The notes under the pieces: generated by a model
Told to the model about the DNA's origin: nothing
Seen by the model: the letters and a program-made list of their open reading frames with translations, nothing else
Databases searched by the model: none
In this document: piece by piece, positions 1 through 64,000 of the stretch
How the letters are laid out: each line of letters opens with the position of its first letter
Numbering within the stretch: position 1 is the stretch's first letter
Translations under genes and position numbers: made by a program
Origin: Lacipirellula parvula
GTDB taxonomy: Bacteria; Planctomycetota; Planctomycetia; Pirellulales; Lacipirellulaceae
NCBI RefSeq assembly: GCF_009177095.1
Contig: NZ_AP021861.1
Span: forward strand, 2,896,501-2,960,500
Length of the DNA: 64,000 nucleotides
Reading direction: 5' to 3'

Positions 1-1
1 G

Positions 2-322
2 GCCAGCGAGGCGCCGCTCACCGCCGCCGATGCGCAGCAGCGGCTGGCGAAGGCAGGCCGCGAGCTGGCCTATACCACCGTTGCCACGCTCGTGCGGATT
101 CTTGTCGAGAAAGAATTCCTCCTTCAAACCAACGAGCAGCGGCCGTTCGCCTACAAGCCGGCCCGTTCGTTTGAAGACGTCTCGCGGAGCATCGTCGGCA
201 ATCTCGTCGACCGCGTGTTCCAGGGCTCGCGCGAGCAACTGCTGCTGCGTCTTGTCGAAACCAAACGCCTCTCTGCCAGAGAGCGGGCGCTCCTCGAAGA
301 AGTGCTCAAGGAGAAGAAATAG
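2..322 (+). CDS. BlaI/MecI-type transcriptional repressor, 5' truncated by window edge
   Basis: The frame is open from base 2 and ends at TAG 320-322; about 107 residues are visible, so roughly the first 15-25 residues lie outside. The visible part reads as a winged helix: LAYTTVATLVRILVEKEF matches the recognition helix and turn of the BlaI/MecI/CopY family, followed by a charged C-terminal dimerisation helix (LSARERALLEEVLKEKK). These proteins repress operons that encode their own M56 sensor protease, which cleaves them on signal. Here the next gene starts at 323, directly after the stop codon, and is such a protease. Family assignment is firm; the signal and targets are unknown. Confidence 0.88.
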   Translation, partial: ASEAPLTAADAQQRLAKAGRELAYTTVATLVRILVEKEFLLQTNEQRPFAYKPARSFEDVSRSIVGNLVDRVFQGSREQLLLRLVETKRLSARERALLEEVLKEKK

Positions 323-3115
323 ATGGCTGCGATTTTTTCCACGCTGTTTTGGTGTGCATTGCAGGTGTCGCTGTTTCTGCTGCTTGCGACGCCGGTCTAC
401 TTGCTGGTGCGGCGGCGAAACCCATCGGCGGGAACCGCGGTCGCGGCGAGTGCGCTAACGGCGGTTGTTGTGTTGAGCGCCTTGGCGATCAGCCCGTGGC
501 CGCGGTGGTCGCTGGAGTGGCCGACGGCAACTAACGCAGCTGCTGAGCAAGTCGCGGCAGTGAAAGGGGGTGGAGAAGCAAATGTGAACGCTGCCGCAAT
601 CGACGATGAATCGCCGACGCCTGTTTTGAGCGGCGCTGCCTCCGCGAACGATGATTCGCTACTCGCCGTGTTCTGGCGAGTCGCGCAGTATAGCGGCGAT
701 CCTGCTGCGACGTCGGCCGGGAGCGCAGCGCTCGCCGACGAACGCGTCGCTTGGCCGAATTGGATCGTCTGGGCCATCGCCGCCGGCGTCGTGCTCGGCG
801 CAGCGCATTTGCTCATCAGCCTCGCGGCCGTGCGGCGATTGATCGATCGTAGCGCGCCGCTCGACGATCCCGCCACGCAGCAAGAACTCGACGACCTGCG
901 GCGGCAACTCGACGTGACGCGACCGATTTCGCTTCACGTCTCCGCGGAGATCTCGACCCCCGCGACGGTCGGTATGCTCCGCCCGGCGATCATCCTGCCG
1001 ACGAGTTGGGGCACGTGGACTTCGGTCGAACGTCGCGCCGTCCTCGCCCACGAACTCGCCCACATCGCCGGCCGCGACTTCGCCGCGTGGCTCGTCGCCC
1101 GGGGAGCGGTCGTGCTCCACTTCTATCACCCGCTCGTGCGATGGTTCGTCGGCCGGCTGCAGCTCGATCAAGAACTCGCGGCCGACGACACGGCGGCGCG
1201 GCTGCTGGGCGATCGCAAGGCGTACCTGCAAGCCTTAGCCAGCCTCGCCCTTGCCACGCCGCACGAGCGGCTCGCCGGATCGTTGCGTACGTTTATTCCT
1301 ACTCGCTCCCTTCTTGTCAGGAGAGTTGAAATGCTTCGCACGAATGAAAGTCGATTGGCGTCGAATCGAACTCGACCGAAGTGGCGGTGGGCGACGTTGC
1401 CGCTGATCGGAGCGCTCGCGCTGTTGGCGGCGGGGCTGCGGCCTTCGGCGCCGGCGAGCGCGGTGGCGGCTGAGTCACCCGCTAGTGCTGGCTTGAGCGT
1501 GCCCGTCGTCGCGCCTGCTGCGACGGCCGGGCAGTACGACTTTGCGTACCTTCCGAAGGAGTTCCTGTTCTTTGTCGCGATGCGGCCCAGCGAAATCGCT
1601 GCGTCGCCTCGGCTTGCTCCGCTTGCGGAACTGTTCAATGACGTCGTCAGACCAAGCATTCCGGCGGAGTCGATGGGGCAGATGACTTTTGCGATGGCTG
1701 TCGAGAAAAATGTGGCGTTCGGCGACAGTGCTTTGCCGGCGGCAGGTGAGTACACCGTGTGGCGCACGCTTGAGCCGGTCGATTTTAAAGAATCAATCGC
1801 TGCAGGATACGGCGATGTCCGCGTCAGAATAGTCGATGGCCATCCGCTGTATTTCCAGCCGGGAGACGACGAGCTCGCATCCCCCGAGCGCGGCGGACTC
1901 ATGGCCTACTACGCACCTGATGAGACGACGCTCGTCGGTGCGCCCCGCTGGTTGCTCCGCGACTTGGTTAAGAATCCCAGCGACGGCGGGCTGCCTGCCG
2001 ACGCTGCTACGTGGAATCGCGAAGCGAAGGGCCCGGTTTTCATCAAAGTTGACTTGCCGGCCGTGAAAGCGATGAACATCGGCCTGATGGGCGGAGCGCC
2101 GCTGCAGATGTTCCAGCCTGTCATCGACTTAGCGGACGACATTTTCATCACGATCGAAGATCAGGATCCGCTGCTCTTGCACATGCGAGTCGCGTGCAAG
2201 TCGGCGGAGGATGCCGTCGCGGTTGAAAAAACCGTGAACGCGGTGCTAGTGCTGATCGAGAACGTAGTGAATACGCAATTGAAGTTGCTCGAGCAGCAAC
2301 TACCCGTGACGGCGAAATATCACAGCGGGCGCGATCTGGTGGAACTTTTGGTGCTCGGCCGGAAAATTCTCGACACTGCGAAAGTGAACGTCGACGGCGC
2401 CTCGGTGAGCGTGACGGCGTCGGTGGACGACCCGCGGCGGACGATTAGCGAATCGCTCATTCCACAGCTTCGTCGCGCGCGGCAAGCGGCCCAGCGGGCG
2501 CAAGCGCAGAATAATCTCAAACAGTTAGCGCTGGCGGCGCTGAATTACAACGACACGTTCAACGACGGATATCCGCCGGCGGTCGTCTACGGCAAGTCGG
2601 CGTTTCCGGGCTTGAACGCCAGCGGCGACAAGAAGGCTCACGTGCCGCGTAGCTGGCGCGTGGAACTATTGCCGCTACTAGGGCAGGAAGAGCTCTACAA
2701 GCAGTATCGTCTCGACCAACCCTGGGATAGCGAAGCAAATCTCAAAGTCCTGCAGCAAATGCCCGCGGTGTATCGTTCGCCGTTCGACGCCCCGAATTCC
2801 ACTAACGCTTCGTACTTCGCGGTGACCGGACCTGGAACGGTCTTCGACGGCGAAGAGGGAACGCCGCTGACGGCGATTGCCGATGGAACCTCGAATACGA
2901 TCCTCTGGGTCGAAGCGAAGCGAGAAATTCCGTGGACGAAGCCGGAAGATATTGCGTACGCGCCTGACGAGGCGGCGCCGACGTTCGGCGGTTGGACGAA
3001 GGAGGGGGAATTCAACGTCGCACACTGCGATGGGAGCGTCCGGATTCTCAAGGACGTATCCGAGCCGGCGTTGAGGCAGTTCATCGAAAAGGCTGATAGC
3101 GGCGTGGCGAAGTGA
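323..3115 (+). CDS. BlaR1-like M56 membrane metallopeptidase fused to a DUF1559-like C-terminal module
   Basis: 930 residues, starting directly after the repressor stop. The N-terminal third has membrane segments at about 5-28, 36-58 and 148-170. A zinc protease motif HELAH sits at 243-247 with a downstream DQELAADD (Glu284), as in M56/BlaR1 proteases. A further hydrophobic stretch lies near 356-373. Instead of a penicillin-binding sensor, the rest is a planctomycete-type extracytoplasmic region. From about 725 it resembles DUF1559: NNLKQLALAALNYNDT near the start and AHCDGSV near residue 900, the H-x-DG type ending of that family. Inference: a sensor that senses something outside the cytoplasm and cleaves the adjacent BlaI-type repressor. 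The ligand is not predictable. Confidence 0.88.
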   Translation: MAAIFSTLFWCALQVSLFLLLATPVYLLVRRRNPSAGTAVAASALTAVVVLSALAISPWPRWSLEWPTATNAAAEQVAAVKGGGEANVNAAAIDDESPTPVLSGAASANDDSLLAVFWRVAQYSGDPAATSAGSAALADERVAWPNWIVWAIAAGVVLGAAHLLISLAAVRRLIDRSAPLDDPATQQELDDLRRQLDVTRPISLHVSAEISTPATVGMLRPAIILPTSWGTWTSVERRAVLAHELAHIAGRDFAAWLVARGAVVLHFYHPLVRWFVGRLQLDQELAADDTAARLLGDRKAYLQALASLALATPHERLAGSLRTFIPTRSLLVRRVEMLRTNESRLASNRTRPKWRWATLPLIGALALLAAGLRPSAPASAVAAESPASAGLSVPVVAPAATAGQYDFAYLPKEFLFFVAMRPSEIAASPRLAPLAELFNDVVRPSIPAESMGQMTFAMAVEKNVAFGDSALPAAGEYTVWRTLEPVDFKESIAAGYGDVRVRIVDGHPLYFQPGDDELASPERGGLMAYYAPDETTLVGAPRWLLRDLVKNPSDGGLPADAATWNREAKGPVFIKVDLPAVKAMNIGLMGGAPLQMFQPVIDLADDIFITIEDQDPLLLHMRVACKSAEDAVAVEKTVNAVLVLIENVVNTQLKLLEQQLPVTAKYHSGRDLVELLVLGRKILDTAKVNVDGASVSVTASVDDPRRTISESLIPQLRRARQAAQRAQAQNNLKQLALAALNYNDTFNDGYPPAVVYGKSAFPGLNASGDKKAHVPRSWRVELLPLLGQEELYKQYRLDQPWDSEANLKVLQQMPAVYRSPFDAPNSTNASYFAVTGPGTVFDGEEGTPLTAIADGTSNTILWVEAKREIPWTKPEDIAYAPDEAAPTFGGWTKEGEFNVAHCDGSVRILKDVSEPALRQFIEKADSGVAK

Positions 3116-3153
3116 GCGGATGCTCGCTAGGCATCGGTACTTGCGAGTAGAGC

Positions 3154-3179
3154 AGCCCCGACCAAGCTTGGTCGGGGCT
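3154..3179. repeat. AAGCTT-centred 26-nt perfect palindrome, copy 1
   Basis: Perfect palindrome with arms AGCCCCGACC / GGTCGGGGCT around AAGCTT, followed by TGTTTGCTTGCGCT. It lies between convergent genes (stop at 3115 and stop at 3244). Copies at 3970-3995 and 4699-4724 share the tail. The T-rich tail is on the + side only, so it could terminate + strand transcripts, though it is not a canonical U-run terminator. Confidence 0.9.
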
Positions 3180-3209
3180 GTTTGCTTGCGCTTGACGCGA
3201 TGACTCAAC

Positions 3210-3230
3210 CCGGAGGGCGTGGCCCTCCGG
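3210..3230. terminator. 9-bp perfect hairpin between convergent genes
   Basis: CCGGAGGGC / GCCCTCCGG with a 3-nt loop lies just past the AAGCTT palindrome and before the convergent stop at 3244. There is no U-run, so it is a possible bidirectional transcription barrier only. Its core resembles the GGCTCCGCC-type repeats elsewhere in the window. Confidence 0.4.
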
Positions 3231-3243
3231 CTCCTGGTTGGCG

Positions 3244-3666
3244 TCAACCGTTGGGGAGGAGCTCAAGCATCTTCTGCGACCAATCAAACGTCGCTCTGAA
3301 TTGCTCCAAGAATCCTTCATTGCCGAGCAGCAGATAGTCCTGATCTGCGAAGTAAGCGCGGCCTTGCCAACGGACTGTCTCTTCCCCTTGGCGGAGCTCG
3401 AATGCTACCGTTGCCGGCGAAGCCGAAATCACCGCTTCGCCAATGCCCGTTAGCTCAATCATATTTTGAGCATCGAACGCCACTCCAAGTTCCTGGCCTA
3501 AACTCGACGGCAGCAGGGTGAAGTCAGCCCCGGTGTCGACTAGCGCCATCCGCCGCACCATCGCTCGCGGGCCGTGGATGGCGAGCGGAACGACCGGTCT
3601 GTAGACGGTCGCCGGTCCGGCGCCGTCAGCATATTGGACTCGGTAACGACGATAGTTGAACTTCAT
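3244..3666 (-). CDS. Retropepsin-like (clan AA) aspartic protease, small single-domain
   Basis: 140 residues, no signal peptide. The catalytic motif is clear: MALVDTGADFTLLP (D-T-G) near the middle. A hydrophobic flap-like stretch follows, and the closing motif YLLLGNEGFLEQF resembles the second conserved segment of retroviral-type pepsins. One Asp per chain implies a homodimeric active site. The start overlaps the stop of the upstream 67-residue gene by ATGA (3663-3666), so the two are probably translationally coupled. The substrate is unknown. Confidence 0.8.
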   Translation of the reverse strand: MKFNYRRYRVQYADGAGPATVYRPVVPLAIHGPRAMVRRMALVDTGADFTLLPSSLGQELGVAFDAQNMIELTGIGEAVISASPATVAFELRQGEETVRWQGRAYFADQDYLLLGNEGFLEQFRATFDWSQKMLELLPNG

Positions 3667-3866
3667 AGCCGGCCGACGAAGCCGCTGTCGGCTGGCGGGG
3701 CTTTTTCGATGATTGGCTCCGCGACCCCTGCAGCTTTCGCTGCGGCAGTCGCCGCCTCAGCGCTGTCACCCGAGGCGATGATCTTCAGCCCTGCGTCGTC
3801 CCAGGCGATCCATTGACCGCCCAACTCCAGCGGCACGACTTCGGCGAATGGCAGTGGATCGGGCAT
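3663..3866 (-). CDS. Small (67 aa) partner protein of the retropepsin-like protease
   Basis: Begins MPDPLPFAEVVPLELGGQW and ends SGFVGRL. GGQWIAWDDAGLKIIASGDSA resembles the short DUF5678-like proteins that have an 'x-G-x-W-v-A' core followed by an alanine-rich helix; I recognise only that pattern. I chose the ATG at 3866 because GGAG lies upstream on the minus strand and because the longer open frame upstream runs through an unrelated palindrome. It overlaps the protease start by 4 nt. In many genomes such small proteins sit beside single-domain aspartic proteases; whether it is a substrate, chaperone or antitoxin-like partner is unknown. Confidence 0.65.
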   Translation of the reverse strand: MPDPLPFAEVVPLELGGQWIAWDDAGLKIIASGDSAEAATAAAKAAGVAEPIIEKAPPADSGFVGRL

Positions 3867-3969
3867 GGCGGCGAATTCTCCAGGAGATGTGCCGGCGTTG
3901 AGCGTACTCTGAATTATACACGATTCAGGGATTGTGGCCTCCAGGTCGCCTGCACCGCCTGTCACAACT

Positions 3970-3995
3970 AGCCCTGACCAAGCTTGGTCAGGGCT
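3970..3995. repeat. AAGCTT-centred 26-nt palindrome, copy 2 with a compensated base change
   Basis: Arms AGCCCTGACC / GGTCAGGGCT around AAGCTT: compared with copies 1 and 3 one C-G pair has become T-A on both arms, so the stem is preserved. The stop codon of the minus-strand gene 3988-4647 lies inside it. Confidence 0.9.
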
Positions 3996-4647
3996 GTTTC
4001 TTGCGATTGGCTTCAAGCTTTTCAGCCGCCTGCAAAGCACGCAGCAAGTAGGGACGTTCGTCGGGAACAACGTTTGGCGGTAGGAAATCGCGGATCGCCA
4101 GGTACACCCGCAACGCTCGAGCTGACTCCTCGACCTTCGCCGCATTGAAGTACGGATCGCTTGGATCCCAGCGGAGGTAGGCCAGGTTGACCGACTTGGC
4201 ATGGTCGCCAATGACCACGGTAAGCGTTTTGCTGCCGCCGTCGGGGACAAGATCGCCGTAGCGATCGTCGAGTTCGAAAAACCGGTCGGTGACGAGCAGA
4301 TCGCGAATCACCTGCTGCTGCTCATTCGTGAAATTGAAGGATTGGGGGGCTGCGGGCTCGTAGACGCCCGGGTGCAACGTCGCGGCGCCGGCGGCGTTGA
4401 CGCTCAGTTGCCAGTTGGACTCAATCGTGGAGCCTTCGCTGCTGATGGCGATGGTGACGGGGAACGTTTTCAGGACGTGGTCGTTGGGGGGAAGCGGTTC
4501 CTCGGGAATGAGCGACAAGATCTCGTGACGCTCCGCCGCCCAACGTCCTGACGCGGCGGCCCAACCAACGGCTAGCGCGACGACGCTTCCCAAGGCGAGT
4601 AGCGTCAGCAGCGAGTAACGCGGCCTGGCTCTCTGCTCGGTTTCCAT
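3988..4647 (-). CDS. Hypothetical membrane-anchored protein
   Basis: 219 residues. The N-terminus has a short basic stretch (METEQRARPRYS) and one hydrophobic segment (about 11-32, LLTLLALGSVVALAVGWAAA), giving an inner-membrane anchor with the rest outside the cytoplasm. No catalytic motif was recognised; a C-terminal Lys-rich helix ends at NRKKQP. The stop codon lies inside the AAGCTT palindrome copy 2. It is flanked on both sides by such palindromes, so it is probably transcribed alone. Function unknown. Confidence 0.7.
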   Translation of the reverse strand: METEQRARPRYSLLTLLALGSVVALAVGWAAASGRWAAERHEILSLIPEEPLPPNDHVLKTFPVTIAISSEGSTIESNWQLSVNAAGAATLHPGVYEPAAPQSFNFTNEQQQVIRDLLVTDRFFELDDRYGDLVPDGGSKTLTVVIGDHAKSVNLAYLRWDPSDPYFNAAKVEESARALRVYLAIRDFLPPNVVPDERPYLLRALQAAEKLEANRKKQP

Positions 4648-4698
4648 GCGTGATCTCAGGGAAGCTCACATAGAGTTGTCGTTCAAACCTTCGCCCCT

Positions 4699-4724
4699 AG
4701 CCCCGACCAAGCTTGGTCGGGGCT
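4699..4724. repeat. AAGCTT-centred 26-nt perfect palindrome, copy 3
   Basis: Same sequence as copy 1, including the tail TGTTTGCTTGCGCT. It sits between the stop of the alpha-2-macroglobulin gene (4749) and the start of the 219-residue gene (4647), both on the minus strand. Confidence 0.9.
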
Positions 4725-4748
4725 GTTTGCTTGCGCTCAGCGTTTCGC

Positions 4749-7700
4749 TCAGTCCGCGATCTGCACCTTGAACTCATCCGAATTCGCCCGCAGTTCTGGC
4801 GCGTACATGCCTGAACCCTTCGCCGGCAGGGCGCTGAAGCGGCCGGGAATCTCCGCTCGCAAGCGGTAGCTCACGCTATGCTGCCCGCGGGCGAGCGTGC
4901 GGCAGAACAGCACGACTCGTTCGTCGCGGAACTCGACGTAGGCGCCAAGTTCGTTGCCGTTGTAGCCGCTGCGGACTTCGAGCGCTTCGAAGCCAGCCGC
5001 CTTCATGTCTTCGAGCATCACGTACTCGTAATCGTTCTTGCTGTCGACCGTGAGCTCGACCTCAACGAGGTCGCCGCTCTTCAGTTCTTGTAGGCTGGTG
5101 ATTTCGCTGCGGTCGTACTTTTCGACCTGCTGCTCAACCACTTCGCCTCGACCGCCCGCGACGGCGGCCGTCTTTTCGGCGGGCGTGAGCTTGTAGAACT
5201 TGCGGTTCACCTTCAGCTCGAGGCCGGCGGCTTTGATGTCGTCTTCCAGCGTAAAGTTGGTGAGGTAGCCGTTGAAGTAGATCGGACCATCGCCTTTCTT
5301 GCGGAGTTCGACGGTATGCTCGCCGGCGGCGAGGGCCGCCCCTTCGAGCACGAGCGCGTTGTCGAACGTAAACAGCGTCTCGGCGGTGATCTCGACCGCC
5401 TTCTTCAGTTCGCCGTCGACGAGGACTTCCAGCGACAGGTTCGGCTTCGCTTCGCCAGTCGCCTTGAGGTAATCGGCAAACGCTTCGACCACGAGGGCCG
5501 TGTCGCGGGTGCTGTTCCAGTAGGTGCCATGCTTGCGGTTGTTGAGCAGGTACTTCACGAGCCGCGGGGCGACTTCGCTCTTCGGCTCGTTGGCGACGAG
5601 CAGCTTGAGGTAGTAAGCCATCGCCTCGTTCTCGCTGCCATACCAGTACCACCAGATGCCGCCGGGCAGGTCGAGCCACGCGGTTTGATTGTCGTCGTCT
5701 TGCTTGACGTACTGCGAGAGGTTTTGCATGACCATCTTCAGCATGTCGGCGACTGCGATAGCAGATTCCGACTTCTGATCGGCGACACCTGCTTTCTCGA
5801 TCTCAAGTGCCAAGCCGAATGTTGCCAGGCTGTAGACGGCGAGCTTCGTGCGGTCTTGATAGAGGTAGCCTCGCATGCGGTTGCGCGTGGTGGCGGTGTT
5901 GTCGGCGGGGTCGACTGATTCCTCTGTCGGTACGCCGGCCGGGGGCGGGGACGCCCCGGCTCGCTCGGCTTCGGTGAGGACTAGGTAAACAAGCGCGTCG
6001 AGGTTGTCGGCCTCCGACTTTGCTGGCGCGCCTTCGTTGCGGCGCTTCTTCGCTTCGCGGTCCCAGTTGTCGAGCTTCGCCAGCTCTTCGCGCTGGTAGC
6101 GCTGCAGCCATTCAACGCCGCGCTCGACGACGCCTGGCACGATGGCCACGTCGTTTTGCTTCGCGACGAGTAACCCGCGGACGACGGTCGCCGTCGTGTG
6201 AGCGGTCGAGTGCTCGCCCCAGCCGCTGAACCAACCCCAGCCGCCGTCGCTCAGTTGCATCTCAGTGAGACGGTTCACGCCTGCCTTCACGACGTTCGTC
6301 AGCTCGGCTTCGTCGAACACCGAGTTGCGGTCAAACCGCTTCCACTGCTCGGCCCGCGCCTTGTCGTCGCCGATTTCTTGCGCGTTGAGGTTCGTGCGCT
6401 TCTCCTGAATCGCCTTCAGGTCGACGCCCATTTGCTGCAGCGTCTTTTGCGTCAGCACCGCCGGCAGGAACCGGTTGAGCGTCTGCTCGGTGCAGCCGTA
6501 GGGGTAGTCGACGAGGTAGGGGAGGGCGTCGACCATCGCCCCGGCCAGCGTCGGCGAGTAACGAACCTCGAGCCGCGTTTGCTCGGCCCGCCGCTTCTCC
6601 GGCACGTTGATCGTGAACTTGCCGCTCTCCTCGCTCGGGCGGATAACGCCGCTGTAAGACTCGGTTTTCAGCATGCCGTGCACGAGCACGGGGAAGCTTT
6701 GCTGCATCGCGTCCGACTCGGCGTCGGTGAGGGCCGACATGCGAATCGTCGCTTCGCCTTCGCGGACGGCCTTCACGCGCCAATCGACTCTTTGTTCTCC
6801 CCCTGCCGGGATTTCGTACTGAATCTCGCTGAACTGCGGAATCTTATTACCCGCTTCGCTCTTGCTGTCATGCAGTTCCAGCGTATTGCCCTGAAGATCA
6901 AGTCGGACTCGGACCTGCTTCGCTTCCTTCAGGTAGTTGTGCACCACCGCCGACAGCACGACTTCATCGGTCTCGACGAAGAACCGCGGGGCCTGCAGGC
7001 GGACGATGATGTTCTTGCGCGTCACCGTCTCGGCCGAACCTTCGCCGACGCGCGTGCCGAGGCCCATGCTCCAAACGTTGATCTTCCAGGCGGTGAGATT
7101 CTCGGGCATCGTCAGTTCAACTTCGGCGAGACCCTCGGCGTTGGTTTCGAGGTTCGCCACCCACAGCGCGGTGTCGGCGAAGTTTTGGCGAACGGTCGGT
7201 TGAGCCATCTCGCCGCCGCCGTCGCTCGGAGCGTTCTGCGTCCGGGCGTCGGCCAACTCGGCTTTGAACATCGCTCCCTCGGGAGCGGGCGCTGCGGGCG
7301 CCATCGGGGCGCCGAGCGCCATCGCCATTGGCTGTCCTCCGCTACGCATCATGCGGCCATCGGCCAACGCCGCCCCAGCCATGGCGCCGCCGGAGGCGAA
7401 ACTCAGCGACTGCCCTACATCCACCGTGCTCCCGCCGAACACGCCCAAATCCTGCATCACCTTTTCATTCGGCTTCGTCACCGGATACTCAACGCGGCTG
7501 AGGCTCGTCTCGCTCTGCGGCGAGTGGCTCCGCCGCCACTTCCAGAAGAACTCGCGAATATCGGGCACGTTGCCGCCGCCCGAAATGTATTCGAGCGCTT
7601 TGTCGTACATCGCGATCACCGTCGACGCGACGACCGGCTTGCCGTCGGCGCCGGTGAGCTTCACCTGCACCTTCGCCTTCTGGCCCGGCAGGAACGCATC

Positions 7701-10700
7701 GGACGACGGCACGACTTCCACGTTGACGATCCGCTTCGCCGGCGGCACGAAAATCTCTCGCACGGCCGTGTGGAGCTTGCCCCCGTGCACGGTCATCGCC
7801 TCGACGAAGAAGTTCGGCATGTCTCGCAGCTCGACCGGCACTTCGACGACGGTGCTCTTTCCCTTGAGCGTCACCACTTGCGGCGGCAAGTAGACGCCGT
7901 TGGCCGGCCGCAGGAACAGCAACACCGTCGAACCCGCGCGGTTCGAACTCACCTGCAATTGCACCTTCTCGCCCGGCGCATACTCGCGTTTGTCGGCGAT
8001 CACTTCCACGGCGTTGAACCGGAAGTCGGTTCCGTCGAATCCTTCGCCGCGCACGACGATTACCTGGCCCCCTTCGATGGCCACGCTCTCATCGCCGCGC
8101 TTCTTCGTCACCTTGTAGGAAAGGCGGTACTGGCCCGGTTCGGACGCCTTCACTTGGAAGCTCGCCCGCCCTTGCGCGTCGGTTGGCACATCCCACTTGG
8201 CGACTTCGTTCTCAACAGGCTTGCCTTCTTCATAGTTGATCTTCAGCAGCTGCAACTCGCCGCGGGCCTTCACCGGCTTGCCGTCGATGGTGCGGGCCGC
8301 CATGTCGAGCTCCATCGTCTCGCCCGTGCGGTAGAAGCCGCGGTTGGTCCAGACGTAAACCTTGAACGGCTCGCGCGCCACCAGCACGCGGCCCTCGGCG
8401 ACGATGCTCCGCCGCGATTGGTCGACCACTTCAGCCTGAATTTGGTAGCTGTGATCGGTGTTCGGGTGGAACTGCTTCGCCGCCGCCGTGTCGATCGTGA
8501 TTTCGTACGTTCCGTCGGGGCGCAGCTCCGCCTCCTGCTCAGCGACGACTTCCGGCTGTTCCGGCGCCTGCCAGAACCACGGCGGCTGCGGCCGCATGCA
8601 GCCCCAATGCCGCCACCCGGGGAACCAGGTGTAGTTCTCGCCAAACCACCAGTAGCCAGGCCCGTACAACCAATCCCACGGCGCCGGCGGGAACCACGGT
8701 TCGTTGAACGACGTCCGCAGCACCTTGTACTTCACCGTGCCTTCGGTCACTGGCGAGCCGAAGTAGTACTTCGCAGAAATCTTCGCCGTGATTTTGTCGC
8801 CGAGCTTCACCGGCTCGCTCGGCGCGTCGACGGTCACTTCAAACTCAGGCTTCTTATATTCCTCGACGCGGAAACTGCCGCCGCCGTGATTGACGACGTT
8901 GAGCTGGTACTGCCCCAGCGCCGCCCCTTGCGGCAACTTGAAGACGCCGTCGATGCCGCCGTACGCGCCGGCGACGAGTGACTTCGTATAAACTTTCTCG
9001 CCGCGAGCGTCGAGAATCTCCACCACAAACGACTGCCCCGCATACGGCGACGCATCGGGTTGATCGAACTGCGCGTTCGCCACCCAGAACTTAAACTTCA
9101 CTTCCTGATCGGGCCGATAAACCGGCCGATCGGTAATCGTGAAGACTTTGACTTGCTTGTACTGCTCGTCGATGTATTGTCCCGACCAGACGCCGCTGAA
9201 GCCGAGGTAGGCGAGCCGGCCGTCCGGCGTCGACGCCGTGGCGATCCACTGGAAGCGGCGATTCGCTTCGTCGGCCGGCAGCTTCACCATGCCGGCGGCG
9301 TCGGTCTTCTCAGCAAAGTTCTTCGTATTGACGCGGTAGCTCGCGCCTTGGTCGACCGGTTCGTTCCAATAGCCGAAGAACTCGACGTTGCACTTGGGAA
9401 TCGGCTGCCCCGTCACCGCATCGGCGACGTAGTAGAGGGCTTCGTTCTCGAGCGGCTTCTTGACGATCGCCGTATCGGCGACCCACACGACGACGTTGTG
9501 GGTATTCCCTTTCTCCATCTTTGCGGTGAGCAGGTAGGCGCCCGCCTTTTGCAGCGGCGTCGTCACCGTCACTCGGCGATCGAAGTGGGCTTCGCGCGGC
9601 TCGAGTTCCAGCGACCAACGGGCCGCCTCGGCGCCGAGGTACTTTTCCTGGCCGTTCACCACGAGCCGATGCCCAAGGTTCTCCAGATTCATCTGGTCCC
9701 AATCGAGCTGCTTCGGCTGGCTCTGCAGATACTTCTTCATATCTGCGAGCAATTCCGGCACCTTGATCGCCCGCGCGGTGAATTCCACCCGCTTGCCGTT
9801 GCGGTAGCGATACTCAAGCGTCGCCCCCTTCCACGCCGGCTGCGTTTCGACCGGTTCAAGCCGGCCCCAATTGCCCACAATCTGCTCGAACCGCTCGCGG
9901 TACGGCGTCGACGTCGGTGACGACGCGAACAGTTCCTTCCACTCTTGCGCGGCCCGCGGATACTGCCGGCGATTCTCGAACTCCTGCGCGAGCGCCGACT
10001 TCGCCTGCTGCCAATCGTGCGCGGGCGCTTCCGTATTCTCGACGATGCGCTTCCGCAGCGCGATGTAGTTCTGCTCTTCCGGCAGCTTGAACCGCTTGAT
10101 CCCCGTGGCGAGCTTCGCCATCGTTTCGTCGTCGGCGAGCGTGTGAAGCGCGAACATGCTCTTCGTCACTTCGGCGTCGTCCGAGTTCTGAGCAAACCAC
10201 CAGCCGTAGTCGGCCATCGTTTGCACGCCGAACTGGCTCACCAGAAAATCGGCCCGCTCGCGCCACTCGTCGATTCCTGCACCAGGTTGCCAAACAGTTC
10301 GCTCGGCCAGCAACCAACGCCAACGCTCGCCGTCGTTCCTCGCGGATTTCCAATCGGCCGGCACGTCGTAAAAAATCGGGTTGCCCGCCTCGTCGACCGG
10401 CGCTCCCTGCGGGCCGCTGTTGTAGCGGTAGCCCCAGCCATCCTCGTAATCGGGGAGCGTGCCGACGTCGGTAAGCATTTGCAGCAAGAACGGCTGGCGA
10501 TACGAACCGCCATTGAGCACCGCGTTGGCGTACCCGCTGAGCAGCCGACGAGCTTCCTCGGTCTTGCGAGCATCGGGCGCCTTCGCCGCCAACTCAAACG
10601 CTTGCTGATAGAGTTGCAGCGCGCGAACGCGGTCGCGCTCCACGGCGTTCACCACCTTGCCGCCGCCGCGATGTTGCCCGCGGCGGAACTCGCCGGCGAT

Positions 10701-11066
10701 CATGAATCCTTGGTGATCAATCGTCGTGTAACTCTCGGCAACGGCGGTGAGCACGATCCAATCGTCCTCATGCGCCGCAACGACGTCGGCGCGATAGGCG
10801 TCGATCGCGTGCATCTCGTTGAGCTGCTGCAGGCAAGAGAGGGCGCTGTAAAAGTCTTCCGCCAGCGCGCGAGAGTCGTCGGCCTTGTCGTTAAGCGTAA
10901 TCGCGCGGAACTTAACGAGCGCATCCTTGAAATTGCCATCCTTCATCAATTGCCGCGCTTGTTCGCGCTCCGTTGCCGGCGGCGCTGCTCCGTTCAACTG
11001 GTGAACGCTGGCAGCCGTCGCCGCCAAAACCGTCAGAATCGCCGCGACCTTGAAAAAATTCGTCAT
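4749..11066 (-). CDS. Alpha-2-macroglobulin family protein with intact thioester motif
   Basis: 2105 residues with a signal peptide (about 1-27). Bacterial alpha-2-macroglobulins are periplasmic protease traps. Visible hallmarks: the MG2-like entry TDRPVYRPDQEVKFKF near residue 645, a long series of beta-sandwich repeats, the glycine/methionine/alanine-rich bait-like stretch near 1240-1290, and PYGCTEQTLNRF with Cys1525 and Gln1528 forming the thioester. The C-terminal half has alpha/alpha-toroid repeats (GGWGWFSGW, IWWYWYGSENEAMAYY) and ends in a receptor-binding-like domain. It is longer than the roughly 1500-1650 residues usual for the E. coli types. A PbpC-type transpeptidase, the common partner of this family, is not beside it. 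The family call is very firm; the trapped protease is unknown. Confidence 0.95.
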   Translation of the reverse strand: MTNFFKVAAILTVLAATAASVHQLNGAAPPATEREQARQLMKDGNFKDALVKFRAITLNDKADDSRALAEDFYSALSCLQQLNEMHAIDAYRADVVAAHEDDWIVLTAVAESYTTIDHQGFMIAGEFRRGQHRGGGKVVNAVERDRVRALQLYQQAFELAAKAPDARKTEEARRLLSGYANAVLNGGSYRQPFLLQMLTDVGTLPDYEDGWGYRYNSGPQGAPVDEAGNPIFYDVPADWKSARNDGERWRWLLAERTVWQPGAGIDEWRERADFLVSQFGVQTMADYGWWFAQNSDDAEVTKSMFALHTLADDETMAKLATGIKRFKLPEEQNYIALRKRIVENTEAPAHDWQQAKSALAQEFENRRQYPRAAQEWKELFASSPTSTPYRERFEQIVGNWGRLEPVETQPAWKGATLEYRYRNGKRVEFTARAIKVPELLADMKKYLQSQPKQLDWDQMNLENLGHRLVVNGQEKYLGAEAARWSLELEPREAHFDRRVTVTTPLQKAGAYLLTAKMEKGNTHNVVVWVADTAIVKKPLENEALYYVADAVTGQPIPKCNVEFFGYWNEPVDQGASYRVNTKNFAEKTDAAGMVKLPADEANRRFQWIATASTPDGRLAYLGFSGVWSGQYIDEQYKQVKVFTITDRPVYRPDQEVKFKFWVANAQFDQPDASPYAGQSFVVEILDARGEKVYTKSLVAGAYGGIDGVFKLPQGAALGQYQLNVVNHGGGSFRVEEYKKPEFEVTVDAPSEPVKLGDKITAKISAKYYFGSPVTEGTVKYKVLRTSFNEPWFPPAPWDWLYGPGYWWFGENYTWFPGWRHWGCMRPQPPWFWQAPEQPEVVAEQEAELRPDGTYEITIDTAAAKQFHPNTDHSYQIQAEVVDQSRRSIVAEGRVLVAREPFKVYVWTNRGFYRTGETMELDMAARTIDGKPVKARGELQLLKINYEEGKPVENEVAKWDVPTDAQGRASFQVKASEPGQYRLSYKVTKKRGDESVAIEGGQVIVVRGEGFDGTDFRFNAVEVIADKREYAPGEKVQLQVSSNRAGSTVLLFLRPANGVYLPPQVVTLKGKSTVVEVPVELRDMPNFFVEAMTVHGGKLHTAVREIFVPPAKRIVNVEVVPSSDAFLPGQKAKVQVKLTGADGKPVVASTVIAMYDKALEYISGGGNVPDIREFFWKWRRSHSPQSETSLSRVEYPVTKPNEKVMQDLGVFGGSTVDVGQSLSFASGGAMAGAALADGRMMRSGGQPMAMALGAPMAPAAPAPEGAMFKAELADARTQNAPSDGGGEMAQPTVRQNFADTALWVANLETNAEGLAEVELTMPENLTAWKINVWSMGLGTRVGEGSAETVTRKNIIVRLQAPRFFVETDEVVLSAVVHNYLKEAKQVRVRLDLQGNTLELHDSKSEAGNKIPQFSEIQYEIPAGGEQRVDWRVKAVREGEATIRMSALTDAESDAMQQSFPVLVHGMLKTESYSGVIRPSEESGKFTINVPEKRRAEQTRLEVRYSPTLAGAMVDALPYLVDYPYGCTEQTLNRFLPAVLTQKTLQQMGVDLKAIQEKRTNLNAQEIGDDKARAEQWKRFDRNSVFDEAELTNVVKAGVNRLTEMQLSDGGWGWFSGWGEHSTAHTTATVVRGLLVAKQNDVAIVPGVVERGVEWLQRYQREELAKLDNWDREAKKRRNEGAPAKSEADNLDALVYLVLTEAERAGASPPPAGVPTEESVDPADNTATTRNRMRGYLYQDRTKLAVYSLATFGLALEIEKAGVADQKSESAIAVADMLKMVMQNLSQYVKQDDDNQTAWLDLPGGIWWYWYGSENEAMAYYLKLLVANEPKSEVAPRLVKYLLNNRKHGTYWNSTRDTALVVEAFADYLKATGEAKPNLSLEVLVDGELKKAVEITAETLFTFDNALVLEGAALAAGEHTVELRKKGDGPIYFNGYLTNFTLEDDIKAAGLELKVNRKFYKLTPAEKTAAVAGGRGEVVEQQVEKYDRSEITSLQELKSGDLVEVELTVDSKNDYEYVMLEDMKAAGFEALEVRSGYNGNELGAYVEFRDERVVLFCRTLARGQHSVSYRLRAEIPGRFSALPAKGSGMYAPELRANSDEFKVQIAD

Positions 11067-11474
11067 GAGTTGCCGCCCGTATGTTGAACTCCCGCAGGCT
11101 CCGCCGCGTGGAGAATTTCAGCCGATTGATTGGCTTGCTACGCCCTAGTTTTATGCCACCGCTGTGGGACTGGTCCACCCGAACCGTTCGCTTCCTGTTT
11201 GCTTACGCCTGTGTCCTGCGAAGGTCATTCGCTGGAGCGCGAGCGATATTTTCGACGCCCGCTCCGCCAAAAAGTTCCCCGCCACGGCCAAAAACGCCCA
11301 TTGTGCGGGTTGTACCCGCCAAACGGCTCGCCACATTTCCGGCTCCCTGATCCCCGCTTCCCCGCCATTCCCCACGAAAAACCTAGATTTGCAAGCGCTC
11401 CGGCGACCCGTCTGCAACGTCGCCGTCGGCGTGAGCTTCAGGCCAGTCCACCACCGCTCCCGGGCCATCGAACC
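11067..11474. other. 408-nt divergent intergenic region
   Basis: Lies between the start of the alpha-2-macroglobulin gene (minus) and the likely GTG start of the sugar transferase (plus). It must hold the promoters of both. I see no convincing hairpin repeat or operator. An in-frame ATG at 11130 would extend the sugar transferase by 115 residues, but that translation is Arg/Pro-rich and looks non-coding. Confidence 0.5.
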
Positions 11475-12887
11475 GTGTCAGGCAACGACAACGTCCGCTT
11501 TCGCTCACATCGTTCGATCGTCGATCTCGCGTACCGTCTGTCGGACGCGGCGGCGATCATCGCGGCTGCGCTGGTTGCCATCGAGTTCACGCCCGACGCG
11601 CCTATTTCCAGTCTCGCCATCGTCGTCGGCACGACGCTGCTGATTCATGTCGTTGCGATCGAGGTCAGCGGCCTCTACCGCAATTGGCGCGGTTCGAAAA
11701 TCGCTCGCGAACTCTGGTGCGTTATCATCACCTGGGTGTATGTGGCGCCGACGGTCCTCGGCATCGGGTTGCTCACCCAAACGAACGCCGAGTTCAGCTA
11801 CGCTAGCAAAATTTGTTGGCTCGCGCTCACGCCGGTCGCCATGGCCGCCGGCCGCATCGTGATGCGCATGTTGTTGCGGCAACTTCGCATGCGCGGCTTC
11901 AACTCCCGCAAGTTCGCCATTTGCGGCATGAACCGCCTCGGCATGCAACTAGCCGCCAACATTCAAAATTCCCCCGAACTTGGTTTGCAGTTCGTCGGCT
12001 ACTTCGACGACCGCCCCGAACGCCGCACCAACGAAGCCACCGGCGCCCAACTCCATCAGGCCGGCAACCTCACGCAACTCGTCGAACTCGCCCGCACCGG
12101 CGAGGTCGACATGATCTACATCACCTTCCCGATGCGGGCCGAAGAACGGATTCGCACCTACCTCGGCAAACTAGGCGATACCACCGCCTCGGTCTACATC
12201 GTTCCCGACTTCTTCGTGTTCCAGATGCTCAGCGCCCGCTGGAACCAGATCGACGGCTTGCCGGTCGTCAGCGTGTTCGAAACGCCGATGAGCGGCATCG
12301 ACGGCGTCTTCAAGCGGCTGTTCGATTTGGTCGTCGGCACGTGCGTGCTGGCGCTCGTCGCCGTGCCGATGCTGATCATCGCCGCCGCGATCAAGCTCAC
12401 CTCGCCCGGCCCCGTCTTCTTCCGCCAGAAGCGTTACGGCCTCAGCGGCGAGCAGATCGGCGTCTGGAAGTTCCGCAGCATGCGCGTCTGCGAAAACGGC
12501 GCCGAGGTGAAACAAGCCTCGCGCACCGATGATCGCATCACCCCCTTGGGCCGCATCCTCCGCAAAACGTCACTCGACGAACTGCCGCAACTGTTCAACG
12601 TCCTCGACGGCAGCATGTCGCTCGTCGGCCCGCGCCCGCACGCGAACGCCCACAACGAGCAGTACCGCCCGCTGATCGACGGCTACATGCTCCGGCACAA
12701 GGTGAAGCCGGGCATCACCGGCCTGGCCCAAGTGAGCGGCGCCCGCGGCGAGACCGAAACGCTCGACAAGATGGAACGCCGCATCGAGTTCGACCACCGC
12801 TACATCCGCGAATGGTCGCTGTGGATGGACTGCAAAATTCTCATCAAGACGTTCCTCGTCGTCTTCCGCCAAGAGAACGCGTACTAA
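11475..12887 (+). CDS. Undecaprenyl-phosphate sugar phosphotransferase (WcaJ/EpsE-type initiating glycosyltransferase)
   Basis: 470 residues from the GTG at 11475, matching the usual 460-480 of polyprenyl glycosylphosphotransferases. The N-terminal half has several membrane helices followed by a CoA-binding-like Rossmann region (KFAICGMNRLGMQLAANI). The C-terminal half is the bacterial sugar transferase domain: KRLFDLVVGTCVLALVAVPM, a membrane hairpin, then [50 protein letters not shown] and KPGITGLAQVSG. It transfers a hexose-1-phosphate from a nucleotide sugar to undecaprenyl phosphate to begin repeat-unit synthesis. It stands alone, 13 kb from the exopolysaccharide locus, which has its own enzyme of the same superfamily (26250-27362). 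A terminator follows. Confidence 0.92.
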   Translation: MSGNDNVRFRSHRSIVDLAYRLSDAAAIIAAALVAIEFTPDAPISSLAIVVGTTLLIHVVAIEVSGLYRNWRGSKIARELWCVIITWVYVAPTVLGIGLLTQTNAEFSYASKICWLALTPVAMAAGRIVMRMLLRQLRMRGFNSRKFAICGMNRLGMQLAANIQNSPELGLQFVGYFDDRPERRTNEATGAQLHQAGNLTQLVELARTGEVDMIYITFPMRAEERIRTYLGKLGDTTASVYIVPDFFVFQMLSARWNQIDGLPVVSVFETPMSGIDGVFKRLFDLVVGTCVLALVAVPMLIIAAAIKLTSPGPVFFRQKRYGLSGEQIGVWKFRSMRVCENGAEVKQASRTDDRITPLGRILRKTSLDELPQLFNVLDGSMSLVGPRPHANAHNEQYRPLIDGYMLRHKVKPGITGLAQVSGARGETETLDKMERRIEFDHRYIREWSLWMDCKILIKTFLVVFRQENAY

Positions 12888-12890
12888 TCG

Positions 12891-12912
12891 CGCTGCTGCG
12901 GCAGCGTTTTTT
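12891..12912 (+). terminator. Rho-independent terminator of the sugar transferase gene
   Basis: CGCTGC-tgcg-GCAGCG stem-loop (12891-12906) directly followed by six T residues, starting 3 nt after the stop codon. Confidence 0.85.
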
Positions 12913-12937
12913 GTGGGAGGCGTCTCCGACGCCGATT
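12912..12937. repeat. GGCGTCTCCGACGCC dispersed repeat, copy 1
   Basis: A 26-nt unit starting TGTGGGA and containing the self-hairpin GGCGTC-TCC-GACGCC. The same unit is at 20205-20230, and a degenerate inverted pair lies inside a coding sequence at 42803-42892. Confidence 0.8.
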
Positions 12938-13012
12938 TCGCGTTGCCTTTCAAGCGAGCCGGGTCGTCCCGACCCCGGCGCGCCTCCGCTACGTAGTAAC
13001 AGCAGCGAAGAC

Positions 13013-13151
13013 GCACCGCTAATAAACGCTAACAAGCGCTAATAAAAAGAAAGAGTGTGTGCGAATCACTGTCATGTGATGGCTGCCGCATCTCATTTCA
13101 ACTTTCGTATTCGCATTTTGTTAGCGACCGATCAGCGTCAATCAGCGGTGC
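13013..13151. repeat. Word-repeat hairpin element (CGCTAA words), arms 13013-13042 and 13121-13151
   Basis: The left arm begins GCACCGCT and carries three imperfect copies of a roughly 10-nt CGCTAAnAA word; the right arm is their imperfect reverse complement, ending AGCGGTGC. The loop is 78 nt. It sits in the 396-nt gap between the sugar transferase and the helix-hairpin-helix gene. Confidence 0.7.
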
Positions 13152-13253
13152 CAGTAGCTTGCCCATCTTCACACCCCCTAGGCACGCCATTCGCTCCCCA
13201 AATTTCCCTAACCAAAAGACTTCCCCAATTCCGCGGCCTGCATAGAATGGAAA

Positions 13254-13267
13254 TGTACACCAGTACA
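13254..13267. promoter_or_regulatory. TGTAC-N4-GTACA inverted repeat upstream of the HhH gene (LexA-like operator candidate)
   Basis: TGTAC-ACCA-GTACA is a perfect 5-bp inverted repeat with a 4-nt spacer, ending 16 nt before the ATG at 13284. A TAGAAT hexamer at 13243-13248 could be a -10 box, which would place the palindrome over the transcription start, a typical repressor position. The layout is like that of LexA boxes (5-N4-5) in several phyla. Identity of the regulator is inference. Confidence 0.4.
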
Positions 13268-13283
13268 CTAATGGAGCCGCCCG

Positions 13284-13904
13284 ATGATTCGCACCAATCA
13301 GAGCCGCCGTTCCGCTAACGTCCCCGTCGTCACGAATGAGGAGATCGCCCAGACCTTGGTCGAAATCTCCGACCTCCTCGAACGGCAGGGGGCCAATCCC
13401 TACCGCATCCGCGCCTACCGGCAAGGCGCCGAGACGATCGCGATGTGTCCGACGCCGCTGCAGATGATTCTCGCCCGCGGCGGCATTCGCGGGCTCATGG
13501 AACTCCGCGGTATCGGCGATTCGCTCGCCGCCGCGGTGCAAAAAATCATCCACGCCAAACGCCTGCCGCTGCTTGAGCGACTGCGCGGCGGCGGGGCGCC
13601 CGAACGGCTCTTCAGCACGGTCGCCGACATCGGCCCGAAGTTGGCAACGAGGATTCACGAACAACTCGGCATCCGCACGCTCACGCAGCTCGAAGCCGCA
13701 GCGTGGGACGGCCGTTTGGCCCGCGTCCCCGGCATGGGCGAGAAGCGGATTCGTGCCGTGCGAGAATCGATCGCCGGCCGCTTCCGCCGCAGCGCGAACC
13801 CGACGCCACCACCCGTGCCGCTGCCCACGAACTCGCAGGTGGCGGCTGCCGCTGATCCCACGAAGCCCGCCGAAGCCCCGCGCCATCAGGGCATGCTCTG
13901 GTAA
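13284..13904 (+). CDS. Helix-hairpin-helix DNA-binding protein resembling the N-terminal part of PolX
   Basis: 206 residues. Residues about 14-80 resemble the 8-kDa lyase-like domain at the start of PolX-family polymerases (IAQTLVEISDLLERQGANPYRIRAYRQGAETI, shown here only to mark the region, is conserved in type). Two helix-hairpin-helix motifs follow: LMELRGIGDSLAAAV and a second at DIGPKLATRIHEQLG, with a third GMGEKRIRAV. There is no polymerase palm or PHP domain, so this is a stand-alone binding module. GGAG lies 8-11 nt before the ATG. A LexA-like palindrome precedes it, which suggests a DNA damage role; this is inference. Confidence 0.8.
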   Translation: MIRTNQSRRSANVPVVTNEEIAQTLVEISDLLERQGANPYRIRAYRQGAETIAMCPTPLQMILARGGIRGLMELRGIGDSLAAAVQKIIHAKRLPLLERLRGGGAPERLFSTVADIGPKLATRIHEQLGIRTLTQLEAAAWDGRLARVPGMGEKRIRAVRESIAGRFRRSANPTPPPVPLPTNSQVAAAADPTKPAEAPRHQGMLW

Positions 13905-13917
13905 TCGCTGCGGGAAG

Positions 13918-14484
13918 TCTCTCGCAGAGGCGCAGAGACGCAGAGGATCGGCAGCGACGTCTCCTTCTTCTTACTCGACCGGTGACTCGAACCGACTACG
14001 GCGGGGGAACTGCGGCGGCTCTCTTAGTGATCGCCACGCGGCCCAAAACGGGATGGTAACGAGACCGAGTATGTCTTGAGTCCACCATGGCGGCGCCTTA
14101 TCCTCGGCCGCCTCTTGGATTCCGTCCGCCAACCATACGGGATCATTCGCCACAATCACTCGGCTATACCCGTACTCTCGCAGGAAGGCGCGCATCTCGT
14201 CCTTCGTGCGGACTGCTCGCAGTTCCTGGTACTGCTGATAGTTGAAGTACAAACCAACGATGTGCCGCTTGCCAAACTCGGCAATTAATCTGGCGCCTAG
14301 CGAGTGCGTGGGTTGAGCTTCTGCAGCCATCAAGATTCGACCATCTAGAAACGATAATTGGCCTCTTGGCCGCTAGTTCTCACACAGCGAACAGATGATA
14401 AATCTCATGCTGACCCGCGAAGGGCGTTGCCTACTGTCGAAAGCAGCGCGTTATCTCTCTGCGCCTTTGCGCCTCTGCGAGAGA
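13918..14484. repeat. Word-repeat inverted arms (13918-13945 and 14457-14484) bracketing a gene
   Basis: Two 28-nt arms match as inverted repeats at 26 of 28 positions. Each consists of three imperfect copies of an 8-nt word (CTCTGCGC / CTTTGCGC / CTCTGCGA). Unlike the other elements the interval is about 510 nt and contains the gene 13971-14330. Confidence 0.85.
13971..14330 (-). CDS. Hypothetical protein carried between inverted word-repeat arms
   Basis: 119 residues from the ATG at 14330. It reads as a compact soluble alpha/beta protein: RHIVGLYFNYQQYQELRAVRT, given as the central segment start, then AFLREYGYSRVIVAND and a Trp-rich PPWWTQDILGLVTIPFWAAW near the C-terminus. I do not recognise the family. 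It is bracketed by 28-nt inverted repeats 26 nt beyond its stop and 127 nt before its start, so it could be cargo of the repeat element or have been there first. Reading-frame quality is moderate. Confidence 0.5.
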   Translation of the reverse strand: MAAEAQPTHSLGARLIAEFGKRHIVGLYFNYQQYQELRAVRTKDEMRAFLREYGYSRVIVANDPVWLADGIQEAAEDKAPPWWTQDILGLVTIPFWAAWRSLREPPQFPRRSRFESPVE

Positions 14485-14509
14485 ATTGCATTTAAAATGC
14501 CGCGGAATC

Positions 14510-14884
14510 TCAGCGTCCTCGCGTGCCCCACCATGCCATCCAAATCATGACGGCCTGCAGCGGCAGCCGCAACAGATGTCCCCACAGCGGCACATCGTGG
14601 CCCGCTACCGGGATATCGTTCATCGCGATGTGGATATTGGCAGGAAAAATCGCAATCAGCAAGGCGATGACGCCCAGGCCGGCCCAACGCCGCGTCCAAG
14701 GGAGCAGCATTCCGACGCCGCCGGCGATTTCAAAGACGCCGCTCAGGTAAACGAGCGGCAGATGCGCCGGAAGATAGGGCGGCATCATCGGCAAATAGAC
14801 TCCGGGCCGCAGCAGGTGCAGAGTCCCGGACGCAATCAGCAGGGCTGACAGCGTTCCTACGGCGATCCACTTGCCGATTGTCAT
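14510..14884 (-). CDS. DoxX-like four-helix membrane protein
   Basis: 124 residues from the ATG at 14884 (AGGGG upstream). Four hydrophobic helices: 6-22, 45-66, 70-90 and 100-118. The motif LVYLSGVFEIAGGVGMLLP and the charged/helix pattern fit the DoxX family of small quinone- or redox-linked membrane proteins. It is separated from the thioredoxin-type gene upstream by a word-repeat hairpin, so co-transcription is uncertain. Confidence 0.8.
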   Translation of the reverse strand: MTIGKWIAVGTLSALLIASGTLHLLRPGVYLPMMPPYLPAHLPLVYLSGVFEIAGGVGMLLPWTRRWAGLGVIALLIAIFPANIHIAMNDIPVAGHDVPLWGHLLRLPLQAVMIWMAWWGTRGR

Positions 14885-14949
14885 CCGAACGAATTCCCCT
14901 CGAGTAAGGCAGCCGCAAGCTAGTATGCGCTCAGATGAGAGAGAAGAAG

Positions 14950-15033
14950 TCTCACGCAAAGGCGCGAAGGCGCAAAGATAAATTCAAAGACATTTGCGAT
15001 CGTTTCTTTGCGCCTTCGCGCCTTTGCGTGAGA
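14950..15033. repeat. Word-repeat hairpin element (CTTTGCGC words), 28-nt perfect arms
   Basis: Arms 14950-14977 and 15006-15033 are perfect inverted repeats around a 28-nt loop. Each arm is CTTTGCGC-CTTCGCGC-CTTTGCGTGAGA or its complement, i.e. an 8-nt word repeated three times with single-base variation. A T-rich tract follows on the + side. The same word set occurs inverted at 52150-52220. Confidence 0.92.
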
Positions 15034-15056
15034 TGTTTTTTTAGCAACCAAGTAAC

Positions 15057-15695
15057 TCAGCCCGCTTCCTTTAGCAGTTTTTCGACGGCCGCGTCGATAT
15101 CCTCCGCCGTGAACGCCCGTTCGGCAGCCGGATCGACTTCGAATACTTCCCGCAGCTTGCCGCTGCGGTCGTACAGTTTGTAGTGGGGCGCCGAGCCGCT
15201 CGTGATCTCAAACGCCTCCATCGCCTCCGACCCGCCGCCGAGATTGCTGTGCAGGTGCATCACCGGGGCGTCGCCGACGCGCTTCGCAAGTTGCGCCGCC
15301 GCTTTCGCGCCGTCCTCCGGTTCGTCGAGACTGACGGTCATCACGACGAGGCCGTCGTCGGCATGCTTCTTAGCGACTTCGGCTGTGTGCGGCAGTTGAG
15401 CGAGGCAAGGAATACACCACGTCGCCCAAAAGTCGACGAGCACCACCTTTCCTTTTTGCTCCGCGACGAGGGCGTCGAAGGCTGCGCGATCGACCGGTTG
15501 CAATTCGATAGCCACATCCGCCGCTGGCGGCTTAACTTCGCCCTGCTCATGACTCACAGTCGATGAAACGGCAACCGAGTCGGCGGCGGCCGGCGCACTC
15601 GCCGGCCCGCCGCAACCCGTACTACTCAGCGTCGCCGCGCCGCACGCGACGGCAATCATCGTTGCCGCCAACCGCGGCCAAGCTCGCTCAATCAT
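15057..15695 (-). CDS. TlpA-like thioredoxin-fold lipoprotein
   Basis: 212 residues from the ATG at 15695. The N-terminus has a hydrophobic stretch ending in the lipobox-like LSSTGC, so it is probably lipid-anchored outside the cytoplasmic membrane. A thioredoxin domain follows (about 80-210): VVLVDFWATWCIPCLAQLP with redox pair WCIPC, and the cis-Pro region SAPHYKLYD. It probably reduces or isomerises thiols of secreted proteins. Its start overlaps the end of the upstream redoxin gene by 8 nt, so the two are co-translated. Its family is firm; its partner is not known. Confidence 0.88.
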   Translation of the reverse strand: MIERAWPRLAATMIAVACGAATLSSTGCGGPASAPAAADSVAVSSTVSHEQGEVKPPAADVAIELQPVDRAAFDALVAEQKGKVVLVDFWATWCIPCLAQLPHTAEVAKKHADDGLVVMTVSLDEPEDGAKAAAQLAKRVGDAPVMHLHSNLGGGSEAMEAFEITSGSAPHYKLYDRSGKLREVFEVDPAAERAFTAEDIDAAVEKLLKEAG

Positions 15696-16329
15696 AGTGA
15701 ATTCCGCAACCAAACTGCTTCGTTTCCGCGACTTGCGGCTTCTTCCCCCCGAGCACCGCTTCAACAGCGTCGCGCACATGGTGCTTCGACGCCTTCGCCG
15801 CGTCTTGGCTGTCATCGATGGCGCCCTTGTACACGACGTTCCGCTCCTTATCGAGCACGAACGCATGCGGCGTTACCGCGGCCCCGAAGGCCCGGCCGAT
15901 CTCTTGCGACGGATCGTACAGGTAGGCAAACTCAAAGCCCTTCGCTTCGCCGCGCTCTTTCATCGCCGGCAGCTTGTCGGCGTCGGCGTTGCTGACGTTG
16001 ATCGCGACGAGTTCGACCTTCTTGTCCTTGAAGTCGTGATCGAACTCAACCAGCCGCTCTTCGTAGGCCTTGGCCACAGGGCAGTGGTTGCAGGTGAAGA
16101 CGACCACCACGGCGTCGGCGTCCTTCAGATCAGCGAGCGCGTGCTTCTTGCCGTCGATCCCTTCGAGGTCGCTCCAGGCCGGAGCGGCGTCGCCGATCGC
16201 GAGGCCCTTCTTGGCTTCTTTCTTCGCTGCGGGCGTATCAGCCTGAACCGCGGGCGCTGCGAGCGATCCGCCTACCATCGCCAGCGCGGCGGCGATAATC
16301 GCAGCACGCAGGCCAAAAAACTTCCTCAT
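15688..16329 (-). CDS. Secreted redoxin (AhpC/TSA-like thioredoxin-fold) protein
   Basis: 213 residues with a signal peptide (about 1-30, cleaving near VQA). The domain starts at LAIGDAAPAWSDLEG and contains VVVFTCNHCPVAKAYEERL, a Cys-x-x-Cys in the place of the peroxidatic/thioredoxin active site, then FGAAVTPHAFVLDKE with the cis-Pro. This arrangement (CNHCP) is typical of the 'redoxin domain' thiol proteins common in planctomycetes. It precedes and overlaps the TlpA-like gene. Confidence 0.87.
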   Translation of the reverse strand: MRKFFGLRAAIIAAALAMVGGSLAAPAVQADTPAAKKEAKKGLAIGDAAPAWSDLEGIDGKKHALADLKDADAVVVVFTCNHCPVAKAYEERLVEFDHDFKDKKVELVAINVSNADADKLPAMKERGEAKGFEFAYLYDPSQEIGRAFGAAVTPHAFVLDKERNVVYKGAIDDSQDAAKASKHHVRDAVEAVLGGKKPQVAETKQFGCGIHYD

Positions 16330-16607
16330 CTCTCAATCTCCTGGGGTGAGAACGAAGTCGTCAACGTATGACGCTGAGAGTTATACCCCGCGCGCATGGC
16401 ATCGGCCACGCGACGGCGACGAACAACGGCAAAAAATTACCGCGAACCCCGCTGCGTTTGCTGGCGACGCGCGCACAACGACGACGAAGAGTTGATTCTT
16501 TCGACATCTGAAGAACGCCCCGAACCAAAGCTTCAAGGTGTGCGTACAGACTCGTTCAGCCAAGCGCAAGCTTGCAGCGGTTCAACGCATCGCATCGATC
16601 CGCTTCG

Positions 16608-17084
16608 TTAGCCGGCGTTCTTCAACATCGATCGACAAGCCGCCTCGCACGCGCGACACGACTCCGCGCACTGCTGCATGTGCTCGTCGTCTTTGAACGC
16701 ACCGCAAGCATCGCCGCACTTCTTGCACGCGTCCGCGCACGCCTTGCAGCTGATCTCCACGAACGGCCCGCCGCGCGCCATGATGCGCGCCGCCGCACTA
16801 CATAGCTCAGCGCAATCGCGGCAAGTCATCAGCGTTTCGAGATGCTTCGCATGACCTTCGGCCACATGCTTCGCGCAATGCGTTGAGCAGCTTTCGCACT
16901 CCCGCGCGCAGTCGCTACACGCCGTGGAGCAGGCGAGCATCTCGGCCGACAGGCCCTCGTGAGCATGCACATGGTCGGCATGCGCATCGCCTTCATGCTC
17001 ATGTTCGCCGCGGACGACGCCAGCGCCCGCGAGGCCCGCTGCGAACGCCGCTGCGCCAGCAGCGCTAAAGTGACGCCGATTCAT
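16608..17084 (-). CDS. Four-helix copper-storage-type protein (Csp/DUF326) with Tat-like signal
   Basis: 158 residues from the ATG at 17084, preceded by GGAGG at 7-nt spacing. The N-terminus MNRRHFSAAGAAAFAAG is a twin-arginine-type signal, followed by a His-rich linker (HEHEGDAHADHVHAHE). The mature part holds 18 Cys in repeated CxxxC / CxxC patterns (CSTACSDCARECESC, CKACADACKKCGDACG), the hallmark of Csp four-helix bundles that line their core with Cu(I)-binding thiols. Export folded and loaded through Tat would fit a periplasmic copper store. It lies beside two thioredoxin-fold proteins, so a copper/thiol theme is likely but inferred. Confidence 0.88.
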   Translation of the reverse strand: MNRRHFSAAGAAAFAAGLAGAGVVRGEHEHEGDAHADHVHAHEGLSAEMLACSTACSDCARECESCSTHCAKHVAEGHAKHLETLMTCRDCAELCSAAARIMARGGPFVEISCKACADACKKCGDACGAFKDDEHMQQCAESCRACEAACRSMLKNAG

Positions 17085-17245
17085 GATTATTCCTCCGCTC
17101 AAGGGTGGGAAAAGAGACGGCGGAAGCGCTGGGCACGCGGCGCCAACGCTTCCGCCGCTAGTGAGCGAAAGAATTTACGAGCAAATTTCACGCCGCCATC
17201 TTCCGAGCACGGCGCGATCGGCACAGATCAGCGAGTACGGCGGAT

Positions 17246-18061
17246 TTACGGGTTCGACTCCGCCGGCTGCTCGATCGCCGCCGGTTCGGCTTCGTCCTCG
17301 CTGGTCGCTTCGTCAGCTGGCGCGGCGTTCTCCCCGGCCGGAGCCTTGCCTCCTTCTTCGAGCGTCTTGTCGACAAGCCGCTTGAACTCATCCGAAGGAT
17401 CGACTTCCGGCACCTCTGCCGGCACGCCCGCCGCGTCCGCGTCGGCCTTGGCGTTCGTGAGGAACGCCCGCAACTCGTCGTCGGTTACCTGATTCTTCAA
17501 CTGCACGTTGCCGTTCTTGTCCTTCGTCGAGACCGGCTCCATCGCCTTATTCATCTGCGCTTGGGTGATCTTCTTGTCGATCGATCCGCGCATGAACCGC
17601 TGAATCGTCACTCGCGCCTCGGCCTTTTCTTCGTCGCTGAGTCCCGACGGCGTAATGTACTTCTTGTCGATCACCGACATCACCAGCGTCGTCAACAGCG
17701 GCGATTCGACGAGCTCCGTGAAGAACGACTCAATTTGATCGCCCGAAACTTTTCCGTCTTTCGCGGCCGTCGCCAAGCGATCGATCTGGAAGTTAATGTC
17801 GGCCTTCTCCTCAGCCGGCAACTCCGTCTGGTTGATCACTTCCTTCGCGAACGTCGAACCGAGCGACGCAGCGAGCGTGCCGATGTTTTTGTACGCCCAC
17901 CAGATAGCGATGGCGCCGAGCACCAACATCACGACGAACGCGATCAAGCACCCCGTCAGGCAGGTCGCGAACGCGCTCCGCTTCTTCGGCGGCGCCGGCG
18001 CGTACGCCTCGCCTTCGAACCGATCATCCTGAACGCGAAACTGCTGCGGGTCGTTGGCCAT
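17246..18061 (-). CDS. Hypothetical single-pass membrane protein
   Basis: 271 residues. A short cytoplasmic N-terminus with PPKK is followed by one membrane helix (about 33-57, LTGCLIAFVVMLVLGAIAIW). The outer part is helical and charged (repeated SGDQIESFFTELVESP-like and ITQAQMNKAM-like segments) and the C-terminus is Glu/Ala/Pro-rich. I do not recognise the family. It is monocistronic as far as can be seen. Confidence 0.7.
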   Translation of the reverse strand: MANDPQQFRVQDDRFEGEAYAPAPPKKRSAFATCLTGCLIAFVVMLVLGAIAIWWAYKNIGTLAASLGSTFAKEVINQTELPAEEKADINFQIDRLATAAKDGKVSGDQIESFFTELVESPLLTTLVMSVIDKKYITPSGLSDEEKAEARVTIQRFMRGSIDKKITQAQMNKAMEPVSTKDKNGNVQLKNQVTDDELRAFLTNAKADADAAGVPAEVPEVDPSDEFKRLVDKTLEEGGKAPAGENAAPADEATSEDEAEPAAIEQPAESNP

Positions 18062-18228
18062 CGTGCGAAACCTTCAACGTCGTGTTGGTGTGCGGGAGAT
18101 TCAAACGATCGGCTAAAGAGTAGCAGATCGCGAGAAAATCTGAAGATTGCCGACGGCAATTATTTTGCAGCGCCGGTGCACGCTGGCTGGCTGGCGGGCG
18201 GCCAATTGAAAGGGGGATTCTGTCAGTG

Positions 18229-18321
18229 GTCCGTCGTCAGTTGTCCGTGGTCAGTTGCTGAAAAACGAGGGCGCATGCTCCTGCGACAGCAGCAACTGAC
18301 CACGGACAACTGACGACGGAC
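18229..18321. repeat. Word-repeat hairpin element (GTCCGTnGTCAGTT words), copy 1
   Basis: Perfect 32-nt arms (18229-18260 and 18290-18321) around a 29-nt loop. Each arm has two copies of a 14-nt word, GTCCGTCGTCAGTT and GTCCGTGGTCAGTT, then GCTG. The loop starts AAAAACG and is conserved in copy 2. It abuts the stop side of the minus-strand gene 18326-18670. Confidence 0.92.
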
Positions 18322-18325
18322 GCAT

Positions 18326-18670
18326 TCAGCCCCCATCCTCCCCCATCAGCAGCCCAATCACCTTCATCACGGCCAGCATCCGCAGTGGTTGCTGCACCGT
18401 CTGCCGGGAGAGAAACTGCCAGGTGCTGCGCGCGTAGCGCAAATATTCAGAACGCGACTCCGCGACCACTTCGGGCCCCAACTCGGCGACCGCTTCCCGC
18501 CAGAGCGGCTCGGAAGCTTCGACGGCCGTCATGTCGCCGTCGATCGCCGGAAAAATAACGTCATCCAGCGTTTCGAGTTTCGCCACGGCCGCCGGCGACA
18601 AGTTTAGAGCGTCGCCGCCGCCAACGAGCCTTAACTCAGGCCCGCGGCACGCACTTTCCGGTTCACCCAT
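18326..18670 (-). CDS. Hypothetical protein
   Basis: 114 residues, no signal peptide. Helical, with AVAKLETLDDVIFPAIDGD in the first half and a C-terminal QPLRMLAVMKVIGLLMGEDG. I do not recognise a family. It sits between two copies of the same hairpin element (18229-18321 and 18845-18937); the stop codon is 5 nt from copy 1. Confidence 0.6.
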   Translation of the reverse strand: MGEPESACRGPELRLVGGGDALNLSPAAVAKLETLDDVIFPAIDGDMTAVEASEPLWREAVAELGPEVVAESRSEYLRYARSTWQFLSRQTVQQPLRMLAVMKVIGLLMGEDGG

Positions 18671-18844
18671 CGCGAAATCTCCCTGCTACGGATTTCCCCC
18701 AGAAATCGAGCCGTCCCCTCTCTACGGAAGGGGGGCGCCACTTGGTTCGGCGGTGACAAGAAATTAAGATTCGACCGGAAAACGCCCTAAAAACCGCCAA
18801 TCTCGCGCATCCCAAACCACCCAACTAGGCTAAATTCGGCACAT

Positions 18845-18937
18845 GTCAGTGGTCCGTAGTCAGTTGTCAGTTGCTGAAAAACGCGGGTGCACGCCTCTGC
18901 GACAGCCGCAACGGACCACGGACCACTGACAACGGAC
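18845..18937. repeat. Word-repeat hairpin element (GTCCGTnGTCAGTT words), copy 2
   Basis: The left arm (18845-18876) and the imperfect right arm (18906-18937) flank a 29-nt loop that differs from the copy 1 loop at only about five positions. Total length matches copy 1 exactly (93 nt). It lies just upstream of the SYLF gene. Confidence 0.88.
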
Positions 18938-18967
18938 GTCCTTCCCAGAAACGGAGTTCAACCCAAC

Positions 18968-20080
18968 ATGCCCCGCCTGCTCTTCCTGATCGCGATCGCC
19001 TCAGCGGCGCTCGCTTCCTTCGCCCCCGTTCGTTTCGCGGTCGCCAACGACCCGAACGTCACGATCCAGGAAGCTGAGCAAGTCCTCGCCGAGCAACTCG
19101 CGATCCCCGTCCGCCGCATCCCGCAGAAGCTGCTCGCAGAAGCTCAAGCGATCGCGATCATCCCGCGCGTCATCAAGGTCGGCTTCGTGGTCGGCGTTCG
19201 CCGTGGCCACGGCGTCGTCCTCATTCGCGACGCCGACGGCGAGTGGAGCCTGCCGCAGTTCATCACCCTCACCGGCGGCAGCGTCGGCTGGCAAGCTGGC
19301 ATCCAAGGGACCGACGTCGTCCTTGTCTTCCGCACCCGCACCAGCGTCGAGAACCTGATGCGCGGCAAGTTCACCATCGGCGCCGACGCCGCGGCCGCCG
19401 CGGGCCCGGTCGGTCGCAACGCTTCGGCCGCCACCGACGCGCAACTTCGCGCCGAGATTCTGTCTTACTCGCGCAGCCGCGGCCTGTTCGTCGGCGTCTC
19501 GCTCGACGGCACGGTGCTTGAGGTCAACCAAATGGCCAACACCGCCTTCTACGGCGCCCCGAGCACGCAGATGCCGCAGATCGTTCCGCAGTCGGCGTAT
19601 GATCTCCGTGCGTACCTCAACGAACTCACCGGCGGCGCCACGGCCGTCGGCGCCCCGCCCGCCGCAGTGGCCGGCGGCCCGCCGACCCCTCCGCCCGGCA
19701 CGGTTTCGGTCGCCCCAGGCGTAGCAGTGCCGACCACTCCGCCAACCGGCGTCGTGCAAACCTCGCTCGTCACGCCGACGCGGCTCGAAGCCATTCAAAG
19801 TGCGCTCTACTCCGAGGGCGCGCAGCTCCACGCGGTCCTCTCGCCCGAGTGGCAGAAGTTTCTTGCGCTTCCTGCCGAAGTTGAACCTGCCACCGCGATC
19901 GACCGCAACGCCCTCGCGTCGGTCTACGCTCGTTTCAATCGCGTGAACGCTTCGAACGAATTCAAGGAACTCACCAGCCGGCCCGAGTTCCAAACAACGC
20001 TGCAACTCCTCACCGAGTACAGCGCCGCCCTCGACGCGAACCCCGCGATCCTACGGCTCCCGGCCCCGCCGACGGAGTAA
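18968..20080 (+). CDS. Secreted SYLF-domain (Ysc84/DUF500) lipid-binding-type protein
   Basis: 370 residues from the ATG at 18968. Signal peptide about 1-26. The SYLF domain spans about 40-205: IPQKLLAEAQAIAIIP, GVVLIRDADGEWSLPQF, TDVVLVFRTRTSVENLM and YSRSRGLFVGVSLDGTVLE, all matching the family core. A Pro/Gly/Ala/Thr-rich linker (about 225-265) and a helical C-terminal region of unknown role follow. SYLF domains bind phosphoinositides in eukaryotes; in bacteria the role is unclear. The start codon lies 30 nt after the hairpin element copy 2, which may carry part of its leader. Confidence 0.88.
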   Translation: MPRLLFLIAIASAALASFAPVRFAVANDPNVTIQEAEQVLAEQLAIPVRRIPQKLLAEAQAIAIIPRVIKVGFVVGVRRGHGVVLIRDADGEWSLPQFITLTGGSVGWQAGIQGTDVVLVFRTRTSVENLMRGKFTIGADAAAAAGPVGRNASAATDAQLRAEILSYSRSRGLFVGVSLDGTVLEVNQMANTAFYGAPSTQMPQIVPQSAYDLRAYLNELTGGATAVGAPPAAVAGGPPTPPPGTVSVAPGVAVPTTPPTGVVQTSLVTPTRLEAIQSALYSEGAQLHAVLSPEWQKFLALPAEVEPATAIDRNALASVYARFNRVNASNEFKELTSRPEFQTTLQLLTEYSAALDANPAILRLPAPPTE

Positions 20081-20107
20081 CGCGTCGCATCGTCGATGCG
20101 CTTCCCC

Positions 20108-20193
20108 TAGCCCCTGGCTCCGCCAGGGGGTCGGCCACCACACCGATGGGCGCCCCCTCGCGAAGTGCTACCCCCTGGCGGAGCCAGGGGCTA
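20108..20193. repeat. Inverted repeat of the GGCTCCGCC type, arms 20108-20131 and 20170-20193
   Basis: 24-nt arms match perfectly; each arm is itself a hairpin centred on GGCTCCGCC (CCCCTGGCTCCGCCAGGGG). The same architecture with different flanking bases occurs at 52809-52879 and 56827-56913. It is followed directly by the GGCGTCTCCGACGCC repeat at 20205. Confidence 0.88.
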
Positions 20194-20204
20194 CAGGACG
20201 ATTT

Positions 20205-20230
20205 TGTGGGAGGCGTCTCCGACGCCGATT
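20205..20230. repeat. GGCGTCTCCGACGCC dispersed repeat, copy 2
   Basis: Nearly identical to 12912-12937 over 26 nt, starting TGTGGGA and ending GATT. It ends 42 nt before the SDR start codon. Confidence 0.8.
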
Positions 20231-20272
20231 CCGCGCACCACAGCGAGCGCACCAGTGCGCCCAAACTCCCCA

Positions 20273-20998
20273 ATGATCATCGTCCTCGGAGCCACAGGCG
20301 CCACCGGCCGACTCGTCGTCGCCGAGCTCCTCAATCGCGGCGAAACCGTCCGAGCTGTCGTTCGCCCCGGCTCAAAACTCCCCGACGCGCTCGCCCACCG
20401 CGAGCGGCTAAGCGTCACGCGCTGCGATCTCCTCAAGCTCAGCGAGTACGAACTCGAAACCCTCGTCGCCGGCGCCACGGCCATCGTCTCCTGCCTCGGC
20501 CACACGATGTCACTCCACGGCATCTTCGGCCCGCCGCGCCGCTTGGTCGCCGACTCGCTCCGCCGCGTCTGCCGCGCCGTTCAATTACAACCCCAATCGA
20601 CTCCCGTGCGCATTGTCCTGATGAACACGGCCGGCGTCTCGAACCGCGACATCGGCGAGCAAGTCTCGATGCCGCAGCGCGTCGTGATCACGCTGCTGCG
20701 ACTCTTCCTCCCGCCGCACGCCGACAACGAACTCGCGGCCAACTACCTCCGCCTGATGTTCCCTCCCGACGACGCCGCGCTCGAATGGGTCGTCGTCCGC
20801 CCCGACACGCTCCACAACGACGCCGAGCCGAGGGCGTACGAACTCCACGCCTCGCCCACCCGCAGCGCGATCTTCAACGCCGGTAAGACCAGCCGCCCCA
20901 ACGTCGCCCGCTGCATGGCCGACCTGCTGACGAACGCAGCGCTCTGGCACGAGTGGAAATCAAAGATGCCAGTCATCTACGACGCCGCGTCGAGCTAA
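20273..20998 (+). CDS. Atypical short-chain dehydrogenase (NAD(P)H-binding, NmrA-like)
   Basis: 241 residues from the ATG at 20273. The dinucleotide-binding motif is at the very start: MIIVLGATGATGRLVVAELL (GATGATG). LNRGETVRAVVRPGSKLP and ATAIVSCLG follow the usual pattern of NmrA/atypical SDRs, and VLMNTAGVSN occupies the place of the Ser/Thr strand; the classical YxxxK is absent. This type acts as NADPH sensors or reductases. The substrate is not predictable. The longer open frame upstream runs through two repeats and is not part of the gene. Confidence 0.85.
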   Translation: MIIVLGATGATGRLVVAELLNRGETVRAVVRPGSKLPDALAHRERLSVTRCDLLKLSEYELETLVAGATAIVSCLGHTMSLHGIFGPPRRLVADSLRRVCRAVQLQPQSTPVRIVLMNTAGVSNRDIGEQVSMPQRVVITLLRLFLPPHADNELAANYLRLMFPPDDAALEWVVVRPDTLHNDAEPRAYELHASPTRSAIFNAGKTSRPNVARCMADLLTNAALWHEWKSKMPVIYDAASS

Positions 20999-21059
20999 CT
21001 CGCCCGCAATGCAACGTCCGCCCCGTTGGCCGGACCGCAACGCGGTGCGGTTGGCGCCA

Positions 21060-21602
21060 TCATCGGGCGTCACTCAAGAACGTCTTCAACTCCCGCATCG
21101 AGCGAATCACAATCACGCGTAGGTGCGCGCACTCCGGAGTCGCAAACAGCGCCGCGTACTCCCGTCGCCGTTCTCGGTACGTCCGCAGCACCCACCATGG
21201 GATCCAGTACGAGTGCAAGAAGCCGAGCAGTGGTTCGCGGTTGCCGTTGAAGAGTTGTTCGCGAGTGACCAGCCGCCAGAAGGTGCGGCGGACGGCCCGA
21301 GGCCAGAGCGTCCGCAGCGGCAAGTCGAGCCAGATCGCCGCCGTCGCTCGTCGCAACACGAGGGCTCGCGTTGCGGCGTAGTTGCCGTCGACGATCCATC
21401 GCTCGGCAGACGTTGCTCCGTCGACGCTGTCGGCGAATTCTTCGGCAGGTCGCGCCGTCCAGTTCGGCCCCCAGTACAGCTCGTCGAGATTGACGTGCGG
21501 CGCGCCGGTCCGCTCGCTCAGCTCGCGCGCGAGCGTCGACTTGCCGGCGCAACTCGTGCCGACGATCGCGATGCGTTCGAGTCGATCGTTCAATATCGTC
21601 AA
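21060..21602 (-). CDS. P-loop kinase of the FlaR/adenylate-kinase-like type
   Basis: 180 residues. The Walker A motif GTSCAGKST lies at about 15-23, with HVNLDELYWGPNW and RWIVDGNYA downstream, as in the 'DNA topology modulation' FlaR-like small kinases related to adenylate and shikimate kinases. AIWLDLPLRTLWPRAVRR is the usual Arg-rich lid region. The start is TTG at 21602; a TTG at 21593 is nearly as good, and no ATG is available. Substrate unknown. Confidence 0.8.
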   Translation of the reverse strand: MTILNDRLERIAIVGTSCAGKSTLARELSERTGAPHVNLDELYWGPNWTARPAEEFADSVDGATSAERWIVDGNYAATRALVLRRATAAIWLDLPLRTLWPRAVRRTFWRLVTREQLFNGNREPLLGFLHSYWIPWWVLRTYRERRREYAALFATPECAHLRVIVIRSMRELKTFLSDAR

Positions 21603-21734
21603 GTCCTTGCTTCGCGCCTCGCGCCAGACGACAAGTCAAGCTGGCAGATTTGGCCAGCTCAACAAACTGGATGAAGGCGAGGATAATGAACGACGCTCAG
21701 AGTTCCAACGCGACCGTTGGCTAGCCGATCGGGG

Positions 21735-21893
21735 GTAGCCCAGGTTGGCGTCCAGCCTACCTGAGCGGCGCAGCCGCAGGAGGCTTTGCATCGAGTGAAT
21801 TGCTTGGGTGGATCAGCCAGTCGTAGTTGCCTCTTGCGGCTGCGCCGACCCGGTAGCCGCTTGGGGCGGCAACCGGGGCCACCCGCTACCCAC
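21735..21893. repeat. Imperfect inverted repeat with GGCGCAGCCGCAGGAGGC arms
   Basis: 21767-21784 and 21829-21846 match at 17 of 18 as inverted repeats; outer parts (GGTAGCCC at the left, CCGCTACC at the right) continue the pairing loosely. It lies in a 515-nt stretch (21603-22117) without a gene. Confidence 0.65.
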
Positions 21894-21902
21894 AAACGAA
21901 GT

Positions 21903-22112
21903 TGGTGTCGCCTAAAACACAACAACACGACACATGCGACACGACATCACACGACACAAGGCGACATCAAGCGACATAAGCTTACGCCGCCGCCGCGTAC
22001 CGCAACCGCCAACGCAGAAGCAACTTACTCCACACAACAACGCCGCAACCGCGAGCCAAAGAGTTTGGATGTCGCCTAAAACAGCAAAAGCGACACATAC
22101 GACAGATGCGAC
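21903..22112. repeat. GCGACACGAC-type word array
   Basis: A stretch dominated by imperfect copies of a roughly 9-11-nt word (CGACACATG, CGACACGACAT, CGACACAAGG, CGACATCAAG, CGACATAAGC). The block GTCGCCTAAAACA occurs at both ends. Its reverse complement, including the GCGGCGTAAGCTT junction, recurs at 50041-50132 after sucD. It fills the gap before the ABC importer operon's last gene. Confidence 0.8.
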
Positions 22113-22117
22113 ACGAC

Positions 22118-23104
22118 TCACTTCACCCCGACGCCCTTATTCACAAACTCCGTCGTCACGGCCCGCGTCGGATCGATCGTCATCTCCTCGTACATCCCCG
22201 CCGCCACCATTTTCGCGTAGAACGACTTCACCCGTTCCGCGTCGATCGCCCCGATTCCTTGCTTCCGGGCGTCGCCGCCGCGCAGGAGTTCCAACTCGCC
22301 CATCTTCCGCCGCGAGAAGTTGATGAGGTCGTCGCTCATCGACGGGTTGTCCTTCTTGATGAGCGCGTCGGCCGCGTCGGTATCTTCGGCGTCGAGATAG
22401 GTATTCCAGCCGACGATCGACGCGTCGACGAACCTTTGCACAAGGGCAGGATTCTTCGCGATGAGATCGTCGCGCGTTTCGAGCACCGTCGAGTAGCTGT
22501 TCCAACCATGGTCGGCCAGCAAGAAGACCCGCGGTTCCTTGCCGCCGGCGAGGCGAATCCGTTCAGGCTCGGCGGTCGCAAAGCCCTGCATTGCCATTTG
22601 CTTGTCGTTCAAAAACGGCGCGAGGCTGTGGTTGTAGGGCCGCAGGTTGGCCCGGGGGAATCCATAGGCGTCGTGCATCCACAAGAAAAACGTCTGCCGC
22701 CCAGAGTTGCCCATCAGCACCGGCGCCTGCTTCAGATCGTCCCAAGTCTTCCACGGCCCGTCGGCGTGCGCGAGCATACACTGCGGATCTTTTTGGAAGA
22801 ACGCCGCGACCACCCGCGTCGGAATTTGTTGCTTCAGTGCGTCGAAAGGCTGAATGAGATTCGTCCCGATGAGGAAGTCGACCTTCCCGAACGCGAGCAG
22901 CGGCCGATTGTTGATCAACGGGCCGCCTGGCTTGATCGTCACGTCGAGGCCATGCCGTGCGTAGGTGCCATCGGCCAGCGCCTGATAGAAACCGCCCAAC
23001 TCCGGCTGCGCGAGCCAATTAGTGGCCAGCGTCACCTTGTCGGCTGCATGCGAACTAGCCGCGATGCCGAGCAGACAGATAAGGAGGAGAAACGCACGCT
23101 TCAT
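22118..23104 (-). CDS. ABC importer substrate-binding protein (NMT1/THI5-like, SsuA/ThiY type)
   Basis: 328 residues from the ATG at 23104, with a signal peptide (about 1-20, ASSHAADK). VTLATNWLAQPELGGFYQAL and LLAFGKVDFLIGTNL are typical of the NMT1/THI5-like ligand-binding family that delivers pyrimidine (ThiY) or aliphatic sulfonates/taurine (SsuA/TauA). It is the third gene of a permease-ATPase-binding protein operon read on the minus strand. I see no TPP riboswitch upstream of the operon (24766-24836), so thiamine precursor uptake is possible but unproven. Confidence 0.88.
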   Translation of the reverse strand: MKRAFLLLICLLGIAASSHAADKVTLATNWLAQPELGGFYQALADGTYARHGLDVTIKPGGPLINNRPLLAFGKVDFLIGTNLIQPFDALKQQIPTRVVAAFFQKDPQCMLAHADGPWKTWDDLKQAPVLMGNSGRQTFFLWMHDAYGFPRANLRPYNHSLAPFLNDKQMAMQGFATAEPERIRLAGGKEPRVFLLADHGWNSYSTVLETRDDLIAKNPALVQRFVDASIVGWNTYLDAEDTDAADALIKKDNPSMSDDLINFSRRKMGELELLRGGDARKQGIGAIDAERVKSFYAKMVAAGMYEEMTIDPTRAVTTEFVNKGVGVK

Positions 23105-23158
23105 ATTGAGGACTCCTACTCTACTTCCACCCACCGATCACGGATCCCCGATCCCCGA

Positions 23159-23950
23159 TCACCCACTCCCCACCGCACTCGCATGCCAGCGCCGCAACAG
23201 CAACCAACTCACCCACTCCATCGCAAAGAAAGTGACGATCCCCGTGAGCGAAATGAGCGCGAGGGCTGCGAACATCAGCGGCGTGTTGGTATTGAGTTGA
23301 CTCGTAAAGATTGTCGACGCCAACCCCGGATTCTCGACTTGCGACCCAATGACGAACTCCGCCACCACCGCGCCGACGAGGGCGAGGTTCGCCGAGACTT
23401 TCAGTCCGGCCAGAAAATAAGGAAGCGCCGAGGGCGCGAGCAACAACCGCAACCGCTGCCAAGGAGACGCGCCGTAGAGCGCGAACAAATCGCGCAAGCC
23501 GCTATCGGCGCTTCGCAAGCCAACGGTCGTGTTCGCCAAGATCGGGAAGAACGCGACGATCCACGCACACACGAGTTGCGTCAGCCAGATCCGCTCCCAA
23601 CCGACCCAAATCACAATGAACGGCGCCACTGCCACGAGCGGCGTCACTTGCAAGATCACTGCGTAGGGATAAAGGCTGGTTTCGATGAGACGCGACGAAG
23701 CGAACAACGCGGCCGCCGCCACGCCGAGCAAGACCGCCGCGGCGAGCGCGACGAGCATTGTCTTCAGCGTCACCCACCACGCCGGCGCGAGCTGCGACCA
23801 TTGGGCCGCGATCGTCGAGGCCACGTCGCTTGGCGCCGGTAGCAAGTATCGCGGCACTTCCGCGTACCGTACCCAGGCTTCCCAGGCCACGAGCAAGATC
23901 ATGCCGAGTAGCACTGGAGCAGCAATGCGAAACGCGAGTCGATCGCTCAT
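23159..23950 (-). CDS. ABC importer permease (BPD transp 1 type)
   Basis: 263 residues, about six membrane helices. The EAA-type loop in the middle (LFALYGASPWQRLRLLLAPSAL) binds the ATPase. The start overlaps the ATPase stop by ATGA (23947-23950). It resembles SsuC/TauC/ThiX permeases. Confidence 0.9.
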   Translation of the reverse strand: MSDRLAFRIAAPVLLGMILLVAWEAWVRYAEVPRYLLPAPSDVASTIAAQWSQLAPAWWVTLKTMLVALAAAVLLGVAAAALFASSRLIETSLYPYAVILQVTPLVAVAPFIVIWVGWERIWLTQLVCAWIVAFFPILANTTVGLRSADSGLRDLFALYGASPWQRLRLLLAPSALPYFLAGLKVSANLALVGAVVAEFVIGSQVENPGLASTIFTSQLNTNTPLMFAALALISLTGIVTFFAMEWVSWLLLRRWHASAVGSG

Positions 23951-24765
23951 GCCGACCTCCCTGCGCTCGCGCCGCCCGACATTGCTCGCTCAAGCGCCTG
24001 CGACGCTTGTCGGCAGAGCTCGTTGTAGCGGACGCTCGTCCGCAACTCGGCCGTGCGCTCCTCTGGCAGATCGACGACGATCTCTTCGACGATGCGTCCC
24101 GGCCGCGACGACATCACCAGCACGCGATTCGAGAGGTAAACCGATTCAAACACGCTATGGGTAATGAACAAGGCGCCCCACTGCCGTTGTCGCCAGAGGT
24201 GGTGGAGATCGTCGTTGAGGCGGAACCGCGTGATCTCGTCGAGCGCGGCAAACGGTTCGTCGAGCAAGAGGAGCTGCGGCTCGGTGACGAGCGCTCGCGC
24301 GACCGAGGCTCGCATCTTCATGCCGCCCGAGAGTTCGCGGGGATAAGCCTGCTCGAATCCTTGCAGGCCGACGAGCTTGATCGCTTCCTCCACCCGCGAC
24401 TTCGCCGCCGCCCGGCCGACGCCGCGCAACCGCAGCGGCAAGTAGACGTTGTTCCAGACCGAACTCCACGGCAGCAGCGTCGGCTCTTGGAAGACGCAGC
24501 CGACGGGATGCGACCAAGCGACGCGGCAATCGCGCCCGGCGGTCGGCTGCGGCGCGACATCCCACGCGCGCGTCACGCGGCCGCTCGTCGGCGCGGTGAG
24601 GTTGGCAATCAACCGTAGCGCCGTGCTCTTGCCGCAACCTGAAGGACCGAGCAGGCTGACGAATTCGCCGCGGCGGATCGAGAGACTAGCTCCCGCGAGC
24701 GCGACGGCGCCGTTGGGAAACGTCTTTCCGACGTCGGTGAGTTCAACCAAAGGCGCGGCATCCAT
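23947..24765 (-). CDS. ABC importer ATP-binding protein (SsuB/TauB/ThiZ type)
   Basis: 272 residues. Walker A is GPSGCGKST, the signature LSGGMKMR, and Walker B LLLLDEPFAALDE, with the switch His in ITHSVFES. First gene of the three-gene operon, energising import of the ligand captured by 22118-23104. An intact ATPase of the nitrate/sulfonate/bicarbonate subfamily. Confidence 0.92.
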   Translation of the reverse strand: MDAAPLVELTDVGKTFPNGAVALAGASLSIRRGEFVSLLGPSGCGKSTALRLIANLTAPTSGRVTRAWDVAPQPTAGRDCRVAWSHPVGCVFQEPTLLPWSSVWNNVYLPLRLRGVGRAAAKSRVEEAIKLVGLQGFEQAYPRELSGGMKMRASVARALVTEPQLLLLDEPFAALDEITRFRLNDDLHHLWRQRQWGALFITHSVFESVYLSNRVLVMSSRPGRIVEEIVVDLPEERTAELRTSVRYNELCRQASQALERAMSGGASAGRSA

Positions 24766-24836
24766 GGCGGGCTGTGGCGGAGTGGCGGTAGAGATAGGTG
24801 CGGCAGGGCAGGGGAGCGATCGCCGCTTAACTTACC

Positions 24837-25703
24837 CTATTTCGGCCGATGATGCTGCGGCGCTTTCGCCTTCTGCGCGTACATGTCCGCGTCGGCGGCG
24901 GCGATCAGCCGTGCCTGTTCGTTGCCATCGCGTTCGCTCAAGGCCACGCCGATGGTGACCGAGAGTTGCACCGCAACGCCTCCAGCTTCGATCGGCGCGC
25001 TCGTCGCTTTGCGTAACCGCTCGACGATCGGCGCCGCCTCGCCGCGGGTGCGAATGCCGCTGAGCAGCAGCACGAACTCATCGCCGCCGTATCGCGTGAG
25101 TAGGTCGCCGTCGCGAATCGCGGCGGACCAACGCTCGGCGAGTGTGGCGAGAACCTCGTCGCCCACGGCATGCCCATGCTGGTCGTTGACTTGCTTGAAC
25201 TCATTGAGATCGAGAAAGAGCAACGCAAACGGCGCGACCGCCCTGCTCGCCTCCCGCCGCCGCGCGGCGATCCAGGTTTCGACTGCCGTGCGATCGGCAA
25301 GCCCCGTAAGCGGATCGCAACGCCCCGGTTCGCTAGTCGGCGCCGGCCGGACGATCGCCAGCAACAGCGGGCCGTCGGCGCTCTCCAAGCGGCGGAGTTC
25401 GACCTCGCGAGGCGGCTCATCGCCCACGGGACCCACAAGCGCGGTCACGATCCGATCGGCCGACTGTTGGGAGAGCAACTCCTCCAAAATCAGCTCGGCC
25501 CGCGGCTCTCCCACCAGGTCCTTTAACGAGGCGACTCCTCGCGGGCCGTTTGGGCGAATCGTGGCCGCCCACGACGCGGCCGTGGGATCGGCCGCCACCA
25601 GCCGACCAATCCTGTCGAAAAGGTAAGTCCCCCCGGCCGCCAAATCGCCGTCTGCCGGGGGCGATTCCGGTGCGTCGGCGATGTTTGCAACTCGTTTCAG
25701 CAT
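24837..25703 (-). CDS. Diguanylate cyclase (PAS-like + GGDEF)
   Basis: 288 residues from the ATG at 25703. The N-terminal about 120 residues look like a PAS-type sensor (YLFDRIGRLVAADPTAASW). The catalytic domain carries an intact GGDEF at 206-210 and an RDGD inhibitory site exactly five residues before it, so the enzyme should make c-di-GMP from two GTP and be product-inhibited. It is read away from the exopolysaccharide locus, which starts 546 nt further on, so control of polysaccharide export by c-di-GMP is a reasonable inference. No good ribosome binding site is visible. Confidence 0.9.
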   Translation of the reverse strand: MLKRVANIADAPESPPADGDLAAGGTYLFDRIGRLVAADPTAASWAATIRPNGPRGVASLKDLVGEPRAELILEELLSQQSADRIVTALVGPVGDEPPREVELRRLESADGPLLLAIVRPAPTSEPGRCDPLTGLADRTAVETWIAARRREASRAVAPFALLFLDLNEFKQVNDQHGHAVGDEVLATLAERWSAAIRDGDLLTRYGGDEFVLLLSGIRTRGEAAPIVERLRKATSAPIEAGGVAVQLSVTIGVALSERDGNEQARLIAAADADMYAQKAKAPQHHRPK

Positions 25704-26249
25704 GGGAGATTGCGGCTGGCGAAATGAATGAAGACGGGGCTTAGGTCCGATCGTAACGGCCCACCGCGGCTCCCCGCAGGCCCTGGATGCGGGAAAAGTC
25801 CCGGCTTTTCGTTCGACTCGATAACTTCCCTCATTATAATCGACACCGTGCGTGTTGCCCCCGCGGCAGCACGTGGCGAGGTTCCGGGGCGATGCGCGTC
25901 CGGAACAGAGTGAGTCGCCGACGCCGCACACGTCACATTGAGCATGGATACCCGCCCGCACGCGCACGCCCGCCCCATCGATGAACGCTTGGTTCTGAGT
26001 CGCGTCATGAACCTCGCGAGAATGCATCGCTTTTTTTGATTAGTAATAGGCGATTTCGAGGAAAGTCTGCGCGTTGGTTCCCAACGCCGTGGGCGATCGT
26101 CGAGGCCGCCGTCAGGATGGCAGCGTCTCCTCCAGGGTCGAGGGAGGAGCCGTTCAGTTTGATTCCGCGCGCTCACGTCGCGCGGCGTCCGGCTGTCAGG
26201 ATGATTCTGCAACTTTGAATTAGCACCGCAGCAGGATAGTCGACACCAA
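25704..26249. other. 546-nt divergent intergenic region upstream of the exopolysaccharide locus
   Basis: Must hold promoters for the GGDEF gene and the sugar transferase operon. The only structure I see is a 7-bp hairpin CCGCGCG / CGCGCGG at 26165-26185. No word-repeat element or obvious c-di-GMP riboswitch. Confidence 0.45.
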
Positions 26250-27362
26250 ATGCCACAGGACACCGCTGTGCGCCGGCTCCATGCCCGCGTGCTTGCTCGG
26301 CGAAGCGCGCCCGCGCCGAGCTTCCTACTCAATGACGAAGAGTTCCGCTTCGCCGCGGATTGCGAGCGAATGCGCGTCGACCGGAATGGTTCGGTCTTGT
26401 CGTTGCTGCTCATTCGCCTGCCGCGCGGGCATGCGGCGACGACCGACGTGACGTTCATGGCTCGCCTGCTGGAGGGGCGACTCCGCCTGACCGACACGCC
26501 GGGCGAACTGAGCGACGGCCGCATCGCGGTTCTCCTCCCCGATACGCCGAGCGAAGGCGCTTGGAAAGTCGCCACCGACCTCAGCGAGGTCTACCCGCCC
26601 GGCCCCGCGCGGCCCGAGTGCGACGTCCTTGTTTACCCGCCCCATCGCAAGCTCCGCGATGATGACTCCGAACTCGAAGAAGAAGCCAGCGAAGCGCCCA
26701 CCGAACTTGCCAGCGAGGGCGAAGCGGCCGAGCCGACCGACAGCGAGTTCTTCTTCGCGAAGAGCACGCCACCCTGGAAGCGGGCGATCGACGTCCTCGG
26801 TGCCATCGTCGGACTCACGCTGGCCAGCCCGGTGATTCTCACCGCGGCAGCGGCCATCAAAGCGACTTCGCCCGGCCCCGCCTTTTTCGTACAGAAACGC
26901 GAAGGCCTCGGCGGACGGACCTTCCCGATGTGGAAGCTCCGCACGATGCACCAAGGCGCCGACGATCTCAAGGAACAGCTCCTGGAGCTGAGTCAGCAAG
27001 ATGGCCCGGCGTTCAAGATGCGCAAAGATCCCCGCACCACGCGGCTTGGCCGGCTGTTGCGGTGGACCAGCATCGACGAACTGCCGCAGTTCTGGAACGT
27101 CCTCCGCGGCGAGATGTCGCTCGTCGGCCCGCGGCCGCTCCCCGTGGCCGAATCGCAGGCCTGCGATACATGGCACCGCCGGCGGTTGTCGGTGAACCCC
27201 GGCATGACCTGCACCTGGCAAGTCTCCGGACGCGGCGCTGTGAGCTTCGACGAGTGGGTGCGGATGGACCTCCAGTACGCCCGCAAACGGAGTGCCTGGC
27301 AGGACGTCAAGTTGATTGTCATGACGGTTCCAGCGCTCCTCTTTCACCGCGGCATGCGGTAG
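26250..27362 (+). CDS. Sugar transferase initiating exopolysaccharide synthesis, with a degenerate GGDEF-like N-terminus
   Basis: 370 residues. Residues about 25-130 ([29 protein letters not shown], and [14 protein letters not shown]) resemble a GGDEF fold without the active-site motif. A Glu-rich linker follows, then the sugar transferase domain from about 170: [20 protein letters not shown] membrane hairpin, [51 protein letters not shown] and [14 protein letters not shown]. It should attach the first sugar-phosphate to undecaprenyl phosphate. First gene of the cluster that runs to 46538. Confidence 0.9.
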
Positions 27363-27392
27363 CGATCTCGTCACTCCTCTGTCACCACGCGT

Positions 27393-28721
27393 ATGAACTC
27401 ATCGACTCCAGAATTGGCGCCGCGGCGGGGGCTGTTGATCACGGCTTACCACTACGACCGCCTGTATTCGATGGAATCGCGGCTGTCGTGGCAGCGGGCC
27501 GAGCAGGCTGCGCAAGGGTACGATGTGACGGTGCTGTGCGCCCGGGCGCCGATGGATTGGGATGGCCGCAAGTCGGAGGCATCGGCCTCGTCGCGCGGCG
27601 TGCGATTGGAACTTCTGCCGCTCAACGGGCTTGAACGGCGGTTGATGCGGACGCCGGGACTCTACTATCTCGGCTACCGGATGTGGCACCGCCGCGCCCT
27701 ACGACGCGCGCAAGCCCTCCACCTCAAGCAGCGCTTCGCCCTGGTCCATCATGTGAGCTTCTGCGGCTACCGCGAACCGAGCGAGATGTGGCAGCTCGAC
27801 GCGCCCTTCGTTTGGGGCCCGGTCGGCGGCACGCAACCGCTGCCGAGCGCCTTTCTTGGCGAACTTTCGACGCTCGACGCCCTGCGCGAGCGGATTCGCG
27901 CGAGGGTCGACGCCATTCAGATTCGCTTTGATCGCCGAGTTCGCCGGGCCGCTAAGCATGCGAAGTGCGTGCTCGCCGCGAATCAAGCGGTTGCCGCCGA
28001 CTTGGCGCAGGCGCTCCACGTAAAACCGCTCGTGCAGTTGGAAACCGGCGTGGAACCGATCGCCGATGTTCAGCCGCGGAGCGCCGATGGCACGCAGCCG
28101 TTACGCATTCTGTGGTCGGGCCGCCTCCAGGCTTGGAAGGGCCTTTCGCTGTTGCTGAAAGGCTTGGCGGCGCTCCCCGCCGATGTCCGCTATGAGGTCC
28201 GCGTGATGGGGCAGGGCCCATGCGAGACGCGTTGGCGGGGGCTGGCCGAGCAACTCGGCGTCGCGGCGAACATCCACTGGATCGGTTGGCCCGACTACGA
28301 CGGCCAGCTTCCCCACTATCAGTGGGCCGACGTCTTCGCCTTCACGAGCCTGCGCGATACCTCGGGCACGGGTTTGCTCGAAGCGCTCGCGGCCGGCGCC
28401 GTCATTGTCGGACTCGATCACCAAGGCGCGGCCGACGTGATGACCGGCAACTGTGCGATTCCGGTTGTCGCCGATTCGCCGACGACGGCGATCGAAGGTT
28501 TTCGTTGGGCGATCTCGCGACTCGCGAACGATCGCCAACTGCTTGCCGAACTTAGCGCCCACGCCATCGAACGGGCCCGCGACTTTACGTGGGAACGCCA
28601 GTGGAACGTGACGCAAGAAATTTACACCCAGGCCCAGCGATGGGCCGTCGCGACGAGCGCCGAGGCGGCGCTTCCCGAACCGCTTGTTCGTGAACTTCAG
28701 TTAGTCGAGACCTTTTCATGA
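27393..28721 (+). CDS. GT-B (family 4) glycosyltransferase
   Basis: 442 residues. The N-terminal Rossmann half includes RLLITAYHYDRLYSMESR-type sequence and HHVSFCGYREPSEMW. The nucleotide-sugar half has RILWSGRLQAWKGLSLLLKG, VMGQGPCETRW and FTSLRDTSGTGLLEALAAG, with the E-x(7)-E-like Gly-Leu-Glu. The stop overlaps the start of the Wzz gene by ATGA. Confidence 0.88.
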   Translation: MNSSTPELAPRRGLLITAYHYDRLYSMESRLSWQRAEQAAQGYDVTVLCARAPMDWDGRKSEASASSRGVRLELLPLNGLERRLMRTPGLYYLGYRMWHRRALRRAQALHLKQRFALVHHVSFCGYREPSEMWQLDAPFVWGPVGGTQPLPSAFLGELSTLDALRERIRARVDAIQIRFDRRVRRAAKHAKCVLAANQAVAADLAQALHVKPLVQLETGVEPIADVQPRSADGTQPLRILWSGRLQAWKGLSLLLKGLAALPADVRYEVRVMGQGPCETRWRGLAEQLGVAANIHWIGWPDYDGQLPHYQWADVFAFTSLRDTSGTGLLEALAAGAVIVGLDHQGAADVMTGNCAIPVVADSPTTAIEGFRWAISRLANDRQLLAELSAHAIERARDFTWERQWNVTQEIYTQAQRWAVATSAEAALPEPLVRELQLVETFS

Positions 28722-30292
28722 TGAACCATTCTTCCGACCGCACCGCGACCAACTTCTTCGGTCCGATGGAACTGCTCCGCACGTTCTATCGCCACAAGAA
28801 GAAGGCGATTTTTTGCGTCGCCTCGATCATGGCGTTGGCTACGCTGGTGCTGCTGTACGCGCCGCGGACGTACCGCTCCGAAGCGAGGCTCTTCCTGCAA
28901 GTTGGTCGCGAAAGCGTCCGGCTCGACCCGACGGCCACGACTGGTAAGACAATCGCCTATCAGCAAAGCGGCCGCGACAACGAAATCGCTACGGCGATCG
29001 AAGTGATGAAGAGCCGCGCGATCGTCGAGAAGGCGGTCGATCAGCTCACGCCCGAAGTCGTGCTCGGCTGGGGCGGCAGCGGCGCTGGCAGCGGCAGCGA
29101 ACCGAACCAAGTCGCCGACACGGTGATGGCCCCGTTGCATTACGTGGTCGGCGCCATCAAGAGCATCGACCCGATCTCGCCCCGCGAGGAAGCGATCATC
29201 CAGATCATGCGGAACCTGGAAGTCGACGCCGAGTTCGACTCGACGGTGATTGTGCTCACTTACGACGCCGAAACGCCGCAGTTGGCGCAGCAGGTAATGA
29301 CTTCTGTGGTCGATGCGTTCCGCACGGAGCATGTGCGGCTCCACCGCACGACCGGGTCGAAGCCGTTCTTCGAAGAACAACGGGCGTCTCTTGAGGCCTC
29401 GCTGAAGCAGTCGGAAGGAAAGCTGCGCGACGCGAAGAACAAAATGGGCGTCGCCTCGATCGAAGCTCGTCGCTCGACGCTCGAGACGCACCTCAGCACG
29501 ATCGAGCTGCGGCGGAACTCGGCGATCCAGCAGATTGCCGCGGCCGAGGCCCGCATCAAGTCGTTGCAGGCTCATACCGACGCGATGCCCGAGCGGCTCC
29601 ACACCTCGACCCGCAAGATGCCGAACACCGGCACCGATGCGTTGCGGTCGCAACTTTACACAGTGCAGGTGAAGCTGCTCGATCTCGAGTCGAAGTACAG
29701 CGCCGATCATCCGTTGGTCACCTCGGCCCGCGCCCAGATGAAAGAGGCTCAGGAGATGCTCAAGGGCGAGGTCGCCGAACGCGAAGAGACGGTCGACAGC
29801 CTCAACGAGAATCACCGGACGCTGACGCTCGACTTGGCCCAAGCCGAGAGCCAACTCGCTGGCCTCGAGGCTGAGATGACCGAGCTCAATTCTCAGCGCG
29901 AGCAAGCCGTCGGCGATCTCAAGCAACTGAATGAGTTCGAGGTCGAACTCGATCAGCTGGAGCGCGATCGCACGCTCGCGAAGACCAACTTCTTCCTCTA
30001 CGCCGAAGCGCTGGAGCAGACGCGGATGGATGAAGCGCTCGACGCCCAGTCGATTTCGAACGTCAACCAGGCCCAGGCGCCGACGCTGTCGGAGAAGCCG
30101 GTCAGCCCGTCGAAGCTGATGGTCGGGGCGCTGTCGCTGATGTTCGCCGCCACCGGAACGACCGCGCTGGTGCTGGGCTGCGAGAAGCTCCGGACCGACA
30201 AGTTGCAGCGACAGCAGGGCGAATCGCCGGCGGCTCAGGTCAACGGAGTTCGCGCCGAACGGCACGAGTACGTTCCCGCCAACCCTCGTTAG
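28718..30292 (+). CDS. Wzz/GumC-type chain-length determinant (polysaccharide co-polymerase)
   Basis: 524 residues. TM1 at about 28-50 (KKKAIFCVASIMALATLVLL), a periplasmic Wzz domain (YRSEARLFLQVGRESVRLDP), a long coiled coil (about 195-300 and 330-430), and TM2 near 465-487 (KLMVGALSLMFAATGTTALVL). The cytoplasmic tail is short and lacks a tyrosine kinase domain. It controls chain length and bridges to an outer-membrane exporter, not present in this window. Confidence 0.9.
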   Translation: MMNHSSDRTATNFFGPMELLRTFYRHKKKAIFCVASIMALATLVLLYAPRTYRSEARLFLQVGRESVRLDPTATTGKTIAYQQSGRDNEIATAIEVMKSRAIVEKAVDQLTPEVVLGWGGSGAGSGSEPNQVADTVMAPLHYVVGAIKSIDPISPREEAIIQIMRNLEVDAEFDSTVIVLTYDAETPQLAQQVMTSVVDAFRTEHVRLHRTTGSKPFFEEQRASLEASLKQSEGKLRDAKNKMGVASIEARRSTLETHLSTIELRRNSAIQQIAAAEARIKSLQAHTDAMPERLHTSTRKMPNTGTDALRSQLYTVQVKLLDLESKYSADHPLVTSARAQMKEAQEMLKGEVAEREETVDSLNENHRTLTLDLAQAESQLAGLEAEMTELNSQREQAVGDLKQLNEFEVELDQLERDRTLAKTNFFLYAEALEQTRMDEALDAQSISNVNQAQAPTLSEKPVSPSKLMVGALSLMFAATGTTALVLGCEKLRTDKLQRQQGESPAAQVNGVRAERHEYVPANPR

Positions 30293-30346
30293 TCCGTAAC
30301 ATTTTCCCCCACAGAGACCTAAGGCTCGCGAGCCGATAGGCAGTTG

Positions 30347-31774
30347 ATGACACCAGACTGGCACTACCCATCGTCGACGCGGCCTGCCGCGTGGAACGCC
30401 CGCCTCGCGGCGGCGGCGACGATCGTGCTGTCGTTTTGGGTCGTCGGGCACTCGTTGGGGCAAAGCCGGACGTTGTTCGAGCAAAGTACGCTCGATGCGA
30501 ATCGCGTCGAGAACCGCTTCGCCGCGCAACAAGGCGTGACGACGACCAGCTCCGCGGTCGGCTTCTTCCTGCTCGGCGGGATGGGGTTCGTCTGCTGGGC
30601 GACTTCGTCGTCGGCAGGGATCAATTGGCGCCACCCGCTCATGTTCTTCTGCGCAGCCTACGTCGGCTGGTGCGTGCTGAGCCTCGCGTGGTCGGCCGAT
30701 TCGGCTCAAACCGTTCGCAAGCTCGCGATTCTCGCGCTAATGCTCGTCGGAGCCTACGGCGCGGCGACGCGGTTCGATCTCGACGATTTGCTCGCGATCA
30801 CCATGCTCGCGCTCGGCGGGCTGGTGGGCGTCGGCTTACTCGCAGAACTCGCCCTCGGCATGTTCCGGCCGTGGCGGAGCGACTACCGCTTCTGCGGTAC
30901 GTGCCATCCGAACGATCAAGCCGTGCAGTGTGCGCTACTGACGCTTGCCGCAGCCGGGGCAACCTGGCTCAAGCGAGATCACATCTGGCTGCGCCGGCTG
31001 ATCATCGCTGGCGGGTTGGTCGGCCTCGCCCTGACGAAGTCGCGGACGACGCTGCTCGCGCTCATTGTGGCCGCGGCGATTGCCGCCGTGCTCAGCGCCA
31101 AAGGTCTCCACCGCTGGCTGGTGCTGTGCGGAGGCATCGCGCTCCTTTGCCTGGCGGGCATCGCCTCGAACTTCATTTCAGTCTCGGATATCGACCGCTC
31201 GATGGACGTTGCCTCGATGGGGCGCCGCGAGAACGTCAGCTCGCTTACCGGACGGTTGCCGCTGTGGAATGAACTTTGGAAGTCGGCCGTCAAGGAACCG
31301 ATCGTCGGTCATGGTTACGGCGGCTTCTGGGGCGAGCGGAACGTACTGAAGTACTCGGCGATTTTCGCCTGGCATATTCCGCACGCGCACAACGGGTATC
31401 TCGACTTGATGTTAGCCGTCGGCGTGATCGGCGCCGTGCTGTATGTGGCGTGGGTGGTCGCGACGGCGGCCGTGGCGGCGTGGCGGTTTGAACGCACGGA
31501 GTGGGCGGCGGAGCTGTTCGTCGTCTGCTTGCTGGCGTTTTCGCTGATCCATGCCGTGACGGAATCAAAGTTTCCCGGCGCCGGCATCGGCGCATACTTC
31601 GTGCTGATGATGATGGCCGCGGTCGCGATTCGTCGACCAGTGCTGAGCGGTGCGCTCGGCGCTCTGCAACCGAGCCATTCATTCGGCAATGACGGGGCCC
31701 ACCAGACGTGGCCGCTGGGAATGAACCCTGCGTCGATCATTAGCGCCCATCGTGGCGATCAACTTAGCAACTAG
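30347..31774 (+). CDS. O-antigen ligase/polymerase-like membrane protein
   Basis: 475 residues from the ATG at 30347 (a TTG directly before it could be read instead). About ten to twelve membrane segments. The Wzy_C/O-antigen ligase region is visible: RRLIIAGGLVGLALTKSRTTLL, GRLPLWNEL and HAHNGYLDLMLAVG, with conserved Arg and His. It probably polymerises or transfers repeat units on the periplasmic side. Confidence 0.87.
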   Translation: MTPDWHYPSSTRPAAWNARLAAAATIVLSFWVVGHSLGQSRTLFEQSTLDANRVENRFAAQQGVTTTSSAVGFFLLGGMGFVCWATSSSAGINWRHPLMFFCAAYVGWCVLSLAWSADSAQTVRKLAILALMLVGAYGAATRFDLDDLLAITMLALGGLVGVGLLAELALGMFRPWRSDYRFCGTCHPNDQAVQCALLTLAAAGATWLKRDHIWLRRLIIAGGLVGLALTKSRTTLLALIVAAAIAAVLSAKGLHRWLVLCGGIALLCLAGIASNFISVSDIDRSMDVASMGRRENVSSLTGRLPLWNELWKSAVKEPIVGHGYGGFWGERNVLKYSAIFAWHIPHAHNGYLDLMLAVGVIGAVLYVAWVVATAAVAAWRFERTEWAAELFVVCLLAFSLIHAVTESKFPGAGIGAYFVLMMMAAVAIRRPVLSGALGALQPSHSFGNDGAHQTWPLGMNPASIISAHRGDQLSN

Positions 31775-31790
31775 CGAAAGAGCTCGAAGC

Positions 31791-32702
31791 GTGTCAGAGA
31801 TTTCCACTTTGTCGACCGCTGCCGCAACGCAAGACGTTGCCGTGCTGCTCACCTGCTTCAACCGTCGCGAGACGACTTTGCGCTGCTTGCGGGCGCTCTA
31901 CGAGCAGGAACTACCGGCCGGCTTTACGCTCCGGGTGGCGCTCACCGACGACGGCAGCTCCGACGGCACCGGCGACGCGGTGCGCAGCGAGTTCCCCGGC
32001 GTGACGGTGCTGCAAGGCGACGGCAACCAGTACTGGGTCGGCGGCACGATGATGGCGTGGGAAGCAGCGCGCCCCTCGGCCTTCTACCTCTGGCTGAACG
32101 ACGACGTGAAGTTGCGTCCCGGCGCCATTCGGAAGTTGATTGAAGTGCAAGCCGCGTCGGGCGATCCGGCCACGATCGCCGTTGGCGCCACGTGCGATCC
32201 CGACGAAGGGAAGACCTGCACCGGCGGCATGGAACGTCGTGGTTGGTACGACGTTCGCGTGATGGAACCGACCGACCAGCCGCAAATGTGCGACAGCATC
32301 AACGGCAACATCGTGCTCATCCCGCGCGTTGCCGAGGAGCGGATCGGCGCCCTCGACGTGGCCTACACCCACTTCTTCGCCGACGGCGACTACGGCATCC
32401 GCGCCCGCCAGCATGGGATCCCGGTGCTGTTGGCGCCGGGGCATCTCGGCGAGTGCAAGTTGAACCCGATCGCCAATTCGTCGTTCGACGCCAAGCTGCC
32501 GCTGCGGCAGCGGTGGCGGCGGATGCTCGGCCCGAAGGGGTACCGCCCTCCGCGGCAGTGGTGGGCGTTCGTGCGAACCCACGCGCCGCGGCCGAAGACG
32601 GCCTACTGGTTGGCGCCTTACCTACTGTTCGGCTTGGAGAGCCTCACCGGCGGCCGGATGCGGCTGCGGCGGAATGTCCGCCGGCCGATGAAGGTGACCT
32701 AA
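31791..32702 (+). CDS. Family 2 (GT-A) glycosyltransferase
   Basis: 303 residues from the GTG at 31791, which puts the first strand VAVLLTCFNRRETTLRCL about 13 residues in and has AAAGAG upstream; a GTG at 31752 inside the previous gene is an alternative. LTDDGSSDGT is the nucleotide-binding DDGS, LWLNDDVKL carries the DxD-equivalent acidic pair, and the rest fits rhamnosyltransferase-like GT2 enzymes. It transfers one sugar to the lipid-linked repeat unit. Confidence 0.87.
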   Translation: MSEISTLSTAAATQDVAVLLTCFNRRETTLRCLRALYEQELPAGFTLRVALTDDGSSDGTGDAVRSEFPGVTVLQGDGNQYWVGGTMMAWEAARPSAFYLWLNDDVKLRPGAIRKLIEVQAASGDPATIAVGATCDPDEGKTCTGGMERRGWYDVRVMEPTDQPQMCDSINGNIVLIPRVAEERIGALDVAYTHFFADGDYGIRARQHGIPVLLAPGHLGECKLNPIANSSFDAKLPLRQRWRRMLGPKGYRPPRQWWAFVRTHAPRPKTAYWLAPYLLFGLESLTGGRMRLRRNVRRPMKVT

Positions 32703-32789
32703 CCCGTAGACCTGCAGCGGCCGTTTCAATGCGAGCCGCTGGCGCCAGCAACTCGCCTTTCCGCTTCGAAGAAACTTGTTAACGACTTG

Positions 32790-34133
32790 ATGAGACTTCC
32801 TCGCTTCAATCTTGCAACCGCTTCGCTCGCCGGCACGGCGATCGTCGAGCGTGCGCTGCTGGGAGCGACGACGTTTGCGGTGACGATTCTGCTGGGACGC
32901 TGCGGCGGGCCGGCCGAACTTGGCTTGTTCAGCATCTTCTTCCCACTGCTGTTCATCGCGATTGCGGTGCAAGAGTCGTTGATCACGGCGCCCTACACCG
33001 TCTATTCGGCGAACCATGCCGACGCCCAAGCTCGTCGCGGATACCTCGGCGGTGTGTTGACGCACACGTTGCTGCTGAGCATGGCGACCTCCGCGGCGTT
33101 TGCTGCGGGCGCCATCGCATTGTTTGCGATGGAAAAGCCGCAAATGGCGTGTGTGTCGGCGGCGCTCGGCGCGGCGGCGCCCTTTATTCTGCTGCGGGAG
33201 TTCGCGCGGCGCGTCGTTTACGCCGAGCTCAACCCCATGGCGGCGGTTGCCATCAGCGGCAGCGTGAGCTTGCTCCAACTCGCGATGATGGCGGCCCTCC
33301 ACTGGAACGGCAACCTGAACGCCGCGTCGTGCTTTGCCGCGATGGGGGCGTCGAGTGCCATTGTCGGCGGATTCTGGTTCGTGATGAACCGGCGGTTGAT
33401 TCAGTTCCGCAACGCCCCCGCAGCGGCGGCCTTCCGGCAGAATTGGAGCCTCGGCAGCTGGAGCGTGGCGACGCAAATCGGCGAGATCGTGCGGACGCAG
33501 ATGTTCCCCTGGCTGCTGGCGATCGTGGCGAACGATGCGACCGCGGGGCTGTTTGGCGCCTGTGCGATCGTCGCCGCGCTGCCGACGCCGCTGCATGTGG
33601 CGCTCAGCAACATTTTGCTGCCGCAGTTCGCACGCGAGCTGAAAGAGCGCGGCCCCGCTGGCGCCGATGGACTAATGTGGCAAGCGACCGGCTGGCTGAG
33701 CGGCGTGATGGCCGTCTACTTTGCGATCATCGTCGCGACGAGCGCCTGGATCGTGCCGGCGATTTACGGCGCCGATTATCAGGGAACGCAGCACGCGCTT
33801 ATCGTGCTCACGTTGGCGCAAGTCTTCGCCGGGGCGTCGTTGCCTGCGGCGCGGGCTCTGTTTGTGCTGCACCGGCCGGAGCAGGTGTTTTATGCCCACC
33901 TCGCTGGGATTGTGATTAACCTTACGCTCGGCGTGTCGTTCGTCCATTCGTGGGGCATCACCGGCGCCGCGTATGCAACGTTGGCGGGCGCGGTGTTCAA
34001 GGCGGGGCTCGGACTGTGGTGGTACCTCGTCGAGGCGCGGCGCCAGTTGAAAGAACAAGGTCTCGGCGAGCTACGGCCGCATGCCTTCGGCGGCATCGGC
34101 GTCGCGGAAGCCGCGCTGGAGGAGACCGCATGA
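32790..34133 (+). CDS. Wzx-type oligosaccharide flippase
   Basis: 447 residues from the ATG at 32790; the codon before it is a TTG. Twelve or so hydrophobic helices across the protein, starting at ERALLGATTFAVTILLGRCG, with conserved Gly/Ser/Ala packing motifs of the MOP/MATE superfamily. It flips the undecaprenyl-linked repeat unit outwards. The stop overlaps the next start by ATGA. Confidence 0.87.
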   Translation: MRLPRFNLATASLAGTAIVERALLGATTFAVTILLGRCGGPAELGLFSIFFPLLFIAIAVQESLITAPYTVYSANHADAQARRGYLGGVLTHTLLLSMATSAAFAAGAIALFAMEKPQMACVSAALGAAAPFILLREFARRVVYAELNPMAAVAISGSVSLLQLAMMAALHWNGNLNAASCFAAMGASSAIVGGFWFVMNRRLIQFRNAPAAAAFRQNWSLGSWSVATQIGEIVRTQMFPWLLAIVANDATAGLFGACAIVAALPTPLHVALSNILLPQFARELKERGPAGADGLMWQATGWLSGVMAVYFAIIVATSAWIVPAIYGADYQGTQHALIVLTLAQVFAGASLPAARALFVLHRPEQVFYAHLAGIVINLTLGVSFVHSWGITGAAYATLAGAVFKAGLGLWWYLVEARRQLKEQGLGELRPHAFGGIGVAEAALEETA

Positions 34134-35410
34134 GAGTCCTCCTCTGCCATAGCTACTACACGCAACGCGGCGGCGAAGATCGTTCGTTCGAGGAAGAACG
34201 CGAGTTGCTGCAAGCGAACGGGCATGAAGTGATCGAGTATGTCCGCCGCAATGAGGAACTTGTCGGCCGCGGCAAGCTCGCCGCGGCGGCGACGACGCTC
34301 TGGAATCGCCAAGCGGGCCGCGAGGTCGCCGCAATCATCGAACGCCATCGGCCCGACGTGCTGCATGCGACGAACACCTTCCCGCTGATCTCGCCGTCAG
34401 TCTGCGATGTCGCTCATCGCGCCGGCGTGGCCGTAGTGCAGGCGCTGCGGAACTACCGCCTCCTGTGTGCGAACTCATACCTGATGCGCGACGGCCAGCC
34501 GTGCGAAGCGTGCGTTGGCAAGGCCGTTCCGCTGCCTGCCATTCAGCACCGTTGCTACCGCGACAGCGCCGCCGCGAGCGCCGTCGTGGCGGCGATGCAA
34601 GTTTATCACCGCACGGTCGGCGTCTGGCGGAATCGCGTCGACGCCTTCTTCACGCTCACGCACTTCGCGCGGCAGAAGTTCGTCGATGCGGGACTGCCGG
34701 CTGATCGCGTCCATGTGAAATACAACTCGGTGTCACCCGACCCCGGCGTCGGCGATGGGAGCGGCGGGTATGCCGTGTTCGTCGGTCGGCTCTCGCCGGA
34801 GAAGGGCGTCGGGACGGTGCTCGCCGCTTGGGAAGCGAACCGAGAGTTGCCGCCGCTGGTGATCGTCGGCGACGGCCCGCTGCGCGCCGCCGTTGAAGCG
34901 GCCGCTAGCCGCGATGCTCGCATCACGATTCGCGGCGAGCTCTCGAACGCTGAAGCCCAACGCGTTATCGGCGCGGCGAACCTACTCGTGATGCCGTCAC
35001 TGTGGTACGAAACGTTTGGCCGCACGATTGCCGAGGCTTACGCCACCGGGACGCCGGTCGTGGCGTCGCGACTTGGAGCGATGGCCGAACTGGTCGAAGA
35101 GGGCGTCGCCGGCTCGTTATTCAATCCGGGCCATGCGGCCGACTTGGCCCAGCGGGTTGCCGAACTCACGTTGCGGCCTGCCGACGAGCAGCAAGCGATT
35201 CGACGTCGCGCGCGACAGGCGTACGAGCAGCAATTTACCCCCGCGCACAACTACCGCCGCTTGCTCGAAATCTACGAAATCGCCCTGACCAGTGCTCGTG
35301 AGCGCTGCGGGGCGTCGTCGCACGCCGCGAAAGCATCGCAACCGAATGAGTTGAGTGAAATGCAGCCCCAGGCCATCGAACCGCTGAAACATCCAATGGC
35401 TGTTGGATAA
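34130..35410 (+). CDS. GT-B (family 4) glycosyltransferase
   Basis: 426 residues from the ATG at 34130. MRVLLCHSYYTQRGGEDRSF at the start, a middle Cys-rich segment (CANSYLMRDGQPCEACVGK), then VFVGRLSPEKGVGTVLAAWE and MPSLWYETFGRTIAEAYATG with the donor-binding E-x7-E. GT4 enzymes with such a Cys segment are frequent in capsule clusters. Confidence 0.88.
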   Translation: MRVLLCHSYYTQRGGEDRSFEEERELLQANGHEVIEYVRRNEELVGRGKLAAAATTLWNRQAGREVAAIIERHRPDVLHATNTFPLISPSVCDVAHRAGVAVVQALRNYRLLCANSYLMRDGQPCEACVGKAVPLPAIQHRCYRDSAAASAVVAAMQVYHRTVGVWRNRVDAFFTLTHFARQKFVDAGLPADRVHVKYNSVSPDPGVGDGSGGYAVFVGRLSPEKGVGTVLAAWEANRELPPLVIVGDGPLRAAVEAAASRDARITIRGELSNAEAQRVIGAANLLVMPSLWYETFGRTIAEAYATGTPVVASRLGAMAELVEEGVAGSLFNPGHAADLAQRVAELTLRPADEQQAIRRRARQAYEQQFTPAHNYRRLLEIYEIALTSARERCGASSHAAKASQPNELSEMQPQAIEPLKHPMAVG

Positions 35411-35469
35411 CCGTACGAAGTAAGTCTCACTGACACCGCACCGTTTGAATTGCACCTGAAGACACCGCT

Positions 35470-36549
35470 ATGAGCATCGCCATTGTTACCGGCTCGGCCG
35501 GACTGATCGGCTCGGAAGCCGCCCGTTATTTTGCCGAGAAGGGCATGGAAGTCGTCGGCGTCGACAACGACATGCGCCGTCGCTTCTTCGGCGACGAAGC
35601 CTCGACGCTTTGGAACCGCGACCGCCTACAAGCCGACCTCGGCCAGCGCTACGAGCATGCGTCGCTCGACATCCGCGACGATGAAGCGATTGAAGCGCTC
35701 TTCGCTCGTTACGGCAACGCGATCGAGCTGGTGATCCACACCGCCGCGCAGCCCTCGCATGATTGGGCCGCACGCGAGCCGAAGACCGATTTTTCGGTGA
35801 ACGCCAACGGCACGCTGAACCTGCTCGAAGCCGTGCGAAGCAACTGCCCCGACGCGACGTTTATCTTCACCTCGACGAACAAGGTCTACGGCGACGCCCC
35901 GAATCGCTTGCCGCTCATCGAGCAGGCGACCCGCTGGGAAATCGATCCGACGCACCAGTACGCCGACGGCATCGGCGAAGATTTTTCAATCGACCAATCG
36001 ATGCACAGCCTCTTCGGCGCCTCGAAGGTCGCGGCTGACATGCTCGTGCAGGAGTATGGCCGTTACTTCGGCATGAAGACTGTCTGTTTCCGCGGCGGAT
36101 GCCTCACCGGGCCGAGCCATTCCGGCACGCAGCTTCATGGGTTTCTCGCGTACCTGATGAAGTGCATCGTCACCGGCCGGGCCTACACGGTGTTCGGCTA
36201 CGGCGGCAAGCAAGTGCGCGACAACATCCACAGCCTCGACCTCATCCGCGCGTTCGAAGCGTTCCACGCGAATCCTCGCAGCGGCGCGGTCTACAACATC
36301 GGCGGCGGTCGCGAGAGCAACTGCTCGATGCTCGAAGCGATCGGCCTCTGCGAACAAATCTCCGGCCGCGAGGCCCAGTGGACCTACGCCGAAGAGAACC
36401 GCGCCGGCGATCACCAGTGGTGGATCAGCGGGTTGCAGCGGTTCAAGGCCGACTACGCCGGGTGGCGGTTGGAGTACGACGTCGCCGAGATCTTGCAAGA
36501 AATCTACGACGCCAACGTCGAACGCTGGACGGAGGCGGCCGTCGCATGA
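35470..36549 (+). CDS. NAD-dependent epimerase/dehydratase, CDP-paratose 2-epimerase-like
   Basis: 359 residues. Extended [20 protein letters not shown] Rossmann motif, [12 protein letters not shown], then [11 protein letters not shown] where the usual catalytic Tyr of YxxxK is Phe. [18 protein letters not shown] and [11 protein letters not shown] are typical of this epimerase group (tyvelose/CDP-paratose type). The Phe appears to belong to the subgroup and may mean a different proton relay. It makes a nucleotide-sugar for the cluster. The stop overlaps the next gene by ATGA. Confidence 0.85.
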
Positions 36550-37352
36550 TCGATCGCGGGAAGCACAATTTGCTCGGCGTGGGAATCGACGCCGTCGACT
36601 ACGACGGCGCGGTGAACCGCATTATCACGGCGGCGCGCGAGCGGCGGCCGCTGGCGGTGTCGGCGCTCGCCGTGCATGGCGTCATGACTGGCGTGCTCGA
36701 CGCTGAGCATCGCTATCGCCTCAACAAGCTCGACCTCGTCTGCCCCGACGGGCAGCCGGTGCGGTGGGGGCTCAATCTGCTCCATCGCGCAGGGCTCAAC
36801 GAACGCGTCTACGGCCCGCGGTTGATGCTAGAAGTTTGCGGCGCCGCGGCGGAGGCAGAACTACCGATCTTCTTGTTTGGCGGCGACGAAACGCTGCTGG
36901 CGACGCTCTCGCAGAGCTTGCTCGAACGTCACCCCGCGCTGCAGATCGCCGGCATGCGGTCGTCCAAGTTCCGCAAGCTCGACGCTGCCGAGTGGGACGA
37001 ACTAATGAGCGAGGTCCGCGACAGCGGCGCTCGCATCTTGTTCGTCGGGCTTGGCTGTCCGCGGCAGGAAGTCTTTGCGTTCGAAGCCCGCGAGGCGGTC
37101 TCGATGCCAACGCTCGCCGTCGGCGCCGCGTTCAACTTTCACAGCGGCCTGTTGCCGCAGGCCCCGCCGCTGATGCAGCGGTGGGGGCTTGAGTGGCTCT
37201 TCCGGCTCGTGCAAGAACCGCGTCGCTTGTGGCGTCGCTATGTGCTGCTCAATCCGGCGTACGTCACGTTGCTCGTCGCTCAGAAGCTCGGGCTACGGCG
37301 GTTTGATCGCGAGTCGCTCGATCCGCCCGAGAACAGCGTCCTTTACGGCTAA
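36546..37352 (+). CDS. WecG/TagA/CpsF-family glycosyltransferase
   Basis: 268 residues from the ATG at 36546. [49 protein letters not shown] and [16 protein letters not shown] are the family blocks (N-acetylmannosaminyltransferase type). It is usually the second transferase of a repeat unit. Confidence 0.92.
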
Positions 37353-37399
37353 CCTTTTCACCCTAGCGACCGCACTCGCCTCCGAAGTTTTCAGATTCA

Positions 37400-38269
37400 A
37401 TGCAGTCCTCACTAAACCAGCATTCGAGTTCGACGTTGACGCCCGTGAGCGTCGTCGTGCCGATGTTCAACGAGCGCGAGTGCGTGGCCAGCCTTATGGC
37501 GTCGCTCGCTGGCGTCGAAGCGCAGTTGGGTGATCGCTATGCGTTCGAGTTCGTGCTGGTCGACGACGGTAGCCGCGATGAGACGGTCGCGCTGTTGAAC
37601 GCTGCGATCGCCGGCCGGCCGAACTACCGGCTCATCGAGCATGGCGTCAATCGCGGCATCGGCGCCGCGATCGGCACCGGCATCGCTGCGGCGTCGCACG
37701 AGTTCGTCGTCTCGATGGATTGCGACGGTTCGTACGATCCGCTCCTCATGGGCGAGTTGCTGCCGCTGCTCGCCGACAGGGTCGATCTCGTCACCGCCTC
37801 GCCGTACCACCGAGCCGGCGGAGTCGAGAACGTCCCGCTCTGGCGGCTACGGCTCTCGCGACTCGCCTCGCAACTGTATGGTTTGGCCTGCCGTCACAAG
37901 CTTTCGTGCTACACGAGTTGCTTCCGCGTCTATCGTCGCTCGGCCGTCGTCAACCTGCAGCTCGAGAACCCCGGCTTTGTCGGCGTCGCCGAGTTGCTCT
38001 GCCAAGTACTGCACCAGGGCGGCGTCGTTGTCGAGCATCCCGCCATGCTGCGGTCGCGCGTCGCCGGGCATTCGAAGATGCGGGTCGTCCGCGCGTCGCT
38101 GGGGCACCTCCGGCTGATCGGAAAGGTCGTTGCCGCCCGCTTCGGCTCGGCCGAGAACGCTCCGATGGGCGTCGCGAAGCATGCAGATCAGACGCTCCAT
38201 CAACTCCGAGAAACTACAACGTCCGATAGTCACACCACCGAAGAAACCCCAGCCGTCCAGCTTGCCTGA
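37400..38269 (+). CDS. Family 2 glycosyltransferase (dolichyl-phosphate mannose synthase-like)
   Basis: 289 residues. VSVVVPMFNERECVASL, VLVDDGSRDET and VSMDCDGSYDP with the DxD give a DPM1-like GT-A enzyme; no C-terminal membrane helices, unlike many DPM-like proteins. It may charge undecaprenyl phosphate with a sugar used by the GT39 protein at 45024. Confidence 0.87.
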   Translation: MQSSLNQHSSSTLTPVSVVVPMFNERECVASLMASLAGVEAQLGDRYAFEFVLVDDGSRDETVALLNAAIAGRPNYRLIEHGVNRGIGAAIGTGIAAASHEFVVSMDCDGSYDPLLMGELLPLLADRVDLVTASPYHRAGGVENVPLWRLRLSRLASQLYGLACRHKLSCYTSCFRVYRRSAVVNLQLENPGFVGVAELLCQVLHQGGVVVEHPAMLRSRVAGHSKMRVVRASLGHLRLIGKVVAARFGSAENAPMGVAKHADQTLHQLRETTTSDSHTTEETPAVQLA

Positions 38270-38327
38270 CGGTTTCTGTTCAATTTGCATCTCTGATTCA
38301 CCTCTTTTGACACCAGGAACCAGATTC

Positions 38328-39563
38328 GTGGCCACCGACCTGAAAGCTCCTCTCGAAAAGATTCAACTCCCCTCCGATCAAGACGCGACCGGTCGCGAGC
38401 TCGGCGACGACGAAATGGTCGCGCTCGCCGAAGCGATCGAAAGCGGCACGCTGACGAGCACCAAAGGCAAGTTCGTCAAGCGACTCGAAGAAGAGTTCGC
38501 CGCCTACATGGGCGTCGAATCGGCCTACGCCTGCTCGCACGGCACCGCGGCGCTCCACACGGCGCTCGCCGCGATCGATCCCGAGCCGGGCGACGAAGTG
38601 ATCACCACCGCGATCACCGACATGGGCGCCCTCACGCCGATTCTCTACCAGTCGGCGATCCCCGTCTTCGCCGACGTCGATCCGCTTACCTACAACCTCA
38701 CCGCCGAAACGATCGAGAAGGCGATCAGCCCGAAGACCAAAGCGATCATGGTCACTCACCTCTTCGGCAATCCGGCGCGGATGGGCGAGATCATGGAACT
38801 CGCCCGCAGCCGCAACATTCCGGTGATCGAAGACTGTGCGCAGGCCTTCGGAGCTGAACTCGACGGCGTGAAAGTCGGCGCCTGGGGCGACATCGGCTGC
38901 TTCAGCCTCCAACAAGGCAAGCACATCACCACTGGCGAGGGTGGCATCGTCACCTCGAACGATCCCGACCTGGCCCGGCGCATGTACTTGTTCATCAACA
39001 AGGCCTGGGGGTACGGCGATGCGAAGCCGGACCACTACTTCCTGGCACTCAACTACCGCATGAACGAGCTGACTGGCGCCGTCGCGGTTGCCCAGATGCA
39101 AAAGCTTGGCGACTTCGTCGAACGCCGCACGCGGATGGCGGCGCAGCTTACCGCTGGCTTGTCGGATCTACCCGGTCTTAGCACGCCGGCGGTCGACGCC
39201 AACGCGAAGCACACTTACTGGAAGTACTGTCTCCGCGTTGACGGCGACAAGTTCGAAGGAGGTATCGACGGTCTGGCGAAGGGGCTCCGCGAACGCGACA
39301 TCCTGTGCGCACCGCGTTACATCCAGAAGCCGGCGTTCGAATGCCAGGTGATCCGCGATCAGCGGACGTTTGGCAACAGCCGATTCCCCTTCACGCTGGC
39401 TCGGCCGGAAGCGGTCGACTACAGCCGCGACAAGTTCCCGGGCACCTACGAAGCGCTCGCTTCGGTCTTGGTCTTGCCGCTGAACGAGAAGTACACCGAT
39501 CAGCACGTCAATTACGTCATCGACTCGATTCGCGACGCCGCGACTCAACTCTTCAAGGGCTAA
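38328..39563 (+). CDS. DegT/DnrJ/EryC1/StrS PLP aminotransferase (WbpE-like)
   Basis: 411 residues from the GTG at 38328; the open frame before it has no coding character. GTLTSTKGKFVKRLEEEFA, CSHGTAALHTALAAIDPE and the PLP Lys198 in SLQQGKHITTGEGG identify the family. It converts a keto-sugar nucleotide into an amino-sugar. With the next two genes it resembles the WbpE-B-D set. Confidence 0.92.
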   Translation: MATDLKAPLEKIQLPSDQDATGRELGDDEMVALAEAIESGTLTSTKGKFVKRLEEEFAAYMGVESAYACSHGTAALHTALAAIDPEPGDEVITTAITDMGALTPILYQSAIPVFADVDPLTYNLTAETIEKAISPKTKAIMVTHLFGNPARMGEIMELARSRNIPVIEDCAQAFGAELDGVKVGAWGDIGCFSLQQGKHITTGEGGIVTSNDPDLARRMYLFINKAWGYGDAKPDHYFLALNYRMNELTGAVAVAQMQKLGDFVERRTRMAAQLTAGLSDLPGLSTPAVDANAKHTYWKYCLRVDGDKFEGGIDGLAKGLRERDILCAPRYIQKPAFECQVIRDQRTFGNSRFPFTLARPEAVDYSRDKFPGTYEALASVLVLPLNEKYTDQHVNYVIDSIRDAATQLFKG

Positions 39564-39568
39564 CATCC

Positions 39569-40582
39569 ATGAGCAACTCCCAAGAACCAGTCCGATTCGG
39601 CTTGGTCGGCGCCGGCGCCATCGCGCAGGCGTACGCCCAGGCCTTCACGCAAACCACCGCGGCCAAATTGGTCGCGGTGGCCGACTCGCGCCGTGAAGCG
39701 GCCGAGAAAATGGCCGACGCCGCTCAGTGTCAGGCGTTTACCGACGCCGAGTCGATGGCCGACGCCGTCGAACTCGACGCGGTCCTCGTCTGCACGCCGC
39801 CGTCGACGCATCGCGAAATTTGCTGTGCGTTGCTGGAGCGCGGCATTCACGTGCTGTGCGAAAAGCCGCTCGCCATTTCGAGCGTCGATGCGGAAGCGAT
39901 GATCGCCGCCGCCGAGGCCCGCGGTCTGCATTTCACGATGGCGTCGAAGTTCCGCTACGTCGCCGATGTGCAAAAGGCGAAGGAGCTGATCGCCAACGGC
40001 ACGATCGGCGAGGTGGTGCTGTTCGAGAATGTCTTCACCGGCCGCGTCGACATGAGCACTCGCTGGAACTCGAACCCCGAGATCGCCGGCGGCGGCGTGC
40101 TGATCGACAACGGTACCCACTCGGTCGACGTCGCCCGCTTCTGCCTCGGCGAACTTGCCGAGGTGCAGGCGATGGAAGGGAATCGCATCCAACTGCTGCC
40201 GGTCGAAGATACGGCGAAGATGTTTATCCGCAGCCGCAAGGGCGTCCTCGGCAGCATCGACTTGTCGTGGAGCGTTAGCAAGGAGCTGCCCTACTTCATC
40301 GCCGTCTACGGTAGCGAAGGGACGATCCTCGTCGGTTGGCGGGAATCGAAGTTCCGCCGCGCCGGCGACGCCGAGTGGACGGTCTTCGGCGCCGGTTACG
40401 ACAAGTTCGCGGCGTTCCGCGGGCAGATCGAAAACTTCGCCGGCGTCGTCCGCGGCGAAGAATCGCTCGTCGTCACGCCCGAGGATGCGCTGGCGTCGGT
40501 GCAGGTGATCGAAGCTGCGTACCGTTCGCTGGCGCGCGGCGCTTGGGAGCCAATCACGGAACCGACCGCTGAACTGGCGTAG
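39569..40582 (+). CDS. Gfo/Idh/MocA oxidoreductase (WbpB-like)
   Basis: 337 residues. FGLVGAGAIAQAYAQAF Rossmann start, then VLVCTPPSTHREICC and LCEKPLAIS (the E-K-P catalytic Lys region), with the C-terminal GFO/IDH fold. The neighbour trio DegT-GFO-acyltransferase matches the route to UDP-2,3-diacetamido-sugars, in which WbpB-type enzymes oxidise C3. Pathway is inference from context. Confidence 0.9.
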   Translation: MSNSQEPVRFGLVGAGAIAQAYAQAFTQTTAAKLVAVADSRREAAEKMADAAQCQAFTDAESMADAVELDAVLVCTPPSTHREICCALLERGIHVLCEKPLAISSVDAEAMIAAAEARGLHFTMASKFRYVADVQKAKELIANGTIGEVVLFENVFTGRVDMSTRWNSNPEIAGGGVLIDNGTHSVDVARFCLGELAEVQAMEGNRIQLLPVEDTAKMFIRSRKGVLGSIDLSWSVSKELPYFIAVYGSEGTILVGWRESKFRRAGDAEWTVFGAGYDKFAAFRGQIENFAGVVRGEESLVVTPEDALASVQVIEAAYRSLARGAWEPITEPTAELA

Positions 40583-40602
40583 CGCGTTGACGATTTGAAT
40601 TG

Positions 40603-40778
40603 AACCGCCAAGGACGCCAAGGTACGCCAAGGAAATGCGGGAACAGATACAAGAACATGGAACCGCCGATAGACGCCGATGAACGCAGATAGTTCTTCAT
40701 CAGCGTTTATCTGCGTTCATCAGCGGTTCCAGAATTGATTTTGTATTTACTTGGCGAACCTTGGCGTCCTTGGCGGTT
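40603..40778. repeat. Nested word-repeat hairpins (CGCCAAGG outer, CGCCGAT inner)
   Basis: Outer arms 40603-40632 and 40750-40778: three copies of a 10-nt word (CCGCCAAGGA, CGCCAAGGTA, CGCCAAGGAA-like), mirrored. Inner arms 40659-40690 and 40699-40730: words CCGCCGATAG, ACGCCGATGA, ACGCAGAT, mirrored. One element has been inserted in or formed inside the other. It fills the 234-nt gap between two polysaccharide genes. Confidence 0.9.
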
Positions 40779-40816
40779 AGTCTTCTGCATTACAACCCGA
40801 TTTAACTGAGCCGATC

Positions 40817-41470
40817 ATGGCCACTGCTCCAGACGTTCGCATTCACCCCACCGCCATCATCGAGGCTGGCGTGCAGCTTGGTCGCGGGACGAGCGTGTGG
40901 GATAACGTCCACATTCGTCGCGATACCCAGCTCGGCGAAGAGTGCATCGTGGGCGAGAAGACCCACATCGCCTACGAAGTTCGCATCGGCCATCGGGTGA
41001 AGATCAACGCAATGGTCTACATCTGCTACGGCGTGACGATCGAAGACGGCGTGATGATTTCCGCGGGGACGATTTTTACCAACGACGTCTTCCCGCGGGC
41101 AACGACGCCCGACCTCTCGCAGCTTCGCTCATCCGATCCAGACGAAGAGACGCGCGAGACGCTCGTCGACGCCGGCGCGACGATTGGCGCCGGTTGCACG
41201 ATCGGCAGCAACCTGCGAATCGGCCGGTTCGCGATGGTCGGCATGGGAAGCGTCGTCACGCGCAGCGTTCCCGATTTTCATTTGGTCGTCGGCAATCCGG
41301 CCCGCTCTGTCGGTGCCGTTTGCCGTTGCGGGCATCCGATCGCTCGTTGGCAAGCCGGGGAAACGCCGCTCGACGCGGACGTGACGTGCCAGAAATGCGA
41401 ATCGCTCTATCGCATTGAGGCCGGGGTCGTCAACGAACTCGCCCCTCAACCCGCGGCGGTGAACGCATGA
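40817..41470 (+). CDS. Left-handed beta-helix N-acyltransferase (WbpD-like) with a zinc-ribbon tail
   Basis: 217 residues. Hexapeptide repeats from the start (AIIEAGVQLGRGTSVWDNV, IGHRVKINAMVYI) and a second block at AGATIGAGCTIGSNLRIG. The C-terminus has CRCGHP and, about 24 residues later, CQKC, which could bind zinc. It probably acetylates the amino-sugar made by the aminotransferase. The next gene starts with ATGA overlap. Confidence 0.88.
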   Translation: MATAPDVRIHPTAIIEAGVQLGRGTSVWDNVHIRRDTQLGEECIVGEKTHIAYEVRIGHRVKINAMVYICYGVTIEDGVMISAGTIFTNDVFPRATTPDLSQLRSSDPDEETRETLVDAGATIGAGCTIGSNLRIGRFAMVGMGSVVTRSVPDFHLVVGNPARSVGAVCRCGHPIARWQAGETPLDADVTCQKCESLYRIEAGVVNELAPQPAAVNA

Positions 41471-42966
41471 CGCAGGTCGTTGAATCACCGAGTTTGCGCT
41501 GGGCGGTCGTCGGCGGCGGCATGCTGGGGCTAACGCTTGCGCACCGCTTGCAGCAAGCGGGCCAGCAGGTGACGCTGCTCGAAGCGGGCTCGGAGATTGG
41601 CGGTCTCGCCGGCGCCTGGCAAATCGGCGATGCGACCTGGGATCGTCACTATCACGTGACGCTCCTCTCCGACCTGCGGCTCCGCGGGCTGTTGAAAGAG
41701 CTCGACCTCGAAGCCGACATGCGGTGGGTCGAAACCCGCACCGGTTTTTACACCGACGGGCAGCTTTACTCGATGTCGAACACCATCGAGTTCCTTCGCT
41801 TCCCGCCGCTCGGGCTGATCGACAAGCTGCGACTTGGCGCGACGATCTTCATGGCTTCCCGCCGCAAGGATTGGCAAGCGCTCGAGCGGATCCACGTAGC
41901 CAACTGGCTGCGACGTTGGTCCGGCAGCCGCACGTTCAACAAGATTTGGTTGCCGCTGCTCAAGGCAAAGCTCGGCGAGTGCTATCGCCGCACGTCGGCG
42001 TCGTTCATCTGGGCGACGATCGCGCGGATGTACGCCGCCCGCCAGAGCGGCCTCAAGAAGGAAATGTTCGGCTATGTCTCCGGCGGCTACGCGACGATCT
42101 TGCAGCGGTTTGCCGAGTCGCTGTCGGCGGCCGGCGTGACGTTGCAAACGAACGCCGCGGTCTCGCGCGTCGCCGTGGAAGACGATGGCACGGTGACCGT
42201 CCATTCGAATGCAGGCGAGCAGCAGTTCGATCGAGTCGTCCTCACGGCGCCGTCGCCGATCATCGCGAAGCTTTGCCCGCAGCTCGGCGCCGATGAACGC
42301 GAGCGGCATGAAGCGATCGAGTACCTCGGCATCGTTTGCGCGTCGGTGCTGCTGAAGCGGCCGCTCGCCAGCTACTACGTAACGAACATTACCGACGAGG
42401 GGCTGCCGTTCACCGCGGTGATCGAGATGACGACCCTCGTCGATCCGGCGGAACTTGGCGGTCACTCGCTCGCCTACCTGCCGCGATATGCGGCCGCCGA
42501 TGACGAAATCTGGACGCTTGGTGACGCCGAGATTGAAGAGCGTTTTCTCGCGGGGCTGGAGCGGATGTACCCCGGCTTCACCCGCGACGACGTGGCGGCG
42601 TTTCGCATCTCGCGGGCCCGCCACGTGATGGCGTTGCCGACGCTCGAATACTCGACGCAGCTCCCGCCGCTGCAAACGGCCTTGCCGGGCGTGTTCGCGG
42701 TCAACTCGACGCACATCGTCAAGGGAACGCTCAACGTCAACGAGGTCGTCACGCTCGCCGAGACGGCTCTCCGCGATGTGCTGCTACCGTCGACAGAAGT
42801 TCTGTGGGAGGGGTCTCCGACCTCGAAGCCGGTAAGCGAGCCGACCCGCGCGTGGAGTGAAGTCGAACTCGGCGTCGGAGACGCCTCCCACAAACAATCG
42901 CATGCCCACGCGTCGGCGGACGCCGGCCACACGCCTGAGCCGCTGCAATGCGAGGGCTCCCGATGA
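41467..42966 (+). CDS. FAD-dependent oxidoreductase (amine oxidase/UGM-like), C-terminus extended by a repeat
   Basis: 499 residues. Start VVGGGMLGLTLAHRLQQAG with GxGxxG-type FAD motif and LLEAGSEIGGLAGAWQ; the rest is the protoporphyrinogen/amine oxidase-like fold, ending near HIVKGTLNVNEVVTLAE. The last about 55 residues (from roughly 445) are encoded by an inverted pair of the GGCGTCTCCGACGCC repeat and a GC-rich spacer, so they are probably not part of the ancestral protein. Its role in the cluster could be ring contraction or desaturation of a sugar, or lipid modification. ATGA overlap at both ends. Confidence 0.85.
   Translation: MTQVVESPSLRWAVVGGGMLGLTLAHRLQQAGQQVTLLEAGSEIGGLAGAWQIGDATWDRHYHVTLLSDLRLRGLLKELDLEADMRWVETRTGFYTDGQLYSMSNTIEFLRFPPLGLIDKLRLGATIFMASRRKDWQALERIHVANWLRRWSGSRTFNKIWLPLLKAKLGECYRRTSASFIWATIARMYAARQSGLKKEMFGYVSGGYATILQRFAESLSAAGVTLQTNAAVSRVAVEDDGTVTVHSNAGEQQFDRVVLTAPSPIIAKLCPQLGADERERHEAIEYLGIVCASVLLKRPLASYYVTNITDEGLPFTAVIEMTTLVDPAELGGHSLAYLPRYAAADDEIWTLGDAEIEERFLAGLERMYPGFTRDDVAAFRISRARHVMALPTLEYSTQLPPLQTALPGVFAVNSTHIVKGTLNVNEVVTLAETALRDVLLPSTEVLWEGSPTSKPVSEPTRAWSEVELGVGDASHKQSHAHASADAGHTPEPLQCEGSR
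42803..42892. repeat. Inverted pair of the GGCGTCTCCGACGCC repeat inside a CDS
   Basis: Left unit 42803-42827 (TGTGGGAGGGGTCTCC) and right unit 42869-42892, the reverse complement of the unit at 12912 and 20205. Both lie in the 3' end of the oxidoreductase gene and are translated as LWEGSPTSK and LGVGDASHK. Confidence 0.8.
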
Positions 42967-43955
42967 GCAAAGAAAAACCACTCGCGAGCTTGTCGCTCGA
43001 TCTTGATAACCAGTGGTCTTACATGAAGACCCATGGCGATGCGGGGTGGGAGGCGTTTCCCAGCTACCTCGACATTGTCGTGCCGCGCGTGCTCAAGTTG
43101 CTTGATCGCCGCAACTTGAAGATCACCTTCTTCGTCGTCGGGCAAGACGCCGCGCTCGAGCAAAATCGCGCGGCGCTGCAGTCGATCGCCGACGCCGGGC
43201 ATGAAGTCGGTAATCACTCGTTCCATCATGAGCCGTGGCTCCACCTCTACTCGCCGGAGCAGATTGCCGAGGAACTTGGCGCCGCCGAGGAGGCGATCGC
43301 CGCGGCGACCGGCGCGCGGCCGACCGGCTTCCGCGGCCCCGGTTTTAGTTTTTCGCCCGACGTGCTCGCCGAACTCGCTCGCCGCGACTACGACTACGAC
43401 GCCTCGACCTTCCCGACGTTCCTTGGGCCGATCGCGCGACTCTACTACTTCTTCACCAGCAGTCTCTCGCGTGAGGAGATGGCCGACCGTAAGCAGTTGT
43501 TCGGCAAATTCTCGGAAGGGTTTCGCTCACTCAAGCCATATGTTTGGCGGGAGTTCTCGCGGCCGCTGATCGAGATCCCCGTGACGACGATGCCGATCTT
43601 CAAGCTGCCGATCCATGTGAGTTACCTGCTCTACCTCGGGCAGTATTCGCCGGCGCTCGCGGCGTTTTACTTTCGGCTGGCGCTCACGCTCTGCCGTGTC
43701 ATGCGGGTCGAGCCGTCGATCTTGTTGCATCCGCTCGACTTCCTTGGCTGCGACGATGTGAGCGAGCTGTCGTTCTTCCCGGCGATGGGGCTACCAGCGG
43801 CGCGGAAGCTCGCCATTGCCGAGCGGGCGATCGATCAACTCGCCGCCAGTTATGAGATCATCACGATGGAGCAGCATGCCGCGGCGATTCGCCGGCGGCT
43901 GGGAGTTCGCGAGGAACGCGAAGCGTCGTCGCCTCGAATCCCCGCCACCGTCTAG
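42963..43955 (+). CDS. Polysaccharide deacetylase (NodB-type)
   Basis: 330 residues from the ATG at 42963, overlapping the previous stop by ATGA. NodB motifs: LSLDLDNQW (motif 1), FFVVGQDAAL, GHEVGNHSFHHEPW (motif 2, metal His pair), TGFRGPGFSFSP (motif 3). No signal peptide is apparent, so it may act in the cytoplasm on the lipid-linked unit. It removes N-acetyl groups. Confidence 0.9.
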   Translation: MSKEKPLASLSLDLDNQWSYMKTHGDAGWEAFPSYLDIVVPRVLKLLDRRNLKITFFVVGQDAALEQNRAALQSIADAGHEVGNHSFHHEPWLHLYSPEQIAEELGAAEEAIAAATGARPTGFRGPGFSFSPDVLAELARRDYDYDASTFPTFLGPIARLYYFFTSSLSREEMADRKQLFGKFSEGFRSLKPYVWREFSRPLIEIPVTTMPIFKLPIHVSYLLYLGQYSPALAAFYFRLALTLCRVMRVEPSILLHPLDFLGCDDVSELSFFPAMGLPAARKLAIAERAIDQLAASYEIITMEQHAAAIRRRLGVREEREASSPRIPATV

Positions 43956-43976
43956 ACCTGAAAGCTGCAGAGAGTC

Positions 43977-44993
43977 GTGAGCCGCATCCTCCGACGTTAC
44001 GTGCCGGGACACTTTCGCCAACCATGGCGGTTGGCTGGTCGGCTGCTGCAAACGCGCGATCCGGCCGCGTTCGCAGCGATGTCGTTCGCGGCGCTGGGGG
44101 TGGCGTTCTCGCCGTTAGATCTGCTGCTGTCGCTGCTCGAGTCGAACGGTCAGGGCGCCGTCGCCGGCGAAACGGGGCCGCTGCTGTTTATTTGCGGGGC
44201 GCCGCGCGTGGGGACGACGCTCGTTCACCAAACGCTGGTGAAGCACCTGCCGGTTAGCCATTTCACGAACCTGACGTCGCTCTTCCCGAGCGCGCCGATT
44301 GCGGCGACCCGGTTGTTCGGGCGCTTTCTTGGCGAGCCGGTGCGGGAGTACCGCAGCTTCTACGGCCGCACGACGCGGCTGTCGGGGCTCAACGATGCGC
44401 TCTACTTGTGGGACCGCTGGTTGGGACACGATCGGCTTGATCCCGAACCGCAGCTGACCGACGAGGCGGGCCGCGAAATGCGCGAGTTCTTCGTTGCTTG
44501 GCGGGGACTCACCGAGCGGCCGCTCGTTGCCAAGTGCAATCGGCTCAATGCGGCGGCGGCGACGGTGGCGGAAGCGTTGCCGCAGGCGCGGTTCATTTGC
44601 ATTGAGCGAGAGCCAGTGTGGCATGCCCAGTCGCTGCTACAAGCGCGGGCGATGATCACCGGCGATCCGCGGGCTCCGTACGGACTCACTGGCGAGGCCG
44701 GTGAGATTGCGGACGACCCGATCGCGAGCGTGGTAGAGCAGGTGCGGTTCCATCGCGCGCTCGCGGAGAAGCAGGAGCAACTTGTGGGGGCGGAGCGGTT
44801 TTGGCGCGTGCCGTACGAGGAGTTTTGCCGCGATCCGCGGGCGCTGCTCGGGCGTACGGCGGAGACGCTGTGGCCGGCGCACGCGCGGCCGCAGCTTCCG
44901 GCAGAGGTTGAGCCGCATCGGGTGGCGAATCGGCGGACTGTGGATGCGGAGACGTTCGAGCACATTGAGAAGTCTTTGGCGGAAGCGGCCTAG
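43977..44993 (+). CDS. PAPS-dependent sulfotransferase
   Basis: 338 residues, GTG start at 43977 with AGAG upstream. The PAPS 5'-phosphosulfate loop is FICGAPRVGTTLVHQTL, and RFICIEREPVWHAQS fits the 3'-phosphate loop of the sulfotransferase family. It probably decorates the polysaccharide with sulfate, a common trait of marine planctomycetes; this organism's habitat cannot be told. Confidence 0.88.
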   Translation: MSRILRRYVPGHFRQPWRLAGRLLQTRDPAAFAAMSFAALGVAFSPLDLLLSLLESNGQGAVAGETGPLLFICGAPRVGTTLVHQTLVKHLPVSHFTNLTSLFPSAPIAATRLFGRFLGEPVREYRSFYGRTTRLSGLNDALYLWDRWLGHDRLDPEPQLTDEAGREMREFFVAWRGLTERPLVAKCNRLNAAAATVAEALPQARFICIEREPVWHAQSLLQARAMITGDPRAPYGLTGEAGEIADDPIASVVEQVRFHRALAEKQEQLVGAERFWRVPYEEFCRDPRALLGRTAETLWPAHARPQLPAEVEPHRVANRRTVDAETFEHIEKSLAEAA

Positions 44994-45023
44994 TGCGGCG
45001 CGTGAGGCGGAGCGGCGGCAGTA

Positions 45024-46538
45024 ATGAGTAGTGCGAACAGCGAGCAAGTCACCGAGATCGAACGCAGCAGCGATGCGCGCATCCCGTGGCTGCTGGTGAT
45101 CGGCGTGATCGCCCTCGGCTTTCTACTGCGCGGTTGGAACCTCCACGGCCGCGGCTACACGGCCGACGAAGTGACGGAGCTGTTGCTCGCGCGCAAGCCG
45201 CTAGCGTCGGTGGTGATGGACGAGGACGACGATCGCTTCCCGCCGCTATACCGCACGATTCTTGTCATTTGGGACAATGCGTGGGGATCGGAGGAAGCGG
45301 CGCGGTGGTTGAGCGTCGTCGCGGGCGGACTGACGGTGATTGTCGTCTGGCGGGCCGGGGCGGCGCTGCTCGACGAGCGCGACGCCGTGTGGCCGGCGCT
45401 GCTGATGGCGTGCTGCCCGTTCAATATTCACTTCGCCCGCGAGGGTCGGGCGTACGCCGTATACGGGCTGTTCGCGGCGATGATGTTCTGGGCGGCGCTA
45501 CGCCTCCTGCGGCGCGGCGAGCGGCGTGATTGGGCGCTGATGGTCGCCTCGACGATTGCGGCGGTTTACTGCCACTGGTATGCCGTACCGCTCGGCTGCG
45601 TGCTGTGGTTGTTTGTGTTCTACGCGGGATGGCGCCGCGATGGTTGGCGGCGGCCGATCGGGGCGGCGATCGCTACGGCGGTGTTGCTGATCCCGGCGCC
45701 AATCCTGTTGATTCGCGCCTCGGCCGATTTGCCGGACGAGGAGTTGTACGCCGGGTTTGATCTCGAGGCGCTCGGCTACACGTTTGTTTCGCTAGTGGGC
45801 GGATTCACCATCGGACCCGCGATGAAGGAGCTCCGCTCGATGCCGGCGGCTGACGGGATTCGCCAATTTCTGCCGTGGCTCGCGGCGGTCGGGTTCGCTG
45901 GGCTCACGCTCGTTTGGCAGGCCGTTCGTCGGTTGGGGATCGGGCTGCCGCTGGCGATGCTTGTCGCCTCCTCCGCGTTGCTGGTTCCTGTGCTTGGTTA
46001 CCTCGGCAACGTCAGTGGCTCGGGCTTCGTATACCGCTACGTCGTGTGGCTCGCCGTTCCTTATGCGTTGATTCTCGGAGCGGGCGCAGCGCGCTGTCGC
46101 GTGAGTTGGTTCGCGCGTCTCGCCGTGGTCGTGCTGCTCGCGGTAAACGCCGCTGCCCTCTACAACCGAGCGTATGATGCTCGGTACGACGAAGAAGACT
46201 TCCGCGCCGTGGCGGCGAAGCTCGAAGAACTCGGCGCCGCGGAGGCGCCGGTGCTCGTCGCTTCGAACTATATGGGCCACGCGCTGCAGCACTATTGGCC
46301 GGCGGATCGCTCGCTTACTAGTTTCCCTATCTTCGCCCACCATGGCGAGCAGCGTGCTGAGCGGCTCGCCGAGTTCCAGGCCGCCCATCCGGCGGGGACA
46401 AAGTATTGGATCGTCTCGCAGTGGCTGCCGGAGGATGATGTGCGGCGCGAGACCCGCGATGCGGTGCTTACGGAACTAGGCGCGAAGCGTGAAGCGGAAT
46501 TGGTGCAGATGGAAATCTACTCGGCAGAGGTGCGTTGA
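45024..46538 (+). CDS. GT39/ArnT-type polyprenyl-linked glycosyltransferase (integral membrane)
   Basis: 504 residues, about ten hydrophobic segments. The first outer loop carries GYTADEVTELLLARKP with an Asp-Glu pair as in ArnT/PMT enzymes, and a soluble C-terminal domain of about 130 residues. It would use a polyprenyl-phosphate sugar, possibly from the DPM-like gene at 37400. Its 3' end overlaps the convergent apbE gene by 22 nt. Confidence 0.85.
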   Translation: MSSANSEQVTEIERSSDARIPWLLVIGVIALGFLLRGWNLHGRGYTADEVTELLLARKPLASVVMDEDDDRFPPLYRTILVIWDNAWGSEEAARWLSVVAGGLTVIVVWRAGAALLDERDAVWPALLMACCPFNIHFAREGRAYAVYGLFAAMMFWAALRLLRRGERRDWALMVASTIAAVYCHWYAVPLGCVLWLFVFYAGWRRDGWRRPIGAAIATAVLLIPAPILLIRASADLPDEELYAGFDLEALGYTFVSLVGGFTIGPAMKELRSMPAADGIRQFLPWLAAVGFAGLTLVWQAVRRLGIGLPLAMLVASSALLVPVLGYLGNVSGSGFVYRYVVWLAVPYALILGAGAARCRVSWFARLAVVVLLAVNAAALYNRAYDARYDEEDFRAVAAKLEELGAAEAPVLVASNYMGHALQHYWPADRSLTSFPIFAHHGEQRAERLAEFQAAHPAGTKYWIVSQWLPEDDVRRETRDAVLTELGAKREAELVQMEIYSAEVR

Positions 46539-47581
46539 GGTTCAGGTTTGGTTGGCGCTTGCGGCGCGAGTTCGTCGAACCACTCCGTCGTCTTCGTGAC
46601 GATCCCGCCGTCGGCAGTTCGCGTTTGAAACAGCGCAGCGATCCGGTGCTCAACGCACCACTTGTAGCCATCATCTGGCCCCATGATAAGGAGCGGCGTG
46701 TCGAGCGCATCGGCCTCGGTGCAAGTCTTCGCGACGACCGTCACCGACGCGCCGACGTACGGCAACGCCCGCCCCGTGCGTGGATCAATGATGTGCGTAA
46801 ACCGCCCGCCATCGGCTGTGCGAAAGTTGCGATAGTCGCCGGCCGTGCTGAGGGCCATGTCGTGCAGCGGCACGATGCGGGCGAGCGTGCCGTCGGTCGC
46901 ATCGACTTGCTCGACGCCGATCCGCCACGGCTTGCCGTCGGGACGTAGTCCGACGCCGCGCACTTCGCCGCCGATCTCGACCATCGCATTCGCGAAGCCG
47001 AGCTCCTGCAGCTTCGCGATGATGAGGTCGACGGCGTAGCCGGGAGCGATCGACGAGAGGTCGACCTCGACGCCGGCAAAATCTTTCTTGAGCGCCGGCG
47101 GTTCTGTTTGCACGTGAATGTGTTGCGAACCAACGAGTCGTCTAGCGGCTAAAAGCGCCTTTGGCTCGGGCGGAACGATCGGCTCGTCACGCTTCGCCCC
47201 AGCACTAAAGTTCCACAGCCGCAACAGCGGCGGCACCGTTACGTCGAGCACCCCGTCCGTATCGCGATAGTACCGCAGCGACTCCTCGACGACTCGCGCC
47301 GTATCAGCCGACACGGGAAACCACTCGCCCGCCGCGGCGCGGTTGAACTGCGACAGTTCCGAGTCGTCGCGGTACGTCGACATCTGCCGATCGAACTCGG
47401 CCAGCAACTCGTCGATCGTCGCCTTCACCTTGGGCGGATCGTTCGGCTGGTCGCCCCAATATTTAATGTGGTAGGTCGTCCCCATCGTCGGGCCGGTGAG
47501 GGAGGCCAGCGGCGGCTGGGCGGCGGCCTTGCCGGTGATGAGGGCGAGCAGCAGAAATGCTGCGGCAAAGTGACTTTTCAT
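46517..47581 (-). CDS. apbE: FAD:protein FMN transferase (ApbE)
   Basis: 354 residues from the ATG at 47581 with a signal peptide (about 1-21). [56 protein letters not shown] and [12 protein letters not shown] are the ApbE blocks. It covalently attaches FMN to Thr of flavoproteins such as NqrC or RnfG at the membrane. A much longer open frame upstream is antisense to sucCD and not part of it. Confidence 0.93.
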
Positions 47582-47701
47582 TGCGCTAGGACGGCGGTTG
47601 GCCGGTTGTCTGCCGGGGCGGCGGGGGGCTATACTCGGTCGCTTCCCATGCATTCTTCTATGAGCGACCGCCGCTGCGGGGCTCGTTTCCTCGAGATTTC
47701 C

Positions 47702-48892
47702 ATGAAAATTCACGAATTCCAAGGTAAGGACCTGCTGCGGAAGGCCGGGATCAGCGTTCCGGTCGGTTTCGCCGCCAAATCGGGCGCTGAAGCGGCCGAT
47801 GCGTTCGATAAGCTCGGCGGCAAGCTCGCCGTGGTGAAGGCTCAGATTCACGCCGGCGGTCGCGGCAAGGGAACGATTAAGGGCAACGAGTCGCAGCGCG
47901 GCGTTGAACTCGTGAAGACCCGCGAAGATGCGAAGCGGGTCGCCGACGCGCTGCTCGGCAAGGAATTGGTGACGATTCAGACAGGTCCCGAAGGGAAGAA
48001 GGTCCAACAGGTCCTCGTCGAAGCGGGCTGCGACATCGATCGCGAGCTCTACCTCGGCATCGTCGTCGATCGCGCCTGCAGCTTGCCGGTGCTGATGTGC
48101 TCGAACGAAGGCGGCATGAACATCGAAGAGGTCGCCGCGGAAACGCCGGAGAAGATCTTCCTCGAACCGTTCCACCCGACCGACGGTCTCCAGTCGTACC
48201 AAGTACGCAAGCTGTGCCACAAGCTCGGCATCGCGGGCGACAGCGTTCGCTCGGCCGAGAAGCTGATGAAGGGCTTGTGCAAGCTGTTCGTCGACCTCGA
48301 CTGCAGCATCGTGGAAGTCAACCCGCTCGTCGTCACAAAGCAAGGCGAGCTGATCGCGCTCGATGCGAAGATCAACTTCGACGACAACGCGATGTTCCGC
48401 CACAAGGATCTCGTGGAGCTCCGCGACCTCTCCGAAGAAGATCCCGCGGAAGTTCGCGCTGGCAACGCCGGGCTGAGCTACGTCCAGCTTGAAGGGAACA
48501 TCGGCTGCCTGGTGAATGGCGCCGGCCTCGCGATGAGCACGATGGACCTCGTGAAGCTCCACGGCGGCCAGCCGTCGAACTTCCTCGACGTCGGCGGCGG
48601 CGCCCAGGTCGATCAGGTCACCGAGGCGTTCCGCATCTTGCTTGCCGACAAGAACGTCAAGGCCGTGCTCGTAAATATCTTCGGCGGCATCATGCGGTGC
48701 ACGACGATCGCCAACGCGATTCTCGAAGCCTACAAGCAAGTCGATTTCAACGTCCCGCTGGTCGTCCGGCTCGAAGGGACCGAAGTCGAAGAAGGCAAGA
48801 AGATCCTCGCCAACAGCGGTATCGCTGTCATTACTGCCGAAGGCCTCACCGACGCGGCGAAGAAAGTCGTCGCCGCGGCAGGGGCTGCTTAA
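47702..48892 (+). CDS. sucC: Succinate-CoA ligase beta subunit
   Basis: 396 residues from the ATG at 47702. ATP-grasp domain with [28 protein letters not shown], and the C-terminal CoA-ligase part [17 protein letters not shown], typical of SucC in all bacteria. It forms the TCA-cycle enzyme with SucD, converting succinyl-CoA to succinate with ATP or GTP formation. The gap to sucD (48893-49033) contains a word-repeat hairpin. Confidence 0.97.
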
Positions 48893-48909
48893 TCCATACA
48901 ACGAACATT

Positions 48910-49010
48910 GAACCACAACGGCACAACGAGCACGAAGGAAATACAGTAAGCACGATCGGCTAAGCCCATTCGTCTTCGTTCCTTCGTCGTGTCCTTCGTG
49001 TCGTCGTGGT
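48910..49010. repeat. Word-repeat hairpin between sucC and sucD
   Basis: Arms 48910-48940 and 48979-49010: imperfect copies of CACAACGG, CACAACGAG and CACGAAGG-type words with a mirrored arm (CCTTCGTGTCGTCGTGGT at the right). The word class recurs at 58773-58879. Confidence 0.85.
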
Positions 49011-49033
49011 AAATCTTCCGACGGAATAAACCA

Positions 49034-49921
49034 ATGAGTATCCTGGTCGATAAGAACACTCGCGTCATTTGTCAGGGCATCACCGGCAAGGCTGGCGAGT
49101 TCCACTCGAAGAACTGCCTCGAATACGGCACGAAGATGGTCGCTGGCGTCACGCCGGGTCGCGGCGGGCAGTCGGTGCTCGGCTTGCCGGTCTACGACAC
49201 GGTTGCCGAATCGGTTGAGAAGAATGGCGCCGAGGCGACAATGATCTTCGTCCCAGCGCCGTTCACCGCCGACGCGATTCTGGAAGCGGCCGACGCCGGC
49301 ATTCGCCTGATCATCGCGATTACTGAAGGCGTGCCGGTCCTCGACATGGCCCGCGTGTACGCCCGCCTGAAGGCCGACTACCCGAACTCGCGGCTCGTCG
49401 GCCCGAACTGCCCCGGCGTCATCACCGCCGGCGAATGCAAGATCGGCATTATGCCGGGCTACATCCACAAGCGCGGCAAGGTGGGCGTCATGAGCCGCAG
49501 CGGCACGCTCACCTACGAAGCGGTGTGGCAACTCACGGGTCTCGGCCTCGGCCAGACGACCTGCGTCGGCCTCGGCGGCGACCCGATCGTCGGCACGTCG
49601 TTCATCGACACGCTCGCGATGTTCCAGGAAGATCCTGAAACCGAAGCGATTATCATGATGGGCGAAATCGGCGGCACCGCCGAAGAAGAAGCCGCCGCGT
49701 TCGTGAAGGCGAACGTCACGAAGCCGGTCGCCGCGTTCATCGCCGGCCGCACGGCGCCTCCCGGCAAGCGGATGGGCCACGCCGGCGCCATCATCAGCGG
49801 CGGCAAGGGGACCGCGGCCGAAAAGGTCGCCGCCCTGCAAGACGCCGGGATCGAAGTCGCCGAGAGCCCCGCCGACATGGGCGAGGCGGTCGTGCGGGCG
49901 ATCAAGCGGGCCGGGAAGTAG
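49034..49921 (+). CDS. sucD: Succinate-CoA ligase alpha subunit
   Basis: 295 residues. N-terminal CoA-binding Rossmann domain ([25 protein letters not shown]). The phosphorylated active-site His is His249 in [13 protein letters not shown]. Full length for the family. A clear terminator follows. Confidence 0.97.
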
Positions 49922-49952
49922 CTTCCCGCCGCCATTCGATATTTGTCGCATT

Positions 49953-50002
49953 GACCCTTTCTGTCGCCTCAGCGCATTTTTGGCGACAGAAAGGGTCTTT
50001 TT
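49953..50002 (+). terminator. Rho-independent terminator of sucCD
   Basis: A 16-bp perfect stem: GACCCTTTCTGTCGCC (49953-49968) pairs with 49982-49997 around a 13-nt loop, followed by TTTTT (49998-50002). It begins 32 nt after the sucD stop. Confidence 0.9.
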
Positions 50003-50040
50003 CGTTGGCTTTCGGCGATGCGTCGATTTGTAAATGGCGG

Positions 50041-50132
50041 TAGCCATTCGAGTTGTCGTGTCGTGAAGCGGCGTAAGCTTTGTGTCGCATGGTGTCGCGT
50101 CGTGTCGCATTTTTCGATTTTGGGCGACATTA
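50041..50132. repeat. Reverse-oriented GCGACACGAC-type word array
   Basis: Imperfect copies of TGTCGTGTCG-like words (GTTGTCGTGTCG, TGTGTCGCATGG, TGTCGCGTCG, TGTCGCATTT), the reverse complement of the array at 21903-22112, including the shared junction GCGGCGTAAGCTT. Confidence 0.8.
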
Positions 50133-50191
50133 ACGTTGGGTAGTCGGCAGGGAGCAGTGAATCGCGTTTCATGCTCCATGCCGTTGCGGCC

Positions 50192-50290
50192 ATTTAGCCG
50201 CGGGCGGTAGCCCGCTGCGGAGCGTTTGAGTTACGGCGCACCGCCGCACTGTTACGCCGATACGCCCGCCGCGAGCGGACGGGGCTAAAT
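50192..50290. repeat. Inverted repeat, ATTTAGCC ... GGCTAAAT arms
   Basis: The ends ATTTAGCC (50192) and GGCTAAAT (50283-50290) mirror each other, with GC-rich pairing inside (GCGGGCGGTAGCCCGC against CGCCCGCCGCGAGCGG). Similar in ends to the element at 56827-56913. It lies in the 616-nt gap between sucD and the hydrolase. Confidence 0.65.
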
Positions 50291-50537
50291 GGGCGTGGCG
50301 GGATGGCGAACCTCACGCAGCGGCCTTGGCGTTATTGTCCGAAATTGGGTGGCCTAGTTTCAACACAAAAATTGGCTGAACGCGCCGATTCTCTGAATGC
50401 GTTCATTTGCTTGAATCTGCTCTCTGTGGCCGATTTGTGGTGCTTGACAGCGAGGTCACTACAATCCGGGGATGGCGTTTGCCCGTGGCTTTGATCTGGG
50501 CTTTCGTCGGAACGGAACAGCGGATGAGGAGCGGAGA

Positions 50538-52127
50538 ATGGCTGGTCGCACGATTCGATCACGCCTCCTATGGGCGGCGTGTTCACTGTTAGCATTGTGT
50601 TGCGGCATCGCCGTGGGAACGGTGCAAGCTCAGGAGTTCGAGTACGCGCGGAAGCTGAGCGTGCAGGAGCCAACGGCGCTCGATTGGGTCTACCCGCTCG
50701 CCATGAAGAGTCCGGCGACGACGCCAAAGCAGATCGCGGAGGAGTCGCTCCGCGGCGGCGATTTTACCTACGAGTTCTGCGGGCCGCGCGACGGCGGCGA
50801 TCGAGCGTGGCCGCTCGTGATCTTTGTGTCGCCGGAGAATCGGCCGGTCGGCTGGCCGTTCTGGGAGGCGACGTGCCGCGATCGTGGCGTATTGTTCGCC
50901 GGGATTCGCGATGCGGGAAACGGCGTCGTCAAAGCGCGGCGGGTGCGGGCCGTCGTCGAAGTGCTGGGTGATTTGCGGCAGCGGTATCGGATCGATCCAG
51001 ATCGGACGTACTTGGCCGGATTTTCTGGCGGCGGGTACATTGCGTCGGAAGTGGCGATGGCGCTGCCCGAGTATTTTGGCGGGGTCGTGAGTTACGGGCA
51101 TTCGACGGGACCGCCGCCGAGCCCGTGGGGGCGGCAGCGGGCGAGCGAGCGGCTGAGCGTGGCGATTGTGTGCGGCGAGCGCGAGTCGGCGGCAGTGTGG
51201 GCGAAAGAACTCCACGCGCCGCAACTGCAATGCTTGGGATTCCGCACAGACTTGCAACTGATCGACGGGATGGGGCACACGATGCCGGGGCCCGCCGCAA
51301 CGGAGGAGGCGTTTGCGTGGCTGGAGCAAGGACTAGCCGAGCGGCGTGGTGCGCGGCGGAATGGGGCGGTAGATCTTGATGGGGCGATGGGCCGCGAAGA
51401 GATGGCGGCGGCGTGGCTAAATGCAGCGAAGGCGTGGTTGGAACAGCCGGAAACGATTGGGAAGGGGCTTATGCAACTGCAGGGAGTGGACTCAAGGTGG
51501 CATGATCTCCCTGCTGCGGCCGAAGCGAAGAAACTGCTGGAGGAATACGAGCGGCGGGCAGAGCGACCATGGATTGAAGAGCAGCGTCGCGCGAAGCTGG
51601 CGATCGATCAGATTGACGCGGAAGGATATGCTCGGCTGGCGGCGTATCCCGCGAGCGCGCTGGCCGTCGACCGCGGCAGCGTACTGCGGTTCGCGCTCTC
51701 GGCTTGGCGGCAATTGGAGAAGCAGGCTAAGACGGCGGAGGATCGCGCGGCAGCTGCGGCGCAGATTGCAGAACTCGAACGGTTGACAACGGAGGCGCCG
51801 AAGCAGGATCTGGAATCGAAACCCATGCCCTTGGCGAAAGTTCGCTTTCGGATGGTGGCGGACGTGACGCTGGCAGAGGGAATCGATTACTACGGCAAGG
51901 TGCTTGCGCAACTTGGATATCGGCTGGAGGTCGACGAAAGCGCGAAATCGACCATCGCCGCGGGCAGGGAGCGAATCATCAAACTCAACCTGCCCGCGGC
52001 AAGCTTTAGCGACGTCGACCGGCAGTTCTTGCGGAGGAATGGATTGAAGTCGGTGCGGAAGGGGAGGGAAGTGCGGTTGTTGCCGTCGGAGGCGAAGGCT
52101 GTGAAGGTTGTTGAGGTTGTTGAGTAG
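50538..52127 (+). CDS. Secreted alpha/beta hydrolase (PHB-depolymerase/dienelactone-like) with a helical C-terminal region
   Basis: 529 residues from the ATG at 50538, with GAGGAG 6 nt before it. Signal peptide about 1-30 (AVGTVQAQE). The hydrolase domain spans about 70-260: PLVIFVSPENRPVGWPF, then LAGFSGGGYIASEVA with the nucleophile Ser in G-F-S-G-G, and a His in DGMGHTMPG. The C-terminal half is helical, with a short module near 430-520 (LAKVRFRMVADVTLAEGID) that I do not recognise. The reaction is not predictable beyond ester hydrolysis. Confidence 0.83.
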   Translation: MAGRTIRSRLLWAACSLLALCCGIAVGTVQAQEFEYARKLSVQEPTALDWVYPLAMKSPATTPKQIAEESLRGGDFTYEFCGPRDGGDRAWPLVIFVSPENRPVGWPFWEATCRDRGVLFAGIRDAGNGVVKARRVRAVVEVLGDLRQRYRIDPDRTYLAGFSGGGYIASEVAMALPEYFGGVVSYGHSTGPPPSPWGRQRASERLSVAIVCGERESAAVWAKELHAPQLQCLGFRTDLQLIDGMGHTMPGPAATEEAFAWLEQGLAERRGARRNGAVDLDGAMGREEMAAAWLNAAKAWLEQPETIGKGLMQLQGVDSRWHDLPAAAEAKKLLEEYERRAERPWIEEQRRAKLAIDQIDAEGYARLAAYPASALAVDRGSVLRFALSAWRQLEKQAKTAEDRAAAAAQIAELERLTTEAPKQDLESKPMPLAKVRFRMVADVTLAEGIDYYGKVLAQLGYRLEVDESAKSTIAAGRERIIKLNLPAASFSDVDRQFLRRNGLKSVRKGREVRLLPSEAKAVKVVEVVE

Positions 52128-52149
52128 TCCGAATTTTAAGAATAAATTC

Positions 52150-52220
52150 CTTTGCGCCTTCGCGCCTTTGCGTGAGACATTCTTCGTTTAATTTTCACGC
52201 AAAGGCGCGAAGGCGCAAAG
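52150..52220. repeat. Word-repeat hairpin element (CTTTGCGC words), 26-nt perfect arms
   Basis: Arms 52150-52175 and 52195-52220 are perfect inverted repeats around a 19-nt AT-rich loop, using the same three words as 14950-15033 in opposite order. It lies between convergent stops (52127 and 52248). Confidence 0.92.
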
Positions 52221-52247
52221 AGAATTGCAAGCATAGTGCTGAGGAAA

Positions 52248-52613
52248 CTACCGTTTCACCGGGGCGTCTTCCTTGGCTTTGCGGCCGCCCTCTTTCTCTT
52301 TATTGATTTGCTGCCAGCCTTCGTAGCCGTCGGCGAAGTCGAAGACGTTCGTGAAGCCAGCGCGTTCGAGTTTCTCGGCGCCCTTGGTCGACGAATCGCA
52401 GCGGACGTTTGCGCAGTAAACGACCACCGTGCGGTTCTTGCCGCCAGCGCGCTGCTCAACTTGGTTGAGGAAGTCGCTAGCACTTTGCGGAATGCTGGCG
52501 GCCCCGGGGATCTTTGTTTTCTCGAAGTGTTCGCCGTCGAGGGTGTTTACCAGCAGGAACTCCTCTTCGGCGTCGCGCATCTTCCGAAGTTCGCGGGCGG
52601 TAATGGTTTTCAT
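52248..52613 (-). CDS. Rhodanese-like domain protein
   Basis: 121 residues from the ATG at 52613, with AAAGGAG 7 nt upstream. A single rhodanese domain: FLLVNTLDGEHFEKTKIPGA, VVVYCANVRCDSSTKGAEKL with the active-site loop Cys in YCAN, and FDFADGYEGWQ at the end. It may carry sulfur; no partner gene is adjacent. Confidence 0.9.
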   Translation of the reverse strand: MKTITARELRKMRDAEEEFLLVNTLDGEHFEKTKIPGAASIPQSASDFLNQVEQRAGGKNRTVVVYCANVRCDSSTKGAEKLERAGFTNVFDFADGYEGWQQINKEKEGGRKAKEDAPVKR

Positions 52614-52808
52614 CGCTCACTCCTTTGTTAACTGCCCTTTGAGAATGTTGACGTCGGCGTCACGCGGCCGGCGTCTGTTAGGGCAGATGCTTCATCCCGG
52701 TCTGGCGTGAAGAAGGCGTCGGTGATCGCGGGGATGGATCGGACAGCAGAGCGCGTGCGAATGGCGTACCTGAGGCGGTGCTGGCATGTTTGCCAGGTTG
52801 AATAGAAG

Positions 52809-52879
52809 CCACCGGCTCTGCCGGTGGACGTCGTGGGGCGGCGTTAACTCGCGGTTCGTCCACCGGCGGAGCCGGGGGC
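52809..52879. repeat. Inverted repeat of the GGCTCCGCC type, arms 52809-52830 and 52858-52879
   Basis: 22-nt arms match at 20 positions, each a hairpin of the CACCGGC-tct-GCCGGTG type. It lies in a 425-nt gap (52614-53038) that otherwise shows nothing beyond a possible promoter. Confidence 0.8.
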
Positions 52880-53038
52880 CTTGATTAGGTCGGATTCAGC
52901 TTACTCTTGAGCATCGCTAGGCTTTTACCGCCGCCGTAGAGAAGTTCAGTGGGAGGGTTCGCCGTCGTTTGATATATTGTCGATCTCGTTGACCAAGAAG
53001 TCCGCAAGACGCGGACGTATCAAGAGACTGGAAGAGCG

Positions 53039-53566
53039 ATGCGGGATGACCTCGTGACGGTGGCGAGCTTCGACAATGACCTCGATGCAAGGCTAGCCCG
53101 GGAGTGCCTGGCGGGCGCGGGGATTCGGGCCTTTCTGGCGGACCATTCGCTGGTCGGTACGGCGTGGCATCTCGCGGGGGCGCTGGGCGGGGTGAAGTTG
53201 CAGGTCTCCGCCAGCCAGCGCAACGAGGCGGCGGCGATTTTGGCCAAAGCCCAGGCGGGGGAACTCGAAATCGACGAGCAAGATTGGCCGGAGGACGACG
53301 AAGAAGCTGACGACGAGACGGTAGCAGAAAGAAGCGAACGCGATCAAATCGTCGACCGAGCCGGTCGGTCGTTGGTGCTCTCACTGTTGTTCTTGCCCGT
53401 TGCGTTCTACACGGGGTGGTTATTGCTGGATGTGAGCACGAAAGAAGGGCCGCTGAGCGCAAAACACGGGCGCCGAGCGATTTGGATTGGCGTCGGGACG
53501 GCCGTGGCGCTCGCAATTTTTCTGCTATTCTTGAGAGAGATAGTGCGTTCGCTCATTGCAGACTGA
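53039..53566 (+). CDS. DUF2007-like signal-transducer-type protein with two membrane helices, paralogue 1
   Basis: 175 residues. The N-terminal about 75 residues resemble DUF2007 (LVTVASFDNDLDARLARECL, GIRAFLADHSL, GGVKLQVSASQRNEAAAIL). An acidic linker (EDDEEADDE) leads to two hydrophobic segments at about 110-130 and 145-168. The next gene is a full-length paralogue. The role of DUF2007 is not known in detail. Confidence 0.78.
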   Translation: MRDDLVTVASFDNDLDARLARECLAGAGIRAFLADHSLVGTAWHLAGALGGVKLQVSASQRNEAAAILAKAQAGELEIDEQDWPEDDEEADDETVAERSERDQIVDRAGRSLVLSLLFLPVAFYTGWLLLDVSTKEGPLSAKHGRRAIWIGVGTAVALAIFLLFLREIVRSLIAD

Positions 53567-53612
53567 TGGCGAACCATCGGCGCGGGGCGGACAACTTGCA
53601 AGCGAGCCGGGC

Positions 53613-54146
53613 ATGATTCAGACTTCTGCTCCTAATCTCGTGACGGTAGCGTCCTTCGGCAGCGTGACCGAAGCGGAGATCGCGCAGCAGTGCCTCGCGG
53701 CGGCGGGGATCGAGTCGTACCTCGTCGACGCCGCGATGGTTGGGACGATGTGGCATCTGGGCGTGGCGATGGGCGGCGTTAAGCTGCAGGTGGCCGAGAC
53801 GGACGCATTAGAAGCGGCGGAGCTACTGACTGAAGCTCGCGCGGGGCGGTTGGAATTCGAGTTTGACGACTCCAGCGCAGCGGAGTCGGAGACCGAAATG
53901 CAGCGCGAGGCGCTCTCCGAACGCGAAGCGTTGGCGAATCGAGCGTTCAAGGCGACGTTCTTCTCGATGCTGCTCGAGCCGCTCGCGTTCTATGCGGCGT
54001 GGCTGCTGCTGCGAGTCGCCGTGGCTGAGGGGCCGTTGCGCCAGCCCTACCGTGGCCGAGCGATCGCCGCTGCGGTACTGTGCCCGCTCATCGTGGGATT
54101 CGCAGCGACGCTGCTGTGGTTTTTCGTCACCGGATCATCGTTCTGA
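53613..54146 (+). CDS. DUF2007-like protein with two membrane helices, paralogue 2
   Basis: 177 residues from the ATG at 53613. Same order of parts as the previous gene: LVTVASFGSVTEAEIAQQCL, GIESYLVDAAMVGTMWHLG, GGVKLQVAETDALEAAELL, an acidic linker and two membrane helices. Shared TMWHLG/TAWHLAG positions show tandem duplication; identity is moderate. Confidence 0.78.
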   Translation: MIQTSAPNLVTVASFGSVTEAEIAQQCLAAAGIESYLVDAAMVGTMWHLGVAMGGVKLQVAETDALEAAELLTEARAGRLEFEFDDSSAAESETEMQREALSEREALANRAFKATFFSMLLEPLAFYAAWLLLRVAVAEGPLRQPYRGRAIAAAVLCPLIVGFAATLLWFFVTGSSF

Positions 54147-54175
54147 CAGACGCTGCGAGCGCCTGCGGAACGCAA

Positions 54176-55429
54176 TCAGTAAGTAACGCCGACGCGGGCC
54201 ATCATCGTGTCGTCGAGCGAGACGTCGGGCGTGGCGCTCTGGTAGTCGAGTTCGCGCGCGAAGACGTAGCCGGTTTCGAAGCGGGTAGCGAGCCCGTTGA
54301 GAATCTTCCGTTCGAAGCCGACGACGACGCGGATGTCGCTGTAGCTGATCGTATCGATCTCTTGATCGGAGGGGCGGGTAATGCTCCAAATGCCGCCGCC
54401 GAATTCGCCGCCGATGTAGAACCAGCGTTCGTCTTCGGGGGTGCTCGCGGCGGTTTGCCAAGAGAACCGCGGCCGCGGGAAGACGAGGTCGAGACGCGTC
54501 CGCGGCATTTCGGCGGGTTCGATGATCAGGCCGGCAATCGGCAGCACAGTGGCGCCAGCGCGGTTGAGGTACGCGACGCCGAAGATCCACTTCTTGCCGG
54601 GCGTGGCCTCGTAGACGCCGATGCCGCGGCCAGTGACGCGGGTGGCGTTACTGTAGCTTTGTTCGAAGTCGCTGTAGTAGCCGACGCCAACGCCGACGTC
54701 CATCGCCCAGGGGCCGTCGCCGAATTTGCGGAGATGGCGGAAGTCGACCGAGGCGTCGTAAAGCGTGCTCGGGATGTCGAGGGCGGCGGCGTTCTCCAGC
54801 AGGTGCGTGCCGAAGTGGGGCGTCACGAGCAGCGGCGTGTCGCGGCGGAAGAAGGGAAAGCCGAGGACGACGCCGGCTTCGATGTCGCCCATGCCGAGGG
54901 TATCGGGCTCGTCGCTCATCCGCGGGAGCCAGGTGCCGGTGAAGTAAATCTTCTGGAAGACGCCGGCGCGGGCGCCGGGGGGAAGTTCGCTCGCCGCCTC
55001 GGGCGCCATTTGGTTTTCGGGGGCGACGGTTTCTTCGGCGAGATTGGCAACGCGAAGGTTCGGATCGACGCCGGGCGTGAGCGTGGCAGGAAGCTGGTCG
55101 ATATCGATCGGCGTGATCGGCTCGGGCGTCCAGGGCGTCGGCGTGATCACCGACGACGCGGGAGGCTGGTTGCCGTTGGCGTTCGATTGCGTCTGCAGCG
55201 TAGAGTACGCGGGGTGCGGTACGCCGGCGAACGGGGAGTCGGACGCCGTCGCTGTGTAGGGCTCCGCGGTTTGTGCGGTCGCAACGAGTGGCGCGAACAT
55301 TAGCGCGGCGCCTGCAGCGGCTGCTAGCAAGCGACGGGTAACGCCGGCTAATTTTGCGGCGCGTCGCCGCCCTGAGCGCGTGGCGAGCGCTGGATCTGCT
55401 AGCAATTTGAAGAGTGGGGCGACGCTCAA
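54176..55429 (-). CDS. Putative outer-membrane beta-barrel protein, paralogue 2 of the pair
   Basis: 417 residues, TTG start at 55429 overlapping the previous stop (TTGA). A long basic N-region then a signal peptide ending near LVATAQ. A Pro/Thr-rich segment precedes a region of alternating aromatic strands (MDVGVGVGYYSDFEQ, IGVYEATPGKKWIFGVAYL, RWFYIGGEFGGGIWSI) ending VGVTY, as in barrels. It shares block order with the next upstream gene. Family probably planctomycete-specific; function unknown. Confidence 0.75.
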   Translation of the reverse strand: MSVAPLFKLLADPALATRSGRRRAAKLAGVTRRLLAAAAGAALMFAPLVATAQTAEPYTATASDSPFAGVPHPAYSTLQTQSNANGNQPPASSVITPTPWTPEPITPIDIDQLPATLTPGVDPNLRVANLAEETVAPENQMAPEAASELPPGARAGVFQKIYFTGTWLPRMSDEPDTLGMGDIEAGVVLGFPFFRRDTPLLVTPHFGTHLLENAAALDIPSTLYDASVDFRHLRKFGDGPWAMDVGVGVGYYSDFEQSYSNATRVTGRGIGVYEATPGKKWIFGVAYLNRAGATVLPIAGLIIEPAEMPRTRLDLVFPRPRFSWQTAASTPEDERWFYIGGEFGGGIWSITRPSDQEIDTISYSDIRVVVGFERKILNGLATRFETGYVFARELDYQSATPDVSLDDTMMARVGVTY

Positions 55430-56727
55430 AAATCAAATCCCAGTCGGAACATGATCGTATCGTCGAGGTTATATTCGGGCGGCAGGTTCGTCTGGGAGTA
55501 GACAATCTCGCGATCGAAGACGTAACCGATCTCGGCGTGGCCGTGCAGGCGGGTTTGCGTTTCCCATTCAAGGCCGAGCATCACGCGAATGTCGTTGTAG
55601 TCGATGTCGTCCCGGGCGCCGTCGGCGGGGCCGTCTTCGGAGCGGGTAATCGTCCAGGCGCCGCCGCCGTATTCGCCGGCGACGTACCACCACCATTGGA
55701 TTTGGCCGAGGTTCTGGAATCGCTTGCGGATCTTGGGGTTCGGGAACAGGAGCCACAGGTCCCACTCAGGATTCGGGCGCCAGTAGACGCCGCCAGCCGG
55801 CAAGATTTTGACTTTGTTGCGGTCGAGGTACCAGACGCCGGCATGGACGTCCATCTTCGGCGAGAGCGTGTAGACGCCCAAGCCGCGACCCATAAAACGC
55901 ATCGAGCGGCTATCGAAGTAAGAGAAGTCGCTCCAGACGCCGGTGCGGAAGCCGAGGTCGGCGCTCAGGCGTTCGGTGAGCTTCGGACTCCAGGCGGTGT
56001 CGAGGTAGGCGTCGTAGACGCGCGGCGGCAGGTCGGCGTTCGGGCCGCTGGGGCCTTCGAGCCAGTTGAAGGCGAAGCCGGGGGTGATCAGGAGCGGCGT
56101 GTCGGGATTGCGGAAGATGGGGACGCCGAACGTGGCGGCCATTTCGAGCCGATTCCATGCGAGCTGGTCGGGGTTGTGATTGCCCATCAGGTACGTCGAC
56201 TCGACCGTGAGCTGCTGCATGAACCGCTGCAGCCGCGAGGTGGAGCCGTCGGGATTCGTGTAGTCGTAAGTGCCGCGATTCCACTGCACTGTCGGCATGT
56301 TCTGCAGGATGTTGCTGTTCGGCGGCGGAGCGTACGGAATGCCCTGCATCGGCGGCGCGACGGTGGCGGGATTCATGCCGTAGGGCGTGACGGTTGGGGG
56401 CGCGGCGCCGAAGTTCGGCGTGAGCGCCGGCGCCGAGTACGGAACGTCGATCGGCGGGGCCGCCATGCCGGGAGCGGCGTAGGGATCGAAGCTTTGGATG
56501 GCTGGCGTGAGCGAAGGCTGCGGCGTCGCGGGGTAGACGGGCGACGGCGCCGCTGCGAACGGACTGGCGGGGGCGACGCTTGATGGAAATTGGACGCGTT
56601 GCGCGTGAATTTTTGTTGCAGCGAGCGCGCACCAACAGCCGATCACTGAAATGATGAGGGTGAATGCGCGCCGATGGTGGACGGATGCTGGCAACTCGGA
56701 GCGGCCTCGAACGGTCGGAATCTGCAA
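55426..56727 (-). CDS. Putative outer-membrane beta-barrel protein, paralogue 1 of the pair
   Basis: 433 residues from TTG 56727 (a later TTG at 56694 is also possible). Signal-like segment LIISVIGCWCALAATKIHAQ, then a Pro/Ala-rich segment rich in AAPS/YAPP, then barrel strands (LLITPGFAFNW, MDVHAGVWYLDRNKVKIL, QWWWYVAGEYGGGAWTI, HAEIGYVFDREIVY) and terminal LGFDF, the C-terminal Phe typical of BAM substrates. Confidence 0.75.
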   Translation of the reverse strand: MQIPTVRGRSELPASVHHRRAFTLIISVIGCWCALAATKIHAQRVQFPSSVAPASPFAAAPSPVYPATPQPSLTPAIQSFDPYAAPGMAAPPIDVPYSAPALTPNFGAAPPTVTPYGMNPATVAPPMQGIPYAPPPNSNILQNMPTVQWNRGTYDYTNPDGSTSRLQRFMQQLTVESTYLMGNHNPDQLAWNRLEMAATFGVPIFRNPDTPLLITPGFAFNWLEGPSGPNADLPPRVYDAYLDTAWSPKLTERLSADLGFRTGVWSDFSYFDSRSMRFMGRGLGVYTLSPKMDVHAGVWYLDRNKVKILPAGGVYWRPNPEWDLWLLFPNPKIRKRFQNLGQIQWWWYVAGEYGGGAWTITRSEDGPADGARDDIDYNDIRVMLGLEWETQTRLHGHAEIGYVFDREIVYSQTNLPPEYNLDDTIMFRLGFDF

Positions 56728-56826
56728 GATGCGGAATTTCGCGGCAGATTAGTACCAATCGAAGCGGGTTGGCGTCAAGGTTGGCGCGTGGCCCTGGCGG
56801 AATACACGGCGCTGCTAGCGGCGTTC

Positions 56827-56913
56827 TTAGCCCGGGCTCCGCCCGGGGGTAGCACAACGCGCGACGACGTCGACCGGTATGGCGGCCGACCCCCGGGCGG
56901 AGCCCGGGGCTAA
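56827..56913. repeat. Inverted repeat of the GGCTCCGCC type, arms 56827-56850 and 56889-56913
   Basis: Arms match apart from one extra G: CCCGGGCTCCGCCCGGG within TTAGCC...GGCTAA ends. The stop codon of the RlmM-like gene (56910-56912) lies inside the right arm. Confidence 0.85.
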
Positions 56914-58121
56914 ATGGGCGATTCGGGGTGGTCGCTCGGTGCTGGCGCGGCGGGTGGCGTCGAAATGCCGGGGCCGCTGGGCCGTTTGCCTGTCGGTCGC
57001 TTGCGCGTGCCGGCGGTGCGGAGGACGCGGCGTTGGCCGCGGCTGCGGAGCGCGGCCAAGCAGATCTCTTGGCGGTTGAATGCTAGCTGCCGGAGTCGCA
57101 CGTCGCGGTAGCCCCAACTGCGGACGCGCTCCACGAACGCGGGGAACTCGTCGACGAGCGCCAGGTCAGGCAGCTTCAGCGTCAGCAGCATTCCGCGAAT
57201 CGAGATGCCGGGGTGCTTCACGACCGCTTCGACGGCGTCGAGCGTGAACGACGGCGCCACGTTCATATCGGCGGCGAGCCACTGCACATGGCGGAAGACC
57301 TTGCGCGAGGTCTCGACCGAGCGGCTGCGAACGTGCGTGAAGTTGGGGTCGGCCAGAACTGATTCGTCCACCTCGGCGGGGTCAACGCCGATCACTTCGA
57401 GCCCCGCATCGAGCAGCGCCTGCGACGCGCCGCCGGGGGCGCAGCCGAGTTCAACGACCCGCTCGCCGCGAGACATCGGCAGCGAGGCCCAACTCATCGC
57501 TTCGGCCATCTTCAAGTAGGCACGCGAGACGGCGTGTTCGGGGAGTTCTAAATCGGGGACGCCCCCTGGCCACGAGGCGACGCGGCTGGTCGTCCGATGG
57601 CAGCCGACGAACCATTGATTCGGTTCGATGAGCGACACGTCGAGCACCCATCGATTGCGCGGCGTCGACCGGCCGGCGGCGGAATCGGGGCGGAGCGACT
57701 CGATGGGCGAGAGCTCGCGGATGGCCTCTTCGGCCTCGTCCGCAAGAATGGTAGGGCCGGGTTCGAAGCCGCGCTCGCCGGGAGTCCGTTCGTCGCGTTG
57801 CCAGACGTGCAGGCCGGCGACTTCGTGCGACTCGAGAAACGCCTGCACGTCAGGGAGTTGCCAGAGTTGCGCGGCGAGATCGTGGAGGCGCTCGCCTTTG
57901 ACCGATCCAAGTGAGAAGCCGCTCGTGCGGGCGAAGACCGCGGGAAGGGCGAACTTCTCGGGATCGGTGCACGGAGCGTCGAGCTTGAACGTGACGAACC
58001 CCGGCCGCGAGAAGGCTGGGCGGAGTTGCGGGGCGCGGACAGCGAGTTCGCGCTTGAGGACGGCCTCGGCCCCGTGTTGGCAGACGGCGTAGAGGAACTG
58101 AGGTTGCCAGGGGGTGGGCAT
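56910..58121 (-). CDS. RlmM-like 2'-O-ribose methyltransferase (23S rRNA)
   Basis: 403 residues from the ATG at 58121. N-terminal THUMP-like region (FLYAVCQHGAEAVLKRELA) and a C-terminal FtsJ domain: SAM-binding VVELGCAPGGASQALLDAG, catalytic Asp in WLAADMNVAPS and Lys in LLTLKLPDLA. It resembles RlmM, which methylates C2498 of 23S rRNA; target inferred. A basic C-terminal tail follows (GTRKRPTGKRPSG). Confidence 0.85.
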   Translation of the reverse strand: MPTPWQPQFLYAVCQHGAEAVLKRELAVRAPQLRPAFSRPGFVTFKLDAPCTDPEKFALPAVFARTSGFSLGSVKGERLHDLAAQLWQLPDVQAFLESHEVAGLHVWQRDERTPGERGFEPGPTILADEAEEAIRELSPIESLRPDSAAGRSTPRNRWVLDVSLIEPNQWFVGCHRTTSRVASWPGGVPDLELPEHAVSRAYLKMAEAMSWASLPMSRGERVVELGCAPGGASQALLDAGLEVIGVDPAEVDESVLADPNFTHVRSRSVETSRKVFRHVQWLAADMNVAPSFTLDAVEAVVKHPGISIRGMLLTLKLPDLALVDEFPAFVERVRSWGYRDVRLRQLAFNRQEICLAALRSRGQRRVLRTAGTRKRPTGKRPSGPGISTPPAAPAPSDHPESPI

Positions 58122-58319
58122 GAGAGGCGGGGGCAGTGCTTGGGTGAGTCGGGGCTTAGGTGGCAAACGGGCGCGGATATTGCGGGTGGGCTCACCCACC
58201 ATATCGCCAGAGAGCGTGGCTCTCCGGCTTGCTGGGCGTCTCCCAGCGTCGCTGAATTTGGGGTAACCTCACATTGTAGCAGACGGTTGCCAGGCAGATA
58301 GTTACGGAGGTTTTCAGGC

Positions 58320-58712
58320 ATGAGCGAGCAAACGAAGTCAAATGACGCCGAATTGCGGGCCCGGCTAACCCCCGAGCAGTACCACGTCACTCAGGAAAAA
58401 GGAACCGAGCGGGCCTTCACTGGGAAGTACTGGAACCATAAGGAAGACGGCAAATACCACTGCATCGTCTGCGGCGAGTTGCTGTTCGACTCGTCGACGA
58501 AGTTCGATTCTGGCTGCGGGTGGCCGAGCTTCAACCAACAAGTGACGCCCGAGGCGATCGACGTCCACGCGGACCATAGCCACGGGATGGTGCGGGAGGA
58601 GATTGTGTGCCACAAGTGCGGGGCGCATTTGGGGCATGTCTTTCCTGACGGGCCGAAGCCGACGGGGCTGCGGTATTGCGTGAACTCGGCTTCGATTCAG
58701 TTTGAGAAGTAG
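58320..58712 (+). CDS. msrB: Peptide-methionine (R)-S-oxide reductase MsrB
   Basis: 130 residues, GGAGG 9 nt before the [12 protein letters not shown] and CHKCGAHLG form the zinc site, GCGWPSF and [11 protein letters not shown] the active site, with catalytic Cys120. Repairs oxidised methionine. Complete single-domain MsrB. Confidence 0.96.
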
Positions 58713-58725
58713 AGCGAAGAGGATT

Positions 58726-58926
58726 AACCGCCAAGGATGCCAAGGTGCGCCAAGGAAATGCAAAGGAACTAATTACCACGACGACACAACGATCACGACG
58801 AAAAACTAATAAGAAAAAGTTTTGAGCGGATTTCCTCTCACGAAGTCTTTCCTTCGTGTCCGTTGTGTCGTCGTGGTAAATATCTTTCCTGTATTTCCTT
58901 GGCGAACCTTGGCGTCCTTGGCGGTT
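58726..58926. repeat. Nested word-repeat hairpins (CGCCAAGG outer, CACGACGACA inner)
   Basis: Outer arms 58726-58758 and 58894-58926 use the same 10-nt word class as 40603-40778 (CGCCAAGG). Inner arms 58773-58791 and 58851-58879 use CACGACGACACAACG words, as in the sucC-sucD gap. It lies between convergent stops (58712 and 58939). Confidence 0.9.
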
Positions 58927-58938
58927 CGATTCCTTTCT

Positions 58939-61281
58939 TCACCGCCCCGCGGGTCGTAGGGGGCTGTGGGCGAGGACGAAGCGGCGTTCGCCGGCTGTAG
59001 CGAATTTCACTGTCGCGCGGCGGTTGGCGCCGCTGCCGCTGAGGGCGACGATCTTACCCGGGCCATGCTCGGGGTGCATCACCGTCATTCCCTGTGCGAA
59101 GGCATCGGGCGAGATGCCTGAGGCGGCGAGCGGTTTCGCGCCGGCGAGACGGGCGGCCGTCGTGACTTGCGACGCGGGGATCGACTTGGCGGGAGCGGGC
59201 GCGGCGTTGGCGCCGAATGCGAACGAGTCGTCGTCTTCCGTTGGCGCTTCTGCTTCGACGCCGTGATCGTCGACGGCCGGGTCGATTTCGAAGTGGTGCG
59301 AGTCGTCGTGCAGGTCGTGAACGTCCTCCCAGTCCGTCGGCACGTCCCAGCCGCCGGGGGCGCCGATCGAGACCAACTCCATCTCTTCACGCGGCATTTC
59401 TAATAGGAACGGGCTCGGCACGGTGCGACGGCGTTGGCCGCGGAAGTCGCGGTGGACGGCGTAGCTGAGTTGCAGGTGCTCCTTCGCGCGGGTAATGCCG
59501 ACGAACGCTAGCCGCCGTTCTTCTTCCATTTGCTCGTCGTCGTTGAGACTCCGCTCGTGCGGGAGCAGGCCTTGCTCGAACGCGACGACGAACACGACGG
59601 GAAACTCGAGCCCCTTCGCGGCGTGTAGGGTCATCATCGTCACTTTGTCGCTCTCGGTCTCCCAACTGTCTGTCTCGTTGACGAGCCAAGCGTTCTCGAG
59701 GTACTCCTCCAAGTGGCCGCCGCCGGGGTGGGCTTCGTCGAACTGCCGCGCGTCGGTGAGGAGTTCTTCGATGTTGGCGAGGCGATTGAGGTCGTCTTCC
59801 GATTCGCTGTCTTGCAGGCCCTCGCGATATTTCGTTTCCGTGAGGATGGTGCCGAGGATTTCCTCGAGTGCGGCGCCGGCCAGCAAGCTGAGTCTATCGA
59901 TTAAGGCTGCGAACTGGGCAACCGACTTGATCGCGCGGGCGTTCAGCCCTTCGACTTGCCCCGCTTCGCGGCAGGCGTCGAGGAGCGAGATGCCGTGCTG
60001 GTAGGCGAACTCGCTGAGGCGGTCGATCGTCTTGCGGCCGATGCCGCGGACCGGCGTGTTGATCGTACGGAGCGTCGCCTGATCGTCGCGCGGGTTGTTG
60101 ATCAGTTGGCAGTAGGCCAGCACGTCCTTGATTTCTTTGCGCTGATAGAACTCTTGGCCGCGGATCATCTGGTAGGGGATGCCATGCTCGCGGAGCCCAC
60201 GCTCAAGCACGCGCGAGAGGGCGTTGACGCGGTAGAAGATCGCAAAGTCGCGCGGTCGACGGCCGGCGGCGATACCTGCCGCGATCTGATCGGCGATGCC
60301 GCGGGCTTCGTCGTCTTGCGTCGAATACTGCACGAGCTTCACCGGATCGCCTTCGGCGTTGTCGGTGAAGAGCGACTTCGCCTTGCGGCGCATGTTCGAG
60401 CGAATGAGCTGATCGGCGACGCGGAGCACCGCCTTCGTGCTGCGGTAGTTTTGCTCGAGCCGAACGACGCGGACCTGCGGGAAGTCGGTCTCGAACTGCA
60501 GGATGTTTTTGATGTCGGCGCCGCGCCAACCGTAGATCGATTGATCGGGGTCGCCCGTGGCGGCGAGATTCGGGTGGTCGACCGACATTGCGCGAACCAT
60601 CACGTATTGCGCCCGGTTCGTGTCTTGATACTCATCGACGAGGATGAAGCGATAGCGTTCGTCGAGCTCGGCGCGGACGTCGTCGTTTACGTAGAGCATG
60701 TTCGCGACGTGCAGCAGCAAGTCGTCGAAGTCGACTGCCGACGAGGCGAGCAAGCGTTGCTGGTAAGCGGGGTAAACCTCGGCGACGATTTGGCTGAGCG
60801 GGCTGCCGATGCGGGGTTCGTAGCGATCGGCGGTAATGAGCTGGTTCTTCGCGGCGCTGATCGCGGCGGCGATGCGGTCGGGCGAGTAATGGGCCGTGCG
60901 GATCTTGCCGGCCTCGATGACGCGCTTGAGCGTTTGGCGGGAGTCGTCGGTGTCGTAGATCGTGAAGTTGGGCGTCAGGCCGACGAAGCCGGCGTACTCG
61001 CGCAGCAGCCGGGCGCCGAAGCGATGGAAGGTGCTAACCCAGACGCGCGAGCCGGGGGACATCGTCTCGACGCGGAGCTTCATCTCCTCCGACGCTTTGT
61101 TCGTGAAGGTGAGGGCGAGAATCTCGCGCGGGCGGACCCCTTCGCGCAGCAGGTGAGCGATGCGGTGGGTGACGACGCGGGTCTTGCCGCTGCCGGGGCC
61201 GGCGAGGACGAGCATCGGCCCTTCGACGTGGCGGACGGCTTCGCATTGGGCGGGATTGAGGTTGGCGAACAGCGGGTCCAC
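58939..61281 (-). CDS. pcrA: UvrD/PcrA-type ATP-dependent DNA helicase
   Basis: 780 residues from the GTG at 61281, chosen because GAAGGA lies 6 nt before it and VDPLFANLNPAQCEAV is the usual start; a TTG at 61323 would add 14 residues. Walker A is GPGSGKT at 28-34, with LTFTNKASEEM, FILVDEYQDTN and GDPDQSIYGWRGA, TMMTLHAAKGLEFPVVF and VGITRAKEHL as motifs Ia-VI. A C-terminal tudor-like module (MTVMHPEHGPGKIVAL) fits PcrA, the type that binds RNA polymerase. Acts in repair and replication-transcription conflicts. Confidence 0.95.
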   Translation of the reverse strand: MDPLFANLNPAQCEAVRHVEGPMLVLAGPGSGKTRVVTHRIAHLLREGVRPREILALTFTNKASEEMKLRVETMSPGSRVWVSTFHRFGARLLREYAGFVGLTPNFTIYDTDDSRQTLKRVIEAGKIRTAHYSPDRIAAAISAAKNQLITADRYEPRIGSPLSQIVAEVYPAYQQRLLASSAVDFDDLLLHVANMLYVNDDVRAELDERYRFILVDEYQDTNRAQYVMVRAMSVDHPNLAATGDPDQSIYGWRGADIKNILQFETDFPQVRVVRLEQNYRSTKAVLRVADQLIRSNMRRKAKSLFTDNAEGDPVKLVQYSTQDDEARGIADQIAAGIAAGRRPRDFAIFYRVNALSRVLERGLREHGIPYQMIRGQEFYQRKEIKDVLAYCQLINNPRDDQATLRTINTPVRGIGRKTIDRLSEFAYQHGISLLDACREAGQVEGLNARAIKSVAQFAALIDRLSLLAGAALEEILGTILTETKYREGLQDSESEDDLNRLANIEELLTDARQFDEAHPGGGHLEEYLENAWLVNETDSWETESDKVTMMTLHAAKGLEFPVVFVVAFEQGLLPHERSLNDDEQMEEERRLAFVGITRAKEHLQLSYAVHRDFRGQRRRTVPSPFLLEMPREEMELVSIGAPGGWDVPTDWEDVHDLHDDSHHFEIDPAVDDHGVEAEAPTEDDDSFAFGANAAPAPAKSIPASQVTTAARLAGAKPLAASGISPDAFAQGMTVMHPEHGPGKIVALSGSGANRRATVKFATAGERRFVLAHSPLRPAGR

Positions 61282-61868
61282 GGGCGATCCTTCGAGGCGG
61301 CTTTCGATTGCAGTAGCTAGCAATAGGTATGGTACGCCTGTCCAGTTCGGTGCGCCAATGCTCGCGGTACTGTCGCGGGCTGAATGCGGGGAGGTTTAAC
61401 CACGAAACACACGAAACAGACGAAAAGAAGGAGGGAGATTTGCTGTTCGAATAGCTCGAAGAATGGGAAGCGGATTTACGCGAATGAGCGCGGAGTTTCG
61501 CGGATTGTTGCAGGCTGGAATCTCATTGATTGAGAGCCGGTGCTGTCGTCACGGGCGCGCTCGAACGCGGGTTCCTTCTTCTCTCTTCTTCTTTCGTTCC
61601 TTTCGTGTGTTTCGTGGTTAATCTCTTCGCCCCCTCGCGCGAGTTGGCCTGCTAGCATCGTCGCGACGCCGGTGAGGCAAGTTTGAAAAAATGATGCGGT
61701 TTGGGAGAGATTTACGCGCGCAAGACGAGAGTCGTTTGATATATTGCCACGCAAGTCAGGGCTGTCGCATCGGAGGCGACTTCGCGATCCCGGTGCAGGA
61801 TGACGGCCGCCGCTATCGTGCCGGCGCATGGGGCACTGGGTTTCTTACGTTAGGGGAGGGATTCCCGC
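61282..61868. other. 587-nt divergent region with a word-repeat hairpin (CACGAAACA words)
   Basis: Arms 61396-61430 and 61589-61622: words CCACGAAACA, CACGAAACAG, ACGAAAAG, mirrored in the second arm. Inside it is a single arm of another word class (GCGGATTTACGCG ... GAGTTTCGCGGATT near 61471-61506), an apparent remnant. Presumably also holds the promoters of pcrA and the alpha-CTD gene. Confidence 0.75.
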
Positions 61869-62138
61869 ATGTCGCGCATACCGCTCAATCAAGTCGAACT
61901 AGCCAACCAAGGTCTCAAGGATCGGTTGGAGATGAGCACGGCCGAAATCGGCCTCGCAGTTCGCACCACCAACTGCCTCGAAGAGCGGGGCATCTTCACG
62001 GTGAACGATTTGCTGCATTGCACTCGCGATGACTTGCTCAGCATTTCGAACTTCGGCGAGAAGACGTTGGAAGAGGTTTACAAGTCGCTGGAGAAGATCG
62101 GCTTCTGCCGTCCGGTTCGCCCGGGTCGGCCTCGCTAG
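61869..62138 (+). CDS. Stand-alone RNA polymerase alpha C-terminal domain protein
   Basis: 89 residues; GGGGAGGG 8 nt before the ATG. The core LAVRTTNCLEERGIFTVNDL followed by LHCTRDDLLSISNFGEKTLEEV reproduces the helix-hairpin-helix alpha-CTD fold, including the 'NFGxKTL' turn. No N-terminal alpha domain is present, and the extra about 25 residues at the start are helical. It could bind UP-element DNA or an activator and compete with the alpha subunit. Stand-alone copies occur in several phyla; the role here is inferred. Confidence 0.9.
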   Translation: MSRIPLNQVELANQGLKDRLEMSTAEIGLAVRTTNCLEERGIFTVNDLLHCTRDDLLSISNFGEKTLEEVYKSLEKIGFCRPVRPGRPR

Positions 62139-62180
62139 TTGCTGATCGCTGGTCATTGACCGCAGCGTTGGTTCTTTGAA

Positions 62181-62325
62181 TGCGGGGAGGTTGGCCACGA
62201 AACACACGAAAAGACACGAAACAAAGAATTGAGTTAGTGGGGGAGAACGTTCTTTAGCTTCTCTCTGTTCCCAGTTTTTTCTTTCGTGTCATTTCGTGTG
62301 TTTCGTGGTTAAAAATCTCCCCGCA
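62181..62325. repeat. Word-repeat hairpin (CACGAAACA words) with T-run, after the alpha-CTD gene
   Basis: Arms 62181-62226 and 62280-62325; the outermost TGCGGGGAG pairs with CTCCCCGCA. Words CCACGAAACA, CACGAAAAGA, CACGAAAC are mirrored. TTTTTT follows at 62326, so this element can also serve as a terminator. Confidence 0.9.
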
Positions 62326-62347
62326 TTTTTTAATGGCTCAAAGGCAA

Positions 62348-62470
62348 CCGCCAAGGACTCCAAGGACAGGGAATGCAGGTAGTAGTCGCAGCGCCGCTAT
62401 CAACGCAGCAGTGCGTTTGGTAGAGGGTTTCGAATTGATTGGCGTTTATCTGCGTTCATCGGCGGTTCCA
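62348..62470. repeat. Truncated nested element: left CGCCAAGG arm and right CGCCGAT arm only
   Basis: The left arm words (CCGCCAAGGA, CTCCAAGGA) at 62348-62370 and the right arm words of the other class (TTATCTGCGTTCATCGGCGG) at about 62445-62468 lack their partners. The order matches a nested element like 40603-40778 after an internal deletion. The remaining gap to 62974 shows nothing but a weak hairpin GCAACGCG/CGCGTTGC near 62568-62594. Confidence 0.7.
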
Positions 62471-62974
62471 TTTCTTTTCCCGATTCCCCTCCGCGAATCG
62501 AACACGCCGGGCGTGTGGTTCGTACGGGGCGGTGTGCGCGGGCGGCTGATTTGAGTGCTGTCTGAGTGCAACGCGCCCAGGGGGGCCGCGTTGCGTTTTG
62601 GCAACATCGCCGCCAATTGGGTCCCTTTTCGGGCCTCTTCTCGCCAGGATGGCGTCGCGGCGCAGCGGGGCAAGCTACGCTTTCACCAATGAGCGGCCGA
62701 TCGGCTGCCGGCATGCGGGTTGCTCTGTTTGCGGGGGCGTTCACGAGAATTCAATGAATTCGCGATGGCGCCGCTGGCAGATGGAGATGAATTTCGCGGT
62801 TGGCGTCGAGCGCCGTGCAAGCTTTTCCCAGAGCGCAGATTCTCCCCAGAATGTATTGACGACCAAATGGCGCGGCGGGAACGAATAATCGTTGCCAACG
62901 GGCCGGTCGGCAGAGTAAAGATGAAGGTTGGGGGATCAACTCTCCTCGTACACTTTTGCGAGAAGGCAGAAATC

Positions 62975-64000
62975 ATGACTCGTTTGTCTTTAGCCATGTG
63001 GAGCCTCGCCGCGACGCTCGTCGTCGGGGCGACTGCCGTGGAACCAGTGCGAGCTCAGTGCTCGACGTGCGGAACGCAAACCGTGTTTTCGCCCGTGATC
63101 GCGCAGCCACAGCAGGTCGTGGCGTTTTCTCCCGTCGTTTCGACGCCTGTGATGTCGACCCCGGTCGTCGTCGCTCAGCCGGCGCGGACTGGTTGGTATC
63201 CAGGCCGGATGCTCGACAACATGCGGATGAACCACTGGGCGCGGCACTCGGGCTGGGGAACCACGGCCGTTCCGGTTGGAGTTCCGACGGTGCAGACCGT
63301 TAACTTCGCGCCGACGCCTGTCGTCCAAACCGTGGGCTTCGCTCCAACGGCGACCGTGCAGACGGTGAACTTTGCCCCATCCGCATCGTTTGTCACGCCG
63401 TTCGCGCCGATGCAGCGGACGGTCGTCGGTTTCGCGCCGATGGCGACGACGGTGTTTAGCCCTGCGGTAATCGAACCGGTAATGACCGCGAGCCCTTGCT
63501 CGTCGTGTGCGGCCGCGGCGCCGTGCTCGGCGTGTGCCGGCGGGACGACGGTGGTGGAACAGGCGGCGTACACGTCGCCGGTGACGACGGTTGTTCCCGA
63601 GAGCGGCTGCTCGTCGTGTGCGGCGGCAACGACTAGTGTTCCTGCGGTCCAATATGTGACGCCGGGTTCCGTGCCGACGCCTGCTGGTCCGCCGCCGTCG
63701 GCGATCAGCGCTGGTCCAGAGACGCCGCAGCCGTCGTTGGCTCCGAATGAAGGGGCTCCTGCTGCTGGATCGCAAAACTATGGCGCCCAGTATCCTGGCA
63801 CGAAGGTTGACGGAACCACCAACGGCACGCCCGCTGCGACGCCGGAAGCGAAGACGGAGGCTGAGAAGAGCGTGATCGAACCGAAGCCGATGGGCGACGC
63901 GGACCCTGCCGGCGATAGTGCGACGTTCCAAGCCCCGCCATTGCTGGGCCCGCAGAACAACCCGACCGCCAATCGGCCGACCGTCGACATCCACGACGCG
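62975..64000 (+). CDS. Cys-rich, Pro/Thr/Val-rich secreted protein, 3' end beyond the window
   Basis: 342 codons without a stop to the window end; AGAAGG about 8 nt before the ATG. Signal peptide about 1-27 (WSLAATLVVGATAVEPVRA). The mature protein starts CSTCGTQTVF, with repeats VQTVNFAP, VQTVGFAP, VGFAPMA and three Cys clusters (CSSCAAAAPCSAC, then CSSCAAAT). The C-terminal part is a low-complexity Pro/Glu/Thr segment. Cys pairs suggest disulfide or metal-linked surface protein, as in planctomycete cell-surface proteins; function unknown. Confidence 0.75.
   Translation, partial: MTRLSLAMWSLAATLVVGATAVEPVRAQCSTCGTQTVFSPVIAQPQQVVAFSPVVSTPVMSTPVVVAQPARTGWYPGRMLDNMRMNHWARHSGWGTTAVPVGVPTVQTVNFAPTPVVQTVGFAPTATVQTVNFAPSASFVTPFAPMQRTVVGFAPMATTVFSPAVIEPVMTASPCSSCAAAAPCSACAGGTTVVEQAAYTSPVTTVVPESGCSSCAAATTSVPAVQYVTPGSVPTPAGPPPSAISAGPETPQPSLAPNEGAPAAGSQNYGAQYPGTKVDGTTNGTPAATPEAKTEAEKSVIEPKPMGDADPAGDSATFQAPPLLGPQNNPTANRPTVDIHDA

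Follow-up and report, generated by a model that had tools for sequence, protein, structure and literature searches.

The closest known systems are the REPIN-RAYT ones, where a low-copy, vertically kept gene is situated within hairpin-forming repeats and many non-autonomous copies of these repeats are dispersed over intergenic regions (PMC3116915, PMC8049555). The system described here works like REPIN-RAYT, yet fails its defining features. As in REPIN-RAYT, the gene (of the GxxExxY family) is low-copy and vertically inherited, and is accompanied by dispersed, probably non-autonomous copies. However, its predicted enzyme is a PD-(D/E)XK nuclease, whereas RAYT is a Y1 HUH transposase, and each arm consists of approximately three tandem words of 8-10 bp, specific to the class, whereas REPs are short self-palindromes. 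The short hairpins also resemble MITEs of insertion sequences, being short elements with the terminal inverted repeats of a coding element, whose ends they match, but here the coding element has no known transposase and the arms are formed by iterated words. As for homing endonucleases, the likeness is confined to one locus, where an element between gltB and gltD is less diverged than its flanks, as homing-like conversion would give; unlike homing endonucleases, GxxExxY elements are intergenic and hairpin-flanked, and contain no intron or intein. Finally, the GxxExxY protein shares the fold and the E..D..ExK..QxxxY motif with Cas4 and RecB-like nucleases and lambda exonuclease, but is encoded by a minimal stand-alone gene (125-130 aa) between the arms.

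Small dispersed repeats of cyanobacteria were reportedly described by Elhai et al. Repeats of the type described here recur in many environmental genomes, and to our knowledge have had no evident owner so far. GxxExxY genes sit within repeats of this kind. In the open-access literature searched, we found neither the arm words themselves nor anything linking GxxExxY, TIGR04256 or PDDEXK_3 PF13366 to flanking inverted repeats or dispersed hairpins.

The window, that is, the whole analysed stretch of 64,000 nucleotides (G000:C1:2896501-2960500), belongs to a genome of 6.92 Mb assembled as a single contig (G000, hereinafter "this genome"). Six word classes were scored: A, CCGCCAAGG; B, CCACGACGG; C, CCGCCGATG; D, TCACGCAAAGG; E, CCGCGAATC; and F, CCACGAAAC. 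The window contains the following hairpins of these classes.

40603-40778, unstranded: outer class-A hairpin element (CGCCAAGG words), arms at 40603-40636 and 40745-40778; an orthologous shell is present in G004:C4.
40661-40728, unstranded: inner class-C hairpin (CGCCGATG words) in the class-A loop; its place is taken by class E at the orthologous G004 locus.
58726-58926, unstranded: outer class-A hairpin element; G003 and G004 have other word classes in the same intergenic slot.
58776-58876, unstranded: inner hairpin, of class B (CACGACGG words); in this genome, arms of that class are found on both sides of the GxxExxY gene L072.
48913-49009, unstranded: class-B hairpin, not inside any class-A shell.
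61400-61617, unstranded: class-F hairpin (CACGAAAC words), missing at that site in G003 and G004; class-F arms flank L074 in this genome.
62195-62308, unstranded: class-F hairpin; other classes occupy the same slot in G003 and G004.
14950-15033, unstranded: hairpin of class D (ACGCAAAGG words), its arms head-out like those of the class-D nuclease gene L073.
52150-52220, unstranded: class-D arms, tail-out (the reverse arrangement).

A further class of iterated-word hairpins (CAACTGACCACGGACAACTGAC) is seen at 18229-18321 and 18844-18931, and hairpins related to it are polymorphic between G003 and G004. Short class-D hairpins (window 52150-52220; L033, L041, L060, L065, L067) are mainly tail-out (16 tail-out vs 6 head-out), opposite to the head-out arms around the class-D nuclease gene, and the tail-out ones have GAAATAC tails resembling the tails inside class-A arms.

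The original prediction, made from the letters of the window, was that two hairpins of different word classes are nested at 40603-40778, and that at 58726-58926 the same outer class encloses a different inner one. Both nests are confirmed. In the first, the outer arms (AACCGCCAAGGACGCCAAGGTACGCCAAGGAAAT and its complement) are 34 nt long and 94% complementary, and the arms of the enclosed class-C hairpin read AACCGCCGATAGACGCCGATGAACGCAGAT..ATCTGCGTTCATCAGCGGTT; in the second, class-B arms reading CCACGACGACACAACG..CGTTGTGTCGTCGTGG are situated inside the class-A shell. The single-strand folding energies are -64.7 kcal/mol (z -14.4) and -74.7 kcal/mol (z -15.9), respectively, and for each nest none of the 200 dinucleotide shuffles was as stable.

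The class-A word is overrepresented in the window, with 16 occurrences of CGCCAAGG observed and 4.2 expected. At the level of the complete genome, the two-word arm CCGCCAAGGNNGCCAAGG (one mismatch allowed) has 131 copies, 69 on the plus strand and 62 on the minus strand, and no copies when read backwards. Among the 60 genomes searched, the class-A arm is found in many copies in the same-genus relatives G003 and G004 and in no copies in three other genomes of the genus; exact class-A arms number 102 in G004, 39 in G003 and 34 in G000. The census of all classes covers 864 kb of this genome, comprising the window and 40 stretches of 20 kb, nearly all of them picked around class-A elements; hence, all counts other than those of the class-A pattern rest on this class-A-biased sample and not on the whole genome. 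The sample contains 285 arm matches, compared to 10 in the reversed-sequence control.

Nesting in this sample is strongly asymmetric. Arms of other classes are present inside 30 of the 35 class-A hairpins, compared to 4 of the 44 head-out hairpins of classes B-F, and no class-A hairpin was found in the sample inside any other class. The loops of class-A hairpins amount to 5.5 kb of the 864 kb, yet contain 22 of the 54 other hairpins, a density approximately 100-fold higher than in the rest of the sample, which is to be taken as a guide only, given the shorter loops of the other classes and the bias of the sample in favour of class A. The inner word classes also occur in the sample on their own, outside class A. 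Thus, the suggestion that one class is a preferred target or host for others holds as far as class A is the usual host; "preferred target", however, may mean "oldest class", as this role of class A may reflect age rather than targeting.

In G000, G003 and G004 taken together, 90 of the 100 class-A hairpins hold arms belonging to one or more of seven other classes, which occur in many combinations; in the remaining 10 no contents were detected, and the interiors of four of these are 24-60 nt long. Eleven class-A shells were matched between species by their flanking genes. The inner content of seven shells differs between species, and in the other four it is the same, two of these containing no recognised class; in two orthologous shells the same class-B content is observed in all three species. 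At the 40603-40778 locus, the flanks and the left arm are the same in G004, and the inner hairpin belongs to class E, not class C, while G002 and G005 have no element at this locus. At approximately 58.7 kb and 62.2 kb, the sister species have hairpins of different classes in the same intergenic slot.

If the inner and outer arms formed one composite structured element maintained for its function (e.g. a binding array or an RNA), they would be expected to occur always together and with the same spacing. The fact that 90% of class-A hairpins have contents, as well as the two shells with the same class-B content in three species, would agree with that. However, the contents vary freely in class (at least seven inner classes), number and orientation, and the inner content differs between most of the orthologous shells, therefore this is not one fixed composite; moreover, Rfam yields no matches at gathering thresholds within the window. 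A fixed composite element is thus rejected, and a composite kept for function seems very improbable.

Nested insertion, as originally proposed, is supported by the inner classes existing alone and by one shell that differs between species by a class-F hairpin: the shell in G004 (L294) contains it, whereas in G003 (L399), once the inversion of the interior is taken into account, the corresponding position has just CCCCG. The alignment across genomes thus bore out the expected variation in shell contents; the short target duplications that were expected along with it are not established, as the direct repeats at two hairpin insertions are imperfect, 9 bp long and situated some 20-35 bp outside the arms, and other loci have none.

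The same data could also arise if contents were exchanged and not inserted, that is, if homologous recombination or gene conversion between class-A arms swapped the interiors and one old nesting was copied widely. Such exchange would explain why orthologous shells differ beyond the inner hairpin, in their right-hand arms and tails, and why some class-A loops contain a single arm of a class only; one locus, where G003 and G004 have the interior in opposite orientations, bears a sign of recombination between arms. On the other hand, seven classes in many combinations would require many original nestings anyway, the inner classes are found outside class A too, and the alleles of one shell differ by little beyond the class-F hairpin. 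We regard exchange as a possible, though rather unlikely, source of the nests.

For the insertion of hairpins, a candidate agent is encoded between the arms themselves. All four GxxExxY genes of this genome are situated between inverted arms: those of class B (L072), class D (L073), class F (L074) and a GGATTxxCAGGAT class (L071). In other genomes, GxxExxY genes are flanked by class-A arms (G004, G010, G016, G028), class-C arms (L092 in G016) and class-E arms (G004, and G005 in a variant form). Each of the classes A, B, C, D, E and F flanks some GxxExxY gene in this genome or its relatives, and about 30 of the 34 GxxExxY loci in this genome and eight relatives have clear arms.

The same arrangement is observed far outside this group. 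In a dozen or more phyla, the arms at 60 of the 73 testable GxxExxY loci exceed all 60 dinucleotide shuffles, the sample having been drawn by conserved peptide patterns, which may favour one part of the family; for control flanks 1.2-1.5 kb away, the same holds in 2 of 61 cases. The 73 loci come from named genomes including Cyanobacteria, Acidobacteriota, Bacteroidota, Sphingomonads and a Methanosarcinales archaeon. Mispaired flanks were dropped as a null, being biased because the arms of different loci resemble one another, and dinucleotide shuffles and distant flanks were used instead. The family as a whole is present in 139 of the 294 sampled genomes of the phylum Planctomycetota, in archaea, and in a dozen or more bacterial phyla.

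The similarity of arms increases with the identity of nucleases (Mantel rho 0.44, reached in 0 of 999 permutations), also within the taxonomic family of this genome (rho 0.27, 1 of 999 permutations). Four class-A nucleases, each from a different genus, share 60-71% identity with one another and no more than 46% with the nucleases of other classes. In Sphingomonads, GCGRAG arms are dispersed at 12-47 copies per genome in 9 of the 13 genomes (G060-G072), compared to 0-3 copies for controls. They are absent from the other four, at least three of which have nuclease loci with arms of mostly GCAGAG; two Sphingomonad genomes with GCAGAG-type nuclease arms nevertheless contain GCGRAG copies.

As the arms are the ends of gene-carrying elements, and the arm words and the nuclease co-vary, the dispersed hairpins are probably non-autonomous copies, similarly to the REPINs in RAYT systems, though the enzyme here is unrelated to RAYT. 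This analysis suggests that the GxxExxY gene family spreads the hairpins, and we find it fairly likely that they are short non-autonomous copies of a mobile-element family whose autonomous form is a GxxExxY gene between inverted arms.

As judged from profiles and a structural model, the gene in the arms encodes a GxxExxY protein, which is a RecB/Cas4-like PD-(D/E)XK nuclease by predicted activity. The profile scores are well above the curated cut-offs of TIGR04256 / PF13366 (146 and 129 bits vs 35; 144 vs 22). In 26 aligned proteins the positions G29..E32..Y35, E42, D71, E81, K83, Q95 and Y99 are invariant, the shared motifs being GxGxxExxY, D71, ExK and QxxxY, with the PD-(D/E)XK catalytic motif intact. 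The predicted structure (pLDDT 96.9) has Cas4 SSO0001 as its best fold match (Z 10.0), lambda exonuclease also being among the best, and weak matches to Cas4 profiles agree with this; many other PD-(D/E)XK nucleases match the model at Z 5-8, which alone has little weight. A search of PDB by sequence found no relative, and PHROG yielded no match.

The nuclease genes persist at particular loci. In G000, G003 and G010, the class-D gene is situated between genes read as gltB and gltD from their translated ends rather than from a search. Other nuclease loci in operons are likewise conserved across genera; the neighbours of class-B and class-A nuclease genes are kept across species or genera, and one nuclease locus is common to several Sphingomonad species. 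In every pair with estimable dS, dN is well below dS, which is otherwise saturated; by this codon-level measure, the nuclease genes at conserved loci are shown to be under purifying selection. At the gltB-gltD locus, 3 of 56 four-fold sites differ between G000 and G003, compared to 119 of 487 in the flanks (p = 0.0006, for a single locus with few sites). The similarity of the two genomes rises at the arms, and the element is less diverged than either flank, which is consistent with later conversion or re-insertion of the class-D element at the same site.

Among the three species, G004 has an intact class-A gene and G003 a copy with a 2-bp frameshift, while G000 lacks the gene; one CCGCCAAGG word is left there at the site, being either a remnant or a target-like word. 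Since some class-A shells are common to all three species, loss of the gene in G000 is the simpler reading. Class-A and class-C hairpins are plentiful in this genome although it has no nuclease cognate to them, hence the copies outlive the nuclease or do not need it. The outermost position of class A is probably due to a greater age, given that the class-A nuclease is frameshifted in one species and gone from another, while the inner classes are still turning over. At L294 (about 5180-5240, G004) and L399 (G003), the upstream gene apparently takes its in-frame C-terminal codons from the nuclease element, namely from the left class-A arm.

The GxxExxY gene could instead be mere cargo, or a host gene beside favoured sites of hairpin insertion, with another factor spreading the hairpins. 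In these genomes the unrelated small gene families PF05635 and DUF559 likewise lie within repetitive inverted arms, and joint inheritance would also produce a correlation between the arm word and the nuclease; however, the arm class tracks the nuclease clade across genera and phyla, the catalytic residues are kept, and selection on the gene is purifying. We consider a passive role of the gene unlikely.

Nor does the transposase known from REPINs account for the arms. Ordinary REPINs, moved by a HUH (Y1) RAYT transposase, look like dispersed imperfect hairpins, and this genome does have Y1 transposase genes and REP-like palindromes. However, within 400 bp of the 12 Y1 loci of G000, G003 and G004 there is no class A-F word; most of these loci adjoin different, GC-rich palindromes, and the iterated-word arms are found at GxxExxY genes instead. 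A RAYT origin of classes A-F is hence rejected, and that the hairpins are ordinary REPINs is extremely improbable. Two hairpin systems, Y1/RAYT palindromes and class A-F arms, coexist in these genomes.

Returning to the GxxExxY nuclease, we infer that it mobilises the hairpins. Each nuclease would recognise its own arm words, and its cuts or nicks would fall on extruded hairpins or on target sites resembling the words; the element would then be copied in during repair. Short hairpins that retain the arms would be served in trans. Later elements would enter the loops of hairpins already present, particularly those of the old class A, yielding nests.

The link to hairpins gives the conserved GxxExxY nuclease family a likely role. 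The arm word set against the protein sequence may be a readable recognition code, testable at the bench, and the nests would allow the element classes in a genome to be ordered relative to each other in time. More broadly, and tentatively, at slightly less than even chances, we propose a widespread, undescribed prokaryotic mobile element: a minimal RecB/Cas4-like nuclease, whose own recognition code takes the form of iterated words in the arms, would spread itself and non-autonomous hairpins, the classes parasitising each other's loops, while the four-helix IVP and DUF559 proteins would run parallel systems of the same architecture.

PF05635 genes, which encode the four-helix 23S rRNA intervening-sequence protein, have inverted iterated-word arms, e.g. 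AATGACGAATGACGAAATCCGAATGACGAATG, in G000, G003, G004, G016 and G028 (L371-L391), most of the 21 loci scoring above shuffles, and in three genomes DUF559 (PF04480) genes have inverted arms of the type TCCCCCTCCCTCGCAGGGAGGGGCTAGGGGAGGG (L393-L395). There is also a REP-like TGTGGGAGGCGTCTCCGACGCC hairpin inserted in G003 (G003:C1 near 2795614, compared to G004:C4) with an apparent duplication of 5-6 bp (CTGTGC), and a palindrome similar to TGTGGGAGGCGTCTCCGACGCC adjoins the Y1 gene L326.
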